Of a stretch of DNA of 64,000 nt, positions 1 to 64,000 are shown one piece after another; the first letter of the stretch is position 1, and each line of letters begins with the position of its first letter. The translations under genes and the position numbers were made by a program. Under the pieces are notes generated by a model. It made no database searches and was not told where the DNA came from. It saw only the letters and a program-made list of their open reading frames with translations. Source of the stretch: Planktothrix agardhii NIES-204 (GTDB taxonomy: Bacteria; Cyanobacteriota; Cyanobacteriia; Cyanobacteriales; Microcoleaceae); NCBI GenBank assembly GCA_003609755.1, contig AP017991.1:2187501-2251500 (forward strand), read 5' to 3'.

Positions 1-367
1 CTTCAACATGACCAACGGGAATTTTTTGATAAAAAGCGGCTAAACTTGCAGCAAAAGCCGTGGTTGTATCTCCTTGAACTAATACTAAATGGGGATTTAA
101 TTGTTTGAATAAATCTTCTAATCCCCGTAAACTTTTACAGGTAATATCCGTTAAGGTTTGCCGCGCTTGCATGATGTCTAAATCTTGGTCTGCGGTTAAA
201 TTGAATAACGTCATCACCTGGGCCACCATTTCTCGATGTTGACCAGTTAAAACCACCTGGGTATCAAATCCAGACGTTTGTTTTAACCGTTGAATTACAG
301 GGGCTAATTTAATCGCTTCTGGGCGAGTCCCAAAAATAACCATAACTCGGAGAGGAATAGGGGGCAT
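1..367 (-). CDS. wecB: UDP-N-acetylglucosamine 2-epimerase, N-terminal part (runs off the window)
   Basis: This is the first 122 codons of a cytoplasmic sugar-nucleotide epimerase that interconverts UDP-GlcNAc and UDP-ManNAc for cell-surface polysaccharide. Translation from ATG at 367 gives MPPIPLRVMVIFGTRPEAIK, with the GTRPEAIK motif diagnostic of the family, followed by a TGQHREM motif and a VQGDTTT motif at the expected spacing. The gene continues to the left of base 1, so its C-terminal half cannot be judged. It is read in the same direction as the next genes, but about 90 bp separate it from the ATPase gene at 460. The family call is secure; the precise pathway is inferred. Confidence 0.9.
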   Translation of the reverse strand, partial: MPPIPLRVMVIFGTRPEAIKLAPVIQRLKQTSGFDTQVVLTGQHREMVAQVMTLFNLTADQDLDIMQARQTLTDITCKSLRGLEDLFKQLNPHLVLVQGDTTTAFAASLAAFYQKIPVGHVE

Positions 368-459
368 AATCATTAATAATTGTCAATAAAAAGTTAAATG
401 AATTAGAGAATTTATCAAGGTTTAACTATCCATTTTCCCTTTATTAAGGGAGGATTAAT

Positions 460-2196
460 TTAAGATTGTTTGACTTCTAAGGTTCTAATTCTATTGATAG
501 CCGCAGCTAATTCAAATCGTCGGAATATTGCTAAATCTCCTTGGGGAAATGGGGCAATAATATCTAATCCTTTGGTAGCAATATCATTCATAATTTGATC
601 TAAAATTTGAGGTAGGGTTTTCTCTCCATTAATATACTGTTGTTTAGCATAAACCATTGCCGCTGCGATCGCGCGTAATTGATCTTGAGAAACCAATTGT
701 TCCACCGCAGAAACATCAATATCTTCGGTTCCAAATAATACCTCATCCACATTCCTAACCTTCACCCGCACATCCCAACGTCCCCGACTAGGATCTAAAC
801 TTTCAGAAAGAGGAATTCGCGGACGAATAACACCAAAGTTTTCACCCCCTTCTAAGGTGCGACCCGTACTATATTGATAGGCGATTTCTTTGGCTTTTGC
901 GGTTAATTCTACGGCTTGAAAATTCTCCATTCCGATTACCTGATCTGCGACATCAAAATAATCCCCACTACCTCCCATAACTAAAATAGTAGACACAGAA
1001 TAATCATTATAAAGTTGGCGAACTTTATCAATAAAAGGAGTAATTGGTTCTTGATTTTTAGAAATTAATGCTTGCATTCGGCGATCGCGAATCATAAAAT
1101 TAGTGGCGGCGGTATCTTCATCTACTAATAATACCGCCGGAATTGAGGGAGAATTTTCGGCTAAAACTAATGCCTCTAATGCTTCCATAATATTAGCAGC
1201 TTGGGAGGTACTTCCACTGGCATTTTCCGTGGAGAATTGCGTTGTCGAACGACCTTGAGGTAATTGATTAATAAATGCAGAAATATCCACTCCCGCCACA
1301 CTGCGACCATCCTCCGCCCTAATTTTTACCGCCGATGGATTGGTAATCACAAATTCCCGACCATCCCCAGGAATATGATTATAAACCCCTAGTTCAATTG
1401 CTTTTAATAGGGTTGATTTTCCATGATAACCGCCACCGACAATTAAAGTGATTCCTTGAGAAATTCCCATGCCTTTAATTAATCCTTGGTTGGGACAATT
1501 AAACTCCACTTCTAAGGATTTTGGGGATTGAAAAGTAATCACATTTTCTGTCAAAGGGCGACTATCAACCCCACTTTTACGGGGTAAAATTGCACCATTG
1601 GCGACAAAGGCAACTAACGCTTTTTCGGCTAATTTTTCCCGTAAATAATCCGCATCTTCTGCCGTTTCAATATGATGTTTAATAGCCTGTTTATCTAAAT
1701 TTTGATATCTTAAAGATCGGTCTACTAGGGTGGGAATATCATCACAAATCATCATCGTGGCTTGACGACCTAAAATATTGCGTCCCCGGGCAGGAAGTCC
1801 GACAAAAAAACGCATTTCTACCCCTTTTTCTGAAGTGGAAGCGGCCGTCCGTTCTAATATTTCCTGACCCATTTTTGTCACCGCAATCATGCCACTTTTG
1901 CCCGTTCCCCGATGGCTACTAATCTCGATTGCATTTTGATCAAATTCACGAATTAGATAGTCTCGCAGGGCAATTTCACGGCTGTGGGTGCGGTATAATT
2001 CAGCAGGAAATCCGGCAATTGTTGGGGGAATTTGAACACGGAATTTACTCGGTGCAGCAAAGGGATCGCCTTGAACATAATCAATAATTAGGGTGAAATT
2101 GGGAAATTCATAAGTCCCTACAATATCTTTATAAGCTTTATAACCTCGATGATCCAGATCAAATAATAGCTGTCGTAGGTTTTCTTGAGTCTTCAT
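460..2196 (-). CDS. Predicted ATPase of the ABC class (COG3044-type)
   Basis: The 578-residue protein is a soluble ATPase of the 'predicted ATPase of the ABC class' family, whose biological role is unknown. A Walker A loop GGGYHGKST lies near residues 254-262, a serine/glycine-rich signature-like stretch near 321-336, and a Walker B strand VLLVDED near 355-361. The length is normal for the family and no membrane segment is visible. It begins at ATG 2196 and sits 21 bp from the M28 peptidase gene, which lies upstream on the same strand, so the two may be cotranscribed. No transporter partner is present, which fits the family not being a membrane transporter component. Confidence 0.85.
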   Translation of the reverse strand: MKTQENLRQLLFDLDHRGYKAYKDIVGTYEFPNFTLIIDYVQGDPFAAPSKFRVQIPPTIAGFPAELYRTHSREIALRDYLIREFDQNAIEISSHRGTGKSGMIAVTKMGQEILERTAASTSEKGVEMRFFVGLPARGRNILGRQATMMICDDIPTLVDRSLRYQNLDKQAIKHHIETAEDADYLREKLAEKALVAFVANGAILPRKSGVDSRPLTENVITFQSPKSLEVEFNCPNQGLIKGMGISQGITLIVGGGYHGKSTLLKAIELGVYNHIPGDGREFVITNPSAVKIRAEDGRSVAGVDISAFINQLPQGRSTTQFSTENASGSTSQAANIMEALEALVLAENSPSIPAVLLVDEDTAATNFMIRDRRMQALISKNQEPITPFIDKVRQLYNDYSVSTILVMGGSGDYFDVADQVIGMENFQAVELTAKAKEIAYQYSTGRTLEGGENFGVIRPRIPLSESLDPSRGRWDVRVKVRNVDEVLFGTEDIDVSAVEQLVSQDQLRAIAAAMVYAKQQYINGEKTLPQILDQIMNDIATKGLDIIAPFPQGDLAIFRRFELAAAINRIRTLEVKQS

Positions 2197-2217
2197 ATTA
2201 GATCATAAATAATTGAT

Positions 2218-3294
2218 TTAATTAAGGGAAGGGGGAATATTAAAGGGGGTCTGACTATTTAGAATTTCAGCAACTACATTATAAATGATTGTGGCTGATC
2301 CTTCAAAAAAGTTGGGATCTAAATTAGCCATTGTATCACTAGGTTGATGATAATGGGGCGATCGCAAATTCGCCGTATCGGTGATTAAAACCGCCGGAAT
2401 ACCTTGATACCAAAAGGGAGCATGATCACTGCGTAAAACATCCGGTGTGAGCAAACCTTTTAAGGGAATAGGTACGGCTACAAGGGGCGGAAATTGAACG
2501 GAATTAGAGGTTGATATTTTAATGGATTTACTAACCCTTTGAAACACTTTTAATAGTGATAAATTTTGAATTTCTCCCACTACGGTTAAAAATTCTCCTC
2601 GGTCTGGAAATTCAACTCCAGCAGCTTCTAAAAGGGGAGTTATAGCAATTCCTGAAGGATAGGTTTGACAGCCGGGTAAATGACAGGCATAACCTACCAT
2701 ATCTAATATAATTGCGGCTTGTAAATTTGTCAAATTTTGGGGTTTTTCCGTAAAGGCAAAACTTCCTAAAAGCCCGACTTCTTCTTGATCAAAAAAGACA
2801 ATCTTTAATCCCCGAAGTGTGTTTTTTTGAGCCAATAAACGGGCGATTTCTAAAATTACCGCTACCCCACTGGCGTTATCATTAGCACCCGGAGAATTGG
2901 GAACAGTATCATAATGGGCAGCGAGTAAGATTACTCCGGCTTTTGGATCGGTTCCTGGGTGTTCCGCTACAATATTAACACCTTGATCAAAGGATTGTAA
3001 ACTGGGAGCAAAGTTGAATAATTCCAATTGTTTGATCAAATAATTTCGCACCCTTTGTCGATCAAAATCTTGAAATCTTTCTCCTACTAACACTTTAATA
3101 TGACTCCATAGTTGAGGCGGATCAATTGTATCTAGTTGAGGAGATATCAAGGCAGGATAAGGTGTAATTTGAGTTTGAGAATGGGAGGAAATTGACTCTA
3201 TTTTATCATCGGGCAATCCAGCATAACATCCGACAATAATTCCGATCGCAATTCCCATCCACAAAAAAATATTAATCCACGGTTTTACCTTCAT
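2218..3294 (-). CDS. M28-family zinc aminopeptidase, probable lipoprotein
   Basis: This 358-residue protein is a zinc-dependent peptidase of family M28, probably exported. A hydrophobic N-terminus (residues 9-22) ends in IVGC, which looks like a lipobox with Cys23, so periplasmic or membrane-anchored action is likely. Metal ligand motifs are visible: HYD (127-129), ANDN (Asp139), the catalytic EE pair (171-172), LDM (Asp198), and HYHQPSDT near the C-terminus. The start codon overlaps the stop of the upstream 181-codon gene (ATGA at 3291-3294), so translation is probably coupled. A paralogue lacking the export signal lies at 23277-24122. The substrate is not predictable. Confidence 0.85.
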   Translation of the reverse strand: MKVKPWINIFLWMGIAIGIIVGCYAGLPDDKIESISSHSQTQITPYPALISPQLDTIDPPQLWSHIKVLVGERFQDFDRQRVRNYLIKQLELFNFAPSLQSFDQGVNIVAEHPGTDPKAGVILLAAHYDTVPNSPGANDNASGVAVILEIARLLAQKNTLRGLKIVFFDQEEVGLLGSFAFTEKPQNLTNLQAAIILDMVGYACHLPGCQTYPSGIAITPLLEAAGVEFPDRGEFLTVVGEIQNLSLLKVFQRVSKSIKISTSNSVQFPPLVAVPIPLKGLLTPDVLRSDHAPFWYQGIPAVLITDTANLRSPHYHQPSDTMANLDPNFFEGSATIIYNVVAEILNSQTPFNIPPSLN

Positions 3295-3836
3295 TCCAGA
3301 TTAAAATTAATTGGTTTACTGGTTAGCTTAAATTGTTTATCCTCTATTTTAACATAGGGAATATTTATGGTTTCTAATTCCAATAATTGAGGATGTTTAG
3401 GCAGCCAGTCTTCAGAAATAGGTTGAAAATTTTCTGCGTTTTTACATAATAAAAAAATTTCTTCTTGTAAACTATTAGCTAATTGATTAATACGATCACA
3501 ATTTTTTTTAAGTTCAATCCAATTTTTTTGAGCCTGAAAGCGATTAATTTGAGCCTGTTTAACGGCGAGTTTAGCCCTAACTTGTCTTAATTTAATCCGA
3601 GTGGCTTGAATTTCTTGATCGAGTTGTTGTAAATTCAATGACCAACGCTGGGCTTCGTCTTGGGTTTGTTGTTGTAAGGTGGCTAAGGATTCTGGGGAAG
3701 AATCCGAGGAAAATAAAACAGTAACATGAAAGTTAGAACGCTTACTTCTTAACCTATTATATTCAGCTTTGACCGCATTAATTTGATCTTTGATCGCGTC
3801 CCATTCTGTTTGTAAATCTTCTAAAGTTTGGCTCAT
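3291..3836 (-). CDS. Coiled-coil protein of unknown function
   Basis: I do not recognise a named family. The 181-residue protein is mostly heptad-like helix (residues 1-60 and 70-135) rich in Glu, Gln, Lys and Arg, with a shorter C-terminal tail containing WLPKHPQLLELE. There is no signal peptide or membrane segment. Its stop overlaps the start of the M28 peptidase gene by four bases, which suggests a two-gene translational unit. It may be a structural or chaperone-like partner, but this is only inference from the coiled coil and gene order. Confidence 0.65.
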   Translation of the reverse strand: MSQTLEDLQTEWDAIKDQINAVKAEYNRLRSKRSNFHVTVLFSSDSSPESLATLQQQTQDEAQRWSLNLQQLDQEIQATRIKLRQVRAKLAVKQAQINRFQAQKNWIELKKNCDRINQLANSLQEEIFLLCKNAENFQPISEDWLPKHPQLLELETINIPYVKIEDKQFKLTSKPINFNLE

Positions 3837-3857
3837 TTGATCATTTCCTTTGAGTAT

Positions 3858-4712
3858 TTAAGCAAAAACAACGGTTCGATTTCCATAGACTAACACGCGA
3901 TTTTGAATGTGTAAACGAACCGCCCTAGCTAAAACTAATCGTTCTAAATCCTTGCCTTTTCTAATTAAATCTGCTACGGTGTCCCGATGACTGACCCGCA
4001 CGACGTCCTGTTCAATAATTGGCCCTTCGTCTAAATCTGCGGTTACATAATGGGCGGTTGCACCGATAATTTTAACCCCGCGTTCGTGCGCTCTTTGATA
4101 GGGATTTGCTCCGGCAAAAGCTGGCAGAAATGAATGATGAATATTGATGATTTGGGAAAAATTATCGATAATTTTAGGAGTTAAAATCTGCATATATTTA
4201 GCGAGAACTACCAAATCAATTTGGTATTTTTTTAAAAGTTCTAATTGTTGATTCTCTTGTTCTAATTTATTTTCTGCTGTCATGGGTAAATGATAAAAAT
4301 TAATCCCAAATTGATCGGCAATAGGTTTTAAGTTAGCATGATTACTAATTATTAATGGAATTTCCGCAATAATTTCTTTAGCTTGCCATCGCCAGAGTAA
4401 ATCTAATAAACAATGATCCTGTTTTGTAACCCAAATGGATAACCGAGGAATGGTATCGGAAAAACGTAGTTGCCAATTGGCATTTAAAGGTTTTGCGATC
4501 GCACTAAACGCAGGAGAAATCACCTCACGGGGTAAATTAAATCCTTCTAATTGCCATTCAATTCGGGTTAAAAAAATATTAGCACTAAAATCCGTATGTT
4601 GATCGGCATGAATAATATTTCCTCCATTAGAATAAATAAAATTAGCAATTTTGGCAACCAAACCTTTTTGGTCGGGACAAGAAACTAATAAGGTTGCTGT
4701 AGGTAGGTTCAT
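3858..4712 (-). CDS. purU: Formyltetrahydrofolate deformylase
   Basis: PurU hydrolyses 10-formyltetrahydrofolate to formate and tetrahydrofolate, balancing one-carbon pools and supplying formate for purine synthesis. The N-terminal 85 residues form an ACT domain (LLVSCPDQKGLVAKIANFI) and the rest a formyltransferase fold. The catalytic NIHHSFLPAF motif, the NHANL motif and the LDEGPIIEQDV motif are all present. A frame extension to 4718 begins with TTG; I prefer ATG at 4712, giving 284 residues, the usual size. The gene stands alone next to an inverted-repeat element at 4754-4820. Confidence 0.93.
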   Translation of the reverse strand: MNLPTATLLVSCPDQKGLVAKIANFIYSNGGNIIHADQHTDFSANIFLTRIEWQLEGFNLPREVISPAFSAIAKPLNANWQLRFSDTIPRLSIWVTKQDHCLLDLLWRWQAKEIIAEIPLIISNHANLKPIADQFGINFYHLPMTAENKLEQENQQLELLKKYQIDLVVLAKYMQILTPKIIDNFSQIINIHHSFLPAFAGANPYQRAHERGVKIIGATAHYVTADLDEGPIIEQDVVRVSHRDTVADLIRKGKDLERLVLARAVRLHIQNRVLVYGNRTVVFA

Positions 4713-4753
4713 TATCAACTCTTATTGATTATATCTAATCATAATTATACCAA

Positions 4754-4820
4754 ACGTTGTTGCGCTTAAGCGCATCTTGATTAAAATAGAATAATAAGAT
4801 GTGCTAAAGCGCAACAACGG
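4754..4820. repeat. Inverted pair of a 25-bp dispersed repeat (CGCTTAAGCG core)
   Basis: Two arms of about 25 bp (4754-4778 and 4796-4820) are near-perfect inverted copies around a 17-bp AT-rich spacer. Each arm carries the sequence GCGCTTAAGCGC or a one-base variant next to CAACAACG. Single copies of the same unit occur at 30022-30044 and 60825-60849, so this is a dispersed family rather than a gene-specific terminator. The hairpin lies between purU and the 3' end of the dacB remnant. Confidence 0.75.
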
Positions 4821-4821
4821 T

Positions 4822-5419
4822 TTAGGGACAGGATTTTAATTGTGTTAATAATAATATTATTTCATCAACTGCTTGTCTGAGTTCTTCAGGAGATAAGTTG
4901 CTTTGATTAATGGTAATACTAAAAACTAATGGTTGATAATTTGGGGGGGAAATATACCCCGCTAAGGATGTAACTCCTCTCATAGTTCCGGTTTTAGCTT
5001 GTACAATTCCTGTGGCAGAATTGTCTTTAAACCGTGCTTTTAAAGTTCCACTAACTCCCCCTATCGGGAGAGAATTTCTATATAATTCTGCATTAGAAGA
5101 AGCCGCCATCATTCTCAAGGTTTGTACTAATACTAAGGGCGTAACTAAATTATTTCGAGAGAGTCCTGAACCATCAAATAATTGATAATTATTAGGATTA
5201 ATTCCTAATTTACTTAAAATTAATTTGATTTCTTTTAATCCCGATTCTACGCTATCGGAACGAGAATTTTGCGCCCCTAATGTTCTTAATAGAGATTCAG
5301 CAAAAACATTATTACTTTCCAAATTCAGGGTTTTAATTAATTCAGATAAAGGTGGAGATTCTACAAATGCTAATTCTGTTTCTGGATAGGAAAAATTAGA
5401 AGAAATTGAGGTTTTTAAT
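4822..5419 (-). pseudogene. dacB: D-Ala-D-Ala carboxypeptidase (PBP4/DacB type), 3' fragment cut by an IS
   Basis: This is the C-terminal ~200 codons of a penicillin-binding protein 4 family enzyme (S13), which trims peptidoglycan peptides in the periplasm. The SxN box is seen as SGLSRNN and the KTG box as AKTGTMRG. The reading frame continues upstream of a TTG at 5322 to the IS end at 5420, where it meets a stop at 5437-5439 inside the IS. The N-terminal signal peptide is found on the far side of the IS at 7237-7347. The segment that should carry the SxxK catalytic serine is absent from both pieces, so roughly 190 codons have been deleted. The product cannot be active. Confidence 0.85.
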
Positions 5420-6691
5420 CTGAAGGGGGGACGAAATCAGCTACAAGACAGACTCTATAAGCCTCATAGCTCTTAGGCCCTGTTGATAATACTTACATTT
5501 ATTGCGATTTAATTTCATTAGTTTCGTGACTAAATCCATACAAACATCCTTGAAATTGACCCAAGTTTGACCATATAAGCCGATATAAAAACTACTATGT
5601 CTCCGTTCTATTCGACCATATTCTTTGATCCGAGCAATATATTTCTGTATTCCTTTTCGTTTGATTTGTTGACCCTGTATTGTTGCAGAGGAGTAGGCAA
5701 TTGCTATCAACAAAACTAGAGAAATAAAGCGTTCACCAGTTACATTGGTATCCTCTAAATTATAGCCTCCCTTCTTAAAATCTCTAAACATTTCTTCAAT
5801 ATCAAATCTTTGTTTATAGGCAGAAATAGCCAATTCTAGTGCATCAAAATTCGTTAAGATAAACCATCCTTCTTTCGGTGCTACTCCGTTGATTTTACGT
5901 TTCCATTTACAAGCAACGTTAAAGCTCATAAAACCGCGAGTCTTTGTTACCTTTACACCTTGAATAAAAAATGATACTCCTGGTGCTAAACCTAGATGAT
6001 TTAATTCCTGAAAAATATCTTTTTCAAATTCTACAAATTCGTTCTTTTTTAATCGCAAGCAAAAGTATACACCCAATGATTGAAGGTACTTAGCAAGTTT
6101 TACAGAACAAAATTCTCTATCCCCTAATACACATATTTTATAGTTTTGAAAAATGGGCATTACTTGAGACAATATTTTTTGCTGCTCATCTATATTACTA
6201 CTCCCTAATTTGGGCAATAATTTAAAATAGATTGGAAAGGCTCTTTTATCCCAAATGACACTCACCATAAATAAATTTATCCGACTCCAATTCGTTCTAT
6301 CAATTGCTACATAAATTATTTCTTCCTTGGTAAAATATATTGATAACCATTCTTTGATAATGGGTAACCAAATTTTTTCAATTTTTAAATTGGGTAATGA
6401 GAGAAATCTTTGTATTCTTTTTCTTCTACTCTCAAATTTAATTGGCAAAGGTATCCCATTCGCTAGCCTTTCTAAATTCACATTTTTGATTGACTGTAAG
6501 ATGTTCACCAAAATTTGGAGAAACAGGTATTCTGCTAAACTCAATTGACTTTTTAAGTGCTTTTGATAGAATAAAGGTATCATTTTCATTAGATGGGTCT
6601 TATTGACAATATCTGACCTATCTTTTTTTTACCATAAATCGTTACATTCTTTATACTGTCTTGTTTTCAGCCTTGTTTGTCGCCCCGTCAG
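5420..6691 (-). mobile_element. IS4-family insertion sequence, full-length copy
   Basis: The element is 1272 bp. Its left end (CTGAAGGGGGGACGAAAT) and the reverse complement of its right end (CTGACGGGGCGACAAA) match as imperfect terminal inverted repeats of about 16 bp. It contains one transposase gene. The right end at 6691 abuts a second, damaged copy rather than host DNA. The outer flanks (AGGTTTTTAAT before 5420, AGGTTCTAGTT after 7236) agree at 8 of 11 positions, which may be a decayed target duplication or chance. Confidence 0.85.
5441..6589 (-). CDS. IS4-family transposase
   Basis: The 382-residue protein is an intact DDE transposase of the IS4 family, catalysing cut-and-paste movement of the element that carries it. 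The first catalytic Asp is in YVAIDRTNW, the second in LGDREFC, and the Glu lies in the Y-2-R-3-E-6-K-like motif (YKQRFDIEEMFRDFKKGG). The start at ATG 6589 lies about 100 bp inside the right end of the element. There is no frameshift or internal stop, so it may be active and could also act on the deleted neighbouring copy. Confidence 0.88.
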   Translation of the reverse strand: MKMIPLFYQKHLKSQLSLAEYLFLQILVNILQSIKNVNLERLANGIPLPIKFESRRKRIQRFLSLPNLKIEKIWLPIIKEWLSIYFTKEEIIYVAIDRTNWSRINLFMVSVIWDKRAFPIYFKLLPKLGSSNIDEQQKILSQVMPIFQNYKICVLGDREFCSVKLAKYLQSLGVYFCLRLKKNEFVEFEKDIFQELNHLGLAPGVSFFIQGVKVTKTRGFMSFNVACKWKRKINGVAPKEGWFILTNFDALELAISAYKQRFDIEEMFRDFKKGGYNLEDTNVTGERFISLVLLIAIAYSSATIQGQQIKRKGIQKYIARIKEYGRIERRHSSFYIGLYGQTWVNFKDVCMDLVTKLMKLNRNKCKYYQQGLRAMRLIESVL

Positions 6692-7236
6692 CATAAAACC
6701 GCGAGTCTTTGTTACCTTTACACCTTGAATAAAAAATGATACTCCTGGTGCTAAACCTAGATGATTTAATTCCTGAAAAATATCTTTTTCAAATTCTACA
6801 AATTCGTTCTTTTTTAATCGCAAGCAAAAGTATACACCCAATGATTGATTGCTACATAAATTATTTCTTCCTTGGTAAAATATATTGATAACCATTCTTT
6901 GATAATGGGTAACCAAATTTTTTCAATTTTTAAATTGGGTAATGAGAGAAATCTTTGTATTCTTTTTCTTCTACTCTCAAATTTAATTGGCAAAGGTATC
7001 CCATTCGCTAGCCTTTCTAAATTCACATTTTTGATTGACTGTAAGATGTTCACCAAAATTTGGAGAAACAGGTATTCTGCTAAACTCAATTGACTTTTTA
7101 AGTGCTTTTGATAGAATAAAGGTATCATTTTCATTAGATGGGTCTTATTGACAATATCTGACCTATCTTTTTTTTACCATAAATCGTTACATTCTTTATA
7201 CTGTCTTGTTTTCAGCCTTGTTTGTCGCCCCGTCAG
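6692..7236 (-). mobile_element. Deleted second copy of the same IS4-family element
   Basis: This stretch is almost identical to parts of the intact element. Bases 6692-6848 match 5927-6083, then about 220 bp are missing, and 6848-7236 match 6303-6691. The left ~507 bp of the element are also missing. The transposase N-terminus (from ATG 7134) and a middle segment survive, fused out of frame. The internal deletion joins at a short ATTG repeat. The lack of divergence between copies argues for recent duplication and deletion. Confidence 0.85.
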
Positions 7237-7347
7237 AGGTTCTAGTTCTCCAGGACAAAGGTTTTTAGCCAGGGAATTTGTTTGACCCCAAACGGGCTGG
7301 GATAAACTTAATAGGGATATTAAACTACTGAATAAAAAATTTTTCAT
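7237..7347 (-). pseudogene. dacB: dacB, 5' fragment (start codon and signal peptide)
   Basis: Thirty-seven codons from ATG 7347 encode a lysine-containing N-terminus, a hydrophobic core and a cleavage-like site (MKNFLFSSLI ... VWGQT), followed by LCPGELEP, which resembles the start of mature DacB proteins. The sequence stops at the outer end of the IS remnant. The ATG overlaps the TGA of the upstream lipid-A-synthase-like gene (ATGA at 7344-7347), so the original gene was translationally coupled to it. The matching 3' part is at 4822-5419. Confidence 0.8.
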
Positions 7348-8534
7348 GATAATTTTCCAGAAACCGAGTTTATAATAAACTGAGCAATTTTCAAACTTCC
7401 TCCAGATTTTCCCATGCGCTGCTCTCCATTATTTAAACATAATTTTAAATACTCGGTATTTTCTAAGGTTTGCTTGACTTTTTGGGCAGTTTGGTTTAAG
7501 ATGAAATCATCCGCAGGTTTAGTTCCGATTAGTTGAATTGATAATCCTAATAATCTTAACTGTGCCTCGGCAAACCGATAGGTAAATGCGGGGCCATTCC
7601 CAGGAGTTGTAATCACAGGTTTGCCCAAACCGACCGCTTGTTCGTTCGCAGTTCCCGCCATTCCTAGAACTAAATTAGCCGCGTTTAAAATATCGGCAAA
7701 ACTATCAGAATAACAAATAACCTCTAAACCATCTTTATTAGTTAATCTGCCGTTTTGATGTTGCCAATTTAAACCTATTGCAATTTGATCTAATTCTGCC
7801 ATTAAACTCCCCACCGCAGCTACCCGAAATTGAATTTTTTGGGAACTAATTTGATCAATCATTTCCACTAATTTTAACAGCAAGATTAAATTATTTCTAG
7901 CTTCAGGAATACGAGAACCAGGAAGCAACGCAATCATTAGGGATGCAGAATCAAGGTTTAAATTAACTCCCCTGGGAGTCAGATTATCCATCATGGGAGT
8001 CCCGACAAATTGAGCTTTTCTAATTCCTTGTTTTTGTAAATCCTCTGCGGTAAAATTATCACGGGTAAATATAGCTAAACAGCGAGGAGAATTAAGAAGA
8101 AACGGCAGAATTAACCCTAAATTTAGTTTACCTTCATAATAACTAGAATAGGCAGACAGAAAAATTATATAGGGTTTTTTTGTGAAATAAGCGATCGCTG
8201 CTACCACAATATCTCCCGTCACCATTAAAATATCATAATCCTTAGCCTGTTTCCAAATAATTTTTAATTGTTTCCCCAATAAACCAATTAAACCCGATGC
8301 AATATCCTGTAAAAAAACCAAAGGATTCATATATAAAAATCCTCCCGATGGCAAAGTTCGAGTCGGGGTCAAAATTGTAACTCCCAACTCTTTATAAATA
8401 TTACCCTCTCCCACAATAGGAACGGCGGCTATTTCAACATTTATATCTAAAGATAATAACGGCTTAATAATCTCCCCATTACAAGTATCCTCACCGTGAC
8501 CATTACTTAAAAATAAAATTCGTTGATTATTCAT
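7344..8534 (-). CDS. Lipid-A-disaccharide synthase-related protein (cyanobacterial family)
   Basis: The 396-residue protein belongs to a cyanobacterial family related to LpxB glycosyltransferases (TIGR03492 type) but distinct from true LpxB. The N-terminal Rossmann start ILFLSNGHGEDT, a LLPGSRIPEARNN motif in the middle and a NLVLGMAGTANEQAVGLGKPVIT motif region near the C-terminus (UDP-sugar-binding side) are visible. It is probably a membrane-associated glycosyltransferase, but the substrate is unknown. Its stop overlaps the dacB start, linking it to envelope biogenesis by context. Start ATG at 8534. Confidence 0.85.
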   Translation of the reverse strand: MNNQRILFLSNGHGEDTCNGEIIKPLLSLDINVEIAAVPIVGEGNIYKELGVTILTPTRTLPSGGFLYMNPLVFLQDIASGLIGLLGKQLKIIWKQAKDYDILMVTGDIVVAAIAYFTKKPYIIFLSAYSSYYEGKLNLGLILPFLLNSPRCLAIFTRDNFTAEDLQKQGIRKAQFVGTPMMDNLTPRGVNLNLDSASLMIALLPGSRIPEARNNLILLLKLVEMIDQISSQKIQFRVAAVGSLMAELDQIAIGLNWQHQNGRLTNKDGLEVICYSDSFADILNAANLVLGMAGTANEQAVGLGKPVITTPGNGPAFTYRFAEAQLRLLGLSIQLIGTKPADDFILNQTAQKVKQTLENTEYLKLCLNNGEQRMGKSGGSLKIAQFIINSVSGKLS

Positions 8535-8658
8535 AAAACTATGCTACAATTATCTAAAAGTATTAGTCAATTTAAGATTTAATTCATCTAATGATCAATT
8601 TTTGATCAAATTCTATGTAAAATAAAAACTGACAATTTTATCAACCATAACCCCAACC

Positions 8659-9411
8659 GTGAAATTTTTTGTCTATCATACTCCTGAACTAGCCCCTGCG
8701 AATGTTCTTCCCGACTGTGCCATCGTCGTGGACGTTTTACGCGCCACCACCACCATTGCCACCGCTTTAAACGCTGGAGCCGAGGCGGTGCAGGTTTTCA
8801 GTGATATTGACTCGTTGATGCAAACCAGCGAAAACTGGCCCGCCGATAAACGCATCCGGGTCGGTGAACGGGGTGGGGCCAAGGTAGAAGGATTTGATTT
8901 AGGCAATTCTCCCCTGAGTTGTACCCCAGAATTTGTCAAAAACAAACGATTGTTTATGACCACCACCAACGGAACCCGCAGTTTAGAAAGGATACAAGCC
9001 ACTCCGGTCGTCTTGACCGCCGCTTTTATTAATCGACGGGCCATTGTGGACTATTTGATCGCCAAAAGTCCAGAAACAGTTTGGGTATTAGGTTCTGGTT
9101 GGGAAGGTAGTTTTTCCCTCGAAGACACCGCCTGTGCCGGAGCAGTGGCCCAAAATTTAGTTCATGAAATGGGTTATCCTTTAGATGATTTTGCGGGAAA
9201 TGATGAAGTTTTTGCCGCTATTTCCCTTTATTCCCAATGGCAAAATAACCTGTTTGAACTGTTAAATCATGCCAGTCATGGTCAACGATTATTACGTTTA
9301 GGGTGTTATGAAGACTTGCAGTATTGCGCCCAAGAGGATATTTTAGATGTGTTACCCATCCAAAAAGAACCCGGAGTTTTAGTTAAATCAGACATCACAA
9401 AACAAAACTGA
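8659..9411 (+). CDS. comB: 2-phosphosulfolactate phosphatase family protein (ComB-like)
   Basis: The 250-residue protein matches the ComB family, which removes phosphate from 2-phosphosulfolactate in coenzyme M synthesis in archaea. Cyanobacteria keep the gene without making coenzyme M, so the physiological substrate here is uncertain. Family motifs include [15 protein letters not shown] (residues 23-37), [19 protein letters not shown] and GSGWEG. It starts with GTG at 8659; there is no in-frame ATG close by and the family N-terminus [10 protein letters not shown] begins there. It is divergent from the lipid-A-synthase-like gene, with a 124-bp shared promoter region. Confidence 0.88.
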
Positions 9412-9480
9412 TAATTTTGGATTAAAGATGCTACAACTTAACTGAATTGTCTGCATTAATCCTTATCTTGATTACCGTCG

Positions 9481-10620
9481 GTGAATCAAAAATTTTACCC
9501 CCATTCCGATTCTGTAACTTCCCCATTTTTATCAATGGGGGAAATTTTCTATCGCAGCCCCGTTGCACTTCAAAACTTTTATTTAATGTTATCTACCTAT
9601 TTACAAATCCTCAGCGATTCTCAGCCCCCTTTACCGACTTTAGATGATTTTGCCCAACGGATTAATCAAGAACACAAACAGTGTTTAGATTCCCCACAAA
9701 CCTCCTTAATTCATGCTAGGAATGCGGGAGAATGGTTGCTGCACGTTCAAACTCAATTCTCCCCGGAACATTGGCAAGTTTGGTTTCAGGAACATTTCAC
9801 CTTTTCCCAACAAACTGCCACCATGTATATGCAAATTGCCCAAAAAATGCCTGGGGTAAATCCAGGTATTTTTTCCTCAACAATTGATTCTATTTCTCAA
9901 CCCACAAAAACTCTAGTTATCCCAATTATACCATATTCTCAAGCTCTTAATTCAACGGATGAAGTTAAAAATATTTCTGATAAATCCTCTCAAATTCTAC
10001 CTCCAAAACCCGAATTTCCGTTATTAAATCCAGAGTGCCATGTAGAGACGTACCATGGTACGTCTCTACATGGAATTTCTGAATTAACCACTACAATTCA
10101 GGAACCATTAGAAGTATTAGAATCTCCTGTAACTCGGATTCAAATTATCCATAAAGAGTCCAGTATTGATGTTGAATTTACTGCTATTAATCCCCCGGAA
10201 CCTCCACCCATTGACCCGCCAAAACCCCCGAAACAACCCGCAGAAATTATTAAATTAATGATTCCTGGCGTTGTTGTTCCGAAAGCTCGTCCTCGGGTAA
10301 CCAAAAATGGAACCTATTTACCGCCCCGTTATCGCGCTTGGCGAAATCATGCAGAAGTAGAAATCTATCGGCAAATTTCAGAACAAAATATTACCCATAA
10401 ATTTCCTTTACGCAAAGCAGCAATTGTGATTAAATTATTAGGAAATCATCGGACAAATTCCGATATTGATAATTTAGCAGGTGCTTGTTTAGATGCCTTA
10501 ACCTTAAATGGTGCAGGGGTATTAATTGATGACCGTTTAAGTTGTTTACCCCAATTAACTGTTGAATTCGATCCCGATGCTAAAAAAACTGGGGTTTCCA
10601 TTGAAATTGAACCGTTATAA
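9481..10620 (+). CDS. Fusion of a DUF3102-like helical domain with a RusA-type endonuclease
   Basis: The C-terminal ~125 residues (about 255-379) match RusA Holliday-junction resolvases: GVVVPKARPRV near the start, then SDIDNL and, some 15 residues later, GVLIDD, which hold the acidic metal ligands. Residues ~50-115 (AGEWLLHVQTQF ... FTFSQQTATMYMQIAQKM) resemble DUF3102, a phage/plasmid DNA-associated domain. Between them lies a proline-rich linker of ~140 residues that includes an in-frame 36-bp perfect palindrome. Start is GTG at 9481. Because stand-alone RusA is about 120 residues, the long N-terminal extension is unusual. A role in recombination or phage-derived DNA processing is inferred; the nuclease call itself is good. 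Confidence 0.75.
   Translation: MNQKFYPHSDSVTSPFLSMGEIFYRSPVALQNFYLMLSTYLQILSDSQPPLPTLDDFAQRINQEHKQCLDSPQTSLIHARNAGEWLLHVQTQFSPEHWQVWFQEHFTFSQQTATMYMQIAQKMPGVNPGIFSSTIDSISQPTKTLVIPIIPYSQALNSTDEVKNISDKSSQILPPKPEFPLLNPECHVETYHGTSLHGISELTTTIQEPLEVLESPVTRIQIIHKESSIDVEFTAINPPEPPPIDPPKPPKQPAEIIKLMIPGVVVPKARPRVTKNGTYLPPRYRAWRNHAEVEIYRQISEQNITHKFPLRKAAIVIKLLGNHRTNSDIDNLAGACLDALTLNGAGVLIDDRLSCLPQLTVEFDPDAKKTGVSIEIEPL
10038..10073. repeat. 36-bp perfect palindrome inside a coding sequence
   Basis: The sequence CCATGTAGAGACGTACC and its exact reverse complement meet at position 10055/10056 with no spacer, giving 18-bp arms. It is read through in frame by the RusA fusion gene as part of the disordered linker. 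A gapless perfect palindrome of this length inside a gene is best explained by insertion of a mobile palindromic repeat. Confidence 0.9.
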
Positions 10621-10641
10621 TTTTTTGATTCAAGTCTGAAT

Positions 10642-10767
10642 ATGAAAAGGGTTTTAGTTACGGGGGGAACTGGATTTTTAGGGCAGAAATTGGCGTTGAA
10701 ATTACATTCTTTAGGTCAGGATGTTACTGTTTTAGGTCGTAACTTAATTATCGGCGATCGCTTATAG
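10642..10767 (+). pseudogene. N-terminal stub of an NAD(P)-dependent sugar epimerase/dehydratase
   Basis: Forty-one codons from ATG 10642 encode MKRVLVTGGTGFLGQKL, the Rossmann GGTGFLG dinucleotide-binding start of the extended SDR family, which is normally about 330 residues. The frame ends at TAG 10765, exactly where the 131-bp repeat element starts. The rest of the gene is gone, so it is a remnant truncated at the repeat. Confidence 0.8.
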
Positions 10768-10893
10768 CAGGGAACAGCCCCCCCAAACCCCCCGTGCACG
10801 GGGGGCTAGGGGGGGAGGGAACTGGGGAGAAATACTTCACCGTCTGGGTTCCAATATCCGTCTGGTGTCCTAACTGCCTTGGCGGTTGCTATA
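10763..10893. repeat. Dispersed repeat element, 131-bp copy (ends TATAGCA / TGCTATA)
   Basis: The element starts TATAGCAGGGAAC and ends GGCGGTTGCTATA, so its ends are inverted 7-bp repeats. Its last ~60 bp (from CGTCTGGGTTCCAA) match the copy at 58348-58432 almost base for base. This copy also carries a nested palindrome CCCCCCGTGCACGGGGGG near 10790. A third, partial copy appears at the 3' end of the acetyltransferase gene near 26685-26711. The 80 bp after it up to the kinase gene hold nothing I recognise. Confidence 0.8.
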
Positions 10894-10975
10894 CAACAAT
10901 ATGGATGAGTAAAATATTAAAGTATTGCCAGCCTCATCCCTGGTTGGTGATATACAAATTAACAATTACTAAAGT

Positions 10976-13057
10976 CTAATTCCCTAAAGGAATTTCAATT
11001 AAAAAGTTAGTTCCGGTTCCTAATACTGAAAAACAAGTAAGTTCTCCGTGGTGTTTATCCGTGACTAAATGATAGGCAATTGATAATCCTAAACTGGTGC
11101 CTTTTCCCTGTAATTGTGGGGGAATAAACGGATCAAAAATACTTTTCCGTTCTATTTCCGACATCCCAATTCCATTATCCGCAATCGAAATAGCCACGGT
11201 ATTTTCATTCTCTAAATAGGTGCGAATGATAATCTTAGGTTGATCCACTAAATCATCCTTAAAACTGGTAGCTTCTAAACGATCAATGGTGTAGGTAAGT
11301 AAATTCATAAACACTTGATTTAGTTGTCCCGCATAGCAACCCACTTTGGGTAAAGCACTATATTCTTTAACTAAAGTAATACCCGATCTTCCGGCTTTTG
11401 CTTGCAGACGATTTTGTAAGATTAATATTGTACTATCTAACCCTTCATGAATATCAACGAACTTCATTTGAGATTCATCTAAACGGGTGAAATGACGTAG
11501 CGATCGCACAACATCTCTAATTCGTTCAGCCCCAACTTTCATCGACTCTAACATCCGGGGTAAATCCTGCTTTAAAAAGCTTAAATTAACTTCTTCTATC
11601 TCATCGGCAATTTCAGGAATAATTTCAGGATAATACTGTTGATATAATGTAACTAAATTCATTAAATCTTCAATATAATTTTTAGCATGAACAATATTTC
11701 CCGAAATAAAACTCACGGGATTATTAATTTCATGGGCAATTGCCGCCACCAACTGCCCCAAGGATGACATTTTTTCGGTTTGAATCAGTTGGGTTTGGGT
11801 GCGTTGAAGTTGAGTTAAAATAGTTTCTAATTCGGCTCGTCGTTTCGCTTCTTGTTCTTCACTTTTGCGTAATGCCTGTTCCATTTGTTGACGTTCCGTA
11901 ATATCTAAACCGACAAAAACCGCCGCCGAACCTCGGTGATATTTTTGGGCCACAATTAAATAGGTGCAAGGAAGTCCTCGGACATTTGCTGTTAATTCCC
12001 GGGAACTTTTCCAATGATCTTGAGCAAAAAATTCATAGACAAATTGATTAAATTCTGGGCTAGTTTGGAGAAATCCCACCTCTTTCCCGATGAAGGTTTC
12101 CGCCGGAACATTATAGGAATTAGCTAAATGGCGATTCACCCCTAAATATTTCAAATCGGAACTAATCCAAGAAACTAATCCGGGGACGGCATTTAATACC
12201 GCTTCTAATTGATCCTTGGAGGCTAAAATGGCAGAGGACGTAGATTTTTGTTCAGAAATATCATGGGCAAAACCACAAATTAAGGGCAAACCTGGAACTG
12301 AAACTGCACCGAATTCGGTTTCAACGGTTAAAGTCGGATCGGAGGACTCTAATTCTAAATAATTAATTTTAAAATTAACCGGAAAAATGGAACCGGATTT
12401 TCTTTGATAACTGGACTCAAAGGTTAATGATCCTTTTTGTTTCAATTCTTGGCAATATTCCTGCCAAACCACGGCGGTTAAATCGGGATCAATATTATGA
12501 ATATTTAGTTGCAGTAGTTCACTTTCCGTATAGCCCAACATCCGACAAGCGGATTGATTCACATAGCAAAAATTACCTTCTAAAGTCATCCAAAAAATAG
12601 CCGTTGCCGCCTGATCAAATGCCTTTTGAGTCAGTTTTAATTTTTCTTGCAATTGTTTTTGAGGCGTAATCACTTCCAAGTATAAAATTAACCCCCCAAT
12701 CTCTCCCGATGCCGTTTGCCAAGGTTGCACTACCCATTTATTCCACTGAGTCGAACCCTGAGCTTGAGGGTGGTGGGTTTCCAGTTCCCAACGGGGCAAT
12801 TTCCCCTCCAAAGATTGTTGGGCATTCTGATACCAAATTTCGGGTAAATGGGGAAACCATTGTTGATGAGCAGAACCGATTAAATTAATATTTCCTTCGC
12901 CATAGTCCTGTTGCCATTGACGGGATACGGCTAAATATCGCAGTTGCGGGTCAACCATGGCCATAGCCGTCGGCAGATATTCCACGAAGCGACGGAAATA
13001 ATCGGGATCAGGGTCGGAAGGGTTGGAAACAGTAGTGGATTGAACTTGTTTGTCCAC
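10976..13057 (-). CDS. PAS-domain sensor histidine kinase
   Basis: A soluble multi-PAS histidine kinase of about 693 residues. Three PAS-like regions occupy roughly residues 20-130, 140-265 and 275-395, then a coiled linker, then the phosphoacceptor region with LVAAIAHEINNPVSF (His near 440) and an ATPase domain with N-box, IADNGIGMS (G1) and GTSLGLSIAYHLV (G2). No membrane segment or receiver domain is present, so a separate response regulator must exist elsewhere. The frame opens with TTG at 13075; GTG at 13057 has a GGAG 9 bases upstream and is my choice. The signal is unknown. There is no obvious operon partner. Confidence 0.88.
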   Translation of the reverse strand: MDKQVQSTTVSNPSDPDPDYFRRFVEYLPTAMAMVDPQLRYLAVSRQWQQDYGEGNINLIGSAHQQWFPHLPEIWYQNAQQSLEGKLPRWELETHHPQAQGSTQWNKWVVQPWQTASGEIGGLILYLEVITPQKQLQEKLKLTQKAFDQAATAIFWMTLEGNFCYVNQSACRMLGYTESELLQLNIHNIDPDLTAVVWQEYCQELKQKGSLTFESSYQRKSGSIFPVNFKINYLELESSDPTLTVETEFGAVSVPGLPLICGFAHDISEQKSTSSAILASKDQLEAVLNAVPGLVSWISSDLKYLGVNRHLANSYNVPAETFIGKEVGFLQTSPEFNQFVYEFFAQDHWKSSRELTANVRGLPCTYLIVAQKYHRGSAAVFVGLDITERQQMEQALRKSEEQEAKRRAELETILTQLQRTQTQLIQTEKMSSLGQLVAAIAHEINNPVSFISGNIVHAKNYIEDLMNLVTLYQQYYPEIIPEIADEIEEVNLSFLKQDLPRMLESMKVGAERIRDVVRSLRHFTRLDESQMKFVDIHEGLDSTILILQNRLQAKAGRSGITLVKEYSALPKVGCYAGQLNQVFMNLLTYTIDRLEATSFKDDLVDQPKIIIRTYLENENTVAISIADNGIGMSEIERKSIFDPFIPPQLQGKGTSLGLSIAYHLVTDKHHGELTCFSVLGTGTNFLIEIPLGN

Positions 13058-13372
13058 GATTTGACACTCCCTCAATCAAAATTGGGTTAGGAAAACTCCA
13101 TTTGTTTATACAAGATGGAAGATCTGAATTCAATAAAATTGAATATTACCCTGATGAGGGGTGTTACCCTCCATTGTATAATTAATTGCAAGAGTTTATC
13201 CATGAATTGAACCTTTTTCTGGAAAATTCCCACCGCAACCGGGGAATCTGATCGAAAAATTATGATTTTTTGCTGCAATTAATTGTTATCTATTATACTG
13301 AAATTCGATCTAACAATTAATTCAACTTTACGGAGTTTGGGGTGAGAAAGCCCTGAAGGGCTTACTACGGGG

Positions 13373-13606
13373 TTAGAAGGGTTTCCAGTTGAAAAGGAAA
13401 TAAATCCCTTGTTCCTGTAAACTGCAATCGCTAGACTCTAATTTAATTAAGGGAATGCCCCAGTCAATCTGTGCAGTTATCCGATCACTATATTGCCATC
13501 TTAATCCTAACCCAATTGATAATAATGTGCGATCAGGTAATAATGAGTTGATTAATTGTAGTTTGTGATGACATAATGCTTCAATTTGTTGGATGTATCG
13601 TATCAA
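13373..13606 (-). pseudogene. C-terminal remnant of a ShlB/FhaC-type outer-membrane transporter
   Basis: The 77 codons end in a beta-barrel-like pattern (LLSIGLGLRWQYSDRITAQIDWGIPLI, terminal FNWKPF) typical of the last strands of TpsB proteins, which export two-partner-secretion adhesins. The final phenylalanine is the usual outer-membrane assembly signal. A TGA precedes the TTG at 13606 directly and the frame is lost next to the MITE at 13619, so only the tail survives. The 297 bp between this and the kinase contain a small AAGCCCTGAAGGGCTT palindrome (13349-13364) and nothing else recognisable. Confidence 0.6.
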
Positions 13607-13618
13607 TCAGATCGCATA

Positions 13619-13719
13619 AGTAGGCGGGCATAAATAACGTCAACAAACCGAAAGCTAAAATCCTTATTCTAAAGGGCTTACAGCATTTAGGATTTTAACT
13701 TTAATTATGACCACCTACT
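13619..13719. mobile_element. MITE-like element with ~26-bp terminal inverted repeats and TA flanks
   Basis: The 101-bp unit begins AGTAGGCGGGCATAAATAAC and its other end is the reverse complement of AGTAGGTGGTCATAATTAAAG, so the ends match over about 26 bp with a few differences. TA dinucleotides flank both sides (13617-13618 and 13720-13721), the target duplication expected of Tc1/mariner-IS630-type elements. It has no coding capacity. A related end is found at 40437, inside a broken nuclease gene. Confidence 0.75.
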
Positions 13720-13850
13720 TAGTTGGGTGACGGAGGGACAAAGGTTGAGGTCTTGTCAACTTATGTTATTTCAGTGAAATAAGACGGCTGGATCGAAATC
13801 TTATTATAGTAAAACGCTTTTTGTTATAATAAGATTGATCGTCTGAATAC

Positions 13851-14456
13851 TTACTCACCATTAAAAATCTGTACGGCGGTCAAATTCAATTCTGGAAAAA
13901 CTACTGATTCAACTCTTTCATCTCCTCGAAACAGCTTAATTTGATACTCACCATCTACTAGCTGATAAACCGATAAAGTAGGTTGTTTTGGAGAACCAAT
14001 ATAACGGCTACCACCTAAACCCAAATAATCTACAATCCAATATTCGGGAATTCCTAATGCTTCATAATCAATCATTTTATGTGCATAATCATCGCGCCAA
14101 TTTGTGCTAACAACTTCAACGATTAAAGGAATAGACGATCCTTGAGTAATTGTTGAGGATTTTTTCCACAAAGGTTCTAGGGCTAAAGCATCACGTTTAA
14201 CTACCAAAATATCAGGTAAATAACCCGTTTCTTCACTCAGAGATTTAACTAGGGCATTCTTAGGAAATCGATAAGGAAGTTGCAGCCTACCAGTTTCTAG
14301 GATTAGAGATGTCTGCAAAAAATCAACAACCTCTTCATGTTTTCCTGTAGTCTGCATTTCTACAATAGCTCCCCGATGTATTTCATAGTGTCCGTTTTCT
14401 GGTTTCCATTCCAGAAAGTCATCGAAAGTTATTAACTTGGATATTGTTTGAGTCAT
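13851..14456 (-). CDS. Uma2-family (DUF820) PD-(D/E)xK nuclease-like protein
   Basis: The 201-residue protein belongs to the Uma2/DUF820 family, which is greatly expanded in cyanobacteria and has a restriction-endonuclease fold with unknown function. The core motif is seen as GYLPDILVVKRDAL, then PLIVEVVSTNWRDDYAHK and YEALGIPEYWIVDYL, the expected catalytic D...ExV...K order. The frame opens at TTG 14471, but ATG 14456 has GGAGG 8 bases upstream, so I start there. It lies next to the intein-bearing methyltransferase on the same strand, but 240 bp apart. Confidence 0.87.
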   Translation of the reverse strand: MTQTISKLITFDDFLEWKPENGHYEIHRGAIVEMQTTGKHEEVVDFLQTSLILETGRLQLPYRFPKNALVKSLSEETGYLPDILVVKRDALALEPLWKKSSTITQGSSIPLIVEVVSTNWRDDYAHKMIDYEALGIPEYWIVDYLGLGGSRYIGSPKQPTLSVYQLVDGEYQIKLFRGDERVESVVFPELNLTAVQIFNGE

Positions 14457-14603
14457 TGGGAAAACCTCCAACTTTTTTTTCGGGTAATTAGTCTTTTAGT
14501 CTTCAATTTTAGTGATAGGTAGATGAATAATTTGATATGGTTTATTACTCCATTTTTGGTTTAGGTTTGATTGATATTCAGAGTCATAGTTTAGATTATA
14601 GCA

Positions 14604-14699
14604 CTTACCCAGAAACCGGGTTTCTTAGGTTAACCGAATAATTTTCAAACTTTCAATTCCCCGATCATCCACAATTTTAACAGCAACGCGCTGATATTT
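14604..14699 (-). pseudogene. Lost C-terminal tail of the methyltransferase (after a premature stop)
   Basis: Directly after the TGA at 14700-14702 the same frame reads KYQRVAVKIVDDRGIESLKI before running into the palindrome AGAAACCCGGTTTCT and stopping at 14604-14606. The VAVKIVDDRGIESLKI stretch resembles the conserved end of this methyltransferase family, so the stop has removed the last ~20 native residues. The remaining bases to 14471 hold the palindrome (14611-14623) and nothing else I can name. Confidence 0.6.
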
Positions 14700-17309
14700 T
14701 CACATCTCAAAAGGTAACGAAACAGTTCCCTGATAAGACTCAATTAAATCCTCATCAATTTCAGCTTTCAAATTCTTAGCAACACGCGACCAAGCATCCT
14801 TTTCCCCGGCCATCGGAAAGAATACTTGACGGGGGAAAATGCTTCTCCCATCATAATCAATATCTAACATCCAAACAGCTATTTTTTCCACACTACCAGA
14901 CTCGATATTTCCGGTTTTTGTGTTATAATAATCAAAGCCTAAAAGGGCGATTGAATTATCAGGAATGGCTGGATTGATAATATCGTCAATTGGTTTAACT
15001 GTGGGTGCGGGGACGGCTTCGACGGTGAAGGGCCCCGTAATTCTGGCTTTGGATTTGTCTAATAATGGTTGGTCATAAAGAGTTTCTTGGTCGGCGTATT
15101 TATTAATCGCTTGTTCGATTTCTATGCGATTCATTCCTTCCCGAATTTCGGGATTATTGGCAATAGATTTAAGGGTGATATGAGGGACGGTTTTGTATTT
15201 GAAACCACCGCCTACGCCTTCTTGGGAATTTGCTAATTGATAATAGTCAAAGGTGGCGGTCATTAACCTTTGTTTGGCTAGGGTTATTGCTACTCTTGAG
15301 GTATCGCAGGTTATCCATCTGCGTCCCCATTGTTCGGCAACGTAGGCAGTTGTACCGCTACCGCAATTGTGAACTGTACAAACTTCAGCAATAAAAGAAT
15401 GACTACCTTCAATCTCTAAATCATAAACAGTTTCAGTTGACCAACAATTTTCTACTTTTGCAATTTCAACACATTCAAGACTAATCTTTTCTACCCCTAT
15501 TTCTACCCCTATTTCTCCCCCTCTTACTGCCTCTCTTACTCCCCCTCTTACTGCCTCTCTTACTCCCCCCGTACACGGGGGGTTGGGGGGGGACACAAGT
15601 GCACTAAAAACAATATCTCCTGGTTTTAGATTACCCGCTTGAACCCAAGTCGCACCCTCAATTGATTCAGTGCGGATGCGACATTGAGATTCAATTGCTA
15701 AACAAACTCCTTCTAAATTTTCGTAAATTTCTTTTGTCGTAAAGCGCAGCACATCAAGACCAAGACTACGCATAAAACTATCCCGTTGTCGATCATATTC
15801 TATTGCTTCTGGTTCAAAGTGGGTTGCCCCATCTATTTCTACAACTAAATGAGCATCTCGACTATAAAAGTCAGCAATATATCGACCGATAGGATGTTGA
15901 CGACGAAACTTAAATTCTAGTTTTTTTCCTCGTAAAACATCCCACAATTTCTGCTCTGGAGGTGTCATTTCTTTACGAAGTTTTCGGCGAAGTTCTAGGT
16001 GACTATAGGGGGTTGCTGACCAGTCTTGATTACCTCCTAAACTGCGCGGTCTAAGTTTTGCTAGTACGCGATGATCGGCTGTTAACCACAGAGTTGTATT
16101 GTTGTTTTTACAGGTTAACCCGATCATTTCTCCTTGGTATTGTTTCTGGATGGTGCGTAGGACTCGGTGGGGTTTTTGGTCGTGACTGTAGACTAAAGTA
16201 CCGGGTTGTATTTCTTCGATGGGAATGAGTTTTTCTTCCCCTAAATCTCCCGTGAATCCCCGCCTAAATCCCCCCGTGTACGGGGGGACTTTGAGTTCTC
16301 TTACTCCCTCCCCATTCATGGGGAGGGTTGGGGAGGGGGTCAATATTTTTGTTCCTTTTCGCAAGCAGGTGATATCTAGGACTAAATCGCCTGGGTCGGT
16401 GGTCATTAGGAGGCAACGCTGGATGACTTTAATAGCTGTTTGTACTACATAAATTTTATTTTTTTCTGCTGTTCCCATTGTATCTATCCACATATTGGTA
16501 ATAGGAATACTTAGATTGCTGCTAAATGCACCTGTTTTCTTAAAAGATATTTGACCGCAAAAGTTATTTATCCCAAATACCTCATCCATCAATTCCCTAA
16601 CATGATGCAAATTCTCATCCGAAATCTGCACAAAAACACTACCACTTTCCGACAATAACTCCCTCGCCAATAACAATCTATCTCTTAAATAAGTCAAATA
16701 AGAATGAATCCCCAATTCCCAAGTATCCCGAAATGCTTTAATCATTTCCGGTTCTTGAGTCAAATCCTCATCTTTCCCATCTTTCACATCCCGATTATTC
16801 ACAAACGGCTGAAAATTTGAACCATATTTAATTCCATAGGGCGGATCGAAATAAATCATCTGTACTTGTCCCGCCATTCCCTCTTTTTCTAATAGGGAAT
16901 TCATCACTAAAAGCGAATCTCCAGCAACTAAACGGTTACTCCAATTATGCTGATGTTTATAAAATTCAATCGCTTGTCGAATAGGCGGATTTTCTTCAGG
17001 TATTTCAAATAAAGATAACTGTACAGCCTGAGTTTGATTTTGCTTCCGTACTGCTTCTATAATGCTGCGCGGATCGATGCGTTCGTGAACGTGCAAAGAT
17101 ACAGTTGGCACTTCAAAATTAGTATGTTCCGCCTTACCAGCCCAAACTAATTGCGGGTCAAGGTGCGGATCGTAGCTATAATTTTTATTATCACCATCAG
17201 GATCACTTTCTGGCGTAACCAGTCCCACAGGTGGATTATTCACTCGTTGCTGATTTTCGTGATTATATTGATCTATATTTCTTTGATCGGGTTTCTTTTG
17301 CCTTGCCAT
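14700..17309 (-). CDS. Site-specific DNA-methyltransferase (beta class, type III Mod-like) interrupted by an intein
   Basis: The host protein methylates DNA bases using SAM. The catalytic DPPY motif is at residues 155-158 and the SAM-binding motif CGSGTTAYVAEQWGRRW follows far downstream, the order of beta-class amino-methyltransferases. Between T314 and C649 of the translated protein sits a 334-residue intein. Without it the enzyme is about 535 residues, much shorter than relatives I know (~850-1000). The jump from KKTGAFSSNLS to IPITNMWID and a second one before LLGFDYYNTKTGNIESG look like internal deletions. The last codons are cut by a TGA at 14700. The frame opens with TTG at 17351, but ATG 17309 has AGGAGA 5 bases upstream. 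I would treat enzymatic activity as doubtful. Confidence 0.85.
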   Translation of the reverse strand: MARQKKPDQRNIDQYNHENQQRVNNPPVGLVTPESDPDGDNKNYSYDPHLDPQLVWAGKAEHTNFEVPTVSLHVHERIDPRSIIEAVRKQNQTQAVQLSLFEIPEENPPIRQAIEFYKHQHNWSNRLVAGDSLLVMNSLLEKEGMAGQVQMIYFDPPYGIKYGSNFQPFVNNRDVKDGKDEDLTQEPEMIKAFRDTWELGIHSYLTYLRDRLLLARELLSESGSVFVQISDENLHHVRELMDEVFGINNFCGQISFKKTGAFSSNLSIPITNMWIDTMGTAEKNKIYVVQTAIKVIQRCLLMTTDPGDLVLDITCLRKGTKILTPSPTLPMNGEGVRELKVPPYTGGFRRGFTGDLGEEKLIPIEEIQPGTLVYSHDQKPHRVLRTIQKQYQGEMIGLTCKNNNTTLWLTADHRVLAKLRPRSLGGNQDWSATPYSHLELRRKLRKEMTPPEQKLWDVLRGKKLEFKFRRQHPIGRYIADFYSRDAHLVVEIDGATHFEPEAIEYDRQRDSFMRSLGLDVLRFTTKEIYENLEGVCLAIESQCRIRTESIEGATWVQAGNLKPGDIVFSALVSPPNPPCTGGVREAVRGGVREAVRGGEIGVEIGVEKISLECVEIAKVENCWSTETVYDLEIEGSHSFIAEVCTVHNCGSGTTAYVAEQWGRRWITCDTSRVAITLAKQRLMTATFDYYQLANSQEGVGGGFKYKTVPHITLKSIANNPEIREGMNRIEIEQAINKYADQETLYDQPLLDKSKARITGPFTVEAVPAPTVKPIDDIINPAIPDNSIALLGFDYYNTKTGNIESGSVEKIAVWMLDIDYDGRSIFPRQVFFPMAGEKDAWSRVAKNLKAEIDEDLIESYQGTVSLPFEM
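15490..15590. repeat. Tandem and palindromic repeats read in frame inside the intein
   Basis: A 12-bp unit (CTACCCCTATTT) occurs twice, a ~24-bp unit (CCCCCTCTTACTGCCTCTCTTA region) twice, and then the palindrome CCCCCCGTACACGGGGGG at 15565-15582. They encode the linker with GGVREAV and EIGVEIGV repeats. The frame is kept throughout. Confidence 0.75.
16270..16338. repeat. Two palindromes inserted in frame near the intein N-terminus
   Basis: CCCCCCGTGTACGGGGGG (16270-16287) is followed by CCCTCCCCATTCATGGGGAG plus GG (16306-16327). They encode the stretch between block A and the next conserved segment, where other inteins have no insertion. The first is the same family as the palindromes near 10790 and 15565. 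Confidence 0.75.
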
Positions 17310-17401
17310 GGGATCTCCTCTAGTCAAAGACTTTACTTTACAATTGATCAAATTATTTCTGTATTTGAGGAACGCTCATCAACAGCTACTATTTAAAAGT
17401 T

Positions 17402-17440
17402 CGTAAAAAAAGGACTCCTATTACAGAATCCTTTTGGCTA
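17402..17440 (-). terminator. Rho-independent terminator after tRNA-Pro
   Basis: Read on the minus strand, a 10-bp stem (AAAAGGATTC with GAGTCCTTTT, one mismatch) is followed by a run of seven T residues. It lies 60 bases downstream of the tRNA gene on the same strand and separates it from the methyltransferase. Confidence 0.7.
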
Positions 17441-17501
17441 ACTAAATATGGATAAACAATTTGTTAATGCACAACTATTTAATATAGTTACCGATTTAGA
17501 A

Positions 17502-17575
<74 letters not shown>

Positions 17576-17624
17576 ACACAATTAACTAATGTAGCATAGC
17601 AAACAAAAACTTGTCAAGACTATT

Positions 17625-17990
17625 TCAAAAGATTTTCAAGGTTTTTGTCGCTTGTACTAATTCCGCCACCACTTCCACTGGCCAAGAACCTTCCGCCCGC
17701 CGTCCAGTATTCAAAATCAACAGCACCGTATAAGCATTAGCATAGCCTTCTACCTGCATCCACAACCGCTCGCTTTCGGCTTCACAGGCTATTTTTTCTT
17801 CATCCATCAACTCAAGGCTCATTCGGCTCATGGTATCGGCTAGTTCACACAACAACCGACAAAAATCATCAAACTCCGCCTGGGTCAATTCCATCGCCCA
17901 GGTATCGCCCCCGACTAACCCATGAAATTCCGTGGCTTGGGGGTTCCAACCTAAACGCCATCCGGTTCCGGTTTTTAGAATTTTCTCCAT
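17625..17990 (-). CDS. DUF1818 family protein
   Basis: This 121-residue protein belongs to a family restricted to cyanobacteria and plastid-bearing lineages, with no assigned function. Typical features are the GTGWRLGWNP start, the LVGGDTWAMELTQAEF segment and the GRRAEGSWP motif near the C-terminus. It is small, soluble and acidic. It follows the membrane protein gene by 10 bp and that one follows rpoZ, so the three probably form an operon read towards the tRNA gene. Confidence 0.85.
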   Translation of the reverse strand: MEKILKTGTGWRLGWNPQATEFHGLVGGDTWAMELTQAEFDDFCRLLCELADTMSRMSLELMDEEKIACEAESERLWMQVEGYANAYTVLLILNTGRRAEGSWPVEVVAELVQATKTLKIF

Positions 17991-18000
17991 ATTCCCCGGG

Positions 18001-18642
18001 TTATTTTAACCGTTGAGCATCTCCCGACTCCGGTAGGAGAATTAAGGAGGGGGTTGGCGGTTTAGCGGTGGGTGAAGCAGGGCTCGGTTTTGGAATTGTT
18101 CCATTGTCACTATTGACAGAATTGGGATTAAATAAACTCGCCAGTGTATTAACTAACGCATCCCGTTCAACTCTATTTAACTGTTGAATGGCTTTTTGAT
18201 CCCCGACTAAAGGATTTTCTTTTAATACTTCCTGACCCGGATAACTTAACACTAACATCGGTTCATTCACCCCGAGATAATCGGCTAAGGTGAGTTTCCA
18301 ATCAAAACGATATTGAGTGGGTCGAGCTTTCACATAAATGTGATAACGAATTAACCGACCAATCAAGGTATTATCTTCGGCGACTTTTCCCGTTTCCTGG
18401 GAAAGATATTGATTTTCCTGGGGCAAATTTGGTAATTGTTCATAGACTTTCTTCCACACCTCTGAAACCCTGACTCGTCCCGATGGGGAGGATATTTCTG
18501 GCGGCGGAGTTTGGGCGAGTCCTTGAATTTCCAGGCCATCCATAAACCCACCCAAAACAATGAATAGGGTAATTATAACGGCGATTAATAGAAAACTTAA
18601 ACTAACTGGTTTTTTGGGTTTTCGAGATTTCAACATAAACAT
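18001..18642 (-). CDS. Conserved hypothetical single-pass membrane protein
   Basis: I do not recognise a named domain. The protein has a basic N-terminus (LKSRKPKKP), one hydrophobic segment of about 22 residues (SLSFLLIAVIITLFIVLGG), then a soluble region of ~160 residues that probably lies outside the cytoplasmic membrane, and a Pro/Ser-rich tail. The frame opens at 18702 only 18 bp after rpoZ; the internal Met at 18642 or 18636 gives a more credible membrane-anchor N-terminus. The conserved-looking motif is YHIYVKARPTQYRFDWKLTLADYLG. It lies between rpoZ and the DUF1818 gene in a tight same-strand run. Confidence 0.7.
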   Translation of the reverse strand: MFMLKSRKPKKPVSLSFLLIAVIITLFIVLGGFMDGLEIQGLAQTPPPEISSPSGRVRVSEVWKKVYEQLPNLPQENQYLSQETGKVAEDNTLIGRLIRYHIYVKARPTQYRFDWKLTLADYLGVNEPMLVLSYPGQEVLKENPLVGDQKAIQQLNRVERDALVNTLASLFNPNSVNSDNGTIPKPSPASPTAKPPTPSLILLPESGDAQRLK

Positions 18643-18719
18643 AAGATTAAGATATTTTGGAGTCTTTATCACCTCAATAAATACGGTGTTAAAGACACCC
18701 AATACCGCAATTGATCAAT

Positions 18720-18953
18720 CTAACGATCCGCGATAATTTGCGGTTGATTTAGTTCATCGGACATTTCAATAATTGCGCGTAAAACAGGTTTGGTAGGGTT
18801 CTCATCCCCATTATCAAAGTCTTCATAACGACACCGTTTAGCCCGATTTGCGACTTGTACTGTAATCCGATAGCGATTGGTCGCAGAACTGACGAGATCG
18901 GCAGCCCGGCGAGTAATTTCTGTTGAGTCTATTGGATGGGGACGCTTTTGCAT
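18720..18953 (-). CDS. rpoZ: RNA polymerase omega subunit
   Basis: Omega stabilises the beta-prime subunit and helps assemble RNA polymerase; in cyanobacteria it also aids association of the primary sigma factor. The 77-residue length is normal for the cyanobacterial form. Diagnostic stretches are [20 protein letters not shown] and [14 protein letters not shown], followed by [14 protein letters not shown]. It lies 40 bp after the LysM peptidase and 18-80 bp before the membrane protein gene. Confidence 0.93.
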
Positions 18954-18993
18954 GAAGTTTATAATTTCCTAACCCTAGAGTTGTGTTTATATC

Positions 18994-19884
18994 TTAACGT
19001 TTAACTTGAATATAAGGATTAGGATCTTCTGCAATCCATCCTAAATCGGAGTTATAACGAATTTCAAAATGGAGATGGGGTTGATCGGTATCCGGTTGTC
19101 CCGTCGTCCCGACTGTTCCCAATACATCCCCTAACTTTACCGATTGACCCAGTTTTACCCCAATATTGTCTAAATGGGCATAACGGGTTTGTTTCCCTGA
19201 CCCATGATTAACTACAACTAATTTTCCATACCCCTCCCGTTCTCCCGCAAAGGCTATTTTTCCCATCCCAACGGATAAAACTGGGGTTCCCACCGTCGCC
19301 GTCAAGTCTAAACCACTATGAAATATTACCCGACCCGAAACGGGATTGAGTTGCCAACCATAACCCATTTGTATTGTTGTCCGTTGCGGTAAGGGATAAC
19401 CGGGTAACACCAATATCGCCACAGTTGGTGGCCCTTTGGGTGACCAATTCACACCGGGTAAAAATAACGCTGTTGGTTGAGTTTGACAACCATTCATTTC
19501 AAAAACCACGTCAGGACGGGCATTATAAGCTCTGGCTACTTCCTGCCAACTCCGACCAGGGGGAATATCTACCCTAATCCCATTATGGGGCGGAATCAAA
19601 ATCTCCTGTCCAATGGGAATTTGCCCCCGTTGTAAAATTGGATTGATCCCCAGTAGGGTTGCCGGAATTAGGTTATATTGGCGGGCAATACTTTCGAGGG
19701 TGTCTCCAGGGGCAATCCGATGAGGTTTTAAACGGGATAATACCGGGGTTGGGCAAACATCTTGAGCTTCTGAGTTAAAGGGTTCATTTGCCTCTACAGA
19801 CCTTATCCATGGCCTAATACTAACTAATATTCCGATTAGAGCCATCAACCGCAATAATAATATTTCTAAACGTTGAAACCGCAT
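18994..19884 (-). CDS. LysM-containing M23 peptidase (murein hydrolase activator type)
   Basis: An exported peptidoglycan enzyme or activator of 296 residues. A hydrophobic N-terminus (residues 8-25) is followed by two LysM motifs (HRIAPGDTLESIARQYN and VDIPPGRSWQEVARAYN) that bind glycan, then an M23 domain with the metal ligands HSGLDL and HLHFEI and the GTVGTTG turn. Both zinc motifs are intact, so endopeptidase activity is plausible. ATG at 19884 is preferred over the TTG at 19893. A strongly structured element lies directly upstream (19910-20130) and may be in its leader. Confidence 0.88.
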   Translation of the reverse strand: MRFQRLEILLLRLMALIGILVSIRPWIRSVEANEPFNSEAQDVCPTPVLSRLKPHRIAPGDTLESIARQYNLIPATLLGINPILQRGQIPIGQEILIPPHNGIRVDIPPGRSWQEVARAYNARPDVVFEMNGCQTQPTALFLPGVNWSPKGPPTVAILVLPGYPLPQRTTIQMGYGWQLNPVSGRVIFHSGLDLTATVGTPVLSVGMGKIAFAGEREGYGKLVVVNHGSGKQTRYAHLDNIGVKLGQSVKLGDVLGTVGTTGQPDTDQPHLHFEIRYNSDLGWIAEDPNPYIQVKR

Positions 19885-19909
19885 AATCAACAATTAATCA
19901 AATTTAACT

Positions 19910-20130
19910 GTGAACTACCCACACTGACTTGGAGTACCAAGTACAGTGTCGGCTTCTGTACTCACAGGGGAATGCCTCAAGACGGACTTGCATCCCCCTT
20001 TTGGTCTTACCTCCCCTCCTACAGCGCCAAACGAAAGATTTGGTCAACTCCGTACCTACGTTGACCCGCCTTTCATCCCACCGCTCACCTGGGTTATTGT
20101 AGAGCGGGGGACTTCCCGGCGGTGTTAGTT
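19910..20130 (-). ncRNA. Structured element resembling an IS200/IS605 right end (omega-RNA-like), no tnpB present
   Basis: Read on the minus strand the ~220 bp is GC-richer than its surroundings and full of short hairpins. The end is a strong hairpin at 19921-19949 (arms ACACTGACTTGG and CCAAGTACAGTGT, AGTA loop) followed by GGTAGTTCAC, preceded by a segment with GCATTCCCCTGTGAGTAC. This layout resembles the right end and reRNA of cyanobacterial TnpB transposons. No tnpB or tnpA frame is adjacent, so it would be a solo remnant. An alternative is a structured leader of the LysM peptidase gene. I am recalling the resemblance, not aligning it. Confidence 0.4.
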
Positions 20131-20207
20131 AAAAAAACCGATTCCCCTGTCAGTTACCTTAATCGGTAATTTGCAGTTATCATTGAAGGGTGAAGTCTTG
20201 ATTTGAT

Positions 20208-20316
20208 AGGACTTACGCACGAGGCCCGATAAACCGGGTTTTTTAGAAAATATGTAGGTCACAACGAAGTATTTTCGTAAAAAAACCCGGTTTCTTTGGT
20301 TGGGTGCGTAAGTCCT
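20208..20316. repeat. 109-bp inverted-repeat element (AGGACTTACGCAC ends)
   Basis: The unit begins AGGACTTACGCAC and ends GTGCGTAAGTCCT, a perfect 13-bp terminal inverted repeat. Inside, AAACCGGGTTTTTT and AAAAAACCCGGTTT are a second inverted pair, so the whole can fold into a long hairpin. It is non-coding and MITE-like. It is followed by heptamer-type tandem repeats (TGATAACTGAT..., ~20330-20370) that reach almost to the htrA start. Confidence 0.8.
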
Positions 20317-20390
20317 GTTTGATTTCTTCAACTGATTATTGATAACTGATAACTGATTACTGATTACTGATTTCCACCACGGCAACAAAG

Positions 20391-21611
20391 ATGGATTTAT
20401 CTTTCAAACAGTTTACGATATACCTAGCCTTAGTCTCTTTAGGTGGCGGTGGTGGATGGCTGGCAAGTCGCTATGTCCAAACCAATAACCCAGACCGGTT
20501 ATCGGCGACGGTAGCCATCGTTAAACATATCCCTGCGGTTTCCCCCCCTAGGGTGACAGAAGACCCGGTGGTTGACCGTAGTAGTTCTAATTTTATTGCC
20601 GATGCCGCCGAAATTGTTGGCCCGACTGTGGTGAGAATTGATGCGACCCGCAAATCGGCACAAGATGTACCCGATGCCTTTAAAAATCCCCTATTTAAAC
20701 GCTTTTTTGGCAATCAAATCCCCACAAATGAAGACCGAGTTCGTAGGGGAACAGGTTCAGGATTTATTCTACATTCCGACGGTCGGATCATTACTAATGC
20801 CCATGTTGTGGATGGGGCGGATACGGTGCAAGTCACCCTTAAAGATGGTCGGGTATTGGAAGGGAAAGTAAAAGGAGTTGACCCAATAACCGATGTGGCG
20901 GCGGTGAAAATTGACGGCAAAGAGTTACCGACGGCCCCAATTGGTTTCTCCGATCATTTGGTTCCGGGTCAGTGGGCGATCGCCATTGGCAATCCCCTAG
21001 GATTAGATAATACCGTAACTATTGGGATTATTAGCGCCACAGATCGTTCCAGTACCCAAGTCGGAATTCCAGATAAACGAGTCCGCTTTATTCAAACCGA
21101 CGCGGCGATTAATCCGGGTAACTCTGGCGGGCCATTATTAAACGATCAAGGTCATGTGATTGGGATTAATACGGCAATTCGGGCTAATGCCCAGGGTCTA
21201 GGATTTGCCATTCCCATTGAAACCGCGATCCGCATCGCTAGTCAACTTTTTGCCAAGGGAAAAGCCGATCATCCCTATCTGGGTGTACAGATGGTGGAAC
21301 TCAGTCCGGTGGTAAAGGCCGAAATGAATCAGCAACTGTCAGTTAAATTAACCCAGGACACCGGGGTGATTGTGGTGCGGGTGGTGGAGGATTCCCCCGC
21401 CGCCCAAATGGGAATTCTCAAAGGGGATATCCTCACGGCTATTGACGGTGTTGCGGTGAATACTCCGGCCCAAGTCCAAGAACAAATTGAAACTAAGACG
21501 GTTGGGGAAGAACTTCCCGTCGAAATTAACCGCCAGGGCCAACAACAAACCCTGATGATTAAAACCGCCGTGTTCCCAGAATCCGCCTTAGCTGGAGAAT
21601 TCAATAATTAA
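20391..21611 (+). CDS. HtrA/Deg-type serine protease with PDZ domain
   Basis: A periplasmic or thylakoid-lumen quality-control protease of 406 residues (family S1C; cyanobacterial HtrA, HhoA or HhoB type). It has an N-terminal hydrophobic signal/anchor (residues 6-24), then a trypsin-like domain with the triad in TNAHVV (His), DPITDVAAVK (Asp) and NPGNSGGPLL (Ser), then one PDZ domain (about 295-395: GVIVVRVVEDSPAAQMGI, GDILTAIDG). The length matches cyanobacterial Deg proteases with a single PDZ. The start follows a tandem-repeat stretch. Its stop codon overlaps that of the convergent DUF760 gene (21608-21611). I cannot assign which of the three paralogues it is. Confidence 0.92.
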   Translation: MDLSFKQFTIYLALVSLGGGGGWLASRYVQTNNPDRLSATVAIVKHIPAVSPPRVTEDPVVDRSSSNFIADAAEIVGPTVVRIDATRKSAQDVPDAFKNPLFKRFFGNQIPTNEDRVRRGTGSGFILHSDGRIITNAHVVDGADTVQVTLKDGRVLEGKVKGVDPITDVAAVKIDGKELPTAPIGFSDHLVPGQWAIAIGNPLGLDNTVTIGIISATDRSSTQVGIPDKRVRFIQTDAAINPGNSGGPLLNDQGHVIGINTAIRANAQGLGFAIPIETAIRIASQLFAKGKADHPYLGVQMVELSPVVKAEMNQQLSVKLTQDTGVIVVRVVEDSPAAQMGILKGDILTAIDGVAVNTPAQVQEQIETKTVGEELPVEINRQGQQQTLMIKTAVFPESALAGEFNN

Positions 21612-21949
21612 TCCGGTGTTTTGGGATCAATTGAAGTGGTGCGAGATAGGTTTTCTTCCAGGTGCATCCGTTGTTCCATTTGGCGTAAAAAGTACCCAGT
21701 CATCATTGCCGATGCTAACAGACCCGCTAAGTTTTCGCGGTTGGTTGTAATCTGCACATCAAAGTGATCGGAGGGGAGTACCCCGACTAATCCTTGGACG
21801 TTTTTACTAATGATTTCTTTAATTTCCAAACTCGCAGACTGAGCAACTGTCGCCAGAATATCGGGATGTTGACTTTGCAGGTAGGTCAACAAGGGATTTT
21901 CGGCGGTTTCTTGAACATCAGATTTAAGGAAGTCAGAGTTAAAAACCAT
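21608..21949 (-). CDS. DUF760 family protein
   Basis: A small soluble protein of 113 residues of a family shared by cyanobacteria and plants, with no established function. Typical segments are NPLLTYLQSQHPDILATVAQ and the LPSDHFDVQITTNRENLAGLLASAMMTGYFLR region. It is convergent with the HtrA gene, sharing four bases at the stop codons, and lies about 50 bp beyond scpB on the same strand, so scpB and DUF760 may be cotranscribed. Confidence 0.85.
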   Translation of the reverse strand: MVFNSDFLKSDVQETAENPLLTYLQSQHPDILATVAQSASLEIKEIISKNVQGLVGVLPSDHFDVQITTNRENLAGLLASAMMTGYFLRQMEQRMHLEENLSRTTSIDPKTPD

Positions 21950-21998
21950 GATCTGCGTCTCTATATCATGCTTATGCTATCTATAGTTTATCTTATTT

Positions 21999-22544
21999 TT
22001 ACACTTCGCCCGTAGGCTTGGCATCGAGAACCGGTAAAGGGGCATCCAGGGGTAAATCGTCGCTAAAATTTAATGAAAGTTGTTGGGGAAGCTGATCAAC
22101 TTGGAAATACTGATGGAATTTTTTGGTCACTTGTAACCAATGGGAGCGGGAGTTAGCTTGTTTGCGTTTCTGAACAAATCCCAGTTCTACGAGCTCGGTG
22201 ACCTGTTGATAGGCTCCTGACCCTCTTAATTCTACTAAATCGGTTTGGGTAATGCCACCCTTGAGGGCGATCGCTGCTAAGGTTCTTAATGCCCCAACTC
22301 CTAACTCCGGTGCTACTAAGCTTTGCATTAATGACCGATAGGCTTCTCGAAGTTGTAAGCTATATCCAGAATCGGTTTCTACGACTTCTAAGGCACTATC
22401 CCGATGGGCATAGTCGGACATCAGTTGAATGAGTGCTTCTTCTACTTCGGTGCGATCGCACCCGGCTAATTCTGCGAGTCCAGCAATGGAAAGCGACTGA
22501 CCTTTTAAATACAAAATTGCTTCAATTTTCGCCAATAAACTCAT
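21999..22544 (-). CDS. scpB: Segregation and condensation protein B
   Basis: ScpB is a winged-helix partner of the SMC-ScpA condensin complex, needed for chromosome compaction and segregation. Diagnostic segments are LLAKIEAILYLKGQSLSI at the N-terminus, DSGYSLQLR, then the second winged helix LGVGALRTLAAIALKGGITQTDLVELRG. The frame opens at 22619, but family proteins begin with the MSLLAKIEAILY segment, so I take ATG 22544 (181 residues). The C-terminal ~25 residues are variable. scpA is not in the window. Confidence 0.9.
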   Translation of the reverse strand: MSLLAKIEAILYLKGQSLSIAGLAELAGCDRTEVEEALIQLMSDYAHRDSALEVVETDSGYSLQLREAYRSLMQSLVAPELGVGALRTLAAIALKGGITQTDLVELRGSGAYQQVTELVELGFVQKRKQANSRSHWLQVTKKFHQYFQVDQLPQQLSLNFSDDLPLDAPLPVLDAKPTGEV

Positions 22545-22879
22545 TTTTAACAACAGATAAAAGATCACGGTTTGGGGTTGGTAACTGTTGACTGTACACA
22601 CTTGTCTGTCAAGCGTCAACTTTTGGCCGGGGATTGGTGTTATAATCTGGATCTGTACTCACAGTTAACAGAATTTTTGTATATTTTTTTAGCAAATATT
22701 ATTCAATCCCCTTTCTGTCTAACACAATATTTTTTCAACTCTCTGAAGAAAGGTTTTACCCGGAGACGGAAACTTAATTAAACTTAACAAAAATAGCGTC
22801 GAACTGTAAGTTAGATAACAAAGTTAGGGAAATCCATCATCCATAATTGAGTTTATATAATTATTTGGGATCAATCAAC
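22545..22879. other. Intergenic region between divergent genes, nothing recognised
   Basis: These 335 bases separate scpB from the small cysteine protein gene. They are AT-rich and must hold two divergent promoters, but I see no clear consensus site, hairpin, RNA gene or repeat. Confidence 0.5.
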
Positions 22880-23095
22880 ATGAACAGGGAAAATGCCGTT
22901 CCCTCAAATTGCCGTAATTGCCTCCACTACAAACCAGAAGGCAGACGGGGAGGAACTTGTCAGATGTTCCACGCTCCTGTCCAAAGTCATTGGAAATCCT
23001 GTTCCTTAGCCGCCTTACCCTTTATTTACTTATTAGATCGGTCAGAAACCGAATTTTATGGCATACCCGATGAAAAAGAGCAGAAAGTTTCATAA
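22880..23095 (+). CDS. Small conserved cysteine-rich protein
   Basis: The 71-residue protein has the pattern CRNCLHY ... GTCQMFHAPV ... WKSCSLA, four cysteines spaced as in small metal- or cluster-binding proteins. I believe it is conserved in cyanobacteria but do not know a function. I start at ATG 22880 rather than 22847, because the cysteine module begins just after it. It has no signal peptide. The following 180 bp up to the peptidase gene show no feature. Confidence 0.65.
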   Translation: MNRENAVPSNCRNCLHYKPEGRRGGTCQMFHAPVQSHWKSCSLAALPFIYLLDRSETEFYGIPDEKEQKVS

Positions 23096-23276
23096 ACCAA
23101 CTCTCCAATCAATTTTATGATGAATTAGGACAAAAACCATGACTGATATCGCAAAAAAATCTATAAACGAAAACAAAAATTGTTGCCGATTTAAAGGATT
23201 AAATTTTGACTAAATTTCCACAAACTTGTTTGGAAAATTTATGTTAAAATAGAATTTCAGATTTTTTTTAAGATCA

Positions 23277-24122
23277 ATGACAATAAGTTTAAAATCTCAA
23301 TTAACTCAGCATTTACAACAAATCATTAGAGAACGTGACCCCTATCTGGCTTCAGAGGGTCATTTTTATGTGCGTGAATATATTCGTCAGCAACTCCAAC
23401 AATGGGGGACTGTGATCACCGATGAGTTTGAGCAAAGAGGAAAAAAACATCAAAATCTGATCCTAAATTTACCTGGTATTTCCAAATCAAAAAATTCTAT
23501 TATTGTAATTGGTGCCCATTATGATGCTGTACCAGGATGTCCTGGGGCCGATGATAATGGTACAGGAGTTGCGGCTTTATTGGAATTAGCAAAGGCGATC
23601 GCAGAACACCCCCTAAAATATCCGGTTCAATGTGTAGCCTTTGATTTAGAGGAATTTGGTTTTCTGGGAAGTCAACATTATGCTGAATCTTTAAAACAGC
23701 AAAACCAGTCTATTCGTCTGATGCTCTCCCTAGAAATGTTAGGCTATTGCAATCCTAATCCTAATTCCCAAAAATATCCCCCCGGATTAAAATATTTTTA
23801 TCCGAATTGTGGGGATTATATTGCTTTAATTGGGAACTTAAAAACTATTCCCGATTTAATTAGAATTAGTCGCGGTATTCGCCAAACTAAAACCCCTTGT
23901 CAATGGCTACCAGTTCCCAACCGAGGTATAATGGTTCCTGATACCAGACGCAGTGATCAGGTTCCTTTTTGGGATTTAGGATATGCAGCAATTATGGTGA
24001 CAGATACGGCAAATTTAAGGAATCCTCACTATCATCAACCGACAGATACTTTAGAAACCCTAGATTTAGATTTTCTTGCCGGAGTTTGTCAAGGTTTATT
24101 AGCAGGTTTACGAAGGCTGTAA
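23277..24122 (+). CDS. M28-family zinc peptidase, paralogue without export signal
   Basis: A 281-residue M28 peptidase. Ligand motifs are HYD (81-83), ADDNGTG (Asp92/93), the EE pair (125-126), LEML (Glu in place of Asp of the first paralogue) and HYHQPTDT near the C-terminus. It lacks the N-terminal lipobox-type signal of the gene at 2218-3294, so it should be cytoplasmic. The two share several segments (GAHYD, PGADDN, HYHQP.DT, VTDTANLR) and are clearly paralogous. It is flanked by short intergenic regions and appears monocistronic. Confidence 0.87.
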   Translation: MTISLKSQLTQHLQQIIRERDPYLASEGHFYVREYIRQQLQQWGTVITDEFEQRGKKHQNLILNLPGISKSKNSIIVIGAHYDAVPGCPGADDNGTGVAALLELAKAIAEHPLKYPVQCVAFDLEEFGFLGSQHYAESLKQQNQSIRLMLSLEMLGYCNPNPNSQKYPPGLKYFYPNCGDYIALIGNLKTIPDLIRISRGIRQTKTPCQWLPVPNRGIMVPDTRRSDQVPFWDLGYAAIMVTDTANLRNPHYHQPTDTLETLDLDFLAGVCQGLLAGLRRL

Positions 24123-24253
24123 TACCGGGGGATTTACAGTAAGATGACCCAAATGTAGAGATTTGATTGTGTTACCAAACTTCATTCCCCACAGCAATTC
24201 CACTATCAATCATGCGATAAATGTTAGCAAATACACTGGATATCTTTGACTAA

Positions 24254-24397
24254 CAAAGTGGTTGGATTGTTTGGAATCTGTTTCTGGCATTTATTCCTTG
24301 GGCTTTGAGTTTTTGGTTATTTCGCAGAAAAGTGATGACTCGAAATTGGGGTTGGTGGATGATCTATATTAAGTATCAAATCGACAAATATATTTAG
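24254..24397 (+). pseudogene. DUF1361 membrane protein remnant
   Basis: Forty-seven codons read GWIVWNLFLAFIPWALSFWL and then FRRKVMTRNWGWWMIY, resembling the N-terminal membrane segment of DUF1361 proteins (about 220 residues). A TAA precedes it immediately and the frame ends at TAG 24395, inside the 3' end of the convergent LRR gene. Only this fragment remains. The 130 bp before it show nothing. Confidence 0.5.
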
Positions 24398-25034
24398 GAT
24401 TAATCGGACATTCAGTTGATGTTAGAGGATTATTTTGAACAAACAAAAAACGAATTTTATTCAAGGATTTTAATGGTGTAATATCAACCACTTGATTATT
24501 ATTGAGATTGATTTCACTGACAACCTTTAAATTTTGAAGTGGGGAAACATCAGAAATTTGATTGTAGCTGAGATTAATTCGGATTAATTTAGTTAAGGAT
24601 TTTAAGGGACTAATATCCGTAATTTTATTATAACTTAAATCCAATTCTTCTAAATTAGTCAAACTTTGTAAGGGAGTCAGGTCAGAAATATGATTATTTC
24701 TTAATTTCAAGACAGTGATCTGGGTTAATCCTTGTAAGGGACTTAAATCCGAAAGGAGAAAGGTACTTAAATCTAGCATTTTTTGTTCCGCCATCATTTG
24801 ATTGGCGCGATCGCAATTTGAAGTTCCCACTTTCTGCAATAAAACATCAAGGGTTCTTTTTGCCTCTGGTGACAATTGCTGACGATTCAAACACCAATCT
24901 TGAAAGGTTTTAAAGGTCTGGGAATTCGCCTCTGATTGGGCTAAACTTGCCTGGGGTAAACCCAAAACCATTAACATTAATAAAAATTTCCCGACTTTCT
25001 GTGGAATTGTCCTTTTTGTCAAGGGTTTGTTCAT
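24369..25034 (-). CDS. Secreted leucine-rich-repeat protein (internalin-type repeats)
   Basis: After a signal peptide (MNKPLTKRTIPQKVGKF, then LLMLMVLGLPQASLAQ) the protein has a short helical domain with two cysteines and then about five 22-residue LRRs of the pattern LTxITxLxLxxNxISDLTPLxxL. Such repeats form a curved protein-binding surface; here it would be periplasmic or extracellular. I start at ATG 25034, because the signal peptide begins there; the longer frame from 25112 overlaps the divergent lysozyme gene. The C-terminal cap has two cysteines (STECPINPKYICRFD). The ligand is unknown. Confidence 0.82.
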   Translation of the reverse strand: MNKPLTKRTIPQKVGKFLLMLMVLGLPQASLAQSEANSQTFKTFQDWCLNRQQLSPEAKRTLDVLLQKVGTSNCDRANQMMAEQKMLDLSTFLLSDLSPLQGLTQITVLKLRNNHISDLTPLQSLTNLEELDLSYNKITDISPLKSLTKLIRINLSYNQISDVSPLQNLKVVSEINLNNNQVVDITPLKSLNKIRFLFVQNNPLTSTECPINPKYICRFDT

Positions 25035-25137
25035 CCTGATAAATCCTCGGTGAATAATTGTGGTAGAATAGTACAAGTTGCTTTTTAATTCTAGTATTGA
25101 CGACACGATCACTCTTTGTTCCTCAACTTCTAAACTA

Positions 25138-26520
25138 ATGAGTATTCGGGGTATTGACGTTTCAGATTACCAGCCTACAGTAGATTGGCAAGCCGTTGCC
25201 CGTTCTGGGATTTCCTTTGCCATCATTAAATCAACAGAAGGAGAAACCTTTGTTTGTAAAGTTTTCCCCAGCTATTGGGAACAAACAAAAGCCAATGGTT
25301 TGATCCGGGGTGCTTATCATTTTTTTAAGCCTGATAGTGATCCGATTAAACAAGCCTATCATTTTCTGAAAATTGTTAAACTCCAAGCTGGAGATCTGCC
25401 TCCGGTCTTGGATATTGAAACCATGGGAACCGTAGATGCCAAAACCCTCTGTGATCGAGCCGCACAGTGGATTGATGTGATTGAAAAGGAAACGGGTTTT
25501 CGTCCGATTATTTATACTTATCCTGGGTTTTGGCAAAAACTTAATACTACTCGTTTTTCCGATTATCCTCTGTGGATTGCCCATTATACCACGGCCGAAC
25601 AACCAATTATTCCTGGCGGTTGGAAAACCTGGGTATTTTGGCAATTTACAGATAAGGGTCAAGTTGAGGGAATTAGTGGGGGTGTGGATGTTAATTTATT
25701 TGAAAGTATTCGCAGAGGGGATAAGGGAACAAAAGTTGAAAAGATTCAAAACCTGCTAAAAAATCAAGGTCATGATCCAGGAATTATTGATGGGAGTTTT
25801 GGCAATGGTACGGAAACTGCTTTAATCAAATTTCAACAAAAAAAACAGTTACAAGCGGATGGAGTCGCGGGGTTAAAAACCTGGACGGCGTTGATGGGGC
25901 CCTCAGATTCTTTTGTTCTACCTGTGGGAAGTGTCGAACCTACGCCTGTACCTACGCCTGTACCTACACCTGTACCTACACCTGTACCCACACCTGTACC
26001 TACACCTGTACCCACACCTGTACCTACGCCTGTACCTACGCCTGTACCTACACCTGTACCTACGCCTGTACCCACACCCGAACCCGCGCCTATTCCCAGT
26101 ATTGAACTGATTGATATTTGTAAAGTTTATAAAGGAACTCCCAATCAGGATCAAGTGCTAACATGGTTCGAGCCACAAATTCCCCAGACTATATTATTAG
26201 AATTTTCTAAACTCTGGAGAAACCAAACAAAGGTTCCAACTGTTTCTGTAAAGTTCATTAATGTTTGCAAATATTATCGAGGTTTGCCTAATCAAGATCA
26301 AGCCTTGCGTTGGTTACAAGAGAAAATTTCACCTACCCTCTTAAGTGAATTAGCTCAAAAATGGAATCAACAAACCCTACCACCACCCAGTATTAAATTA
26401 GAGGATATCTGTAAATACTATAAGGGTTTACCCGGCCAGGTAAAGGCATTAGAATGGTTACAAAGTCAAATTCCTCCGGCTACCTTAGATGAATTTGTCA
26501 GACAGTGGAGAAAACCCTAA
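25138..26520 (+). CDS. GH25 lysozyme-like protein with PG-binding domain, PTPV repeat and three C-terminal repeats
   Basis: The protein has four parts. Residues 1-190 are a GH25 muramidase ([30 protein letters not shown] with the catalytic DIE, and WQFTDKG). Residues ~195-265 are a peptidoglycan-binding type 1 domain ([22 protein letters not shown]). A PTPV linker (12-bp unit repeated about 12 times) follows. Three repeats of ~43 residues end the protein, each with an (I/V)CK.Y(K/R)G.P.Q...L.W(L/F) pattern and a terminal W. I do not recognise the last module. No signal peptide is visible from ATG 25138, which is odd for a wall hydrolase; a longer frame starts at 25078. The role is probably cell-wall cleavage. 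Confidence 0.85.
25939..26089 (+). repeat. 12-bp coding minisatellite (Pro-Thr-Pro-Val linker)
   Basis: About twelve copies of CCTACGCCTGTA, with synonymous changes at third positions (ACG/ACA/ACC), lie head to tail and encode the PTPV linker of the lysozyme. The unit length keeps the frame whatever the copy number, so length variation between strains is expected. Confidence 0.9.
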
Positions 26521-26580
26521 ATCAGTCATCAGTTATCAGTTATCAGTTATTAGTTATCAGTTATTAGTTATTAAAAACCA
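26521..26580. repeat. Short tandem heptamer repeats (STRR type, CAGTTAT)
   Basis: The heptamer CAGTTAT and its one-base variants are repeated about seven times after the lysozyme stop. Similar heptamer runs occur near 20330-20370 and 58525-58542. Confidence 0.75.
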
Positions 26581-26625
26581 TTGCCCACCCTAAAAACTCA
26601 CTAGATTCCCAAGAGCGATCGCACT

Positions 26626-27198
26626 TCAATCTCCCCTTAAACTTGATTTAATTAAGCAAGCTATCTTATTACAAAAACTGGGTTGTTGTATAGTAACCGC
26701 CAAGGCCCCAACATCACGGGTAACAACCGATTGAGCCCCAATAATCGCCCCATCTCCAATATTAATACCAGGCATAATTGTAGCCCCATATCCGATCCAA
26801 ACATCATTACCAATCACCGTATTTCTTTTAAACGGCCAAGAATCAGGCATGGCAGATTCCCAACCATTTCCAAATACAGGAAAAGGATAATTTGTCAACC
26901 AATCTGTGCGATGATTGCCGCCATTCATGATAAATTTAACATCGGAAGCAATGGAACAAAATTTACCAATAATTAATTGATCTCCGATAAAATCAAAATG
27001 ATATAAAACATTTTTTTCAAAGTTTTCTGGGTTCTCGAAATCATCATAATAAGTATAATCCCCGACAATAATATTCGGATTTTTAATGATTGTTTTCAGA
27101 TAGACTAATCGAGTTTGTTCGGGGATGGGATAACGGGTTTGAGGAGAGGGGCCGTAATTCATGATCTTTTGAGGAAATAGTGTTAGCATTTTGATCAT
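26626..27198 (-). CDS. Xenobiotic/CatB-type acetyltransferase, C-terminus replaced by a repeat
   Basis: A left-handed beta-helix acetyltransferase of the Vat/CatB type, which uses acetyl-CoA to acetylate small molecules. Visible family features are GDYTYYDDFENPENF, LIIGKFCSIASDVKFIMNG, the active-site region GNHRTDWLTNYPF and the hexapeptide run IGNDVWIGYGATIMPGINIGDGAIIGAQSVVTRDV. After about residue 162 the usual PPYTIVGGNPAKLI helix is missing. Instead the sequence continues GALAVTIQQPSF, encoded by bases that match the GGCGGTTGCTATA end of the dispersed repeat element. The protein is therefore about 20-40 residues short of the family norm, and acetyl-CoA binding may be affected. Start ATG at 27198. 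Confidence 0.78.
   Translation of the reverse strand: MIKMLTLFPQKIMNYGPSPQTRYPIPEQTRLVYLKTIIKNPNIIVGDYTYYDDFENPENFEKNVLYHFDFIGDQLIIGKFCSIASDVKFIMNGGNHRTDWLTNYPFPVFGNGWESAMPDSWPFKRNTVIGNDVWIGYGATIMPGINIGDGAIIGAQSVVTRDVGALAVTIQQPSFCNKIACLIKSSLRGD
26685..26711 (-). repeat. Partial copy of the TATAGCA/TGCTATA element inside a gene end
   Basis: Read on the minus strand, GCCTTGGCGGTTACTATACA plus CAA matches the right end and first flanking bases of the element copy at 10763-10893, with one change. It lies exactly where the acetyltransferase loses family similarity. Confidence 0.55.
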
Positions 27199-27244
27199 TA
27201 CTCAATCCTATCATTTCAATTCCAGTTAAGCAATTACCCTGACA

Positions 27245-28579
27245 ATGACATCAACTCAATCTATAACTTCTCTCCCTTTGCCCCCTGGTAAGTTGGGTTT
27301 TGCGATCATTGGTGAAACCATTAGTTTTTTGCGAGATCCTGATTTTGCTGACAAGCGACAAAAACAATATGGATCAATTTTTAAAACCCATCTTTTTGGT
27401 CGTCCCACTGTGATTATGATGGGTGCAGAAGCCAATCGGTTTTTATTTGCAAATGAGAATAAATATTTTATTGTGGCTTGGCCCCTAAGTACCCGAATAT
27501 TATTAGGACAGGGATCATTATCAATGCAATTGGGAGATATTCATAAGTCTCGCCGTAAAATTTTATCCCAAGCATTTCAGCCTAGAGCTTTAGCCAGATA
27601 TGCTACGACTATGGAAGATTTCACCCATCGTTATTTGCATAAATGGGAACAAAAATCAACCTTAATTTGGTATCCTGAATTACGGAAATATACCTTTGAT
27701 ATTGCCTGTAAATTATTAATTGGAAAACAGCAAGCTACCGATACCAATTTAGAAGTATTATTTGAAGATTGGTGTAATGGACTATTTACTATTCCCCTGC
27801 GTTTACCCGGAACAAAATTTAATCAAGCCTGTAAATCCCATAAGTTATTATTAACAGAAATAGAAACCTTAATTCGTCAACGTCAGCAACAACCCCATTC
27901 TGGGGAAGATGCCCTGGGATTATTATTACAAGCCCAGGATGAAGACGGAAATCAACTCGGTATTGAAGAACTCAAAGATCAGATTTTAACCCTATTATTT
28001 GCCGGACATGAAACCTTAACTTCTGCGATCGCATCCTTCTGTTTAGAAGTCGGTCAGCGTCCTGATATTATAGCAAAAATTAGAGCCGAACAACAACAAT
28101 TTGATCCCACTCAACCGATTACCTTTGAAGATTTAAAATCCATGACCTATTTAGAACAGGTGATGAAAGAAGTATTGCGGTTTGTGCCTCCGGTTGGGGG
28201 TGGGTTTCGAGAAGTAATTCAAGATTGTGAATATAACGGTTATTTTATCCCCAAAGACTGGTCTATTTTATATCAAATTGCCAAAACCCATCAGGATGAA
28301 ACGGTTTATTTTCAACCGCAAGAATTCGATCCTGAGCGGTTTAGTGAAACCCGCAATGAAGATAAACCTAAACCCTTTAGTTGGGTTCCCTTTGGTGGCG
28401 GAATGCGCGAATGTATTGGCAAAGAATTTGCTAAATTAGAGATCAAATTATTTGCGGCATTATTAGTCAGAAATTATGATTGGCAACTGTTACCAAATCA
28501 ATCTTTAGACTTAATTACAATTCCCACTCCCCGTCCCCGGGATGGTTTAAAAGTGCAGTTGAGACGTTTAAACGATTAA
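27245..28579 (+). CDS. Cytochrome P450, CYP120 type
   Basis: A haem monooxygenase of 444 residues, the same length as Synechocystis CYP120A1, a retinoic-acid hydroxylase. The N-terminus LPLPPGKLGFAIIGETISFL and the segment KQYGSIFKTHLFGRP are typical. The I-helix oxygen-activation motif is AGHET, the ExxR motif is EVLR, and the haem-binding loop is FGGGMRECIGKEFAKLE with Cys390. There is no membrane anchor, so it is soluble. No ferredoxin or reductase gene is adjacent; electrons would come from photosynthetic ferredoxin. The substrate is probably a retinoid or apocarotenoid, by family inference. Confidence 0.9.
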   Translation: MTSTQSITSLPLPPGKLGFAIIGETISFLRDPDFADKRQKQYGSIFKTHLFGRPTVIMMGAEANRFLFANENKYFIVAWPLSTRILLGQGSLSMQLGDIHKSRRKILSQAFQPRALARYATTMEDFTHRYLHKWEQKSTLIWYPELRKYTFDIACKLLIGKQQATDTNLEVLFEDWCNGLFTIPLRLPGTKFNQACKSHKLLLTEIETLIRQRQQQPHSGEDALGLLLQAQDEDGNQLGIEELKDQILTLLFAGHETLTSAIASFCLEVGQRPDIIAKIRAEQQQFDPTQPITFEDLKSMTYLEQVMKEVLRFVPPVGGGFREVIQDCEYNGYFIPKDWSILYQIAKTHQDETVYFQPQEFDPERFSETRNEDKPKPFSWVPFGGGMRECIGKEFAKLEIKLFAALLVRNYDWQLLPNQSLDLITIPTPRPRDGLKVQLRRLND

Positions 28580-28603
28580 TCGGCTATCCATGATCCCCCC
28601 TAA

Positions 28604-28647
28604 CTATATATGTAGGGCTAATTCATGAATTACCCCTACATATATAG
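28604..28647. repeat. 44-bp palindrome (TAATTCATGAATTA core)
   Basis: Two 22-bp arms are exact inverted copies apart from one base. The central 20 bp (AATTCATGAATT with flanking GGG/CCC) recur at 62532-62559 between psaK and the CruP-like gene. It lies 24 bp after the P450 stop and may serve as a transcript end. Short TTCCCTA tandem repeats follow at 28709-28731. Confidence 0.75.
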
Positions 28648-28876
28648 CAATCCGCACCGAGGTTGTAATAATTTACAACTGATATGAAACAGCCAGAAGT
28701 ATTATTTCTATTCCCTATTCCCTATTCCCTATGGTATATCTTTCGTATTAATTCATAAAAACCTTATGGATTTATAAAAACGCTACTACAATGAAAATAT
28801 GAAATTTATTAGTAGAGTTGTTAAGTCTGCTCAGATTAATAAATATCAGATTCAGCAAATTCAACAAGGAGCCGAT

Positions 28877-29059
28877 ATGAGTTTAAAAAATAGAGAAAAA
28901 GCCACCGCCAAAAATGTCGCAGGCAAGGTTCAAGAAACCGTAGGCAACGTGACTGGAGACCCCAAAGATCAGGCTGAAGGCAAGGAAAAACAGGCAGAAG
29001 CAAAGGTTATGCACACCGTTGAAGATGTGAAAGATGAAGTCAAAGCCAAACTGGACTAA
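28877..29059 (+). CDS. CsbD-like stress protein
   Basis: A 60-residue, highly charged, Cys-free protein of the CsbD family, which is induced by general stress in many bacteria and has no established biochemical activity. The family pattern is NVAGKVQETVGNVTGDPKDQ, followed by AEGKEKQAEAK. I start at ATG 28877, which has a strong AAGGAG 6 bases upstream, instead of the longer frame from 28799. It leads a three-gene run with the next two small genes, each with its own ribosome-binding site. Confidence 0.88.
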   Translation: MSLKNREKATAKNVAGKVQETVGNVTGDPKDQAEGKEKQAEAKVMHTVEDVKDEVKAKLD

Positions 29060-29292
29060 AAGCCTTTTTGAACCTTAAATTTTACCATTTTTGACCCGTA
29101 AAATCGGTTTCAAATAATGGTAAAAATGATAAAATCTGAATACCTAAAATAGTGTGAAATTTCTGTTTATCGACTTTTACCAGAGAGTCTTGATAATTTG
29201 CCCCAGTTTAGAATCAATATTTTTTGGTATATCTGCCAATGAATAAAAAACTCAGTTAGTTTAAAGCAATCAAAATTTTTAGGGATATTAAC
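29060..29292. other. Spacer with a weak inverted repeat
   Basis: The spacer between the CsbD-like and exported protein genes has a loose inverted repeat (TTTTACCATTTTT and AATGGTAAAAAT at about 29080-29128) that could be an attenuator or terminator. I see no gene in it. Confidence 0.35.
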
Positions 29293-29706
29293 ATGATTTT
29301 GTTTAGCAAAGTTCGTAAATTTTTGCTGTCTATTGGCATGGTTGTTTTCATCTCCAGTGCTATCATCTTTAGTTTGGCATCGGGAGAAAGTTGGGCTGCA
29401 ACTTTGTCAACCCAAGGCATCAACCCAGCACAGACTCAAATTGCTATCATGAATCAAACGAAAGAGATGATCAATAATGTTAAGGATCAAGCCCAAGAAG
29501 CGATTGCTAACATCACAGATGATCTGAAAACCGATGTTGTTCAAAACGATCAGCAATTTGATGCTAATACCCAACAGGGGATTGTTGATAGTATTAAAAA
29601 CCCCGACTACAACCCTGGTGGAAAAAGCAAGGAGGCAGCAAAGCAAGACCGTGAAGCTATCAAAGGTGTAGAAGCTGATGTTCGTGATCTATTTAAGCCA
29701 GAATAG
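29293..29706 (+). CDS. Small exported protein of unknown function
   Basis: The 137-residue protein has a clear signal peptide (MILFSKVRKFLLSIG, a hydrophobic core, cleavage near SWA-AT) and a mature part of about 100 residues that is helical, hydrophilic and ends in DVRDLFKPE. I recognise no domain. Helical amphipathic stretches (EMINNVKDQAQEAIANITDD) recall CsbD- or YtxH-like stress proteins. It lies between the CsbD-like gene and the lmo0937-type gene, both stress-associated, so a role in envelope stress is plausible but inferred. Confidence 0.7.
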   Translation: MILFSKVRKFLLSIGMVVFISSAIIFSLASGESWAATLSTQGINPAQTQIAIMNQTKEMINNVKDQAQEAIANITDDLKTDVVQNDQQFDANTQQGIVDSIKNPDYNPGGKSKEAAKQDREAIKGVEADVRDLFKPE

Positions 29707-29758
29707 AATCACCGACTCAATAACGTCATTAAATTTTATCTAAATAGAAGGAGAAAAT

Positions 29759-29914
29759 ATGTCTAATCTAATCTGGAGTGCTGTTGGTGTACTACTCATC
29801 CTCTGGTTATTAGGATTCTCAGTTAATGTTGGAGGTGGCTTAATCCATATTCTTTTGGTTTTGGCGCTGATTGCTATTATCTACAACGTACTGACCGGAC
29901 GCCGTGTTGTCTAA
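29759..29914 (+). CDS. lmo0937-family small membrane protein
   Basis: This 51-residue protein consists of two hydrophobic segments (SAVGVLLILWLLGF and IHILLVLALIAIIYNVL) joined by NVGGGLI and ends in GRRVV. It matches the small lmo0937 family found near CsbD and other stress genes. An AGAAGGAG ribosome-binding site lies 4-5 bases before ATG 29759, which decides the start. It is too short to be picked up by length-based gene finding. Confidence 0.82.
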   Translation: MSNLIWSAVGVLLILWLLGFSVNVGGGLIHILLVLALIAIIYNVLTGRRVV

Positions 29915-29931
29915 TGATTTGATAGACTAAA

Positions 29932-29961
29932 TCCCCCCAACCTTACTTGGGTCAGGGGGGA
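29932..29961. terminator. Possible hairpin terminator after the small-gene cluster
   Basis: A CCCCCC/GGGGGG stem with a 16-base loop lies 18 bases after the lmo0937-type stop. There is no T run behind it, so intrinsic termination is uncertain. A single copy of the CGCTTAAGCG-family repeat follows at 30022-30044. Confidence 0.35.
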
Positions 29962-30056
29962 AGTAGAACTCGGGATTAGACGAATCCGATTTTATGGGAA
30001 TGGCAGCAACTATAAATTTTAATTGCTGAAGCGCAACAACGGGGGCAAGAATAAAC

Positions 30057-30953
30057 TTAAATTGGGGTAGCCGATAAATTTAAAAGATAATGGGTGCTTC
30101 CGTCCCTGGGGGAGACTCGCAAAAAGTAGGTTCCGCCAGGTAATTTATCTAACTTAATAGATTCTGGGGTGAGGCCTAAATTAGCGGAACTAGCAACAAT
30201 TTCATTACTTTGAACGGCTCGATTGTTATTCAGATCATAAATCAAGTCTAAGTCTAAATTGGCTTTCATTTGATTCATGATTATACTAACTTTACTATTA
30301 AAATTAGGAATAATAAACTCATAAATATCAACGGGGTTAGCCGCATCAATTAAGCCTACAATGGTTTTTTCTCCTAATAATATATCTATATTAATAGCTT
30401 GGGTCAGGTCATCTTTAAAAGCCGGAGCAATCCCTAATCTTGATTCTTCTAATCCTTGTCGCCAAAAATGTTCAAAAAATGTATTATACTGCCCGGATTT
30501 AATCTCAGATAAGACATCGGGATATCGAGTTTGATAAAAGTTAGTATCAAAACCAATACTGGGATTGCGTCCTTCATATTGTCCATGGAGAAAAAAATGT
30601 TCAAACGGGTTAATTTCTGCTTTAAGAAAACCCGCTTTTACATCGGGATATCGTTCTAAATAATAAATTGGATCAAATAAGGGATTAGGAGAACGCGGTT
30701 GAAATTGACCAAAATCAATAAAATGTTCCGCAGGTGTAATAAATCCTTCATTTATTTGAGTTAAAAGTTCAGGATCTCCTTGCTGATAATATTGACTATC
30801 AAATAAAGGATTAGGTTCATAGCCCAAAAATTGACCCTCCTGAACAAAATGATCAAAAGCGTTCCGAAATTCTCGCCTTTCAATCGCCGGAGCCACATCA
30901 GGATATTGAGCTAAATAGAATTCTTCATCAAATAGCGTTTCTAAAGTTAACAT
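30057..30953 (-). CDS. Protein with four YPDV-type repeats and a C-terminal PPC-like domain
   Basis: Residues 1-170 consist of four ~42-residue repeats of the pattern (L/G)FDxxFYxxxYPDVxxxIxxGxxxxxxEHFxxxGxxExRxP. The C-terminal ~110 residues (DANPVDIYEFIIP, LGLTPESIKLDKLPGGTYFLRV) resemble the bacterial pre-peptidase C-terminal beta-sandwich, seen in secreted proteins. There is no signal peptide, so export, if any, would use a C-terminal signal. The repeats occur in cyanobacterial hemolysin-like and glycosyltransferase-associated surface proteins, and a calcium- or carbohydrate-binding role is possible. Start ATG 30953. Confidence 0.72.
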   Translation of the reverse strand: MLTLETLFDEEFYLAQYPDVAPAIERREFRNAFDHFVQEGQFLGYEPNPLFDSQYYQQGDPELLTQINEGFITPAEHFIDFGQFQPRSPNPLFDPIYYLERYPDVKAGFLKAEINPFEHFFLHGQYEGRNPSIGFDTNFYQTRYPDVLSEIKSGQYNTFFEHFWRQGLEESRLGIAPAFKDDLTQAINIDILLGEKTIVGLIDAANPVDIYEFIIPNFNSKVSIIMNQMKANLDLDLIYDLNNNRAVQSNEIVASSANLGLTPESIKLDKLPGGTYFLRVSPRDGSTHYLLNLSATPI

Positions 30954-31096
30954 CAGCTTAAAATCTCCCTATTATTTACTTAATTATATAAAATCCACCA
31001 TTACCCATTACCTATCATGAATTTAAGAGGATTAAGCAGATTAACAAAGATTAAAATCTGTGAAATCCTCTTAAATCAGTGATCCCCATTCCCTAA

Positions 31097-34000
31097 TTAT
31101 CCAATAATTCCGATTAAATTAGCAATAGTAAACAGTAATTCATGGGGTTCTACGGGTTTAGCTAAATGGGCGTGAAACCCGGCGGAGAATGCGGCTTGAC
31201 GGTCTTCATCTTGGGCATAAGCTGTAAGTGCTAAAGCGGGTATTTGCCCTCCTGCTTCTGGGGGTAATAAACGAATTTGACGGATTAGTGAATAACCGTC
31301 TCCCCCCGACAGTCCAATATCACTGACTAAAATATGAAATTGAGATATAGCACTATTGGCTTTGAAGATATTAATGGCTTCTTCTGCACTCCCAACGGTC
31401 ACCACTTCTGACCCACAATTTTCTAAAATATGAGCAACTAAATCCCGAGCATCCACTTCATCATCAACCACTAAAATTTTAACTCCTTTGATTTTTAAAC
31501 AACTTTCAAACATCAAATCATCATCACTGAAACCCTCTTGAAGATACTGATAATCTTTTAACATATCCGATGTCATCAGGGGTAATTTTATAGTAAATAC
31601 TGTTCCCTTTCCTAACCCTGGACTATCTACAGTAACGCTTCCTCCATGAATTTCAACTAAATGGTGGACAATGGTTAATCCTAATCCTAATCCGCCCTGT
31701 TTCCGAGTCATTGAACCATCGGATTGACGAAATCTTTCAAACACAAAGGGTAAAAAGTCTTTACTAATTCCTTGTCCGGTATCACTAACTTGAATTTCTG
31801 CATAATCTCTGACTTCATAATTGCTATTATTTCCCAAGGAATTTTGATTCTGAGACTTATGTAGTCTCACCTGAATTTCTCCTCCTTCTGAGCTAAATTT
31901 TATTGCATTGGTTAATAGATTCCACATCACCTGTTGTAAACGGTTACTATCCCCTAAAACCATCCCAATATTAGGCTCAAAGGAAATATTAATTTTAATA
32001 TCTTTCGCCTCAGTTATTGAGCGTACCGTTTCAATTGCTGCTTCAATTACCGGAATTAAAACAGTCGGATTCGGGCTAAAATTCAGTTTTCCACTAATAA
32101 TTCGAGAAACATCTAATAAATCCTCAATCAGTTGCGCTAAAGCCCGTGTATTACGATTAATTGTTTCCGTCGCCCGATTAAATGTTTCCTTATCTAAATC
32201 TCGTGATATCAACAGTTGTGTCCATCCCAAAATAGCATTCAGAGGAGTCCGTAATTCATGGGAAAGGGTAGCTAAAAATTCATCTTTGAGGCGGTTGGCT
32301 TCTGTTAATTCATCAGCCCGGGTACGCAGTTCAGCTTCTAATTGTTTACGATTAGTAATATCCCGCATGGCTGTCACCTGAACTTGACGTCCTTTATAAA
32401 TTTTAGACTTACCAATGATTTCTACATCAAAAATTGTGCCATCTTTTCTTAATCCAAAGACTTCTAATGGGGCTTCTAAGTTGTTTTTAATATTTTGTAA
32501 AATTAAATCCCGACTTTCGGGGGTGACAAAATCCAGAAAAGAAGTTCCCATCATTTCTCCTAAAGGGTAATCCAACATAATAGATGCCCCTTGGTTAGCA
32601 TCAAGAATGATGCCATTTTCATGAATAATAATACCATCAAATGTAGTTTCAATTAGGGTTCTAAACCGAGCTTCACTTTCTTGTAATTCTTCTTCTGCGT
32701 GTTTACGTTCGGTGATATCTTCATAGATAAATACGACTTCTCGAATTTCACCCACCTCATCCCGCACTGGATAAATATAAGCCTCAACCCAGCGTTGAGC
32801 ATATCCATAATTCGATAATCCTGGGAAGCTTTGATGAGGATCATATAAAATTGGAGGAATCGCCACGGTTTCCCCGGCTAAACCCTTTTGAATATAGGGA
32901 ATTATCCGTTTTTGAATTAGTTGTTGATCTTCTAACAAATTGTAGTCTTTAATCATTTCTCCTTTGATTCCCCATAGCTCCTCCCAGGCTCGATTTACAC
33001 GCCTAACCGAACCATCTAATGATAGGATTAAAATGCTCAGGGGAGATTGTTCAACCATTGTCCGATATTGAACTTCCGAGCGACGTAATAGGGTTTCGGC
33101 TCGATGACTTTCTGTGCGGTCAATGGCTACACCCCCAACCAATGGATCTTCCTGATCAACCCAAATTGGAAATTGATAGATTAAAAATTCTCCAATTTTG
33201 CCGTCTCGTCGAGGTAGAGATTCAATAACTTCTAAAACTAGGTTTTGCGAAGCCACAATCGAAATATAATTCAGGAATTTGGAGGCTAAATCTGGGGTAA
33301 ATATATCAAATATAGTGGTTTCTAAAGATTCTGGAGAAACATTAAAGGTTCGGGTATAACTTTTACTCAAATATAACATTTTACCTTGATGATCACAAAT
33401 CCAAGCTACGGTAGGGTTGTAATCCATAAACGCCTGAAATCGGGCTTCACTATCTCGCAGGGCTTTTTCTGATTTCGTCAGTTCCGTTGCAATTTTTTCC
33501 GCAATATATCGAGCTTTAATTTGCGATCGCATTAATCCAAATAAGATAATACCAACAAAACTTCCTACTAAGGCAATATAGGGAGCAATCAGACGTTGGA
33601 AATTAAAATTAAGTTCAGGACGGGAAGTATAGATAATCGTCCAAGTCTGTCCAGCAATGGAGAGCATTTTTCGCTCCTCAAATTGGGGCTTAAACCCTAA
33701 TAAACGACTAGAGTTAGAATCGTATAGGAGAGAGGAGGGAGTAATTGCTAAACCATCATAAATTTTAAAATCTATGAAAGCATCTGGATAACTCCCAAAT
33801 AGCCATTGCATCAAGTCATCCATCCGAAATGGGCTATAGATAAATCCTAGTAATTTCTCCCGTTTTTCCGTGACCGTTGGGGGAGTAGAATTACCTCGAT
33901 AAATGGGGAAATAGATTAAAAAACCCGGTTGTTTTTTGGCATCAATTTCTTGTCGGAGTTTGACTCGACCCGACGCCACCGGAATTCCCCCATCCCGGGC

Positions 34001-34531
34001 GTGTTCCATGGCGCGACGGCGCACGGGTTCGGTAAACATATCAAACCCAATGGCGGCTTGATTGCGTGCATCTAGGGGTTCTAGGTAGATGATGGCATGA
34101 TATTCGGATCGAGGGTAATCGGGATTGATAGCGAAGTTAGGGATACCCTCAGCTTTCATCCGAGCTATTAATTGATCTTTTTCGGAGGGTTGAACCCGAA
34201 TTGTAAACCCAATCCCTTGAATCCCTGGATATTCCCTCCGCAGTTTTAATTGTTCCATGTAGGTGCGGAATTCCTCTCGATCCACGGTATCATGGCTGGC
34301 AAATAACCCACTTCCGGCACGGAGTAAGGCAATATAGGTTTTAACCCGATCTCGAATTAGGTTTTCCGTCTGTTGGGCGGAGGCATTAAACTGTAACCGA
34401 TCCTGGTTACGGGCTGTTGATTCTACATAATAAGTGGCGATCGCCGTCAGGATTAAAGTCCCCAACAGCACTAAGTAGGGAACAATCTGCCGATTCTGAG
34501 AGAGAAACTTATACAGCCATTTGCGCTTCAT
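31097..34531 (-). CDS. Hybrid sensor kinase: CHASE, three PAS, HisKA, HATPase, receiver
   Basis: The 1144-residue protein spans the membrane twice (about residues 15-32 and 313-335), with a CHASE ligand-binding domain between (PGIQGIGFTIRV, the RSEYHAIIYLEP region). Three PAS domains follow at about 360-480, 485-612 and 617-735, then the phosphoacceptor segment LATLSHELRTPLNAILGW (His near 755), an ATPase domain with VSDTGQGI and GGLGLGLTIV, and a C-terminal receiver domain with LVSDIGLSGGDGY (Asp near 1071). All phosphotransfer residues are present. CHASE domains bind small molecules such as cytokinin-like compounds or peptides, but the ligand here is unknown. Its output would need a phosphotransfer partner elsewhere. 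Confidence 0.9.
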   Translation of the reverse strand: MKRKWLYKFLSQNRQIVPYLVLLGTLILTAIATYYVESTARNQDRLQFNASAQQTENLIRDRVKTYIALLRAGSGLFASHDTVDREEFRTYMEQLKLRREYPGIQGIGFTIRVQPSEKDQLIARMKAEGIPNFAINPDYPRSEYHAIIYLEPLDARNQAAIGFDMFTEPVRRRAMEHARDGGIPVASGRVKLRQEIDAKKQPGFLIYFPIYRGNSTPPTVTEKREKLLGFIYSPFRMDDLMQWLFGSYPDAFIDFKIYDGLAITPSSLLYDSNSSRLLGFKPQFEERKMLSIAGQTWTIIYTSRPELNFNFQRLIAPYIALVGSFVGIILFGLMRSQIKARYIAEKIATELTKSEKALRDSEARFQAFMDYNPTVAWICDHQGKMLYLSKSYTRTFNVSPESLETTIFDIFTPDLASKFLNYISIVASQNLVLEVIESLPRRDGKIGEFLIYQFPIWVDQEDPLVGGVAIDRTESHRAETLLRRSEVQYRTMVEQSPLSILILSLDGSVRRVNRAWEELWGIKGEMIKDYNLLEDQQLIQKRIIPYIQKGLAGETVAIPPILYDPHQSFPGLSNYGYAQRWVEAYIYPVRDEVGEIREVVFIYEDITERKHAEEELQESEARFRTLIETTFDGIIIHENGIILDANQGASIMLDYPLGEMMGTSFLDFVTPESRDLILQNIKNNLEAPLEVFGLRKDGTIFDVEIIGKSKIYKGRQVQVTAMRDITNRKQLEAELRTRADELTEANRLKDEFLATLSHELRTPLNAILGWTQLLISRDLDKETFNRATETINRNTRALAQLIEDLLDVSRIISGKLNFSPNPTVLIPVIEAAIETVRSITEAKDIKINISFEPNIGMVLGDSNRLQQVMWNLLTNAIKFSSEGGEIQVRLHKSQNQNSLGNNSNYEVRDYAEIQVSDTGQGISKDFLPFVFERFRQSDGSMTRKQGGLGLGLTIVHHLVEIHGGSVTVDSPGLGKGTVFTIKLPLMTSDMLKDYQYLQEGFSDDDLMFESCLKIKGVKILVVDDEVDARDLVAHILENCGSEVVTVGSAEEAINIFKANSAISQFHILVSDIGLSGGDGYSLIRQIRLLPPEAGGQIPALALTAYAQDEDRQAAFSAGFHAHLAKPVEPHELLFTIANLIGIIG

Positions 34532-34663
34532 AGAGCTATCAGGGAAAGTCTGGGGATTAGAACTGCGGGTTAACCCTTAATCTTTGTTTTGTTTGGGGTA
34601 AGTTTTAATTGAGATTTTCTGTATATTATATCACGAAAAATTGAAATAACAAATAAATTAAAT

Positions 34664-34682
34664 ATAGAAACCGGGTTTCTAA
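34664..34682. repeat. GAAACCGGGTTTC-type palindrome
   Basis: TAGAAACCGGGTTTCTA lies in the 212-bp spacer between hflX and the hybrid kinase. The same core is seen at 14611-14623, within 20208-20316 and in a longer form near 60778-60802. The rest of the spacer shows nothing. Confidence 0.6.
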
Positions 34683-34743
34683 TTTGATCTCTGGGCAAAA
34701 ATCAGAGATCTTATTCAGAATATCCAGTTTCTATCCCCAGATT

Positions 34744-36477
34744 TTACCGATTAGAAATCGCATAATGGACTAAAGCCGCCATGCGTTTTCTGAGGGTTTC
34801 TAACCCCAAGGCTTTAGAAGCGGAAATATAAACCGCTTGAGGATATTTTTCCTGCGCTGATCGTAAATTTTCCCCATCAGTTTGATCGATTTTATTAAAC
34901 ACTAATAATCCCGGGCCAGGAGTCACAGGCATTTCTCTTAAAATCTGCATTACCGACTCAATTTGACTTTCCCAGGCGGAATGGGATAAATCCACTAAAT
35001 GAATTAAGGCATCCGCGTCCGTCACCTCTTCTAAAGTAGCTCTAAACGCATTAACCAAAGGAGGCGGAAGTTCATGTATAAATCCGACTGTATCCGTGAT
35101 AACAATTGTTAAAGGCTCCTCCGTTATCATATCAGGAATCTCTAAACGGCGAGTCGTGGGATCAAGGGTAGCAAAGAGTTGGTCAGCCGTATAGACTTCC
35201 GACTGGGTTAAAACGTTCAATAAAGTTGACTTTCCAGCATTGGTATAGCCCACTAAGGCCAAGGTCGGAACCTCTTGAGCTTGACGATTTTGGCGCAGAC
35301 GAGAACGATGGGCTTGTAGTTGATTCACTTCCTGTTGTAGCCGGGAGATTCGACGCTGGATGGCCCGCCGTTCCGTTTCCAGTTTGGTTTCTCCTGGCCC
35401 TCTGGTTCCAATTCCGCCCCCTAAGCGAGACATAGCCAGACCTCGACCAGTTAACCGGGGTAAACTATATTCCAGTTGGGCCAGTTCTACCTGTAATTTT
35501 CCCGCCCCCGACTGGGCGCGTTGAGCAAAAATATCAAGGATAACTTCGGTTCGGTCTACAACCCTGACCCCGATTTGGGTTTCCAGGTTCCGAACTTGGG
35601 CGGGGGATAAGTCACGATCAAATACAATTAAATTAGCTCCGATGGTTTGGGCAACCAAGGCAATTTCTTGGACTTTACCCTCTCCGACAACGGTTTGGGG
35701 GTGAGGATGCGATCGCTTTTGGCGTAAAGTTTGTAACACCTGACCTCCGGCGGTATCGACTAAACGCACCAATTCCGTTAACCCATCTTCAAACCGTTGG
35801 GGGGATATTTTATCCGTTTTCACCCCCACTAACAGCACTTTATCCTGACTAGAATCGACTTCCCGGGCGACAAATTCCCGTTCAAACTCCGTTTCTAGTT
35901 CGTTGACTAAATCGAGAAAATCCTGTTGCGATAGGGCATCCAGACTCATCGGCAACGACAAATAATAGGGAATGGCAGAAAAACCGTTATCAATTTGTTG
36001 ATTCTTAGTCGTGTCCATTTCAGGGACAAGGTGAGCCATATAAGTGTCTTTAATATAGCCCGTTTCACCCCCTCCTCGTCGCTGAAAACCACCTCCGGTC
36101 AGGGTGAGAACTACCAGAATGTCCAAACGTTGAATCGCCATGGCAGTCAAAGCTGCTTCTTTAGGGGGTTCCGGGCTAGTTTGGGTGGTAATACAACGAA
36201 TTCCACTCAGGCGTCCATTCCCATACCGGGGGAGTTCTAAGGGGGGAATTTGAGTTTGGCGAGGAGTTCCGACTCCCACCCGCATCACCTGTCCCCGACG
36301 GTTAATATAGGCGCACAGAGGCTGATCAATTTCCGTACTAATTGCCGCCAGTCGCTGGGCAAATTCCACGGTTGTAATTAAATCGCCTGGTAGTCTTTGA
36401 TGATACAGGCTTTGCAACCGTTTAAGCTGACTGGCTTTTAGACCTTGTAGTTGACCATAAATCGTTTCGATAGGCAG
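34744..36477 (-). CDS. hflX: GTPase HflX (start codon non-canonical)
   Basis: HflX is a ribosome-associated GTPase that rescues or splits stalled ribosomes under stress. The HflX domain (VGEGKVQEIALVAQTIGANLIVFDRDLSPAQVRNLE spans residues ~220-255) is followed by the G domain with GYTNAGKST, DTVGFI and FNKID. The N-terminal region with INRRGQVMRVGVG is the extended cyanobacterial form. The frame has TTG at 36417, but sequence that matches the family N-terminus (ETIYGQLQGLKASQLKRLQ) lies upstream with no ATG, GTG or TTG before the in-frame TAA at 36481. The likely start is therefore CTG 36477, ATC 36471 or ATT 36462. I list the longest. Confidence 0.88.
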   Translation of the reverse strand: MPIETIYGQLQGLKASQLKRLQSLYHQRLPGDLITTVEFAQRLAAISTEIDQPLCAYINRRGQVMRVGVGTPRQTQIPPLELPRYGNGRLSGIRCITTQTSPEPPKEAALTAMAIQRLDILVVLTLTGGGFQRRGGGETGYIKDTYMAHLVPEMDTTKNQQIDNGFSAIPYYLSLPMSLDALSQQDFLDLVNELETEFEREFVAREVDSSQDKVLLVGVKTDKISPQRFEDGLTELVRLVDTAGGQVLQTLRQKRSHPHPQTVVGEGKVQEIALVAQTIGANLIVFDRDLSPAQVRNLETQIGVRVVDRTEVILDIFAQRAQSGAGKLQVELAQLEYSLPRLTGRGLAMSRLGGGIGTRGPGETKLETERRAIQRRISRLQQEVNQLQAHRSRLRQNRQAQEVPTLALVGYTNAGKSTLLNVLTQSEVYTADQLFATLDPTTRRLEIPDMITEEPLTIVITDTVGFIHELPPPLVNAFRATLEEVTDADALIHLVDLSHSAWESQIESVMQILREMPVTPGPGLLVFNKIDQTDGENLRSAQEKYPQAVYISASKALGLETLRKRMAALVHYAISNR

Positions 36478-36668
36478 GTTTTACCAGTTTCCTGGCCCTC
36501 CATAAACAATAGGGGTTGATTTCAAATATGATAGCTTGAATTTTGATCGGAGTGTGGGCTGTGGGCTGTGCAAACCGGACTCATAACTTCATATTTTCTT
36601 GAGGACTATTAGATGTCGAATCTGATAGAATCCTTTTATATTTAGGGCTAAATTGATTAAATTTGTGA

Positions 36669-37688
36669 TTAATCTTTAATCAAATGACAGGCTACAGAAT
36701 GGTTTGAACCCATATCTTTTAATGGCGGTTCCTCCAGCCAACATTGTTCCATAACAGAGGGACAACGACTAGAAAATCGACATCCCATGGGCGGGTTTAG
36801 GAGACTAGGAATTTCTCCAGTTAATAAAATTCGTTGTCGTTTGGCTTCTAATTCTGGGTCAGGAATGGGGACGGCGGATAATAGGGCTTGGGTATAGGGA
36901 TGGAGAGGATTTTCATACAAAGAAATTCTATCTGCAAGTTCAACAATTTTGCCCAAATACATCACTGCAACTCGGTCAGAAATATGACGAACTATGCTTA
37001 AATCATGGGCAATAAAAAGATAGGTTAAACCTAAATCTTGCTGTAGGTTTTGGATTAAATTAATCACTTGGGCTTGAATCGAAACATCCAAGGAGGCAAT
37101 CGGTTCATCGCAAATAATGACATCAGGATTCATCGCTAATGCTCTTGCAATCCCTATTCTTTGTTGTTGTCCCCCTGAAAATTCATGGGGATAACGATTA
37201 ATTGCATTATTATTTAATCCGACTAATTCCAATAATTCTTTGACGCGATTTTGAGCTATTTTAGTAGTAGCTAATTGATGAATAATTAAAGGTTCACTAA
37301 TAATTTTTTCTACAGTCATTCGAGGGTTTAAGGAAGAATAAGGGTCTTGAAAAATCATTTGCATCCGGCGACGAAAGGGTTGCAATTCCTTGGGATTTAA
37401 AACGGTTAAATCGGTATTTTCAAAGTAAATTTTTCCCACCGTAGGAGGAGAAAGCTGTAAAATCATCCGTCCAGTTGTGCTTTTTCCACAACCTGATTCT
37501 CCGACTAAACTTAAGGTTTCTCCCCTATTAATATTAAAGGTAATTCCATCAACGGCTTTAATGGCTGCAACTTGACGTTGTAGCAAAATTCCTTCCATGA
37601 CTGGAAAGTGTTTTTGTAAGTTTTCTACCCGAATTAGGGGAGTATTTTTTTGATTGGATTTAAGTTTTGTTTCTAAAGTATTAACCAT
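36669..37688 (-). CDS. Oligopeptide/dipeptide ABC transporter ATP-binding protein (OppF/DppF type)
   Basis: A 339-residue ABC ATPase energising uptake of peptides or nickel. Walker A is GESGCGKST, the Q-loop IFQDPYSSLNPRMT, the signature SGGQQQRIGIARAL, Walker B VIICDEP and the switch His in IAHDLS. The C-terminal oligopeptide/dipeptide transporter extension (ENPLHPYTQALLSAVPIPDP, CRFSSRCP with Cys ligands) confirms the subfamily. The permease and the partner ATPase are not adjacent, which is common in cyanobacteria. Start ATG 37688. Confidence 0.9.
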   Translation of the reverse strand: MVNTLETKLKSNQKNTPLIRVENLQKHFPVMEGILLQRQVAAIKAVDGITFNINRGETLSLVGESGCGKSTTGRMILQLSPPTVGKIYFENTDLTVLNPKELQPFRRRMQMIFQDPYSSLNPRMTVEKIISEPLIIHQLATTKIAQNRVKELLELVGLNNNAINRYPHEFSGGQQQRIGIARALAMNPDVIICDEPIASLDVSIQAQVINLIQNLQQDLGLTYLFIAHDLSIVRHISDRVAVMYLGKIVELADRISLYENPLHPYTQALLSAVPIPDPELEAKRQRILLTGEIPSLLNPPMGCRFSSRCPSVMEQCWLEEPPLKDMGSNHSVACHLIKD

Positions 37689-37738
37689 ATTTTTATTATA
37701 ATAAATATTTATATTATAAGCAATTCGGCGATTGGGAA

Positions 37739-37945
37739 TCCGGCGATTGGGAAATCACGTCTACACAAACGAAGTCCGCCTACGCGGACTAGGAAGGGAG
37801 TAGAGAATTTGCAATCGAAGATTCTTATAACCCGCGCAGGCGGGTTTTGTCTGTGTAGGCGCAATTTCAATCGCCGAGATTAGAGGAAATCTGGCGATTG
37901 GGAAATCGCGTCTACACAAACGAAGTCCGCCTACGCGGACTAGGG
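37739..37945. repeat. REP palindrome cluster on the 3' side of the RAYT gene
   Basis: Three units are present. Two carry hairpin A (stem AGTCCGC/GCGGACT, loop CTAC; 37773-37790 and about 37924-37941) behind a CGGCGATTGGGAAATCNCGT leader. One carries hairpin B (stem AACCCGC/GCGGGTT, loop GCAG; 37829-37846) in the opposite orientation. A and B are diverged inverse copies of one ~50-bp unit. The last A unit overlaps the end of the transposase frame. Confidence 0.85.
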
Positions 37946-38361
37946 GTAGTTTTAGAAATTAATTCCCACTCAGAAATCATTGATTGCTGACGGTGGTGAA
38001 CAGCTTGATTTCTGATATAATTAGCTACACTGTCGATGGCATCGTGGCTAACGGTAAAAGCCCCGTAGCTGCCTTGCCACTTAAAAAAATCACCCGGTTT
38101 AAGTTGGTGAGTTACGAAATGAGAGGAACTTCCCTTAATTTGCTTAATTATTTCAGCTACCGCCAAAGTTGTTGGAAAACCTATTAGCAAGTGAACATGG
38201 TCTTCTATACCTCCAACTGCGATTACAGTACATTCTAATTTTTTACATTCTCCAATAATAACGGCATAGATTTCTTGCTGAATATCAGGAGTAATCAAAG
38301 GTAATCTATCCCAGGTTGCCCAGACATAATGGAGATATATTTGCGTAAAATTTTCTCTCAT
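37912..38361 (-). CDS. REP-associated tyrosine transposase (RAYT, IS200/HUH family)
   Basis: A 149-residue Y1 HUH transposase that nicks and moves single-stranded palindromic DNA. The HUH motif is GGIEDHVHLLIG, the catalytic tyrosine is in VANYIRNQ, and YLHYVWATWDRLP is the typical N-terminus. Unlike IS200 genes it is bracketed by REP palindromes, the arrangement of a REPtron. Its last ~10 codons (SPRRRTSFV-stop) are read out of a REP unit. The protein looks intact. It is the probable source of the eight REP copies seen between 37.7 and 40.4 kb. Confidence 0.85.
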   Translation of the reverse strand: MRENFTQIYLHYVWATWDRLPLITPDIQQEIYAVIIGECKKLECTVIAVGGIEDHVHLLIGFPTTLAVAEIIKQIKGSSSHFVTHQLKPGDFFKWQGSYGAFTVSHDAIDSVANYIRNQAVHHRQQSMISEWELISKTTPSPRRRTSFV

Positions 38362-38390
38362 TTTAATTACAATATCCTAAATTTATCCCC

Positions 38391-38516
38391 AACCCGCGCA
38401 GGCGGGTTTTGTCTGTGTAGACGCAATTTCAATCGCCGAAATTAAAGCGATTAGATTAGAAATCCGGCGATTAGGAAATCGCGTCTACAGAAACGAAGTC
38501 CGCCTGCGCGGACTGG
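38391..38516. repeat. REP palindrome pair upstream of the RAYT gene
   Basis: A B-type unit (38391-38439, stem AACCCGC/GCGGGTT) and an A-type unit (about 38464-38514, stem AGTCCGC/GCGGACT) in inverted order form a BIME-like pair. Together with the cluster at 37739-37945 they bracket the transposase. Confidence 0.85.
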
Positions 38517-38584
38517 GAAGGCGTCAACAATAATCCTTAATAAATAGTATAATTGATTGCACCATCCCAAATCCGATTTATCCG

Positions 38585-39978
38585 ATGAAGTCTGAACCCC
38601 AACCAGCCTATCTCAACCTGATAAATCAACTGCTAACCTGTCCCAGCGGCGAAGAACAAGAGATATTGAACACTCACCCGGAATTGCTCGATGATGGCTT
38701 GGTGGCGGCAATGCTAGAAAAGGCAGATAATCTCAGAGAACAAGGCAAACTAAATAAAGCTAATTGGTTGAAGAATTTTGCCGGAATACCGGGTAAGGTG
38801 GATGGCGACTTCCTAGCGGGAATTGCACTGAAAGCAGAAGCAGACAGACTGTTAAAACAAGGAATTCAGTAGCATAAAATCAGTCAATTTCGAGAAGCTT
38901 TGCAGTCTGGGGAACAGGCATTAACTATCTATCGGCAAATCGGATATCGCCAAGGAGAAGCTTGTTCCCTCGGCAATTTGGGCCTTGCTTACAATTCCCT
39001 AGGGCAATACCAGAAAGCGATCGCATTTCACAAACAGGATTTAGAGATTTCACAGGAAATCGGATATCGCCAAGGAGAAGCTTGTTCCCTCGGCAATTTG
39101 GGCCTTGTTTACAATTCCCTAGGGCAATACCAGAAAGCGATCGCATCATCGACTTGCTACCCACCGATGCCAATAACCAGATCATCTTTATCCCCCACTA
39201 CGACTTATTTTTAGTTCTTTTTGTCGCTTTGCAAGATAGCAAAAATTGCTACTTAATCAAAGATCATACTATCCTCACCGCCCCATCCATCCAAGTCTTA
39301 GAAATCACCCGTGAACATCAAAACCGAGTCCGAGGATTGAGACAAGCCGCCCTAATTGTTGGCGATCCAACTATCGATCCAAAATTCCAAGAAGATCCCT
39401 ACAAACTCAACCAAATGTCTAGGGCAAAAGAAGCCGCCGAAGCGATCGCCGCCATTTTAGGAACCCAAGCAATTACCGGAGACAATGCCACCAAAGTCGC
39501 CATTTTAGACAGAATGCTAAACACCCGTATCGTCCATTTATCGGCCCACGGACTCCTCGACAATTTCCAAGGTTTCGGCATTCCGGGCGCGATTATTTTA
39601 GCACCATCAGAAAATACCGATGATGGCTTACTTAACGCAGCAGAAATTCTACAATTAAAACTCGATTCCGAACTCGTAGTATTAAGCGCGTGGAGCACCG
39701 GGCGCGGTAGAATCACCGGAGATGGAGTTGTCGGATTATCGCGTTGCTTCATTCTCGCCGGAGTCCCCAGTATCATCGTTTCCCTGTGGAATATCGGAGT
39801 GATATCAGCCAAATTGCTAATGACTGAATTCTACCAAAATTTAGCCCGGGGCGACAATCGAGCAGCGGCTTTGCGGTGTGCTATGCTAACTACAAAAGCT
39901 GAATTTCCGAGTCCCATAGCTTGGCTGAAAAAATCAAGAATTGGTGCGAAACCAGACCTCAAATTGAACAGAATTTAG
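38585..39978 (+). pseudogene. TPR-CHAT protein gene, broken by a nonsense codon and a frameshift
   Basis: The N-terminal 95 codons match cyanobacterial TPR-CHAT proteins. An in-frame TAG at 38870-38872 stops it, then the same frame resumes with TPR units (a 120-bp unit duplicated at 38939-39060 and 39059-39146). At about 39147 the frame shifts and joins directly to a CHAT domain (IIDLLPTDANNQIIFIPHYDLFL), so a segment is deleted between TPRs and CHAT. The catalytic His is in VHLSAHG, but the Cys position of the LSACxTG motif reads LSAWSTGRG (TGG at 39691-39693), which would abolish caspase-like activity. The end also lacks the usual CHAT C-terminus. CHAT proteins are caspase-like proteases associated with cell death and defence. 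Confidence 0.82.
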
Positions 39979-40142
39979 AGAATGAAATCGATCAAATGGG
40001 TGCGGGTGGTACTGATAGCGATGCACCGGAAGAAATCGTCAGGGAATTTTATGAAACGTTGAAGGAAAATCAGATTCGATTAGGTTTATCTGTGTCGTCT
40101 GTGGGGGAGGTTGAAACGGATACAGACGAGACAACCGATTAG
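39921..40142 (+). pseudogene. C-terminal fragment of an acidic CHAT-associated protein
   Basis: The frame joins the CHAT remnant at about 39920 in another phase and reads AEKIKNWCETRPQIEQNLEN, then a GAGGTDSDAPEEIV segment and an acidic end. Proteins with similar tails accompany CHAT genes in cyanobacteria, but I cannot name the family. It has no start codon of its own (TTG only), so it is a fragment left by the same deletion. Confidence 0.45.
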
Positions 40143-40360
40143 AAATCCGCCGCAACCCGCGCAGGCGGGTTTTGTCTGTGTAGACGCGATTTCAATCGCC
40201 AAGATTAGAGATTAGAAAATCCGGCGATTTTAACCCGCGCACCATCCGGGTTTTGTCTGTGTAGATGCGATTTCAATTGCCGAAATTAGAGCGATTAGAT
40301 TACAGAAATCCGGCGATTAGAAATCGCGTCTATACAAACGAAGTCCGTCTGCGCGGACTA
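40143..40360. repeat. REP palindrome cluster (four units)
   Basis: Two B units (40154-40201 and 40232-40282, the second with a mismatched hairpin loop ACCATCC) and two partial A units (leader near 40220 and a full one at 40311-40359) continue the same REP family as around the RAYT gene. Confidence 0.8.
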
Positions 40361-40398
40361 AGATGGAATTAAGATAATGTCTTATATTTTCTTTGATT

Positions 40399-41106
40399 AT
40401 GAACGAAGCACAGCAAATTAAAAATCCCAGTATTAAGTAGGTGGTCATAAATAAAGTCAACAATAGAAGAAGATTGTTTAGGATAATTCTTAAGGGTTAC
40501 TAAGGGAATTCATCGGGTTTACCATTTGGTATATATAAACCAGACTATTTAATTCAAGCAGTAGATCAAAGTCAAATTTTTAAATTTGAATGGAAGACAG
40601 GAATAGGAATTATTGAAAATAATGTTGATGTATATCCTAATTTTACTTATCCTAAACTGGCTAGTTGCTTAAAATGTGATACAGATAATAATACTCTGCG
40701 CGACTGTTTAATAGAAATGAATCAAACTAAATAAGAAAAAGATTTTTTCTATAAACATGGAAAATTTTCTCAATGCAGAAAAATCAGAAAAAACGATGCC
40801 CCTATATTAATACCTCAAGGATGGATTCAATGGCATTCATCATCTAAAGATAAATTAAAACCCACTCATTCACTTAAAGATGATATATATCGTATAGATT
40901 TTGTTGCATTTTGGAATAATAAAAGGTTTGCTATTTTAATAGATGGTGAAAGCCATTACTCCAAGCAAGAATCTTATTCAAAAACTTTGAAAGAAGATCG
41001 AGATTTACGCCAAAAAGGATGGGAAATCTTCAGAATAAGTAACTGGGATGTAGACAATCGAGTTAACGATATTTTAGAAGAATTAAAAGAATTCATTAGT
41101 TTTTAG
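40399..41106 (+). pseudogene. DUF559/Vsr-like nuclease gene disrupted by a MITE fragment and a stop
   Basis: ATG 40399 opens MNEAQQIKNPSI and is interrupted at 40436 by the end of the MITE family (AGTAGGTGGTCATAAATAAA). From 40510 the frame resumes and reads an N-terminal domain with SCLKCDTDNNTLRDC, a TAA at 40732-40734, and a C-terminal nuclease segment (YRIDFVAFWNNKRFAILIDG, EDRDLRQKGWEIFRISNWDV) ending at 41106. The acidic D...DG core and WEIFR(I/V) segment are typical of DUF559/Vsr-type PD-(D/E)xK nucleases. At least two lesions make it non-functional. Confidence 0.65.
40437..40509. mobile_element. Half-copy of the MITE family
   Basis: The left end AGTAGGTGGTCATAAATAAA is preceded by TA and is nearly identical to the right terminal repeat of the element at 13619-13719. 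No matching opposite terminus is visible within the next 100 bp, so this is a truncated copy. Confidence 0.6.
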
Positions 41107-41165
41107 TTTTTAAAATATTTGATCGCTTTTAATTTCTATAGTATAATTATGTTTTAAAATAATAA

Positions 41166-41462
41166 TTATTTCCAACCATATACCCGAATATTATTAAAAT
41201 TTACGGTATCAATTCCGATTTTTTGCAAATAGTGAGCTAACCTTAAATCATCGGTTAAGACTAAATAGCGATCGATAATACCTGTATCTGTTAACCCAAA
41301 TTTTGTAAACCCTTCAACTTCTACCGTATTCCTGCTTTCAATATAAAATTCCTGCATTTCCCTAATCCCAATTTTCATAATTTCTAAACATTGAAATCTT
41401 TCGGGTTCACCAACTTGATTCATCAGACTATTAACTTCTGTAAGAATATTCGGTACTAAAAA
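41166..41462 (-). pseudogene. PIN-domain (VapC-like) ribonuclease, 5'-truncated
   Basis: The readable part starts at FLVPNILTEVNSL directly after a TAA (41463-41465) and continues for 98 codons to VLTDDLRLAHYLQKIGIDTVNFNNIR, the C-terminal acidic half of a PIN domain. The first catalytic Asp of the family lies in the missing N-terminus, so the toxin-like nuclease is inactive. No antitoxin gene is visible. Confidence 0.6.
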
Positions 41463-41465
41463 TTA

Positions 41466-41520
41466 TATCCCCCCGATAAAAATATTGCATAGAATATTTA
41501 TACCGAGGGGAATCGGGATT
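41466..41520 (-). terminator. Possible terminator downstream of chlH
   Basis: After the chlH stop the minus strand can form an imperfect hairpin (CCCCTCGG...AATATT with AATATT...TCGGGGGG) followed by an AT-rich stretch. The stem has several mismatches, so confidence is limited. Confidence 0.4.
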
Positions 41521-41530
41521 TTAACGGGTT

Positions 41531-44500
41531 TTATTTAACCCCTTCAATTCGGTCTTCAACTTCTTGGTATAACTCCCGCAGACGGTCTAAATTCTCATCG
41601 CTGGTTTCCCAATAGCCGCGACCATTAACCTCTAACAAAGTGCTAATAATCTTACGGAAAGAATGGGGGTTTAAGTTCAGCAAACGCTTCTGCATTTCTG
41701 CATCTTGAATAAACGTTTCATTCACATCCTCATAAACCCAATTATCCACCGCACCCGCCGTTGCACTCCATCCCATTGTATTAACCAGGCGCTTAGAAAG
41801 TTCGCGCACCCCCTCATAACCATGGGATAACATTCCTTCATACCATTTCGGGTTGAGAAGTTTAGTTCGTGCATCCAAACGCACCGTTTCCGATAACGTC
41901 CGAACTTGAGCATTTGCAGTTGTCGTATCCGCAATATAAGAGGTCGGTTTTTTGCCATCCTTGCGTAAATTAGCAATTAATTTCGTCGGGTCAGAATCAA
42001 AATAATGGGAGACATCTGTTAAACTAATTTCCGAAGAATCTAAGTTTTGGAATGTGACTTCTGCGGTTTTTAACGCCGACTCAAAGATATTTCGATCCTG
42101 TTCCATCATCCCCGGATTATCAGAATTAAAAGCAAAAGATTTACGCTTTAAATACATTTCCTGTAACTCAGATTCCTGTTCCCAACTGCTATTTTCTACG
42201 GCTAAATTGACGTTAGAAGAATAGGAACCGGAAGCATTACTAAATACCCGTGTAGCAGCTTGTCTTACCGATACTCCTAACTCCTTCGCCTGTTCTAAAG
42301 CGTGTTTGCGAACGAAATTCATTTCCAAAGGTTCATCAGATTCGGCTGCCATTTTTACCGCTTTATCTAATAGTGCCATTTGGTTAATAAATAAGTCGCG
42401 GAATACCCCAGAACAGTTGATCACGACGTCAATTCGAGGTCGTCCCAATTCTTCTAAAGAAACTAACTCTAACTTATTCACCCGTCCCAAGGCATCGGGT
42501 ACAGGTATAACCCCCACCATCCACATAACTTGAGCCAGAGACTCACCGTAAGTTTTGATGTTATCGGTTCCCCAGAGGACGACGGAGATGGTTTCGGGGT
42601 AATTTCCACCATTTTCAACCTGTTGCCGTTCTAACAGTCGTTCTACGACGATTTGAGCAGATTTGACGGCGGCGGCGGTGGGGATAGACTGGGGGTCGAG
42701 GGCGTGCATATTTTTGCCCGTCGGTAAGACATCGGGGTTACGGATGGGGTCGCCTCCGGGCCCTGGGATGATATATTCTCCTTCCAACGCCCGCAGCAAG
42801 GAGCCCAACTCGTTATCAGCGCAAATTTGTTGTAAGCAGAATTCCAAATACTCAAATAACGGTTTAATGGGTTCGGGGTCAACTTTGGTGAAACCTAACT
42901 CATGCAGTGCTTCAATCCAGGGTTCTTTTTTACCCATATTGAAGAAGTTGAGTTTCGAGACTAGGGAAACCCGTCCCTCGGCGTCGGTTTGTTCGTTAAC
43001 TAAGGCGATAACAGCCGCGCGACACGCTTCAGTGATTTTTTGTAATAACTCCACATCCGCTAACAACCCTAAGTTATTGTTAGAGTAGAGTTCCTCAAGA
43101 TTGCGGTTCAGGCTATTGGCAATAATTCGGGGTAAACTGAGAAGATTATCTTCTTCCCGATCAATACTAGCGATATTTACCAGAGTTGAAATTGCTTCTT
43201 CGGCCGTGGGTGGTTTACCAATAACGTGCAACCCACAGGGTAATAACCGCGACTCAATTTCCATTAACCGCCGATAGACCTGTCCAACAATATGATCCCG
43301 TGCTTCGGGGGTTAATTCCGCCGCATCGGTTTCGGGAAGGGTAATATCTTGGTCAAAATTAACCAAGCGGGATTTATCTATAATTGTGTTAACAATTGCC
43401 ACACCCCGACCGCTATCTTTTAGGGTTTGATAAGACCCAATTAACTCGTTGAGTTCTTTCAGCCCTTTATATAACCCAGCGTTTTCCGCAGCCGGAGTTA
43501 AATAAGAAATAGTGGCAGCATAACTCCGCCGTTTGGCAATAGTAGCCTCGCTGGGGTTATTGGCGGCGTAGTAATACAGGTTGGGAATATTACCAATTAA
43601 ATTATCGGGGTAGCATTCTCCCGACATTCCCATTTGTTTACCCGGCATGAACTCTAACGATCCGTGTGTGCCGAAGTGTAATACTGCATCGGCTTTCCAG
43701 ACTTTCTCTAAATAGGTATAGTAGGCGGCGAAGCCATGATGGGGACTCGCAGACCGGGAGAATAACAACCTCATCGGGTCGCCTTCATAGCCGAAGGTAG
43801 GTTGAACTCCGATAAACACATTCCCAAACTGTTTGCCGAAAATCAATAAATTCTCGCCGTCGCTGTTTAAGGTTCCCGGTGGTGGCCCCCAATTCTCATT
43901 TAAGCGCTCAAAATAGGGGGTTAACTGTTCATATTCACCCACGGACATCCGATAGGCGACATTTAATTCCGGACTCTGATATTGGGCGGTGGCGTCGTGG
44001 ATAACTTCCTGCATCAGTTTCTCAGCCGACTCAGGCAGGTTTTGAATATCGTAGCCATTGCCCTGTAAGGCTTTGAGCACTTCGTAAATAGAACCGAACA
44101 CATCCAAATAAGCCGCCGTCCCGACGTTTCCTTTATCCGGGGGGAAGCTAAAGACGGTAATAGCAACTTTTTTGTCTAATTTGGGTTTTTTCCGCAGATT
44201 AGCCCATTTTAAGGCACGTTGGGCGATCGCTTCGATCCGGTCTTGTAAGGCGATCGCTTTTCCGGTTGTGCCATCCCGTCCTGATATAATAATTGGTTCG
44301 ATCGCACCATCAAGTTCAGGAATAGCAATTTGCAGCGCCACTTGGATCGGGTGTAGACCTAAATCACTTTCTTCCCATTCTTCAGTGGTTTGGAAGACTA
44401 AAGGCAAGGCCACCATATATGGGCGGTTCATCCGCTTTAAGGATTCTATCGCCTTCGGGTGATCCTGTCGAGCCGGGCCACCAACTAAAGCAAAACCCGT

Positions 44501-45514
44501 TAAGGAAACAATAGTATCCACAAGAGGTTGGGGTGGAATACCTTTCGGGGGGTGATCCCAGAAATACTCATCAATGGGTTTAGAAAAGTCCAAACCTCCC
44601 GCAAACACAGGTAATACCCGCGCCCCTAAAGCTTCAATTTCCTGTACCATGGCCACATAATGGGCATCATCTCCGGTGACGAGGTGAGTCCGTTGCAAGA
44701 CTAACCCCACACAGGGAGCGAGGGGATCTTTTTGATCGTCGGAAATATCGTCGCGGCTATTATTCCACTGGAAATACTCTTTAGCATCCTCGAACATTTT
44801 TGGCGCCAGGGGATGCCATATTCCCATATCGGGATAGGTGACAGGATCGGCAAATTGCAGCTTGTCTTTGCCCGTGAAAACATATTTTGATCCTAACATC
44901 AGCAGGAAGTTTTCCAGGTTTTCAGAAGAACCCCCTAACCAATATTGGAAGGATAACATAAAGTTGCGGGCATCCTGGGCCTTGTCCATCGGTAAATATT
45001 TCAGGACTTTGGGCAAAGTTTGCAACAACTTCAGCATGGCATCTTGGAAAGAACTACCAGACTGTTCTTTACGTTTCTTCATAAACTGGGCGATCGCACT
45101 TTTGCTTTGTCCCAGTTGCGCCATGGAAAACGTCCCCATTTTGTTCAGACGCATCACTTGCGGCATGGAGGGGAACACCACTACCACATCCAGTGTATCC
45201 CGATAGGGGGCTACGGCCTCAACGAGTTTATCCGCTAAATCTTCAATAAAAATCAGGGAGGCTATGAATATATTAGCCCCAGATAAATCTTGTTTAAAAC
45301 TTTCGTAGTTTTCGGGAGATCGTAACTCCTCGATCAAATAACCGCTAATTTCGATCGCAACATTAGGGTTATTTTTGTTAATAGACTGCACTGCCGCCGA
45401 TAGGGCGCTTTGATATTGCGCTTCTAACACCACATAGACGACTTTCATCAGTTGTCGCCCGTTTAGGTCATCTGGCTTGATGTGTCTAATGGCGGGTTTT
45501 ACATAAGTAAACAT
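41531..45514 (-). CDS. chlH: Magnesium chelatase subunit H
   Basis: ChlH binds protoporphyrin IX and, with the ChlI-ChlD ATPase, inserts Mg2+, the first committed step of chlorophyll synthesis. The 1327-residue length is the family norm. Conserved segments include [39 protein letters not shown] with the catalytic-site histidine region, and [17 protein letters not shown]. The start at ATG 45514 fits the [13 protein letters not shown]-terminus of cyanobacterial ChlH. It stands alone; chlI and chlD are not in the window. The protein shows no lesion. Confidence 0.97.
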
Positions 45515-45973
45515 ATCTTAATTTGTTCCTTTTTTGTCTGCTGCTTTTTTAGGGTGATCGGCGATGGGCATTGCCAGATCATTAGGACTCACCTTTGAGT
45601 ATTCTTACCAGAAAACGGTCATTCTGGGCAGGTTTGATGACCCTTCGCAACAATTCGACAAGAAAAATGTCATAATTTTTCACATTTCTTGACTTTTGTG
45701 ACTTTTTAGTTTTTTGGAATTATTAGCAATAAGAAAGAATCGGCAAAATCTAAATAACTACTAGAAATTGCTAAAATAGGAGTAGAACGAGCAATTGAAA
45801 CCGATGAGCAGACAGCGACTATTTGGATAAATCAACAACTTGAAAGATTAGGAATCAATCTAAGAAAATGAAGCATAAAATCATGAAAAGTAGAGAATTT
45901 TTTATGGTGACTCATAGTTTGGGCAATAGGTTGTGTTAAAATTCAAGTAACTCCATCAAGTTTGGTTAATACT
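45515..45973. other. Long upstream region of chlH with a possible gene remnant
   Basis: The proximal ~200 bp must hold the chlH promoter and leader, but no consensus element is clear. At about 45753-45872 the plus strand reads LLEIAKIGVERAIETDEQTA, then TIWINQQLERLGINLRK and a stop. It looks like a C-terminal fragment of some protein, with a TAA right before it and no start. I do not recognise it. Confidence 0.4.
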
Positions 45974-46336
45974 ATGATCGGCACTATCTCCCAATCTCTA
46001 GTTGTCAATCAAGCGGACATAGATGATTTAAAATTATTCTATCAGTTTCGCCGTGAGTATGATGTTGTTCAATTTTTAGCAATTCATCCCAATCTATTAT
46101 CAATTTTGGTATTAGGTAAAGATTTAATCAGCCAATATTTCCCCGAATCAAATGTATTTCTTGACTGGATTTTAGATCCAGAATTAGCTGAGTCTCAATT
46201 GGTTGTTTACCTAACAAGAACAATTGCAGATACAGAAGCAGCGATTGAACAAATTGAAAAACTTTCTGATCAGTGGTTAGGAAGCTATGACGGTGATATC
46301 CGCAGTCAAATTTATGTCAGATATGATTATTTATGA
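45974..46336 (+). CDS. Hypothetical protein
   Basis: The 120-residue protein is acidic and helical, with no signal or membrane segment. The stretch FPESNVFLDWILDPELAESQLVVYLTRT is the most distinctive part. I believe similar short proteins are common in Planktothrix and Microcystis genomes, but I cannot name a function. The frame opens with TTG at 45962; ATG 45974 is the better start. It lies alone between chlH and the ccs1 gene. Confidence 0.55.
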   Translation: MIGTISQSLVVNQADIDDLKLFYQFRREYDVVQFLAIHPNLLSILVLGKDLISQYFPESNVFLDWILDPELAESQLVVYLTRTIADTEAAIEQIEKLSDQWLGSYDGDIRSQIYVRYDYL

Positions 46337-46469
46337 CTTTTGAGAGTCATGATCAATATGAGGCATTTTTAGGGTAAAGTAGAGGTTGGTAAATAGCGAT
46401 CGCTATTTGAAACTCACTCATTTGCCTGATCATCCTTAGTGTCTTAGTGCCTTAGAAGAGTGATATTTG

Positions 46470-47879
46470 TTAACTTTGAGAATTTTCAGACAAACTCCCT
46501 AACGAAAGTGTATTATTCTGATCCAGATTATCCAAGTCATCTAATATAGAGACAATTTCCCGTTCAAAAGTTACTTTTGCTCGATTAGTTTTACCCCCAA
46601 TATAAAGGCGATCGCCATCTTTTAAAGCCCAAATTTGAGAATGGGAAACATAACTCATCATCACACTAATCATTAATAATCCAAACCCCAAATAAACAAT
46701 AGGAATCCCCGGATCGGCTTTAATTTGTAGTCCCGTACTTCCAATAATTTCATCAATAAATAAAGTCACCCCATCCACTTCCGTTGACATTCCCTTTCTA
46801 ACCGTTGAAACTAATTCCCCCTTGCCATTATAAACTAATACATTTCCTTTTAAGTCCCTAGCTAAAACAGAAACCCCGGCACTAAAATCCGGTTTAATTG
46901 GAATCCAAGTTCCCCAAATTCTGCCCTTTCCTTGGGTGTCTAATTGTGCCATCGGTAAACGAAAGACAGGGCTTTTATTCACCCGTACTCGTAACGCTGC
47001 AATACCCCAATCAGCTTGATAAAAAGTAACCCCTTGATAGTGCAAAGGTTCGTTAACATGAATGGTTTTGCGATCAACTTCTTCTCCTTGTTGATTTAAT
47101 ACGGATAAATCAGAATAAAATTGATCAATTCTACCTTCAGCATCATAATCAATCCAAAACCGATTTACTTTAACTGACCAATCTTTAGGTACTTGAGATT
47201 CAGAAAATTGTCCGGCATCTATGATATTTTTGACTTGAAAAGTATTTCCTCCTGGAACCAGTTCTTGAGCCATAAATCCTGTCATAGAACCGATAATCGA
47301 CCCGGCTAAAATAATTAACATACTAGCATGAACAATAATCGGCCCAATTCTGCCAATCAGTCCCCGTCTAGCATAGAGTTTATTGCCTTCTTGAAACACT
47401 AAATAATTGCGTTTTTTCAATAAAGGTTCTAAAGCTGTTAATGAACCTGTAGTTAATTCAGCACTTAAAGCAATATTTTGAAATTGTTTGGGTTTATCGT
47501 AATAGACCCAGCGACGGGCTGATTTTAAAGTAGGTAATTGTCGGGTAAAGGTGCAAGCAGTTAAACTACTACCAAATAAGACTAAAAGGGATAAAAACCA
47601 CCAAGTTCTATAAACATGATCAAGTCCAATAAATACTAGAAATTTCCAGGTTAAAAAGCCAAATAAAGCCGGATGTTCAGGGTAATTAGATTGATAATAT
47701 TCTAGGGATTGTCCCTGTTCTAGCACTGTTCCTGAAATACTGAAAACGGCAATCAATAATAACAATACAATAGCTAATCTTAAATCGGCTAAAAGAGGCA
47801 AAAGTTCTTTTCTAATCATTTTTTGCAGGGTTGTTTCCCCTGTAATTATTTTTTGAAATAGTGAAAGTTCCGTATCCAT
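46470..47879 (-). CDS. ccs1: Cytochrome c biogenesis protein Ccs1 (ResB/CcsB)
   Basis: Ccs1 forms, with CcsA, the System II haem lyase that attaches haem to c-type cytochromes on the lumenal side of the thylakoid or plasma membrane. It has three N-terminal membrane spans ([53 protein letters not shown]), a large lumenal domain ([38 protein letters not shown]) and a last span near 420-440. The frame opens at TTG 47900 next to the ccdA stop, but ATG 47879 follows AAGGAAA by five bases and is chosen. It forms an operon with ccdA. CcsA is elsewhere. Confidence 0.93.
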
Positions 47880-47900
47880 TTTTATTTTCCTTTGATTCAA

Positions 47901-48638
47901 TTAAACGACGGGTAGAAATCTAAACAATAGCGAAAATACGCCAAATCCAACTAATAAAACTCCGCTTGTAGGTGTAATCCAACTTGACCATTTTCGCAGT
48001 GCTAGTAACTTTTTAATTGTGGCGGTAAAGGTTCCAGCTAATACTAATGGGGCGACATAACCTACTGCATAGGCTAGTAATAAAACTCCGCCTAAAAGTA
48101 CATCTCCGGTGCTTGAAACCCAGGCTAATAACGTTGCTAAAACGGGGGTACTACAGGGAGAAGCCACTAACCCAAAAGTTAATCCTAATAAATAGGATTT
48201 CAAGCTATGGGGAAACTCTTTAGGTATCCAACCTATCGTATCAAAAGCGGGTAACTGGAGGGGGAGAGCTTCTAATAAATTTAACCCCATTAAAATTGCA
48301 ATCACACTCGCAATAATGGGCAAACCTAAACCGATTTGACCATACACTTGTCCGACAAAAGACGCTAAAATTCCTAACCCAGCTAAGGTGGTAGCCAGCC
48401 CTAATGCAAACCAAATAGATTGAATCGCGGCTTGCAGTCGATTTTCGGTTTCATAGCCTCCAATATAACCAATGGTAATCGGTAACATTGAGAGCATACA
48501 AGGGGTTAAACTGGTCAATAAACCCGCTATAAAAATAATGCCAATACTCAAAAAACTGAGATGATGGAGTTGAGTTTGAACTAGATTATTTGCCAGTTGT
48601 GCCAGTTCGTACAATCTAATTTGTAGGGTTTCTAGCAT
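47901..48638 (-). CDS. ccdA: Thiol:disulfide transporter CcdA
   Basis: CcdA carries reducing equivalents across the membrane to keep apocytochrome haem-binding cysteines reduced. The 245-residue protein has six hydrophobic segments and the two conserved cysteines in LTSLTPCMLSMLP and LVASPCSTPVLATLLA. It is directly upstream of ccs1 with the coding regions 21 bp apart, the standard cyanobacterial arrangement for System II maturation. Confidence 0.93.
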   Translation of the reverse strand: MLETLQIRLYELAQLANNLVQTQLHHLSFLSIGIIFIAGLLTSLTPCMLSMLPITIGYIGGYETENRLQAAIQSIWFALGLATTLAGLGILASFVGQVYGQIGLGLPIIASVIAILMGLNLLEALPLQLPAFDTIGWIPKEFPHSLKSYLLGLTFGLVASPCSTPVLATLLAWVSSTGDVLLGGVLLLAYAVGYVAPLVLAGTFTATIKKLLALRKWSSWITPTSGVLLVGFGVFSLLFRFLPVV

Positions 48639-48702
48639 GAAATTTATTCAACAATTGGTGTCCTTTAATATACTATTATACCCTGTTTTGACTCTTAATT
48701 GA

Positions 48703-49386
48703 TTATTCATGAATTGAACCATCGGGCATAACAACACCTTGTAAAATTACGGTTTCTAAGTGAACGCCTTCGAGATTTGCTCCTTGTAAATTGGCATTAC
48801 TAAGATCAGTAAATTGAGTGGCATCTCGAAATAATAGACTATTGACATCGGCAAAACTTAAATTACTATTTTCTAAATTAGCATATTGTAAATTTGTTCC
48901 CCGTAAACTGGCATTGGTTAAGTTGGCTTGACTGAGATTTGTCCCCCATAATCTTGCCCCTAATAATTTAGCTTTTTCCAAATTAGCATAGCTGAGATTA
49001 GCTAAGGTTAAATTAACTTCTAATAAACTCGACTGGGTTAAATTAGCTTCAGATAATTTAGCCTTGTTCAGATTTGCTCTTAATAAATTAGTATTTTCTA
49101 AGTTAGCTTGTCTTAAATCGGCTCCTGATAAGTTGGCATATTTTAAGCTAGCTTCTCTCAAATTAGCTTGTTTTAAATTGGCTCCTGATAAGTTGGTATT
49201 TGATAAATCTAATCCCTGTAAATTAGCTCCTTCTAAGTTACAATATTTCCAAAGAGATGAATGACAATCTTTGGTTTCTAGCAATTGTTGAATTGTTTTC
49301 AAATTAGTCGCATCGGCAGGCAATATCCAGCCCACCATTAAACTTAAAATTAACCCAATTTTAATCACGAAAGCAATTTCTTTCAT
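48703..49386 (-). CDS. Secreted pentapeptide-repeat protein
   Basis: After a signal peptide (MKEIAFVIKIGLILSL ... PADA) and a short linker with two cysteines, about 150 residues form A(D/N)Lxx pentapeptide repeats (LQGLDLSNTNLSGANLKQAN onward), a right-handed quadrilateral beta-helix. It should be periplasmic or in the thylakoid lumen. The frame opens at 49479, but the signal peptide starts at ATG 49386, which I use. The role is unknown, as for most cyanobacterial members. Confidence 0.87.
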   Translation of the reverse strand: MKEIAFVIKIGLILSLMVGWILPADATNLKTIQQLLETKDCHSSLWKYCNLEGANLQGLDLSNTNLSGANLKQANLREASLKYANLSGADLRQANLENTNLLRANLNKAKLSEANLTQSSLLEVNLTLANLSYANLEKAKLLGARLWGTNLSQANLTNASLRGTNLQYANLENSNLSFADVNSLLFRDATQFTDLSNANLQGANLEGVHLETVILQGVVMPDGSIHE

Positions 49387-49634
49387 GGCATAACCTAGAT
49401 CTTGATGGCACTGCAACAAATTATAGTTTATCTCAAAATTGCCTCCTAGATGGTTAAACGGGTCTAAAAACACTCCCAATTGGGGGATAAGTCAGTCGTC
49501 CGACAAAAAAAATGTCGGGTACTGGGTCAGATGCTATCTATAGTTCAAATTAAAAATTGCATCATTTTCTTGACTTATATCGAATTTTGTATCAAATTAG
49601 AAGGTAGGATTCTGGCTATACAAAGGACAGCAAA

Positions 49635-50141
49635 ATGCCGACAATTAACTCGACCTGGGATGACTTAATTCTCCAATGTGACGGGCGATATTTGACCAAT
49701 GCAGAACTCAAGCCTCTGCATCAGTACGTTCAGACTTTAAATGCTCGCACCAAAACCTATGAAGTTCTACGGGTAAAATCAGCAGGTTTAATCAAACAAA
49801 CCCTGAAGAAATTCATGTTTTCCCATCCAGAAATCATGGAAAAGCATTCAAAACGCTGTGTGTATGATATGTCAATGACGATGTGTCTGATGTCCGTGGC
49901 TTTATTACGCGATGACCCGCACTTTTTTAAGGAATCTTTAATGTTATGGTTAGCCAATATTTTGGCAGCCCACGAAAAAAATACCCAATGTCTACAAGCC
50001 TATACCTATCTTCAAGAAGCCTTACAAGAACAATTGCCCAGTGTGTGTAATCAATTATTAAAGCCCTATATGGACATTATTTTAGAAGTTTTAGATACTC
50101 CCCCTAAACTATTAGCAAATGTCCAAAGAAGTGGGGTTTAA
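49635..50141 (+). CDS. Divergent phycobilisome protein (allophycocyanin-like)
   Basis: A 168-residue globin-fold phycobiliprotein relative. Its segment KRCVYDMSMTMCLMSVALLRDD aligns with the chromophore region of allophycocyanins, with Cys75 and Asp78 in the C-x-x-D arrangement that attaches and positions a bilin. Other positions are far from ApcA, ApcB, ApcD, ApcF or CpcA/B, so it is a separate lineage. An AAGGA lies 8 bases before ATG 49635. A small hairpin (CCGACA/TGTCGG, 49500-49518) sits in the leader. The linker gene follows 134 bp later on the same strand, suggesting joint function. Confidence 0.82.
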   Translation: MPTINSTWDDLILQCDGRYLTNAELKPLHQYVQTLNARTKTYEVLRVKSAGLIKQTLKKFMFSHPEIMEKHSKRCVYDMSMTMCLMSVALLRDDPHFFKESLMLWLANILAAHEKNTQCLQAYTYLQEALQEQLPSVCNQLLKPYMDIILEVLDTPPKLLANVQRSGV

Positions 50142-50275
50142 ACCCGATTGATTTTGTATTGTATATCAGGGTGTTATTTGATTTCTAGCTACAGAAATTA
50201 TAATTTCAATTGATCATTTCATTGCCAATCACTCCAACTTAACTTTGAGTATTGATGCACACAGGAGTTTAATTT

Positions 50276-51073
50276 ATGTCCCTAACTCAACCGGTTACAA
50301 CTCGTCATGATGCTTCCCCAGAAGAACGAGAGTTTGTTTTAAAACAAATTTATCAGCAAGTAATAGAACGTCAACTTTATGAGTTTGAACACAAGCAACT
50401 TGCGGATTTAGAAAAAGATTTTATCAAGGGGAAAATAGGGATTCGACATTTTTTAAAAAGTCTGGCGGTTCGTTCTGTCTATTTAGAGCATTTTTATGAA
50501 AATAGCTCTAATATGAAATTCATTGAAAATGCTTGTAAACATTTTTTAGGACGAGCTCCGAGAAATAATCAAGAAATTCAGAAATGGGATGATATCTTAG
50601 TTCGCCGTGGCGTTGGCGCACTGGTTTCAGAAATAGTAGACTCGGAGGAATATCGTAAATCCTTTGGTTATTTTACTGTTCCCTATTGGCATGAACACCG
50701 TTATGAATCCGCGAGTGAATATATTGAAAATGAGCGTTTAGGTCATGAACACGCGGGACAAAGAGGCTGGGCAATTCCTAACCATTATCAACATGAATTA
50801 CACATTGATTGTGATGGCGGAACTTGTGTTCGAGAGGAGGATAAATTAACAGTTGAACCTATACAAAAAACCCAAGAAACCTTGGATTTTTCCTCGGATA
50901 CAAAGATTACAGCCAGACATATTCAACGGCTATCAGCCTGTGTTAAGGAAATTACAGATATTCTCTCCCTGTATCCTCAACCTGTGAGTCAACAAGAGAT
51001 TGAAACTGACCTTCAGCAAAAAGTGTTGGAGTATGTCAGTGCGACAAATGCCAGTTTACTGTTTAAAAATTAA
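50276..51073 (+). CDS. Phycobilisome linker polypeptide (rod or rod-core type)
   Basis: The 265-residue protein has one PBS-linker domain (about residues 15-165: FVLKQIYQQVIERQLYEFE, FLKSLAVRSVYLEHFYE, FLGRAPRNNQEI, SEEYRKSFG), which joins phycobiliprotein hexamers. It lacks the C-terminal CpcD-like or ferredoxin-reductase domain of the major linkers and has a different C-terminal ~100 residues (HIDCDGGTCVREED, then helices) that I do not recognise. An AGGAG lies 7 bases before ATG 50276. Linked to the divergent phycobiliprotein upstream. Confidence 0.85.
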   Translation: MSLTQPVTTRHDASPEEREFVLKQIYQQVIERQLYEFEHKQLADLEKDFIKGKIGIRHFLKSLAVRSVYLEHFYENSSNMKFIENACKHFLGRAPRNNQEIQKWDDILVRRGVGALVSEIVDSEEYRKSFGYFTVPYWHEHRYESASEYIENERLGHEHAGQRGWAIPNHYQHELHIDCDGGTCVREEDKLTVEPIQKTQETLDFSSDTKITARHIQRLSACVKEITDILSLYPQPVSQQEIETDLQQKVLEYVSATNASLLFKN

Positions 51074-51153
51074 AACCAGGGTGGGCAACCCCCACCTTTG
51101 ATTTTTCTATAGCAATATACTGATCAATTAAGAATTTATTTAAGTTTTATATT

Positions 51154-51516
51154 ATGCCAATTAACAAATATCTTCATACTGCAATTTTAGTCTCTAATTT
51201 AGAACAATCAGAACATTTTTATAGTCAGGTTTTGGGCTTGGAAAAAGTTGAACGTCCGTTAAATTTTCCGGGGATTTGGTATCAAATTGGTGAGGTTCAA
51301 ATTCATTTAATTCAAGCTGAAACTGTAATTAATGATCAAGTTAATGATGAGAAGTGGGGAAGAAATCGACATTTAGCTTTTTCGGTTGAGAATTTAGAAG
51401 CCGCAAAACAACAGCTAATTGCTGATAATTATTCGATTCAAATGAGTGCTTCTGGTCGGGCGGCATTATTTACAAAAGATCCCGATGGCAATATTATAGA
51501 ATTAAATGAACAATGA
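51154..51516 (+). CDS. VOC-family (glyoxalase/dioxygenase fold) protein
   Basis: A 120-residue, single-module-pair VOC protein (glyoxalase/bleomycin-resistance/dioxygenase superfamily). The N-terminal KYLHTAILVSNLEQSEHFYS and the C-terminal FTKDPDGNIIELNE (metal ligand Glu) are typical, with another ligand His in RHLAF. The enzyme activity is not predictable. Its stop overlaps the start of the recombinase gene (ATGA at 51513), so the pair is translationally coupled. Confidence 0.87.
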   Translation: MPINKYLHTAILVSNLEQSEHFYSQVLGLEKVERPLNFPGIWYQIGEVQIHLIQAETVINDQVNDEKWGRNRHLAFSVENLEAAKQQLIADNYSIQMSASGRAALFTKDPDGNIIELNEQ

Positions 51517-52808
51517 AAATTATTGCCTATTCTTATACCGATCCTTTGTTTGAACAGCCTCCTGATCGGATGATTTGGGGATGGGAAGTGGATCGGGTTT
51601 ATCAGGATTTAGGGGGAAGACAGGAACTCGAAGACTTGTTACAAGATTGTAATTTAGAAGCACCGGATTATTTATTAATTCGACGGTTAGAGGAGTTGGG
51701 AAATTCCGTTTTAGAGGTGAGCGATCGCTTACAACAATTAGAATCTTTCCAGATTAATATTATTGCCATTGAGTCGGATTTTAAGACCTCTGTAGGTGAA
51801 ATTAATCGTTCCGATTTAATCCAATTATTTATAGAAATTCAAAATCGCCAACGCAGTCGCCGCATTTGTCACGGACACGCTAAAAATAGAATTAAAGCCT
51901 TACCTCCGCCAGGGAAAGCACCTTATGGATATCGACGGGGAAAAGAGCGTTATATTTTAGATCGGAGTGTTTCACCTATTGTTAAAGAGTTTTTTGATCG
52001 ATTTTTAATTTATGGATCTTTGCGGGGTGCGGTGCGACATTTAGAAAAACGTTATGGGAAAAAAATATCAGTAACTACCGGAAGAAGATGGTTAACAAAT
52101 CCCGTTTATCGAGGGGATTTAGAATATAAAAATGGAGAGATTATTTCTAATACCCATCCTCCAATTATTTCCAGAGATGAAGCCGCCCAGGTGGATCGAT
52201 TATTACGGCGAAATCAACGACTTCCCCCTCGAACAGCCAGTGCACCGCGTTCTTTAGCGGGGTTAGTTAATTGTGGAGAATGTCAATCTTTAATGACTGT
52301 TGCCCGGGTTACAACCTATCGGAAAGACAGGGAATATTTATATTTACGTCCGATAAATTGTCCGAAAAATCCTAAGTGTAAAGCCCTATCTTATCAAAGG
52401 GGATTAGAGTTAACTATTAAACGCATTTGTCAAGATTTACCGCAAGCGGTTTCTGGTTTAAATTTACCAGATTTACAGATAGTTAAACAAGGTATTATTC
52501 AGGAGATTAATCACAAACAAAATATTTTATTACAAATTCCCGATTTATTAACTTCTGGAATATTGGATTTAGAAACAGCAGATTTAAGAAGTTATAAACT
52601 GCTGATAGAAATTGCTCAGTTACAAGGAAAGTTAGCAGAACTTCCCCCAGTTAATTTAAAAGAAACGGCGCAGGCGGTTTGTATTCCACAGTTTTGGTTG
52701 GATTTATCGGAAACTGAACGAAGATTTTATTTTAGAGAATTTATTAGAACAATTGAGATTATTCGAGAGGGAGATAACTGGGACTTAAAGGTTGTCTTTA
52801 TTTTTTGA
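51513..52808 (+). CDS. XisF-like serine recombinase
   Basis: The 431-residue protein resembles XisF, the large serine recombinase that excises the fdxN element in Anabaena. The short resolvase-like N-terminus (IIAYSYTDPLFEQPPDRMIW, then LLIRRLEELG) has a serine-containing segment, and the recombinase domain follows (KAPYGYRRGKERYILDRSV, VTTGRRWLTNPVYRGDLEY, RSLAGLVNCGECQSLM zinc-ribbon cysteines). The organism shows no sign of nitrogen fixation here, and the family is widespread in cyanobacteria without the element, so its role may be general. Start ATG 51513 overlaps the VOC gene. Confidence 0.8.
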   Translation: MKIIAYSYTDPLFEQPPDRMIWGWEVDRVYQDLGGRQELEDLLQDCNLEAPDYLLIRRLEELGNSVLEVSDRLQQLESFQINIIAIESDFKTSVGEINRSDLIQLFIEIQNRQRSRRICHGHAKNRIKALPPPGKAPYGYRRGKERYILDRSVSPIVKEFFDRFLIYGSLRGAVRHLEKRYGKKISVTTGRRWLTNPVYRGDLEYKNGEIISNTHPPIISRDEAAQVDRLLRRNQRLPPRTASAPRSLAGLVNCGECQSLMTVARVTTYRKDREYLYLRPINCPKNPKCKALSYQRGLELTIKRICQDLPQAVSGLNLPDLQIVKQGIIQEINHKQNILLQIPDLLTSGILDLETADLRSYKLLIEIAQLQGKLAELPPVNLKETAQAVCIPQFWLDLSETERRFYFREFIRTIEIIREGDNWDLKVVFIF

Positions 52809-52809
52809 T

Positions 52810-53037
52810 TCAATTTTGTTGTAATAGTTGTTGATTTTGTTCCACAAGTTTCTTTTTAAAGTCACAAATGGTCAACTGATTTTTGACCCGAGCCAAGACC
52901 TCATCCACTTTAAAAGGTTTGGTAATATAATCTACCCCTCCAGCAGAAAAGGCTTGCATAATATCTTCAATTTGATTCAGCGCACTAATAAAAATGATCG
53001 GAATCTCATAGGTTTCTAAATTTGATTTTAGCTGAAT
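52810..53037 (-). pseudogene. C-terminal half of a response-regulator receiver domain
   Basis: The frame reads YEIPIIFISALNQIEDIMQA, then GGVDYITKPFKVDEVLARVK, which is the lysine-containing beta5-alpha5 end of a CheY-like receiver, and a coiled tail. It has no start and no phosphoacceptor Asp. It is exactly in frame with, and starts immediately after, the TAA of the GGDEF-EAL gene. Its stop lies 2 bp from the stop of the recombinase gene. Confidence 0.75.
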
Positions 53038-54834
53038 TTACCACCGGGGAGTTAAGGATAAAAGATTGATCAATTCTTCTCCTGGTAGAGGTTTGGCAAA
53101 GAAATATCCTTGACCCAATCCACAATTTAATTCTCGGAGTATTTTTAACTGTTCAGGTAACTCAATTCCTTCGGCGATGACATTCATATTCATGGTTTTA
53201 GCTAAACTAATAATCACAGGAATTAAGCCGATATTTTCTGATGTTAGGTTTAGTCTTTGCACGAAAGATTTATCAATTTTTAGGGTATCAACGGGAAAAG
53301 AATGCAGATAACTTAGAGAGGAATAACCCGTCCCAAAATCATCAATACTAATTAAAATGCGACGTTTTCTGAGTTCTTTAAGAATAGTAGCAACGTCCTG
53401 ATGATTGTCCATAATTGCACTTTCGGTAATTTCCAGTTTTAAACAGTCGGGGGAAAGTTGACTATGCTCTAAAACTTGATCAATTTGTTCTAATAAATTG
53501 GGTTGAGCAAACTGTTTTACGGATAAATTAACACTGACAAATAAATTGGGATCAATTGAATTTTGTTGTTGCCAAGTTCGTAATTGATGACAAGATTCTG
53601 ATAAAACCCAATAGCCAATCGCTGTAATTAAACCGGTTTCTTCAGCAATAGGAATAAATAAACCCGGTGGGATTAATCCCCGTTTGGGATGACGCCATCT
53701 GACTAACGCTTCAAACCCGGAAATTCTGCCTGTAATTAAAGAGACAATGGGTTGATAATGGACAACTAATTCCTCTTGTTCAATCCCACGACGTAAATCC
53801 GTTTCTAACTGTAATCTTTCTAAAGCGGCGGTGTGCATCACCGGATCAAACAGATGATATTGTCCTTTTCCCAAGGCTTTTGCTCGGTACATCGCTGTAT
53901 CTGCATCTCGGAGTAAATATTCCGGTTCGTTATATTCACAATTACCGATCACAATACCAATACTCGCATTCATAAAAATCTCGTGTCGTTCTAAGTTAAA
54001 GGGTTGAGAAAAACACTGTAAAATCTGATCTGATAGTGTGGTTACATCATGAAAGTTGGGAATTTCTGTTAATAAAATTGCGAATTCATCGCCTCCCAAA
54101 CGAGCTAATGTATTTTGGGGTTTAACATAACAGCTAAGACGGTGAGCAATTAAAATTAAGAGTTCATCTCCAACTAAATGACCCAAGGAATCATTCACTA
54201 CTTTAAAGCGATCGCAATCTAAAAATAACACCGCAAACTGATAGTTCAGATTAGCTTTTGCCTGATGAATAGATCGGCGTAAATCCGTCATCAATAAAGC
54301 CCGATTAGGCAAGCCTGTTAGGGAATCATGCAGTGCCATTTCTAATAGTTGAGTGTTGGCTACTTCTAATTCCTGAGTGCGTTCTTTAACCCGGGCTTCT
54401 AGTTCCGCATTCAAGACCCGAATCTCTAATTCCGCGGCTCGTAAAGCCAATTGATTTTGAACTCTGATTAAGACTTCTTCAAACTGGAAAGGTTTGGTAA
54501 TATAGTCCACACCTCCAACTTGAAAGCCTTTAACTTTATCGAGAACATCATCTAAAGCACTCAAAAAAATAATTGGGATTTCTGCGGTTTTAGCATCGGC
54601 TTTCAGATTTTGGCAAACCTCATAACCATCCATCTCCGGCATCATAATATCTAGGAGAATTAAGTCGGGAGCAACGGTTTGAACCGCGGTTAAAGCCATG
54701 GGCCCACTCAAAGCTTTACGCACATTATATCCCTGACGAGTCAGCATTCGGGACAATAAATGCAGGTTATCCGGGGTATCATCAACGATGAGAATATCTT
54801 CCGTTTTTGTGGGTTCAAGGTTGTAATGATTCAT
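53038..54834 (-). CDS. Receiver-GGDEF-EAL cyclic-di-GMP regulator
   Basis: The 598-residue protein has a receiver domain at about residues 12-125 (ILIVDDTPDN, LILLDIMMPEMDGYE with phosphoacceptor Asp, TKPF), a coiled linker, a diguanylate cyclase domain (ARLGGDEFAILL, intact GGDEF) and a phosphodiesterase domain (GFEALVRWRHP with EAL, and ITESAIMDNHQD, DDFGTGYSSL). Both catalytic signatures look intact, so it could make or hydrolyse cyclic di-GMP in response to phosphorylation. No membrane segment is present. Its cognate kinase is not obvious in the window. Confidence 0.93.
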   Translation of the reverse strand: MNHYNLEPTKTEDILIVDDTPDNLHLLSRMLTRQGYNVRKALSGPMALTAVQTVAPDLILLDIMMPEMDGYEVCQNLKADAKTAEIPIIFLSALDDVLDKVKGFQVGGVDYITKPFQFEEVLIRVQNQLALRAAELEIRVLNAELEARVKERTQELEVANTQLLEMALHDSLTGLPNRALLMTDLRRSIHQAKANLNYQFAVLFLDCDRFKVVNDSLGHLVGDELLILIAHRLSCYVKPQNTLARLGGDEFAILLTEIPNFHDVTTLSDQILQCFSQPFNLERHEIFMNASIGIVIGNCEYNEPEYLLRDADTAMYRAKALGKGQYHLFDPVMHTAALERLQLETDLRRGIEQEELVVHYQPIVSLITGRISGFEALVRWRHPKRGLIPPGLFIPIAEETGLITAIGYWVLSESCHQLRTWQQQNSIDPNLFVSVNLSVKQFAQPNLLEQIDQVLEHSQLSPDCLKLEITESAIMDNHQDVATILKELRKRRILISIDDFGTGYSSLSYLHSFPVDTLKIDKSFVQRLNLTSENIGLIPVIISLAKTMNMNVIAEGIELPEQLKILRELNCGLGQGYFFAKPLPGEELINLLSLTPRW

Positions 54835-55035
54835 TTGGCAATTAGATAAGATAGGGGATGGATTGAGGCTTGGGGACTTTTATCCTAGAAATAATCCATA
54901 TCCCAAAGCTCGTGTTCTTTAATAATCCTTCATATTAAAATATAGTTTACAATTATAACATTTTTTTGCTACTTAACTCAAGCCCGTTGAATTGTGATTC
55001 AATTAACATTTATATCAATGTTTATAAAAACAATA

Positions 55036-56646
55036 TTAATCAGGAATATACACCTCTGGCTGATCTTTTTTCTGCTCTTGCTGTTGAATTTTAGGTAATT
55101 TGAAAAGTACACCTACTAAAAACCAATAATAAACTGCCACCGGATCGGTATCCAGAGGATACCAGTAGGGATTATAACTAATTAAAACAATAAAAATCCA
55201 GAAAATAATTCCATAGCCCCACAGACTATTATCCTGTAATTGATGATAGGATTTAAACCCTAAAACCGTAATATTAGTTACTAAGAACAAGAAAGCAGCT
55301 ACTCCAAATGGCCCAATTTCATAGAACAATTTAGGATAATAGGCTTCAATTAATCGAATTTTTCCTAATCCTCGGGCTGAAGTTGTGGCTTGCCCTAAAC
55401 CATTACCTAAAAAGCCTCGATGGGCTTCCAAACTCAAATTAGTTTGCTTGGTTAAAAACACCGCCGGAGGATCGGCATTCCAACGTCCAATAAAGTTATC
55501 GACCCTTTCGGTCATGATTTCAGGGGCGATAATCCAGGTTCCTACCACAAAAATAACCATCCCCAAAATAATCACTACAAGCCGCTTAATTCTGGAAATG
55601 TGACTGGTAGCAACCAGCAGTAAAATCACAATCGCTGGAGAGGCTAAAAAGGCCGTTCTTTGACCGGAAACAATGGCATTCGATATCACTAAAGCCAAGG
55701 TGACCAAACCCATTAAACGCCAGTGTAATTTAGGATCACTAAAGGCCGTAGCAAAACAGAAAAACGTACCCGAAACTAAAAACCAAGCCCAATGCCAAGG
55801 AGCCACAAAGGTTCCGGGTAAACGAATAAAATTTTCTGCGGGTAAATATCCCAAAGCCCCTCCCACCAAACATTTTCGCTGCACATTTGCCCTCAATAAT
55901 AAATGTTCGGGTAAACCCTTATTATCAGGGCAGTATCCGGTAACAACTAATCCAAATTGAATTAATCCTAAAATGCAGCAAATTAAGATTAAAATGACTT
56001 GTAACCGAGTAAAAAATTCCAGATCTTGACGATGACGAATTAGATAATAACCACAGGTGATCAGGGGAATATATCCGATTAAAACTTTTAAGCCAAACAG
56101 TCCTACGGCAAAGGGTTGATTATCCGGTGTCCCGTGTTTCTGTAGGACACCATTAACAGCAATTAATGTAACGATCGCAATTATCAATAAAATTAACAGA
56201 GGAATTTTAAGTTGAGGAGGATTAATTAGGGGTAACTTTTTTTTCCTTAATTCCACAACCAAACCGATTAATGCGGGTATATACAACCCATCCTTGGCTA
56301 AATGAAATAGATAATGATCGTTACCCACCCAATAAGAAATCGTCCCCGCAAAAGGTAAATAAATTAAAAAAACCCACAATCCCTGACGGGGATAGCGCCA
56401 ACAAAGCGCCATAATGATCAGAGCTAAAGTGATTAGGGTGATGGTAATTGCACTCAACCCATTGGCAAAAAGCAGTAGTCCGACTAACAATCCTACTGCG
56501 CTGACGATACCCAAAAACCGCAGAAAATCCGATCTCGTGGCGGAGATATTTTCACTCTCAATAACAGGACAAGGGACTTGATTAAGTTCAGGGTTATCTT
56601 GACCCGGAAGTGACGATTTTTCAGGGGGGCTGTGGAAGTTAGACAT
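55036..56646 (-). CDS. O-antigen ligase/polymerase-like membrane protein
   Basis: The 536-residue protein has about 11 hydrophobic segments beginning near residue 45, with a large extracytoplasmic loop around residues 365-430 (LEAHRGFLGNGLGQATTSARGLG) of the type found in Wzy/WaaL O-antigen ligases. It probably polymerises or ligates surface polysaccharide on the outer face of the inner membrane. No other polysaccharide gene is adjacent apart from a 75-residue protein upstream of it. Start ATG 56646; family membership rests on topology and the loop, so it is moderately secure. Confidence 0.75.
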   Translation of the reverse strand: MSNFHSPPEKSSLPGQDNPELNQVPCPVIESENISATRSDFLRFLGIVSAVGLLVGLLLFANGLSAITITLITLALIIMALCWRYPRQGLWVFLIYLPFAGTISYWVGNDHYLFHLAKDGLYIPALIGLVVELRKKKLPLINPPQLKIPLLILLIIAIVTLIAVNGVLQKHGTPDNQPFAVGLFGLKVLIGYIPLITCGYYLIRHRQDLEFFTRLQVILILICCILGLIQFGLVVTGYCPDNKGLPEHLLLRANVQRKCLVGGALGYLPAENFIRLPGTFVAPWHWAWFLVSGTFFCFATAFSDPKLHWRLMGLVTLALVISNAIVSGQRTAFLASPAIVILLLVATSHISRIKRLVVIILGMVIFVVGTWIIAPEIMTERVDNFIGRWNADPPAVFLTKQTNLSLEAHRGFLGNGLGQATTSARGLGKIRLIEAYYPKLFYEIGPFGVAAFLFLVTNITVLGFKSYHQLQDNSLWGYGIIFWIFIVLISYNPYWYPLDTDPVAVYYWFLVGVLFKLPKIQQQEQKKDQPEVYIPD

Positions 56647-56659
56647 CAGGGGCTAATAG

Positions 56660-56887
56660 TTATTTCCAACGTCGAGAAATTCTGGCTTCCCAAAGTTCCT
56701 GTACTCGCTGTTGCTCAGAAAAGGAAAGTTGTTCAAAAGCCTGCATAATCTCTAAATGGGTATGATCAATAATCAAAGCTGTGAGTTCACCCACCGTTTC
56801 AGCTTGTAATAAAGCTGATTGCAACAGTTGATTTTCAAGGGTGTGCAGATTCAGTTTTTTTTCTAAAGGTAAAAGTGTTGTTGCCAT
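56660..56887 (-). CDS. Small hypothetical protein
   Basis: The 75-residue protein is helical and hydrophilic (LEKKLNLHTLENQLLQSALLQA) with a basic C-terminus (ISRRWK). I do not recognise a family. It lies 13 bp upstream of the ligase-like gene on the same strand, so it may be its partner. The region 56888-57171 between it and the DUF1517 gene shows nothing I can name. Confidence 0.55.
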   Translation of the reverse strand: MATTLLPLEKKLNLHTLENQLLQSALLQAETVGELTALIIDHTHLEIMQAFEQLSFSEQQRVQELWEARISRRWK

Positions 56888-57171
56888 CGGATTTCAAACA
56901 AAAGATTACAGAACATTCAAAATAGGGGGGATTTTACTGCCGAAATCAGCGAGAGAATCACTCTAACTATAGCACCCCCAATAGGGTAACGCTAACCAGA
57001 AAACTGATGGCAAATCCTAAAGTACGTTTTTCATTGGCTTGGTAAGACGTTACAGTGTGGGCTTTTGAATTCATTGATTATAGCAAGAGGTAATCTTGAT
57101 CTGGGAATTTTTGAGGAAAAGTCTGAACCGGAATACGATAATTAAAAAGGTGGCTTACGCCACCCAACGGA

Positions 57172-58107
57172 CTAAACTAAACTTAAATCAGGATAATATG
57201 CCAACATATCATCGGTGCTGAGGGTATCCCCACTGGCTTGGGGTGTCCAGAGAATTTCTACGGCTAATAATTGTTCACTTCCAACCGAACCTAAACGACT
57301 TAATGCTTGACGTAATGTTTCAGGACTATTAACTTGAGGAAGTTCAATTTTCCCCAAGGTTCCTACCACTAATGTCACCACAATATATTCGTTTTCCGTT
57401 GTACTTAACTCTCCCGTTTGACTGACTAAATTTCCCTGATTTCCCTTCAAAGAAGAAGCTACCCCACCAATTAACTGATTATTAACATTAGACAGGGTTT
57501 CTTCAGCAAATTTACTCCGTTCGGCTAAAGCCCATTGATTAAATTTAGCTTCAGCCGAATTCATCCCCGTTTGTTCCGACGCCGAAGACCCATAGGCCCA
57601 ATATTCAGGATGGCGTAACATGGCTAAGGTGGCTTCCTGCAAAACTTGGGCGCGACCGGAAGCCGAACCCGTATCTGCGGTTTGGGCCATGCGGTCTAAA
57701 TCCCCTTGTAAATTTCGAGCTTGGGCCAGTAACCCCACTTGCAAACGGGCCACAGAAACCGTCGGGTTACTGCTATATCCGGGTTCATCCTGTCCCTGTC
57801 CCATGGCTGACCGAATACTGTTGAAAATGAACCCGGCGAGCGCCATGAAAATCAGCAGGGAAAATAACCCACCCCCACCAAACCCAAAGAAGGGTATCAG
57901 AAAGGGAAATCCAAAACCGCCCCCACCGTAGTACCCCCCTCCAGAACGGCCAGGACTGGTATTATAACTGCGACTAGGAGACGATCTAAAGGAGCCACCA
58001 CCAATGCGTCCCCCACTTCTAGCGGCCAATACACCATCAACTTGACTGAAAAACAAAACAGCAACTAGGCTAAAAATAGCTAAGGGTTTTAAAAGTTTTT
58101 TGAACAT
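57172..58107 (-). CDS. DUF1517 family protein
   Basis: A 311-residue protein with an N-terminal signal peptide (LLKPLAIFSLVAVLFFSQVDGVLA), a Gly/Ser/Phe-rich stretch that includes a hydrophobic segment (FLIPFFGFGGGGLFSLLIFMALAGFIF) and a C-terminal domain of ~200 residues (VARLQVGLLAQARNLQGDLDRMA, YIVVTLVVGTLGKIELPQV) that defines DUF1517. The family is found in cyanobacteria and chloroplasts and its function is unknown; membrane location is likely. It stands alone. Confidence 0.87.
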   Translation of the reverse strand: MFKKLLKPLAIFSLVAVLFFSQVDGVLAARSGGRIGGGSFRSSPSRSYNTSPGRSGGGYYGGGGFGFPFLIPFFGFGGGGLFSLLIFMALAGFIFNSIRSAMGQGQDEPGYSSNPTVSVARLQVGLLAQARNLQGDLDRMAQTADTGSASGRAQVLQEATLAMLRHPEYWAYGSSASEQTGMNSAEAKFNQWALAERSKFAEETLSNVNNQLIGGVASSLKGNQGNLVSQTGELSTTENEYIVVTLVVGTLGKIELPQVNSPETLRQALSRLGSVGSEQLLAVEILWTPQASGDTLSTDDMLAYYPDLSLV

Positions 58108-58347
58108 AAATCACATCTCATTTTTTTAGGACATAGAAACTGGAAAATTCTCTTGAGGAAGACAACAGAGGCTCTATTGATTCCGGTTTACGGACTTCCT
58201 CACTTCTTTGATTGTGGGAGTTTTTCTACAATTTTATCTATACTGTAACGTTTTTTTAATTTTGCTTCAGCCAGATTCCGGTTCGGGATTTACCCTCAAG
58301 GGTAGGGAATTTTCTCCTGGTCTTCCTCGCGGGTTTACGTTACCTTT

Positions 58348-58432
58348 TATAGCAGGGAACACCGGGGGAAACACTTTACCGTCTGGGTTCCAAGATCCGT
58401 CTGGTGTCTTAACTGCCTTGGCGGTTGCTATA
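58348..58432. repeat. Dispersed repeat element, 85-bp copy (ends TATAGCA / TGCTATA)
   Basis: This copy shares the right-hand ~60 bp (CGTCTGGGTTCCAA onwards) with the 131-bp copy at 10763-10893 and has the same inverted ends, but lacks the C/G-rich insert. It sits in a 526-bp non-coding region, together with heptamer repeats (58525-58542). Confidence 0.8.
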
Positions 58433-58544
58433 CCGTCCTTGAGCTTATTGAGTCCGACGCCCGCCAGAATATTTATCCAAATGGGTAGAAAAATTTTGCG
58501 ATCGCTGTTATAATCGAAAATAACTGATAACTGATAACTGATCT

Positions 58545-58585
58545 AGCCACAGCCACTATTTTTTAGGGACTGTGGCTTTTTTTTT
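58545..58585 (+). terminator. Strong Rho-independent terminator without an upstream gene
   Basis: An 8-bp perfect stem (AGCCACAG/CTGTGGCT) with a 17-base loop is followed by nine T residues on the plus strand. No plus-strand protein gene precedes it within about 6 kb, so a small RNA in 58433-58545 is possible. It does not suit the minus-strand DUF4336 gene. Confidence 0.7.
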
Positions 58586-58633
58586 GGAATTAACCCCCAA
58601 ACTCACTTCCAGTCGGGTAATGGGTTTTTCTCC

Positions 58634-59845
58634 TTAAACTTTAGGTTTAGAGGGGGGTGTAATCTTAAATTTATTTAAAAGATCATTAATTTCTAATAGT
58701 AACTCAAACTCTGATTCAGGCAATAAATCATAATAACTATTTTTTTCTAAAAAACTAAATGCTTGCCGAAATTGTTCCGGTGTTGCCATAATCGGGGAAT
58801 CAAAATGACAAGGAATAATCCGGTTAAACTCCCATTTAGAAACTTGATTTGCCCAATTTAAGGTTTCTTCTGGGGCGCGATTTAAAATTAAAGTTTGTAA
58901 AATGGGAGCCACAAATAACTGCCCATTTCTGCTTAATGCTTCAAAGGTTTCTTGCCAATTGGGTTTCCATTTAAACGGATAAATCCCAAAATAGGCTTTT
59001 TTTGAACGGTCGGGAGCTTGCCACGATTCCCGCACCGCTTCCCCCAATTCTATCGTATCTAAAACACTCGGACGAAAATAAAAGGAAAATAACGAGATTC
59101 TCTGCCATCCTCGGCGACGGGTAGTTTCTGTATTTTCTACTTTATGAAAAGTATGATCTTTAGCATGGAATAGGAGGGGATAGGGATCTATTTGTAGAAT
59201 CGCTGGAGGGGTGTTAGGAATAGAAACAATAGTATCAGTTACTAATAAAGTGTGCGATCGCTTATGGAAAAAAACTACCTCGGCAAATTGTCCAATTCCT
59301 AATGCTAAAGGGCCGAGAATTTTATAGTCAAATTCATCAGCAAAGGGTGTATTTCGACTGTCCGGGGGCAGAATATGGGTGCGTTTTGCGGGGAAACCTA
59401 ACCAACTTAGGGGTAAATTAATCGGAAAACTCCACTGTCCGGGGGCGACAAAAACTTGGGCGTTGGGAAATTTTCGCGCGAAGGGGCTAACAAAAACCTT
59501 ATGTTCAACTCCTGAAATCGTAGGTAGAATAATATATTTTACATCGCCATATTCTACAATTAATTCTCTGATTAAATTCAGACATTCTGGAGTTGGAGCA
59601 ACGGGAGCATACACCAACAAACCCCCCTGTTCTAGTTTTACCACAGTCATCCGAATGGGAACTACAACATACAAAATCCCCTGTACCTGCTCAAATGTCC
59701 AAATGCTCTGGGGAACCACTTCCGTGCGGAGGGTGCGTCGCTGACTGTAGGGATAAATCGGGACAACGGGCCACAGGGGCCATGAATAGTCCCGCAATAA
59801 ACGGTTTTGACGGGGTGCTTCTGGGGGTTTCCGAGGGTACTCCAC
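58634..59845 (-). CDS. DUF4336 family protein
   Basis: A 403-residue cyanobacterial protein with a metallo-beta-lactamase-like look (LLVTDTIVSIPNTPPAILQ, HCDFDSP-like HFDSP near the end, and EHKVFVSPF) but no classical HxHxDH motif. Function is unknown. The start is GTG 59845, where similarity to the MEYPRKPPEAPRQNRLLRDY N-terminus begins. Its promoter lies among dispersed repeats (59911-60029), not in a clean intergenic region. Confidence 0.8.
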   Translation of the reverse strand: MEYPRKPPEAPRQNRLLRDYSWPLWPVVPIYPYSQRRTLRTEVVPQSIWTFEQVQGILYVVVPIRMTVVKLEQGGLLVYAPVAPTPECLNLIRELIVEYGDVKYIILPTISGVEHKVFVSPFARKFPNAQVFVAPGQWSFPINLPLSWLGFPAKRTHILPPDSRNTPFADEFDYKILGPLALGIGQFAEVVFFHKRSHTLLVTDTIVSIPNTPPAILQIDPYPLLFHAKDHTFHKVENTETTRRRGWQRISLFSFYFRPSVLDTIELGEAVRESWQAPDRSKKAYFGIYPFKWKPNWQETFEALSRNGQLFVAPILQTLILNRAPEETLNWANQVSKWEFNRIIPCHFDSPIMATPEQFRQAFSFLEKNSYYDLLPESEFELLLEINDLLNKFKITPPSKPKV

Positions 59846-59910
59846 TGTTTTTTTTACTCCTAACTCCTATAGTAATCCTAAATCAATTGTAAAATTTTTA
59901 GTCGTTTTGA

Positions 59911-60029
59911 CCCCACCCTAGCCCTCCCCTTGCTACGAGGGTTGGGTGGTAAATTCTCCTTAGATTGGAACTCGAATCATTGTCCCTAGCCCTCCCCTTA
60001 GTAACGGGAGGGTTGGGTGGGGTGGGGTT
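59911..60029. repeat. Two C/G-rich hairpin repeats, one forming the end of the HAD gene
   Basis: Units with CCACCCTAGCCCTCCCCTT and GAGGGTTGGGTGG occur at 59911-59950 and 59984-60029. The second runs over the stop codon of the HAD phosphatase and encodes its last residues (PHPTQPSRY). Confidence 0.7.
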
Positions 60030-60750
60030 CTATAGATATTTGTTCTAAACTTTCATATTCATCTAAAATCCCTTTTGGGGGTTCGTCTCGATGCAATAAT
60101 ATTCCGCGTATTCCTAGGGCTTTTGAACCTTGATAATCGGCTTTAAAACTATCACCAATATGCCAAACTTCTTGGGGTAAACATTGATGTTTGGTTAAGG
60201 CAATTTGGAAAATTTCAGCACTGGGTTTAGCGGCTCCTACTTCTGTAGAAATAGTCACGGTTTGAAAAAAATCAGCTAAATTTAAAGATTCTAAAACCGG
60301 ATATAATCGGGAATCAAAGTTAGATAATACCCCTAATTCTATTCCTTGGGCTTGCCAATCTTTTAATTTAGGAAGAACATCGGGATAAACAAACCAAGGT
60401 TTTTCGGTTTCAAAATAATGATATAGAGCTTGAAAAAAAGCGGAGAAATCTGTAAAATTATTATAGAGTCCGACGGTTTTAAAGGTTTGTTCAGCGAGCG
60501 CTTTCCACCATTCAAATTCTAAGGGGGGAATTTCATTGGGATCAACCCCTGGAAATGCCATAACCGGAGCCGCTAAAAAACAATTAAAAAACACTTTATC
60601 CAAAATTTCAGCTTCAGCATTCACCCCAAATTGTTCTGCAATGATGCGGTAGGCTTCCCCCACACTATGACGCACACCAAATAACGTCCCAACAGCATCT
60701 AAAAAAATAACACGGGGTTTTTCCATTGTAGAATTCTGCGAATTAGTCAT
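59998..60750 (-). CDS. HAD-superfamily hydrolase (subfamily IA)
   Basis: A 250-residue phosphatase-like protein. HAD motif I is IFLDAVGTLFG (Asp, but Ala instead of the usual second Asp), motif II GVLSNFD, motif III the Lys of AAKPSAEIF, and motif IV WHIGDSFKADYQGSKALGI. In motif I the general acid/base position reads DAVGT where many HADs have DxDGT, seen in some eukaryote-like REG-2/HDHD3 relatives, so the fold is clear but the activity is not. The terminal residues derive from a repeat. Start ATG 60750. Confidence 0.82.
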   Translation of the reverse strand: MTNSQNSTMEKPRVIFLDAVGTLFGVRHSVGEAYRIIAEQFGVNAEAEILDKVFFNCFLAAPVMAFPGVDPNEIPPLEFEWWKALAEQTFKTVGLYNNFTDFSAFFQALYHYFETEKPWFVYPDVLPKLKDWQAQGIELGVLSNFDSRLYPVLESLNLADFFQTVTISTEVGAAKPSAEIFQIALTKHQCLPQEVWHIGDSFKADYQGSKALGIRGILLHRDEPPKGILDEYESLEQISIEPHPTQPSRY

Positions 60751-60777
60751 ATTTACGATTGCTATAATTAGCGATAA

Positions 60778-60849
60778 GCCGGGTTTATATAAACCCGGTT
60801 TGTTGGTTTAGAATATTAAATTTTAAGATGCGCTTAAGCGCAACAACGG
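60778..60849. repeat. Two palindromic repeats upstream of the HAD gene
   Basis: GCCGGGTTTATATAAACCCGG (60778-60798 region) is a CCGGGTTT-type hairpin, and AAGATGCGCTTAAGCGCAAC plus AACGG (60825-60849) is the third copy of the CGCTTAAGCG unit. Confidence 0.7.
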
Positions 60850-60857
60850 AATATGAG

Positions 60858-62078
60858 TTATTCTCTATCTGCCATTTTTTGATCGATTGAAATTAAGAAA
60901 TCCTGCAAGGGTCGGGTCATCCAATTAAACGCCACTCGAATTTGATGATCAAAGGTGGGGAAGCGATATAAATAGATTAAACGCCGGGTTAAATGGGCAA
61001 ATTGACCCTCTAATTTTATCCCTAAACCTGTTAAGGTGGCGTTATTAGTTCCTAATGTTATCATTTCCCCTAAATTAATATATCGGAAGGGTAATAAGGG
61101 TCTTCTTGTTAATAACGCCCAAAGATTCCATCCGGTATAATCAGCTTGTTGAAAAGCGGCTTGGGCTGTGGTGGGAATTTTTTGACCGTCAGCGTCTTGA
61201 GATTCTGCTAAATCTCCTAATGCAAAAATTTCAGGATGATCAATTACTTGTAAGGTTGATGTGGTGACAATTTGACCTCGTTGATTGTGTTTTAAAGGTA
61301 GCGATCGCACCACCGGACAAACCTGGGTTCCCACCGTCCATAACACTAAATCCACGGGAATAGTATCAATTTTCCCGCGATATTCTAAGGAAATTTCATC
61401 GGCTGCAATTGATTCTACCTTTGTTTCTAAATCTAGCCAAACTTGTCGATTAGATAGGGCATTTTTAGCGGATTCTCGATTAAATTCAGGAGAGTTTTTT
61501 AGAATTTCCTCTGATTGTTCGACAATTCTAATTCGTCCTTTTGTTCCTAAGCGATCGGCTAATTTACAAGCAAGTTCTACCCCACTATAACCACCGCCTA
61601 CAATGGCTATTCTAACTTTATCTTGTTCTAAGGTTTCTAATCGTCGTAACTGTTCTTCTAATCGATAGGCGTCGGTAATAGTTCGGAAGGGAATTGCATA
61701 ATCTTTCGCCCCCGGAACTAAATCTAAAGGTGTTTCTCCTCCCAATGCTAAAATTAAATAATCGTAGAAAATAACGGTATTATCTTCTAGTTTAACCTGT
61801 TTACTATCGATCTCAATTTCACTCACTACTCCTTGACAAAATTGCACCTTAGTATCTTTTAATAGGTCTTCAAATGCGGGGGCAATTTCCCAAGTTTGCA
61901 GTTCATTAGTTAGCAATTCATACAGCAAAGGTAAAAACAAAAAATGGTCATTTTGATCCACTAGAACAATTTCCGGTTGTTCCGATTTTTGCCAAGGAAG
62001 TTGACTCAAACGTAAGGCGGTGTACAGTCCACCAAAGCCTCCACCAAGGATACAGATACGGGTTTGCGGTTCAGTCAT
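60858..62078 (-). CDS. NAD(P)H dehydrogenase, NDH-2/NdbB type
   Basis: A 406-residue flavoprotein of the type II NADH dehydrogenase family, with two Rossmann dinucleotide motifs: GGGFGGLYTALRL (FAD, residues 10-22) and GGGYSGVELACKL (NAD(P)H, near 165). The LWTVGT motif and ALGDLAE motif (FAD pyrophosphate) are present. It looks most like NdbB, which in cyanobacteria reduces demethylphylloquinone for vitamin K1 synthesis, but I cannot exclude NdbA or NdbC by eye. There is no transmembrane helix; peripheral membrane binding is usual. Confidence 0.88.
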   Translation of the reverse strand: MTEPQTRICILGGGFGGLYTALRLSQLPWQKSEQPEIVLVDQNDHFLFLPLLYELLTNELQTWEIAPAFEDLLKDTKVQFCQGVVSEIEIDSKQVKLEDNTVIFYDYLILALGGETPLDLVPGAKDYAIPFRTITDAYRLEEQLRRLETLEQDKVRIAIVGGGYSGVELACKLADRLGTKGRIRIVEQSEEILKNSPEFNRESAKNALSNRQVWLDLETKVESIAADEISLEYRGKIDTIPVDLVLWTVGTQVCPVVRSLPLKHNQRGQIVTTSTLQVIDHPEIFALGDLAESQDADGQKIPTTAQAAFQQADYTGWNLWALLTRRPLLPFRYINLGEMITLGTNNATLTGLGIKLEGQFAHLTRRLIYLYRFPTFDHQIRVAFNWMTRPLQDFLISIDQKMADRE

Positions 62079-62257
62079 ATTAAAATTGGGGGTTTTTGAG
62101 TTGGGCTGTTTCTTTCAACTAGGATAGCAATTTTAGTCAGAAAATGTTAAGTATTGCTACAAGGGCGAAAATCAATTACCTTTGTTTGGTAAAACATCTT
62201 AACTATAACGATTAATTTCCATTGAGTACAGTTTAGAAAATTTTAGGAGATCATTCC

Positions 62258-62518
62258 ATGATGTTGTTAGCCGCTACCGTCGCCACCCCCGTTACTCACG
62301 GTTGGAGTCCTACCATCGCTATTGTGATGATTGTGTGTAATATTGTGGCGATCGCCATTGGTAAATTTTCCATCCAACAGCCTAATGCTGGCCCTCAATT
62401 ACCCTCACCTAATATGTTCGGTGGGTTTGGCTTACCTGCGGTTTTAGCAACCACAAGTTTTGGTCATATTTTAGGGGCGGGTGTGATTTTAGGATTATCC
62501 AGTTTAGGAGTTATTTAA
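62258..62518 (+). CDS. psaK: Photosystem I reaction-centre subunit PsaK
   Basis: PsaK is a small two-helix thylakoid membrane protein at the edge of photosystem I that binds chlorophyll and links peripheral antenna. The 86-residue protein has an alanine-rich N-terminal leader (MMLLAATVATPVTHGWSP), then helix 1 (TIAIVMIVCNIVAIAIGKF) and helix 2 (FGLPAVLATTSFGHILGAGVILGL), with the conserved GPQLPSPNMFGG loop between. An AGGAG lies 8 bases before ATG 62258. The divergent gene upstream is NdbB-like. Confidence 0.95.
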   Translation: MMLLAATVATPVTHGWSPTIAIVMIVCNIVAIAIGKFSIQQPNAGPQLPSPNMFGGFGLPAVLATTSFGHILGAGVILGLSSLGVI

Positions 62519-62531
62519 CTCATTTTATTAA

Positions 62532-62559
62532 GTAGAGGTAATTCATGAATTACCCCTAC
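62532..62559. repeat. Palindrome between convergent psaK and CruP-like genes
   Basis: Two 14-bp arms around the core TAATTCATGAATTA pair with one mismatch. The element is the second copy of the palindrome at 28604-28647. Its place between two convergent stops (62518 and 62568) suggests use as a shared transcription end. Confidence 0.7.
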
Positions 62560-62567
62560 TCCTACTT

Positions 62568-64000
62568 TTAATCATAATCCTGTCCTGACCCATATTTCCA
62601 CGCTTCTAACCAACGATAATAATAGTATTGAGACGAAAGGGGTAATTTATTAAACATCGGTTCTAGGGTTTTTGCCAGGGGATATAAACCCGTATACAGC
62701 CCTAAATTCCAGTAGTGAATTGTCCAATCAATTAAACTGATTAACCCCACCTGGGGAATAATTTTAAAAATCAAACCGGGATGGGAAAGTGCCGTTTTCG
62801 ATAGGGTTTTAGTTAAGGCGGAAAACCTTACCACATCTTGCAAAAATGGCTTTAAAATCGGTTCTCCCAATTGTTCCATTTCTTGAAATACGGTAGTTAA
62901 TAATTGATTAATTTGTTCGGGGTTAATAGTTTGTTGAATTTCCACACTCATCGACCTTTGAAATAACCAAGTTACGGATAAACTCGGTTGATAGGGTTGT
63001 AATAAAGATAAGGCATTCTGACTTAATTGATCGGTGGTTAAGGCTTGATCAATTCCATCCGTTAACCGTTGTAAATGACGTACCATCGCCCCAAATCCCC
63101 CAAAACTTAAGGGAGATTGATTTCCGCTACTATCTCCCACCGCCAAAACACGATTCCAGGGCATTTTTAACGGACTATTTTTATAACAGGGAAAAAATCC
63201 AAATAACGCCCGTTTAAAGGTTAATTGATTTAACTCAATCTGTTGATATTCGGGTAACAGTTTAAAATAGTCTTCAAACAAAGATTCTAAACTAAACCTT
63301 TGGGGGTCAGCATCTAAATAGGTAAATAAATAAGTTGTTCTTCCATCCCTAGCCGGAAACGCTTCCCAAAAATATTGACATTGATTTTTTAAAGGAGTAA
63401 AAGAAGCGAAAATATCCCCGGTTTGATTATTAGGATATCCCGTCGCACAGGTTCCCACCACTAAACAAACTGCATCGGGTTTTTGTCCTTGTCTAGCTTG
63501 TCGAACTAGGGGGGAAAAATGACCCATTGCATCTATTAATAAGCGGGTTTTTAGGATGATTGACCTGTCCCCTAACCCATCTCCTGCAAGGCGAGGGGAA
63601 TGAATTTCGGTTACATTTACCGCCACACCATCAGGATGAATAATAGACCCTTGATAAGCCGTATTTTCTAATAATATTCCTCCGGCTTCTAAAAATTTAA
63701 TTTTGAGAGTTTCTAATAAATAAACCGGATCAACTCCAATATTAAGAACATCTTTCACCCAAATATCATTACCCTGGGGAAAACTTAAACGGGCGGGGTT
63801 ATATTCCGTAGCGATCGCTGTTTTTAATTCTACCTCAGATAGTAAATTTAATTCAATAAAAACCTCTAATTCGTGACGAGAAATATTCCATTCCTGTTCC
63901 CGTCCTTGGAGTTTTCCTCGTTCAATTAATCCCACTCGCCACCCTTTTATTGCTAAGGTAGCACCGATTAAAATTCCCAGAGTTCCCCCACAAATAACTA
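62568..64000 (-). CDS. CruP-like FAD-dependent protein (lycopene-cyclase paralogue), 5' end missing
   Basis: At least 477 codons of a flavoprotein related to CruA/CruP. The FAD motif GGTLGILIGATLAIKGWRVG lies at the right edge of the window, so the start codon is outside; the internal GTG at 63935 is not the start. Other matches are REQEWNISRHEL, LLIDAMGHFSPLVRQAR, FFPCYKNSPL and VLAVGDSSGNQSPLSFGGFGAM. CruP is thought to limit damage to carotenoids under oxidative stress, whereas CruA cyclises lycopene. I favour CruP on the N-terminal motif, from memory. It is convergent with psaK. Confidence 0.8.
   Translation of the reverse strand, partial: VICGGTLGILIGATLAIKGWRVGLIERGKLQGREQEWNISRHELEVFIELNLLSEVELKTAIATEYNPARLSFPQGNDIWVKDVLNIGVDPVYLLETLKIKFLEAGGILLENTAYQGSIIHPDGVAVNVTEIHSPRLAGDGLGDRSIILKTRLLIDAMGHFSPLVRQARQGQKPDAVCLVVGTCATGYPNNQTGDIFASFTPLKNQCQYFWEAFPARDGRTTYLFTYLDADPQRFSLESLFEDYFKLLPEYQQIELNQLTFKRALFGFFPCYKNSPLKMPWNRVLAVGDSSGNQSPLSFGGFGAMVRHLQRLTDGIDQALTTDQLSQNALSLLQPYQPSLSVTWLFQRSMSVEIQQTINPEQINQLLTTVFQEMEQLGEPILKPFLQDVVRFSALTKTLSKTALSHPGLIFKIIPQVGLISLIDWTIHYWNLGLYTGLYPLAKTLEPMFNKLPLSSQYYYYRWLEAWKYGSGQDYD

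Follow-up and report, generated by a model that had tools for sequence, protein, structure and literature searches.

In the 64,000-nucleotide stretch of Planktothrix agardhii NIES-204 DNA that was analysed (hereafter the window), a Type III restriction-modification (R-M) methyltransferase gene, mod, is interrupted by a Cys1-class intein that belongs to a real family. The element is probably a cis-splicing intein whose family gained a DUF559 homing nuclease once, in the loop between the Hint motifs N3 and N4, and which is now stranded in the window strain. An ancestral mini-intein would have acquired the nuclease between N3 and N4, apparently in a single event. Once excised, the intein would serve as a homing endonuclease: it would cut motif I, which is conserved, in mod genes that have no intein, and repair from the occupied copy would spread it, even across Mod subfamilies.

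Organization of the intein and of its host gene

The intein is read on the minus strand as 334 codons containing no stop, inserted exactly between the sequences ...LVLDIT and CGSGTT of the window ORF. It ends with His-Asn, the next residue is Cys (+1), and the SAM-binding motif I of the methyltransferase is split as LDIT/CGSGTT. The original prediction had proposed these coordinates, this split of the CGSGTT motif and the presence of all splicing blocks (Cys1, TADH, VYDLE and HN/Cys); the three proposals proved exact. The features are as follows, N3, N4, F and G being the names which we take to apply to the motifs and blocks of this intein.

14700..17309, minus strand: intein-bearing host gene mod, encoding a Type III R-M modification methyltransferase
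16368..17309, minus strand: N-extein, with the DPPYG motif IV, a shortened target-recognition region and ...LVLDIT
16457..16525, minus strand: junction of the target-recognition-region deletion seen against PCC 7821 (blastn breakpoints and alignment)
15366-16367, minus strand: intein, 334 aa (Cys1 ... TADH ... VYDLE ... HN/Cys)
16344..16367, minus strand: block A (CLRKGTKI), including Cys1
16233..16337, minus strand: in-frame peptide encoded by GC-rich inverted repeats, in the loop that follows block A
16071..16082, minus strand: motif N3 (TADH)
15681..15992, minus strand: DUF559 nuclease, EDxHD/Vsr-like (Pfam, alignments and structure model)
15612..15647, minus strand: motif N4 (WVQAGNLKPGDI), which follows the nuclease
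15486..15596, minus strand: repeat-derived peptide (SPPNPPCTGGVREAVRGG...) containing tandem units, in the N4 to block F interval where inteins usually carry their nuclease
15565-15582: dispersed 18-bp palindrome inside the repeat-derived peptide SPPNPPCTGGVREAVRGG...
15414..15428, minus strand: block F (VYDLE)
15363..15371, minus strand: His-Asn of block G plus the +1 Cys of CGSGTT
14703..15365, minus strand: C-extein, truncated through a premature stop and an internal deletion
14939..14942, minus strand: C-extein deletion junction relative to PCC 7821
13540..13541: junction of the missing res (all but about 35 bp of the PCC 7821 res are absent)

Blocks A, N3, F and G and the Cys+1 are in frame in the eight uninterrupted copies of the family, where N3 varies to SADH (G467), TPDH (G287) and TGDH (G351); the full set of blocks was not found in the ninth copy, G549, which is broken. 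The window protein scores 26.6 bits with the Pfam model Intein_splicing, under the cut-off of 35.8, and 24.9 bits with the NCBIfam intein C-terminal model, over the cut-off of 15.6. Comparison with known inteins, called for at the outset, gave matches of a six-intein profile to KlbA (2jmz; one weak stretch on either side of the nuclease, combined E 1.7e-7) and to the Mtu RecA mini-intein (3ifj; as far as the terminal HN, E 4.8e-6). The nuclease part of the same profile matched 3HRL at 2.6e-22. A split intein of the Dassa type, with Hint halves in separate genes, was rejected since the window intein is one continuous ORF. The predicted intein would splice and its nuclease would cleave.

The host ORF spans 14700-17351 on the minus strand, and the start of mod is likely the ATG at 17309, which follows AGGAG. 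The host had been described as a DNA methyltransferase; it is more exactly a Type III Mod (N6_N4_Mtase in Pfam, 4e-20; MTase_III in PADLOC, 6.7e-122), decayed in the window. The N-extein frame counts 336 residues in the window versus 461 in Planktothrix rubescens PCC 7821, most of the target-recognition region being missing, and the C-extein counts 221 versus 434, with an internal deletion plus an early stop. These differences presumably represent losses in the window and not gains in PCC 7821, near whose mod a res gene is present (ResIII, 37.8 bits, cut-off 22.5). The chromosomal Type III mod/res locus (window 13540-17309) is decayed, and an intein-free pair is found on contig C4 of the same genome. 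The mods of G467 (L128, about 5650) and G287 (L129, about 4795) are frameshifted at nearly one place, the start of the target-recognition region; in G549 both intein and mod are broken. The proposal that methyltransferase activity depends on splicing can apply to the Mods with unbroken frames (PCC 7821, the MAG G005, G066, G485 and G351) and hardly to the window copy, whose Mod is shortened and decayed.

Family and position of the nuclease

The DUF559/Vsr-like assignment of the nuclease was borne out by Pfam (DUF559, PF04480; E 7e-30, 103.5 bits, cut-off 20.6), by four residues that do not vary in our alignments (D166, E177, D179 and H183, in intein numbering), and by structure prediction. The AF2 model is good over residues ~131-230 and poor over the Hint parts, where every ten-residue block is below 60, the Hint alignment consists of three near-identical rows and no confident Hint fold is obtained. 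The best Foldseek match of the nuclease model is 3HRL (E 2.1e-6; TM 0.89, by target), and it also matches I-Bth0305I in its catalytic domain (3R3P; E 3.5e-4, TM 0.80 by target). The further matches include several mitoribosomal proteins and PvuRts1I, and Vsr (1CW0) is found at rank 11 (E 0.041, TM 0.45). On this model, the nuclease is of the EDxHD/Vsr-fold DUF559 class. No LAGLIDADG match was obtained with Pfam in the window protein (threshold E 1) or in the intein (threshold E 0.1), and Pfam detected no DNA-binding module in either. In a tree of 80 DUF559 rows (79 different) filtered from the loci collected, a single branch separates the nine intein nucleases (9 of the 80 rows) from all others, with an SH-aLRT value of 85, which is not decisive.

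In inteins at large, the usual site of the homing endonuclease (HEN) domain is after N4, for which the basis here is the set of inteins compared below. In the family described here, motif N4 (pattern WxxA..L..GD) is located after the nuclease. The N3-N4 distance is 145-146 residues in all eight uninterrupted copies, with the nuclease between the two motifs in every one of them. The canonical layout, with the nuclease after N4, is found in none of the eight; there the usual site is a linker. Between N4 and block F there are 35 residues in the five copies from outside Planktothrix; in Planktothrix (three copies) this loop is occupied by repeat peptides and reaches 73 residues. For the LAGLIDADG inteins L088, L092 and L093, the N3-N4 distances are 39, 40 and 44 and the N4-F distances are 238, 238 and 307, respectively. 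The DnaX intein L065 also has a long insert after N4 (gap of 333). When the nuclease is removed in silico, the Hint part aligns straight through with DnaX mini-inteins. The idea that the nuclease takes the place of the LAGLIDADG endonuclease stands as regards the family (DUF559, no LAGLIDADG match) and fails as regards the place: a simple replacement is ruled out by the N3/N4 layout, the nuclease being one loop earlier.

Excerpts of PMC6801210 state that all intein HEN domains share one conserved site, which is called puzzling, that random invasion should have yielded inteins with HENs elsewhere too, and offer a steric explanation. As far as these excerpts go, the DUF559 domain between N3 and N4 departs from the single site and the family therefore looks like a counterexample; the nuclease being both misplaced and of a different fold, the steric explanation would become directly testable. 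What looks new here, from sequence comparison, is thus a DUF559 domain at a non-canonical place between N3 and N4, and this suggests that homing inteins can arise by more than one route. A contiguous intein with an EDxHD/Vsr-fold nuclease is also a possible source of new site-specific nucleases.

Empty sites, distribution and spread between hosts

The comparison of homologues with and without the insertion at the same codon, proposed at the outset, revealed a clean CGSGTT join in seven of the eight intein-free homologues read (G016, G055, G017, G026, G036, G012 and contig C4 of the window genome). The Mod homologue of G018 (L044) reads LDPTMGSATT instead of CGSGTT at this site and is therefore without the Cys that the intein needs. 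In the close Mod family (386 genomes, at least 90 bits), 18 loci were detected, of which 13 run through the site and five are interrupted; run-through was judged by the extent of the match, and the second subfamily (that of G066) falls under 90 bits and is uncounted.

Nine cyanobacterial genomes, one of them with a broken copy, share this intein at an identical codon, and the hosts belong to two Mod subfamilies. The scan of genome contigs with peptide patterns recovered two full-length relatives, in P. rubescens PCC 7821 (93% identity) and in one MAG (92%). The window genome, PCC 7821 and this MAG are labelled G000, G295 and G005, and the sample table places G295 in the same species as the window genome. 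A Hint query matched 21 of 386 genomes of the phylum, six of which have the DUF559 intein (G000, G295, G005, G066, G287 and G351); six of the other 15 were read, five of them being DnaX inteins and the sixth a frame in which no intein was recognised. In the class, the Hint N-half profile matched 13 of 388 genomes. Six contain the DUF559 intein (G000, G066, G287, G485, G467 and the broken G549) and the remaining seven contain an intein in SufB (five) or in DNA-methylase-like genes (two). Of these seven, the three scanned (L088, L092 and L093) all have a confirmed Pfam LAGLIDADG domain; their Pfam host is SufB in L088 and L092, with only a sub-threshold methylase match for L093. In G001, this DUF559-family intein is interrupted, its two ends lying near two contig ends, and no nuclease was seen. 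Phylum and class samples are composed of cyanobacteria; the other phyla were covered by the peptide-pattern scan of genome contigs, which finds close relatives.

A plasmid or phage vehicle was rejected: no plasmid or phage record covers 80% of the intein, and all matches listed (40 of the 43 plasmid records and all 3 phage records) begin no earlier than residue 108, in the DUF559 part. Scans of IMG/VR with exact short peptide patterns recovered DUF559 alone plus one different intein, L136. The intein gene of this phage contig (2146-3996, plus strand) contains, inside the intein, an opposite-strand ORF (3151-3759, minus strand) encoding a DUF559/MTES_1575 nuclease, both Pfam matches being over the cut-off.

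Past spread between hosts is well supported by sequence comparisons. The host of the G066 and G485 inteins is another Mod subfamily, whose identity to the window over the initial 75 residues of the C-extein is 40-41%. The G467 intein is 63% identical to that of G066, 62% to that of G485 and 53% to that of the window; its C-extein is 88% identical to that of the window and only 41% to that of G066. In AU tests, for which the groups were named after the trees had been seen and in which G351 and G287 are long branches, the opposite groupings were rejected, with p 0.0075 on the intein data and p 0.029 on the extein data, where the likelihoods differ by only 1.3. The tree of the intein disagrees with that of its hosts, and therefore the intein has moved; the history of a selfish element that had been assumed is supported.

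Judging from dN/dS (NG86), the nuclease is under purifying selection. The values are 0.04 (window-MAG), 0.09 (window-PCC 7821), 0.14 (PCC-MAG) and 0.05 (G066-G485) for the nuclease and 0.16, 0.49, 0.24 and 0.12, respectively, for the Hint part, the Planktothrix pairs differing by only 8 to 19 substitutions per part and most of the distant pairs being saturated at synonymous sites. At 0.49, the Hint part of the window-PCC 7821 pair is not clearly constrained. Homing is likely in the history of the family and doubtful in the window strain. Contig C4 (52 kb, in G000) carries an intein-free mod with an open frame of 884 aa, in a mod/res pair (C4:19608-27187) where both frames are open. The C4 res is 89% identical to that of PCC 7821, the empty site of the C4 mod is identical to the window flanks at 56 of 60 bases, and a second close mod was not found in PCC 7821. 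Efficient homing today is doubtful because this intein-free, open-frame mod persists in the same genome: it is the main evidence against it, unless C4 has recently arrived. The window element, with a nuclease that reads intact and a decayed mod/res locus, looks stranded.

Alternative origins and related systems

Repeat-like DNA is present in both long loops of the window intein, as inverted repeats after block A and as tandem units after N4. Across the genome, the palindrome CCCCCCGTACACGGGGGG of the loop after N4 is matched 143 times in forward and 131 times in reverse orientation with at most two mismatches, some places being counted on both strands, and its backward control gave none. DUF559 domains were also found in frame inside PriA (L110, L111), IspE (L116, L117), PrmA (L119), an MmeI-like enzyme (L017), Eco57I-type methylases (L019, L107), a type ISP enzyme (L108), a DUF1156 protein (L123) and a UvrD-type helicase (L114). 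In L118, where it follows HydE, and in L121, where it precedes IspE, the domain occupies one end of the frame. The loci read (4 + 20) were all picked for long frames, and families were tested for 13 frames. The intein end motif was found in none of the 18 frames with a DUF559 match in which it was sought. The PriA site was matched in 59 of 60 genomes: three have an insert of 429-504 bp (one being the source of the query), nine a short insert (33-141 bp) and 47 run through. In the window, a weak partial DUF559 match is also seen at 40882-41097 (plus strand; E 2.4e-5), which no start-to-stop ORF of at least 60 aa covers.

Since in-frame DUF559 domains are found in Hint-free genes too, as in PriA, IspE, PrmA and R-M genes, the nuclease may be a passenger: an itinerant, repeat-associated DUF559 would have landed in a splicing mini-intein, which then spread by ordinary transfer and recombination of mod and not through this nuclease. 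Repeat peptides, encoded by GC-rich repeats, flank 20 of 25 in-frame DUF559 domains versus 12 of 267 control pairs, with a pattern composed after the sequences were seen, and both the non-canonical loop and the uninvaded C4 mod would agree with a passenger. We nevertheless regard this origin as unlikely. The nine intein nucleases are conserved and form one clade, and the intein has moved to the exact codon between distant Mods, as homing predicts. In the 60 residues preceding the nuclease, a repeat peptide is absent from all nine; the three Planktothrix copies carry one on the downstream side, past N4, and the other six carry none. Inactivity of both splicing and nuclease in the window strain would fit the decayed mod and the missing res, but such a dead relic is very unlikely: the intein is 93% identical to that of PCC 7821 and has kept all blocks and the conserved nuclease residues. 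The low dN/dS of the nuclease towards the MAG and PCC 7821 points the same way, weakly because the substitutions are few.

A functional link to R-M, the excised nuclease being a cutting or repair partner of Mod and the intein being retained in a modification system, is most improbable. The host is indeed a Type III Mod, and an excerpt of PMC12907096 reports that the Caulobacter DUF559 protein VsrA damages cells lacking a cytosine methyltransferase. However, the intein is absent at 13 of 18 close Mod loci, the window nuclease reads intact although its Mod is decayed, and Vsr repair follows cytosine methylation whereas the window Mod matches the N6/N4 family. The reading that we retain is thus that of a cis-splicing Mod intein whose DUF559 nuclease would have driven homing. 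It is possible, if short of probable, that the family represents an independent second origin of such elements, in which a mini-intein captured, at a non-HEN loop, DUF559 from a class of palindromic-repeat-associated cassettes that enter coding genes (PriA, IspE, PrmA, R-M genes) in frame and without splicing. If true, DUF559 would power a mobile element of a so far unrecognised, in-frame type, and the intein would be the case in which it came upon a splicing shell.

Concerning known systems, the LAGLIDADG inteins (cyanobacterial SufB; L093), to which PI-SceI also belongs, share with the window intein the Hint blocks, the Cys1/HN/Cys+1 residues and a nested nuclease. Their nuclease is of another family and lies after N4, whereas that of the window family lies between N3 and N4. 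In the 'fractured genes' that Dassa 2009 reportedly describes, a Vsr-like homing nuclease is likewise associated with inteins, but these are split, with Hint halves in separate genes, whereas the window intein is contiguous. Excerpts of PMC12350094, PMC3943268 and PMC12768974 indicate that Vsr-like/EDxHD homing nucleases, linked to split inteins, were already known. Among the papers listed by our literature searches, titles and abstract openings do not name a DUF559 intein, most subscription papers being outside this scope. The EDxHD/Vsr homing endonuclease I-Bth0305I has a nuclease fold like that of the window intein and, according to an excerpt of PMC3943268, a long DNA-binding region, whereas Pfam found none in the window intein. 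A Thermosynechococcus gene of the same nuclease family is filed under EDxHD homing endonucleases in an excerpt of PMC9403480 that makes no mention of an intein. Finally, the ShiLan phage insertion is, in an excerpt of PMC11855218, a homing insertion within a DNA methylase reading frame, like the window intein, with a hidden HNH. As described there, it has no splicing domains and its HNH is out of frame, whereas the window intein has splicing blocks and an in-frame nuclease.
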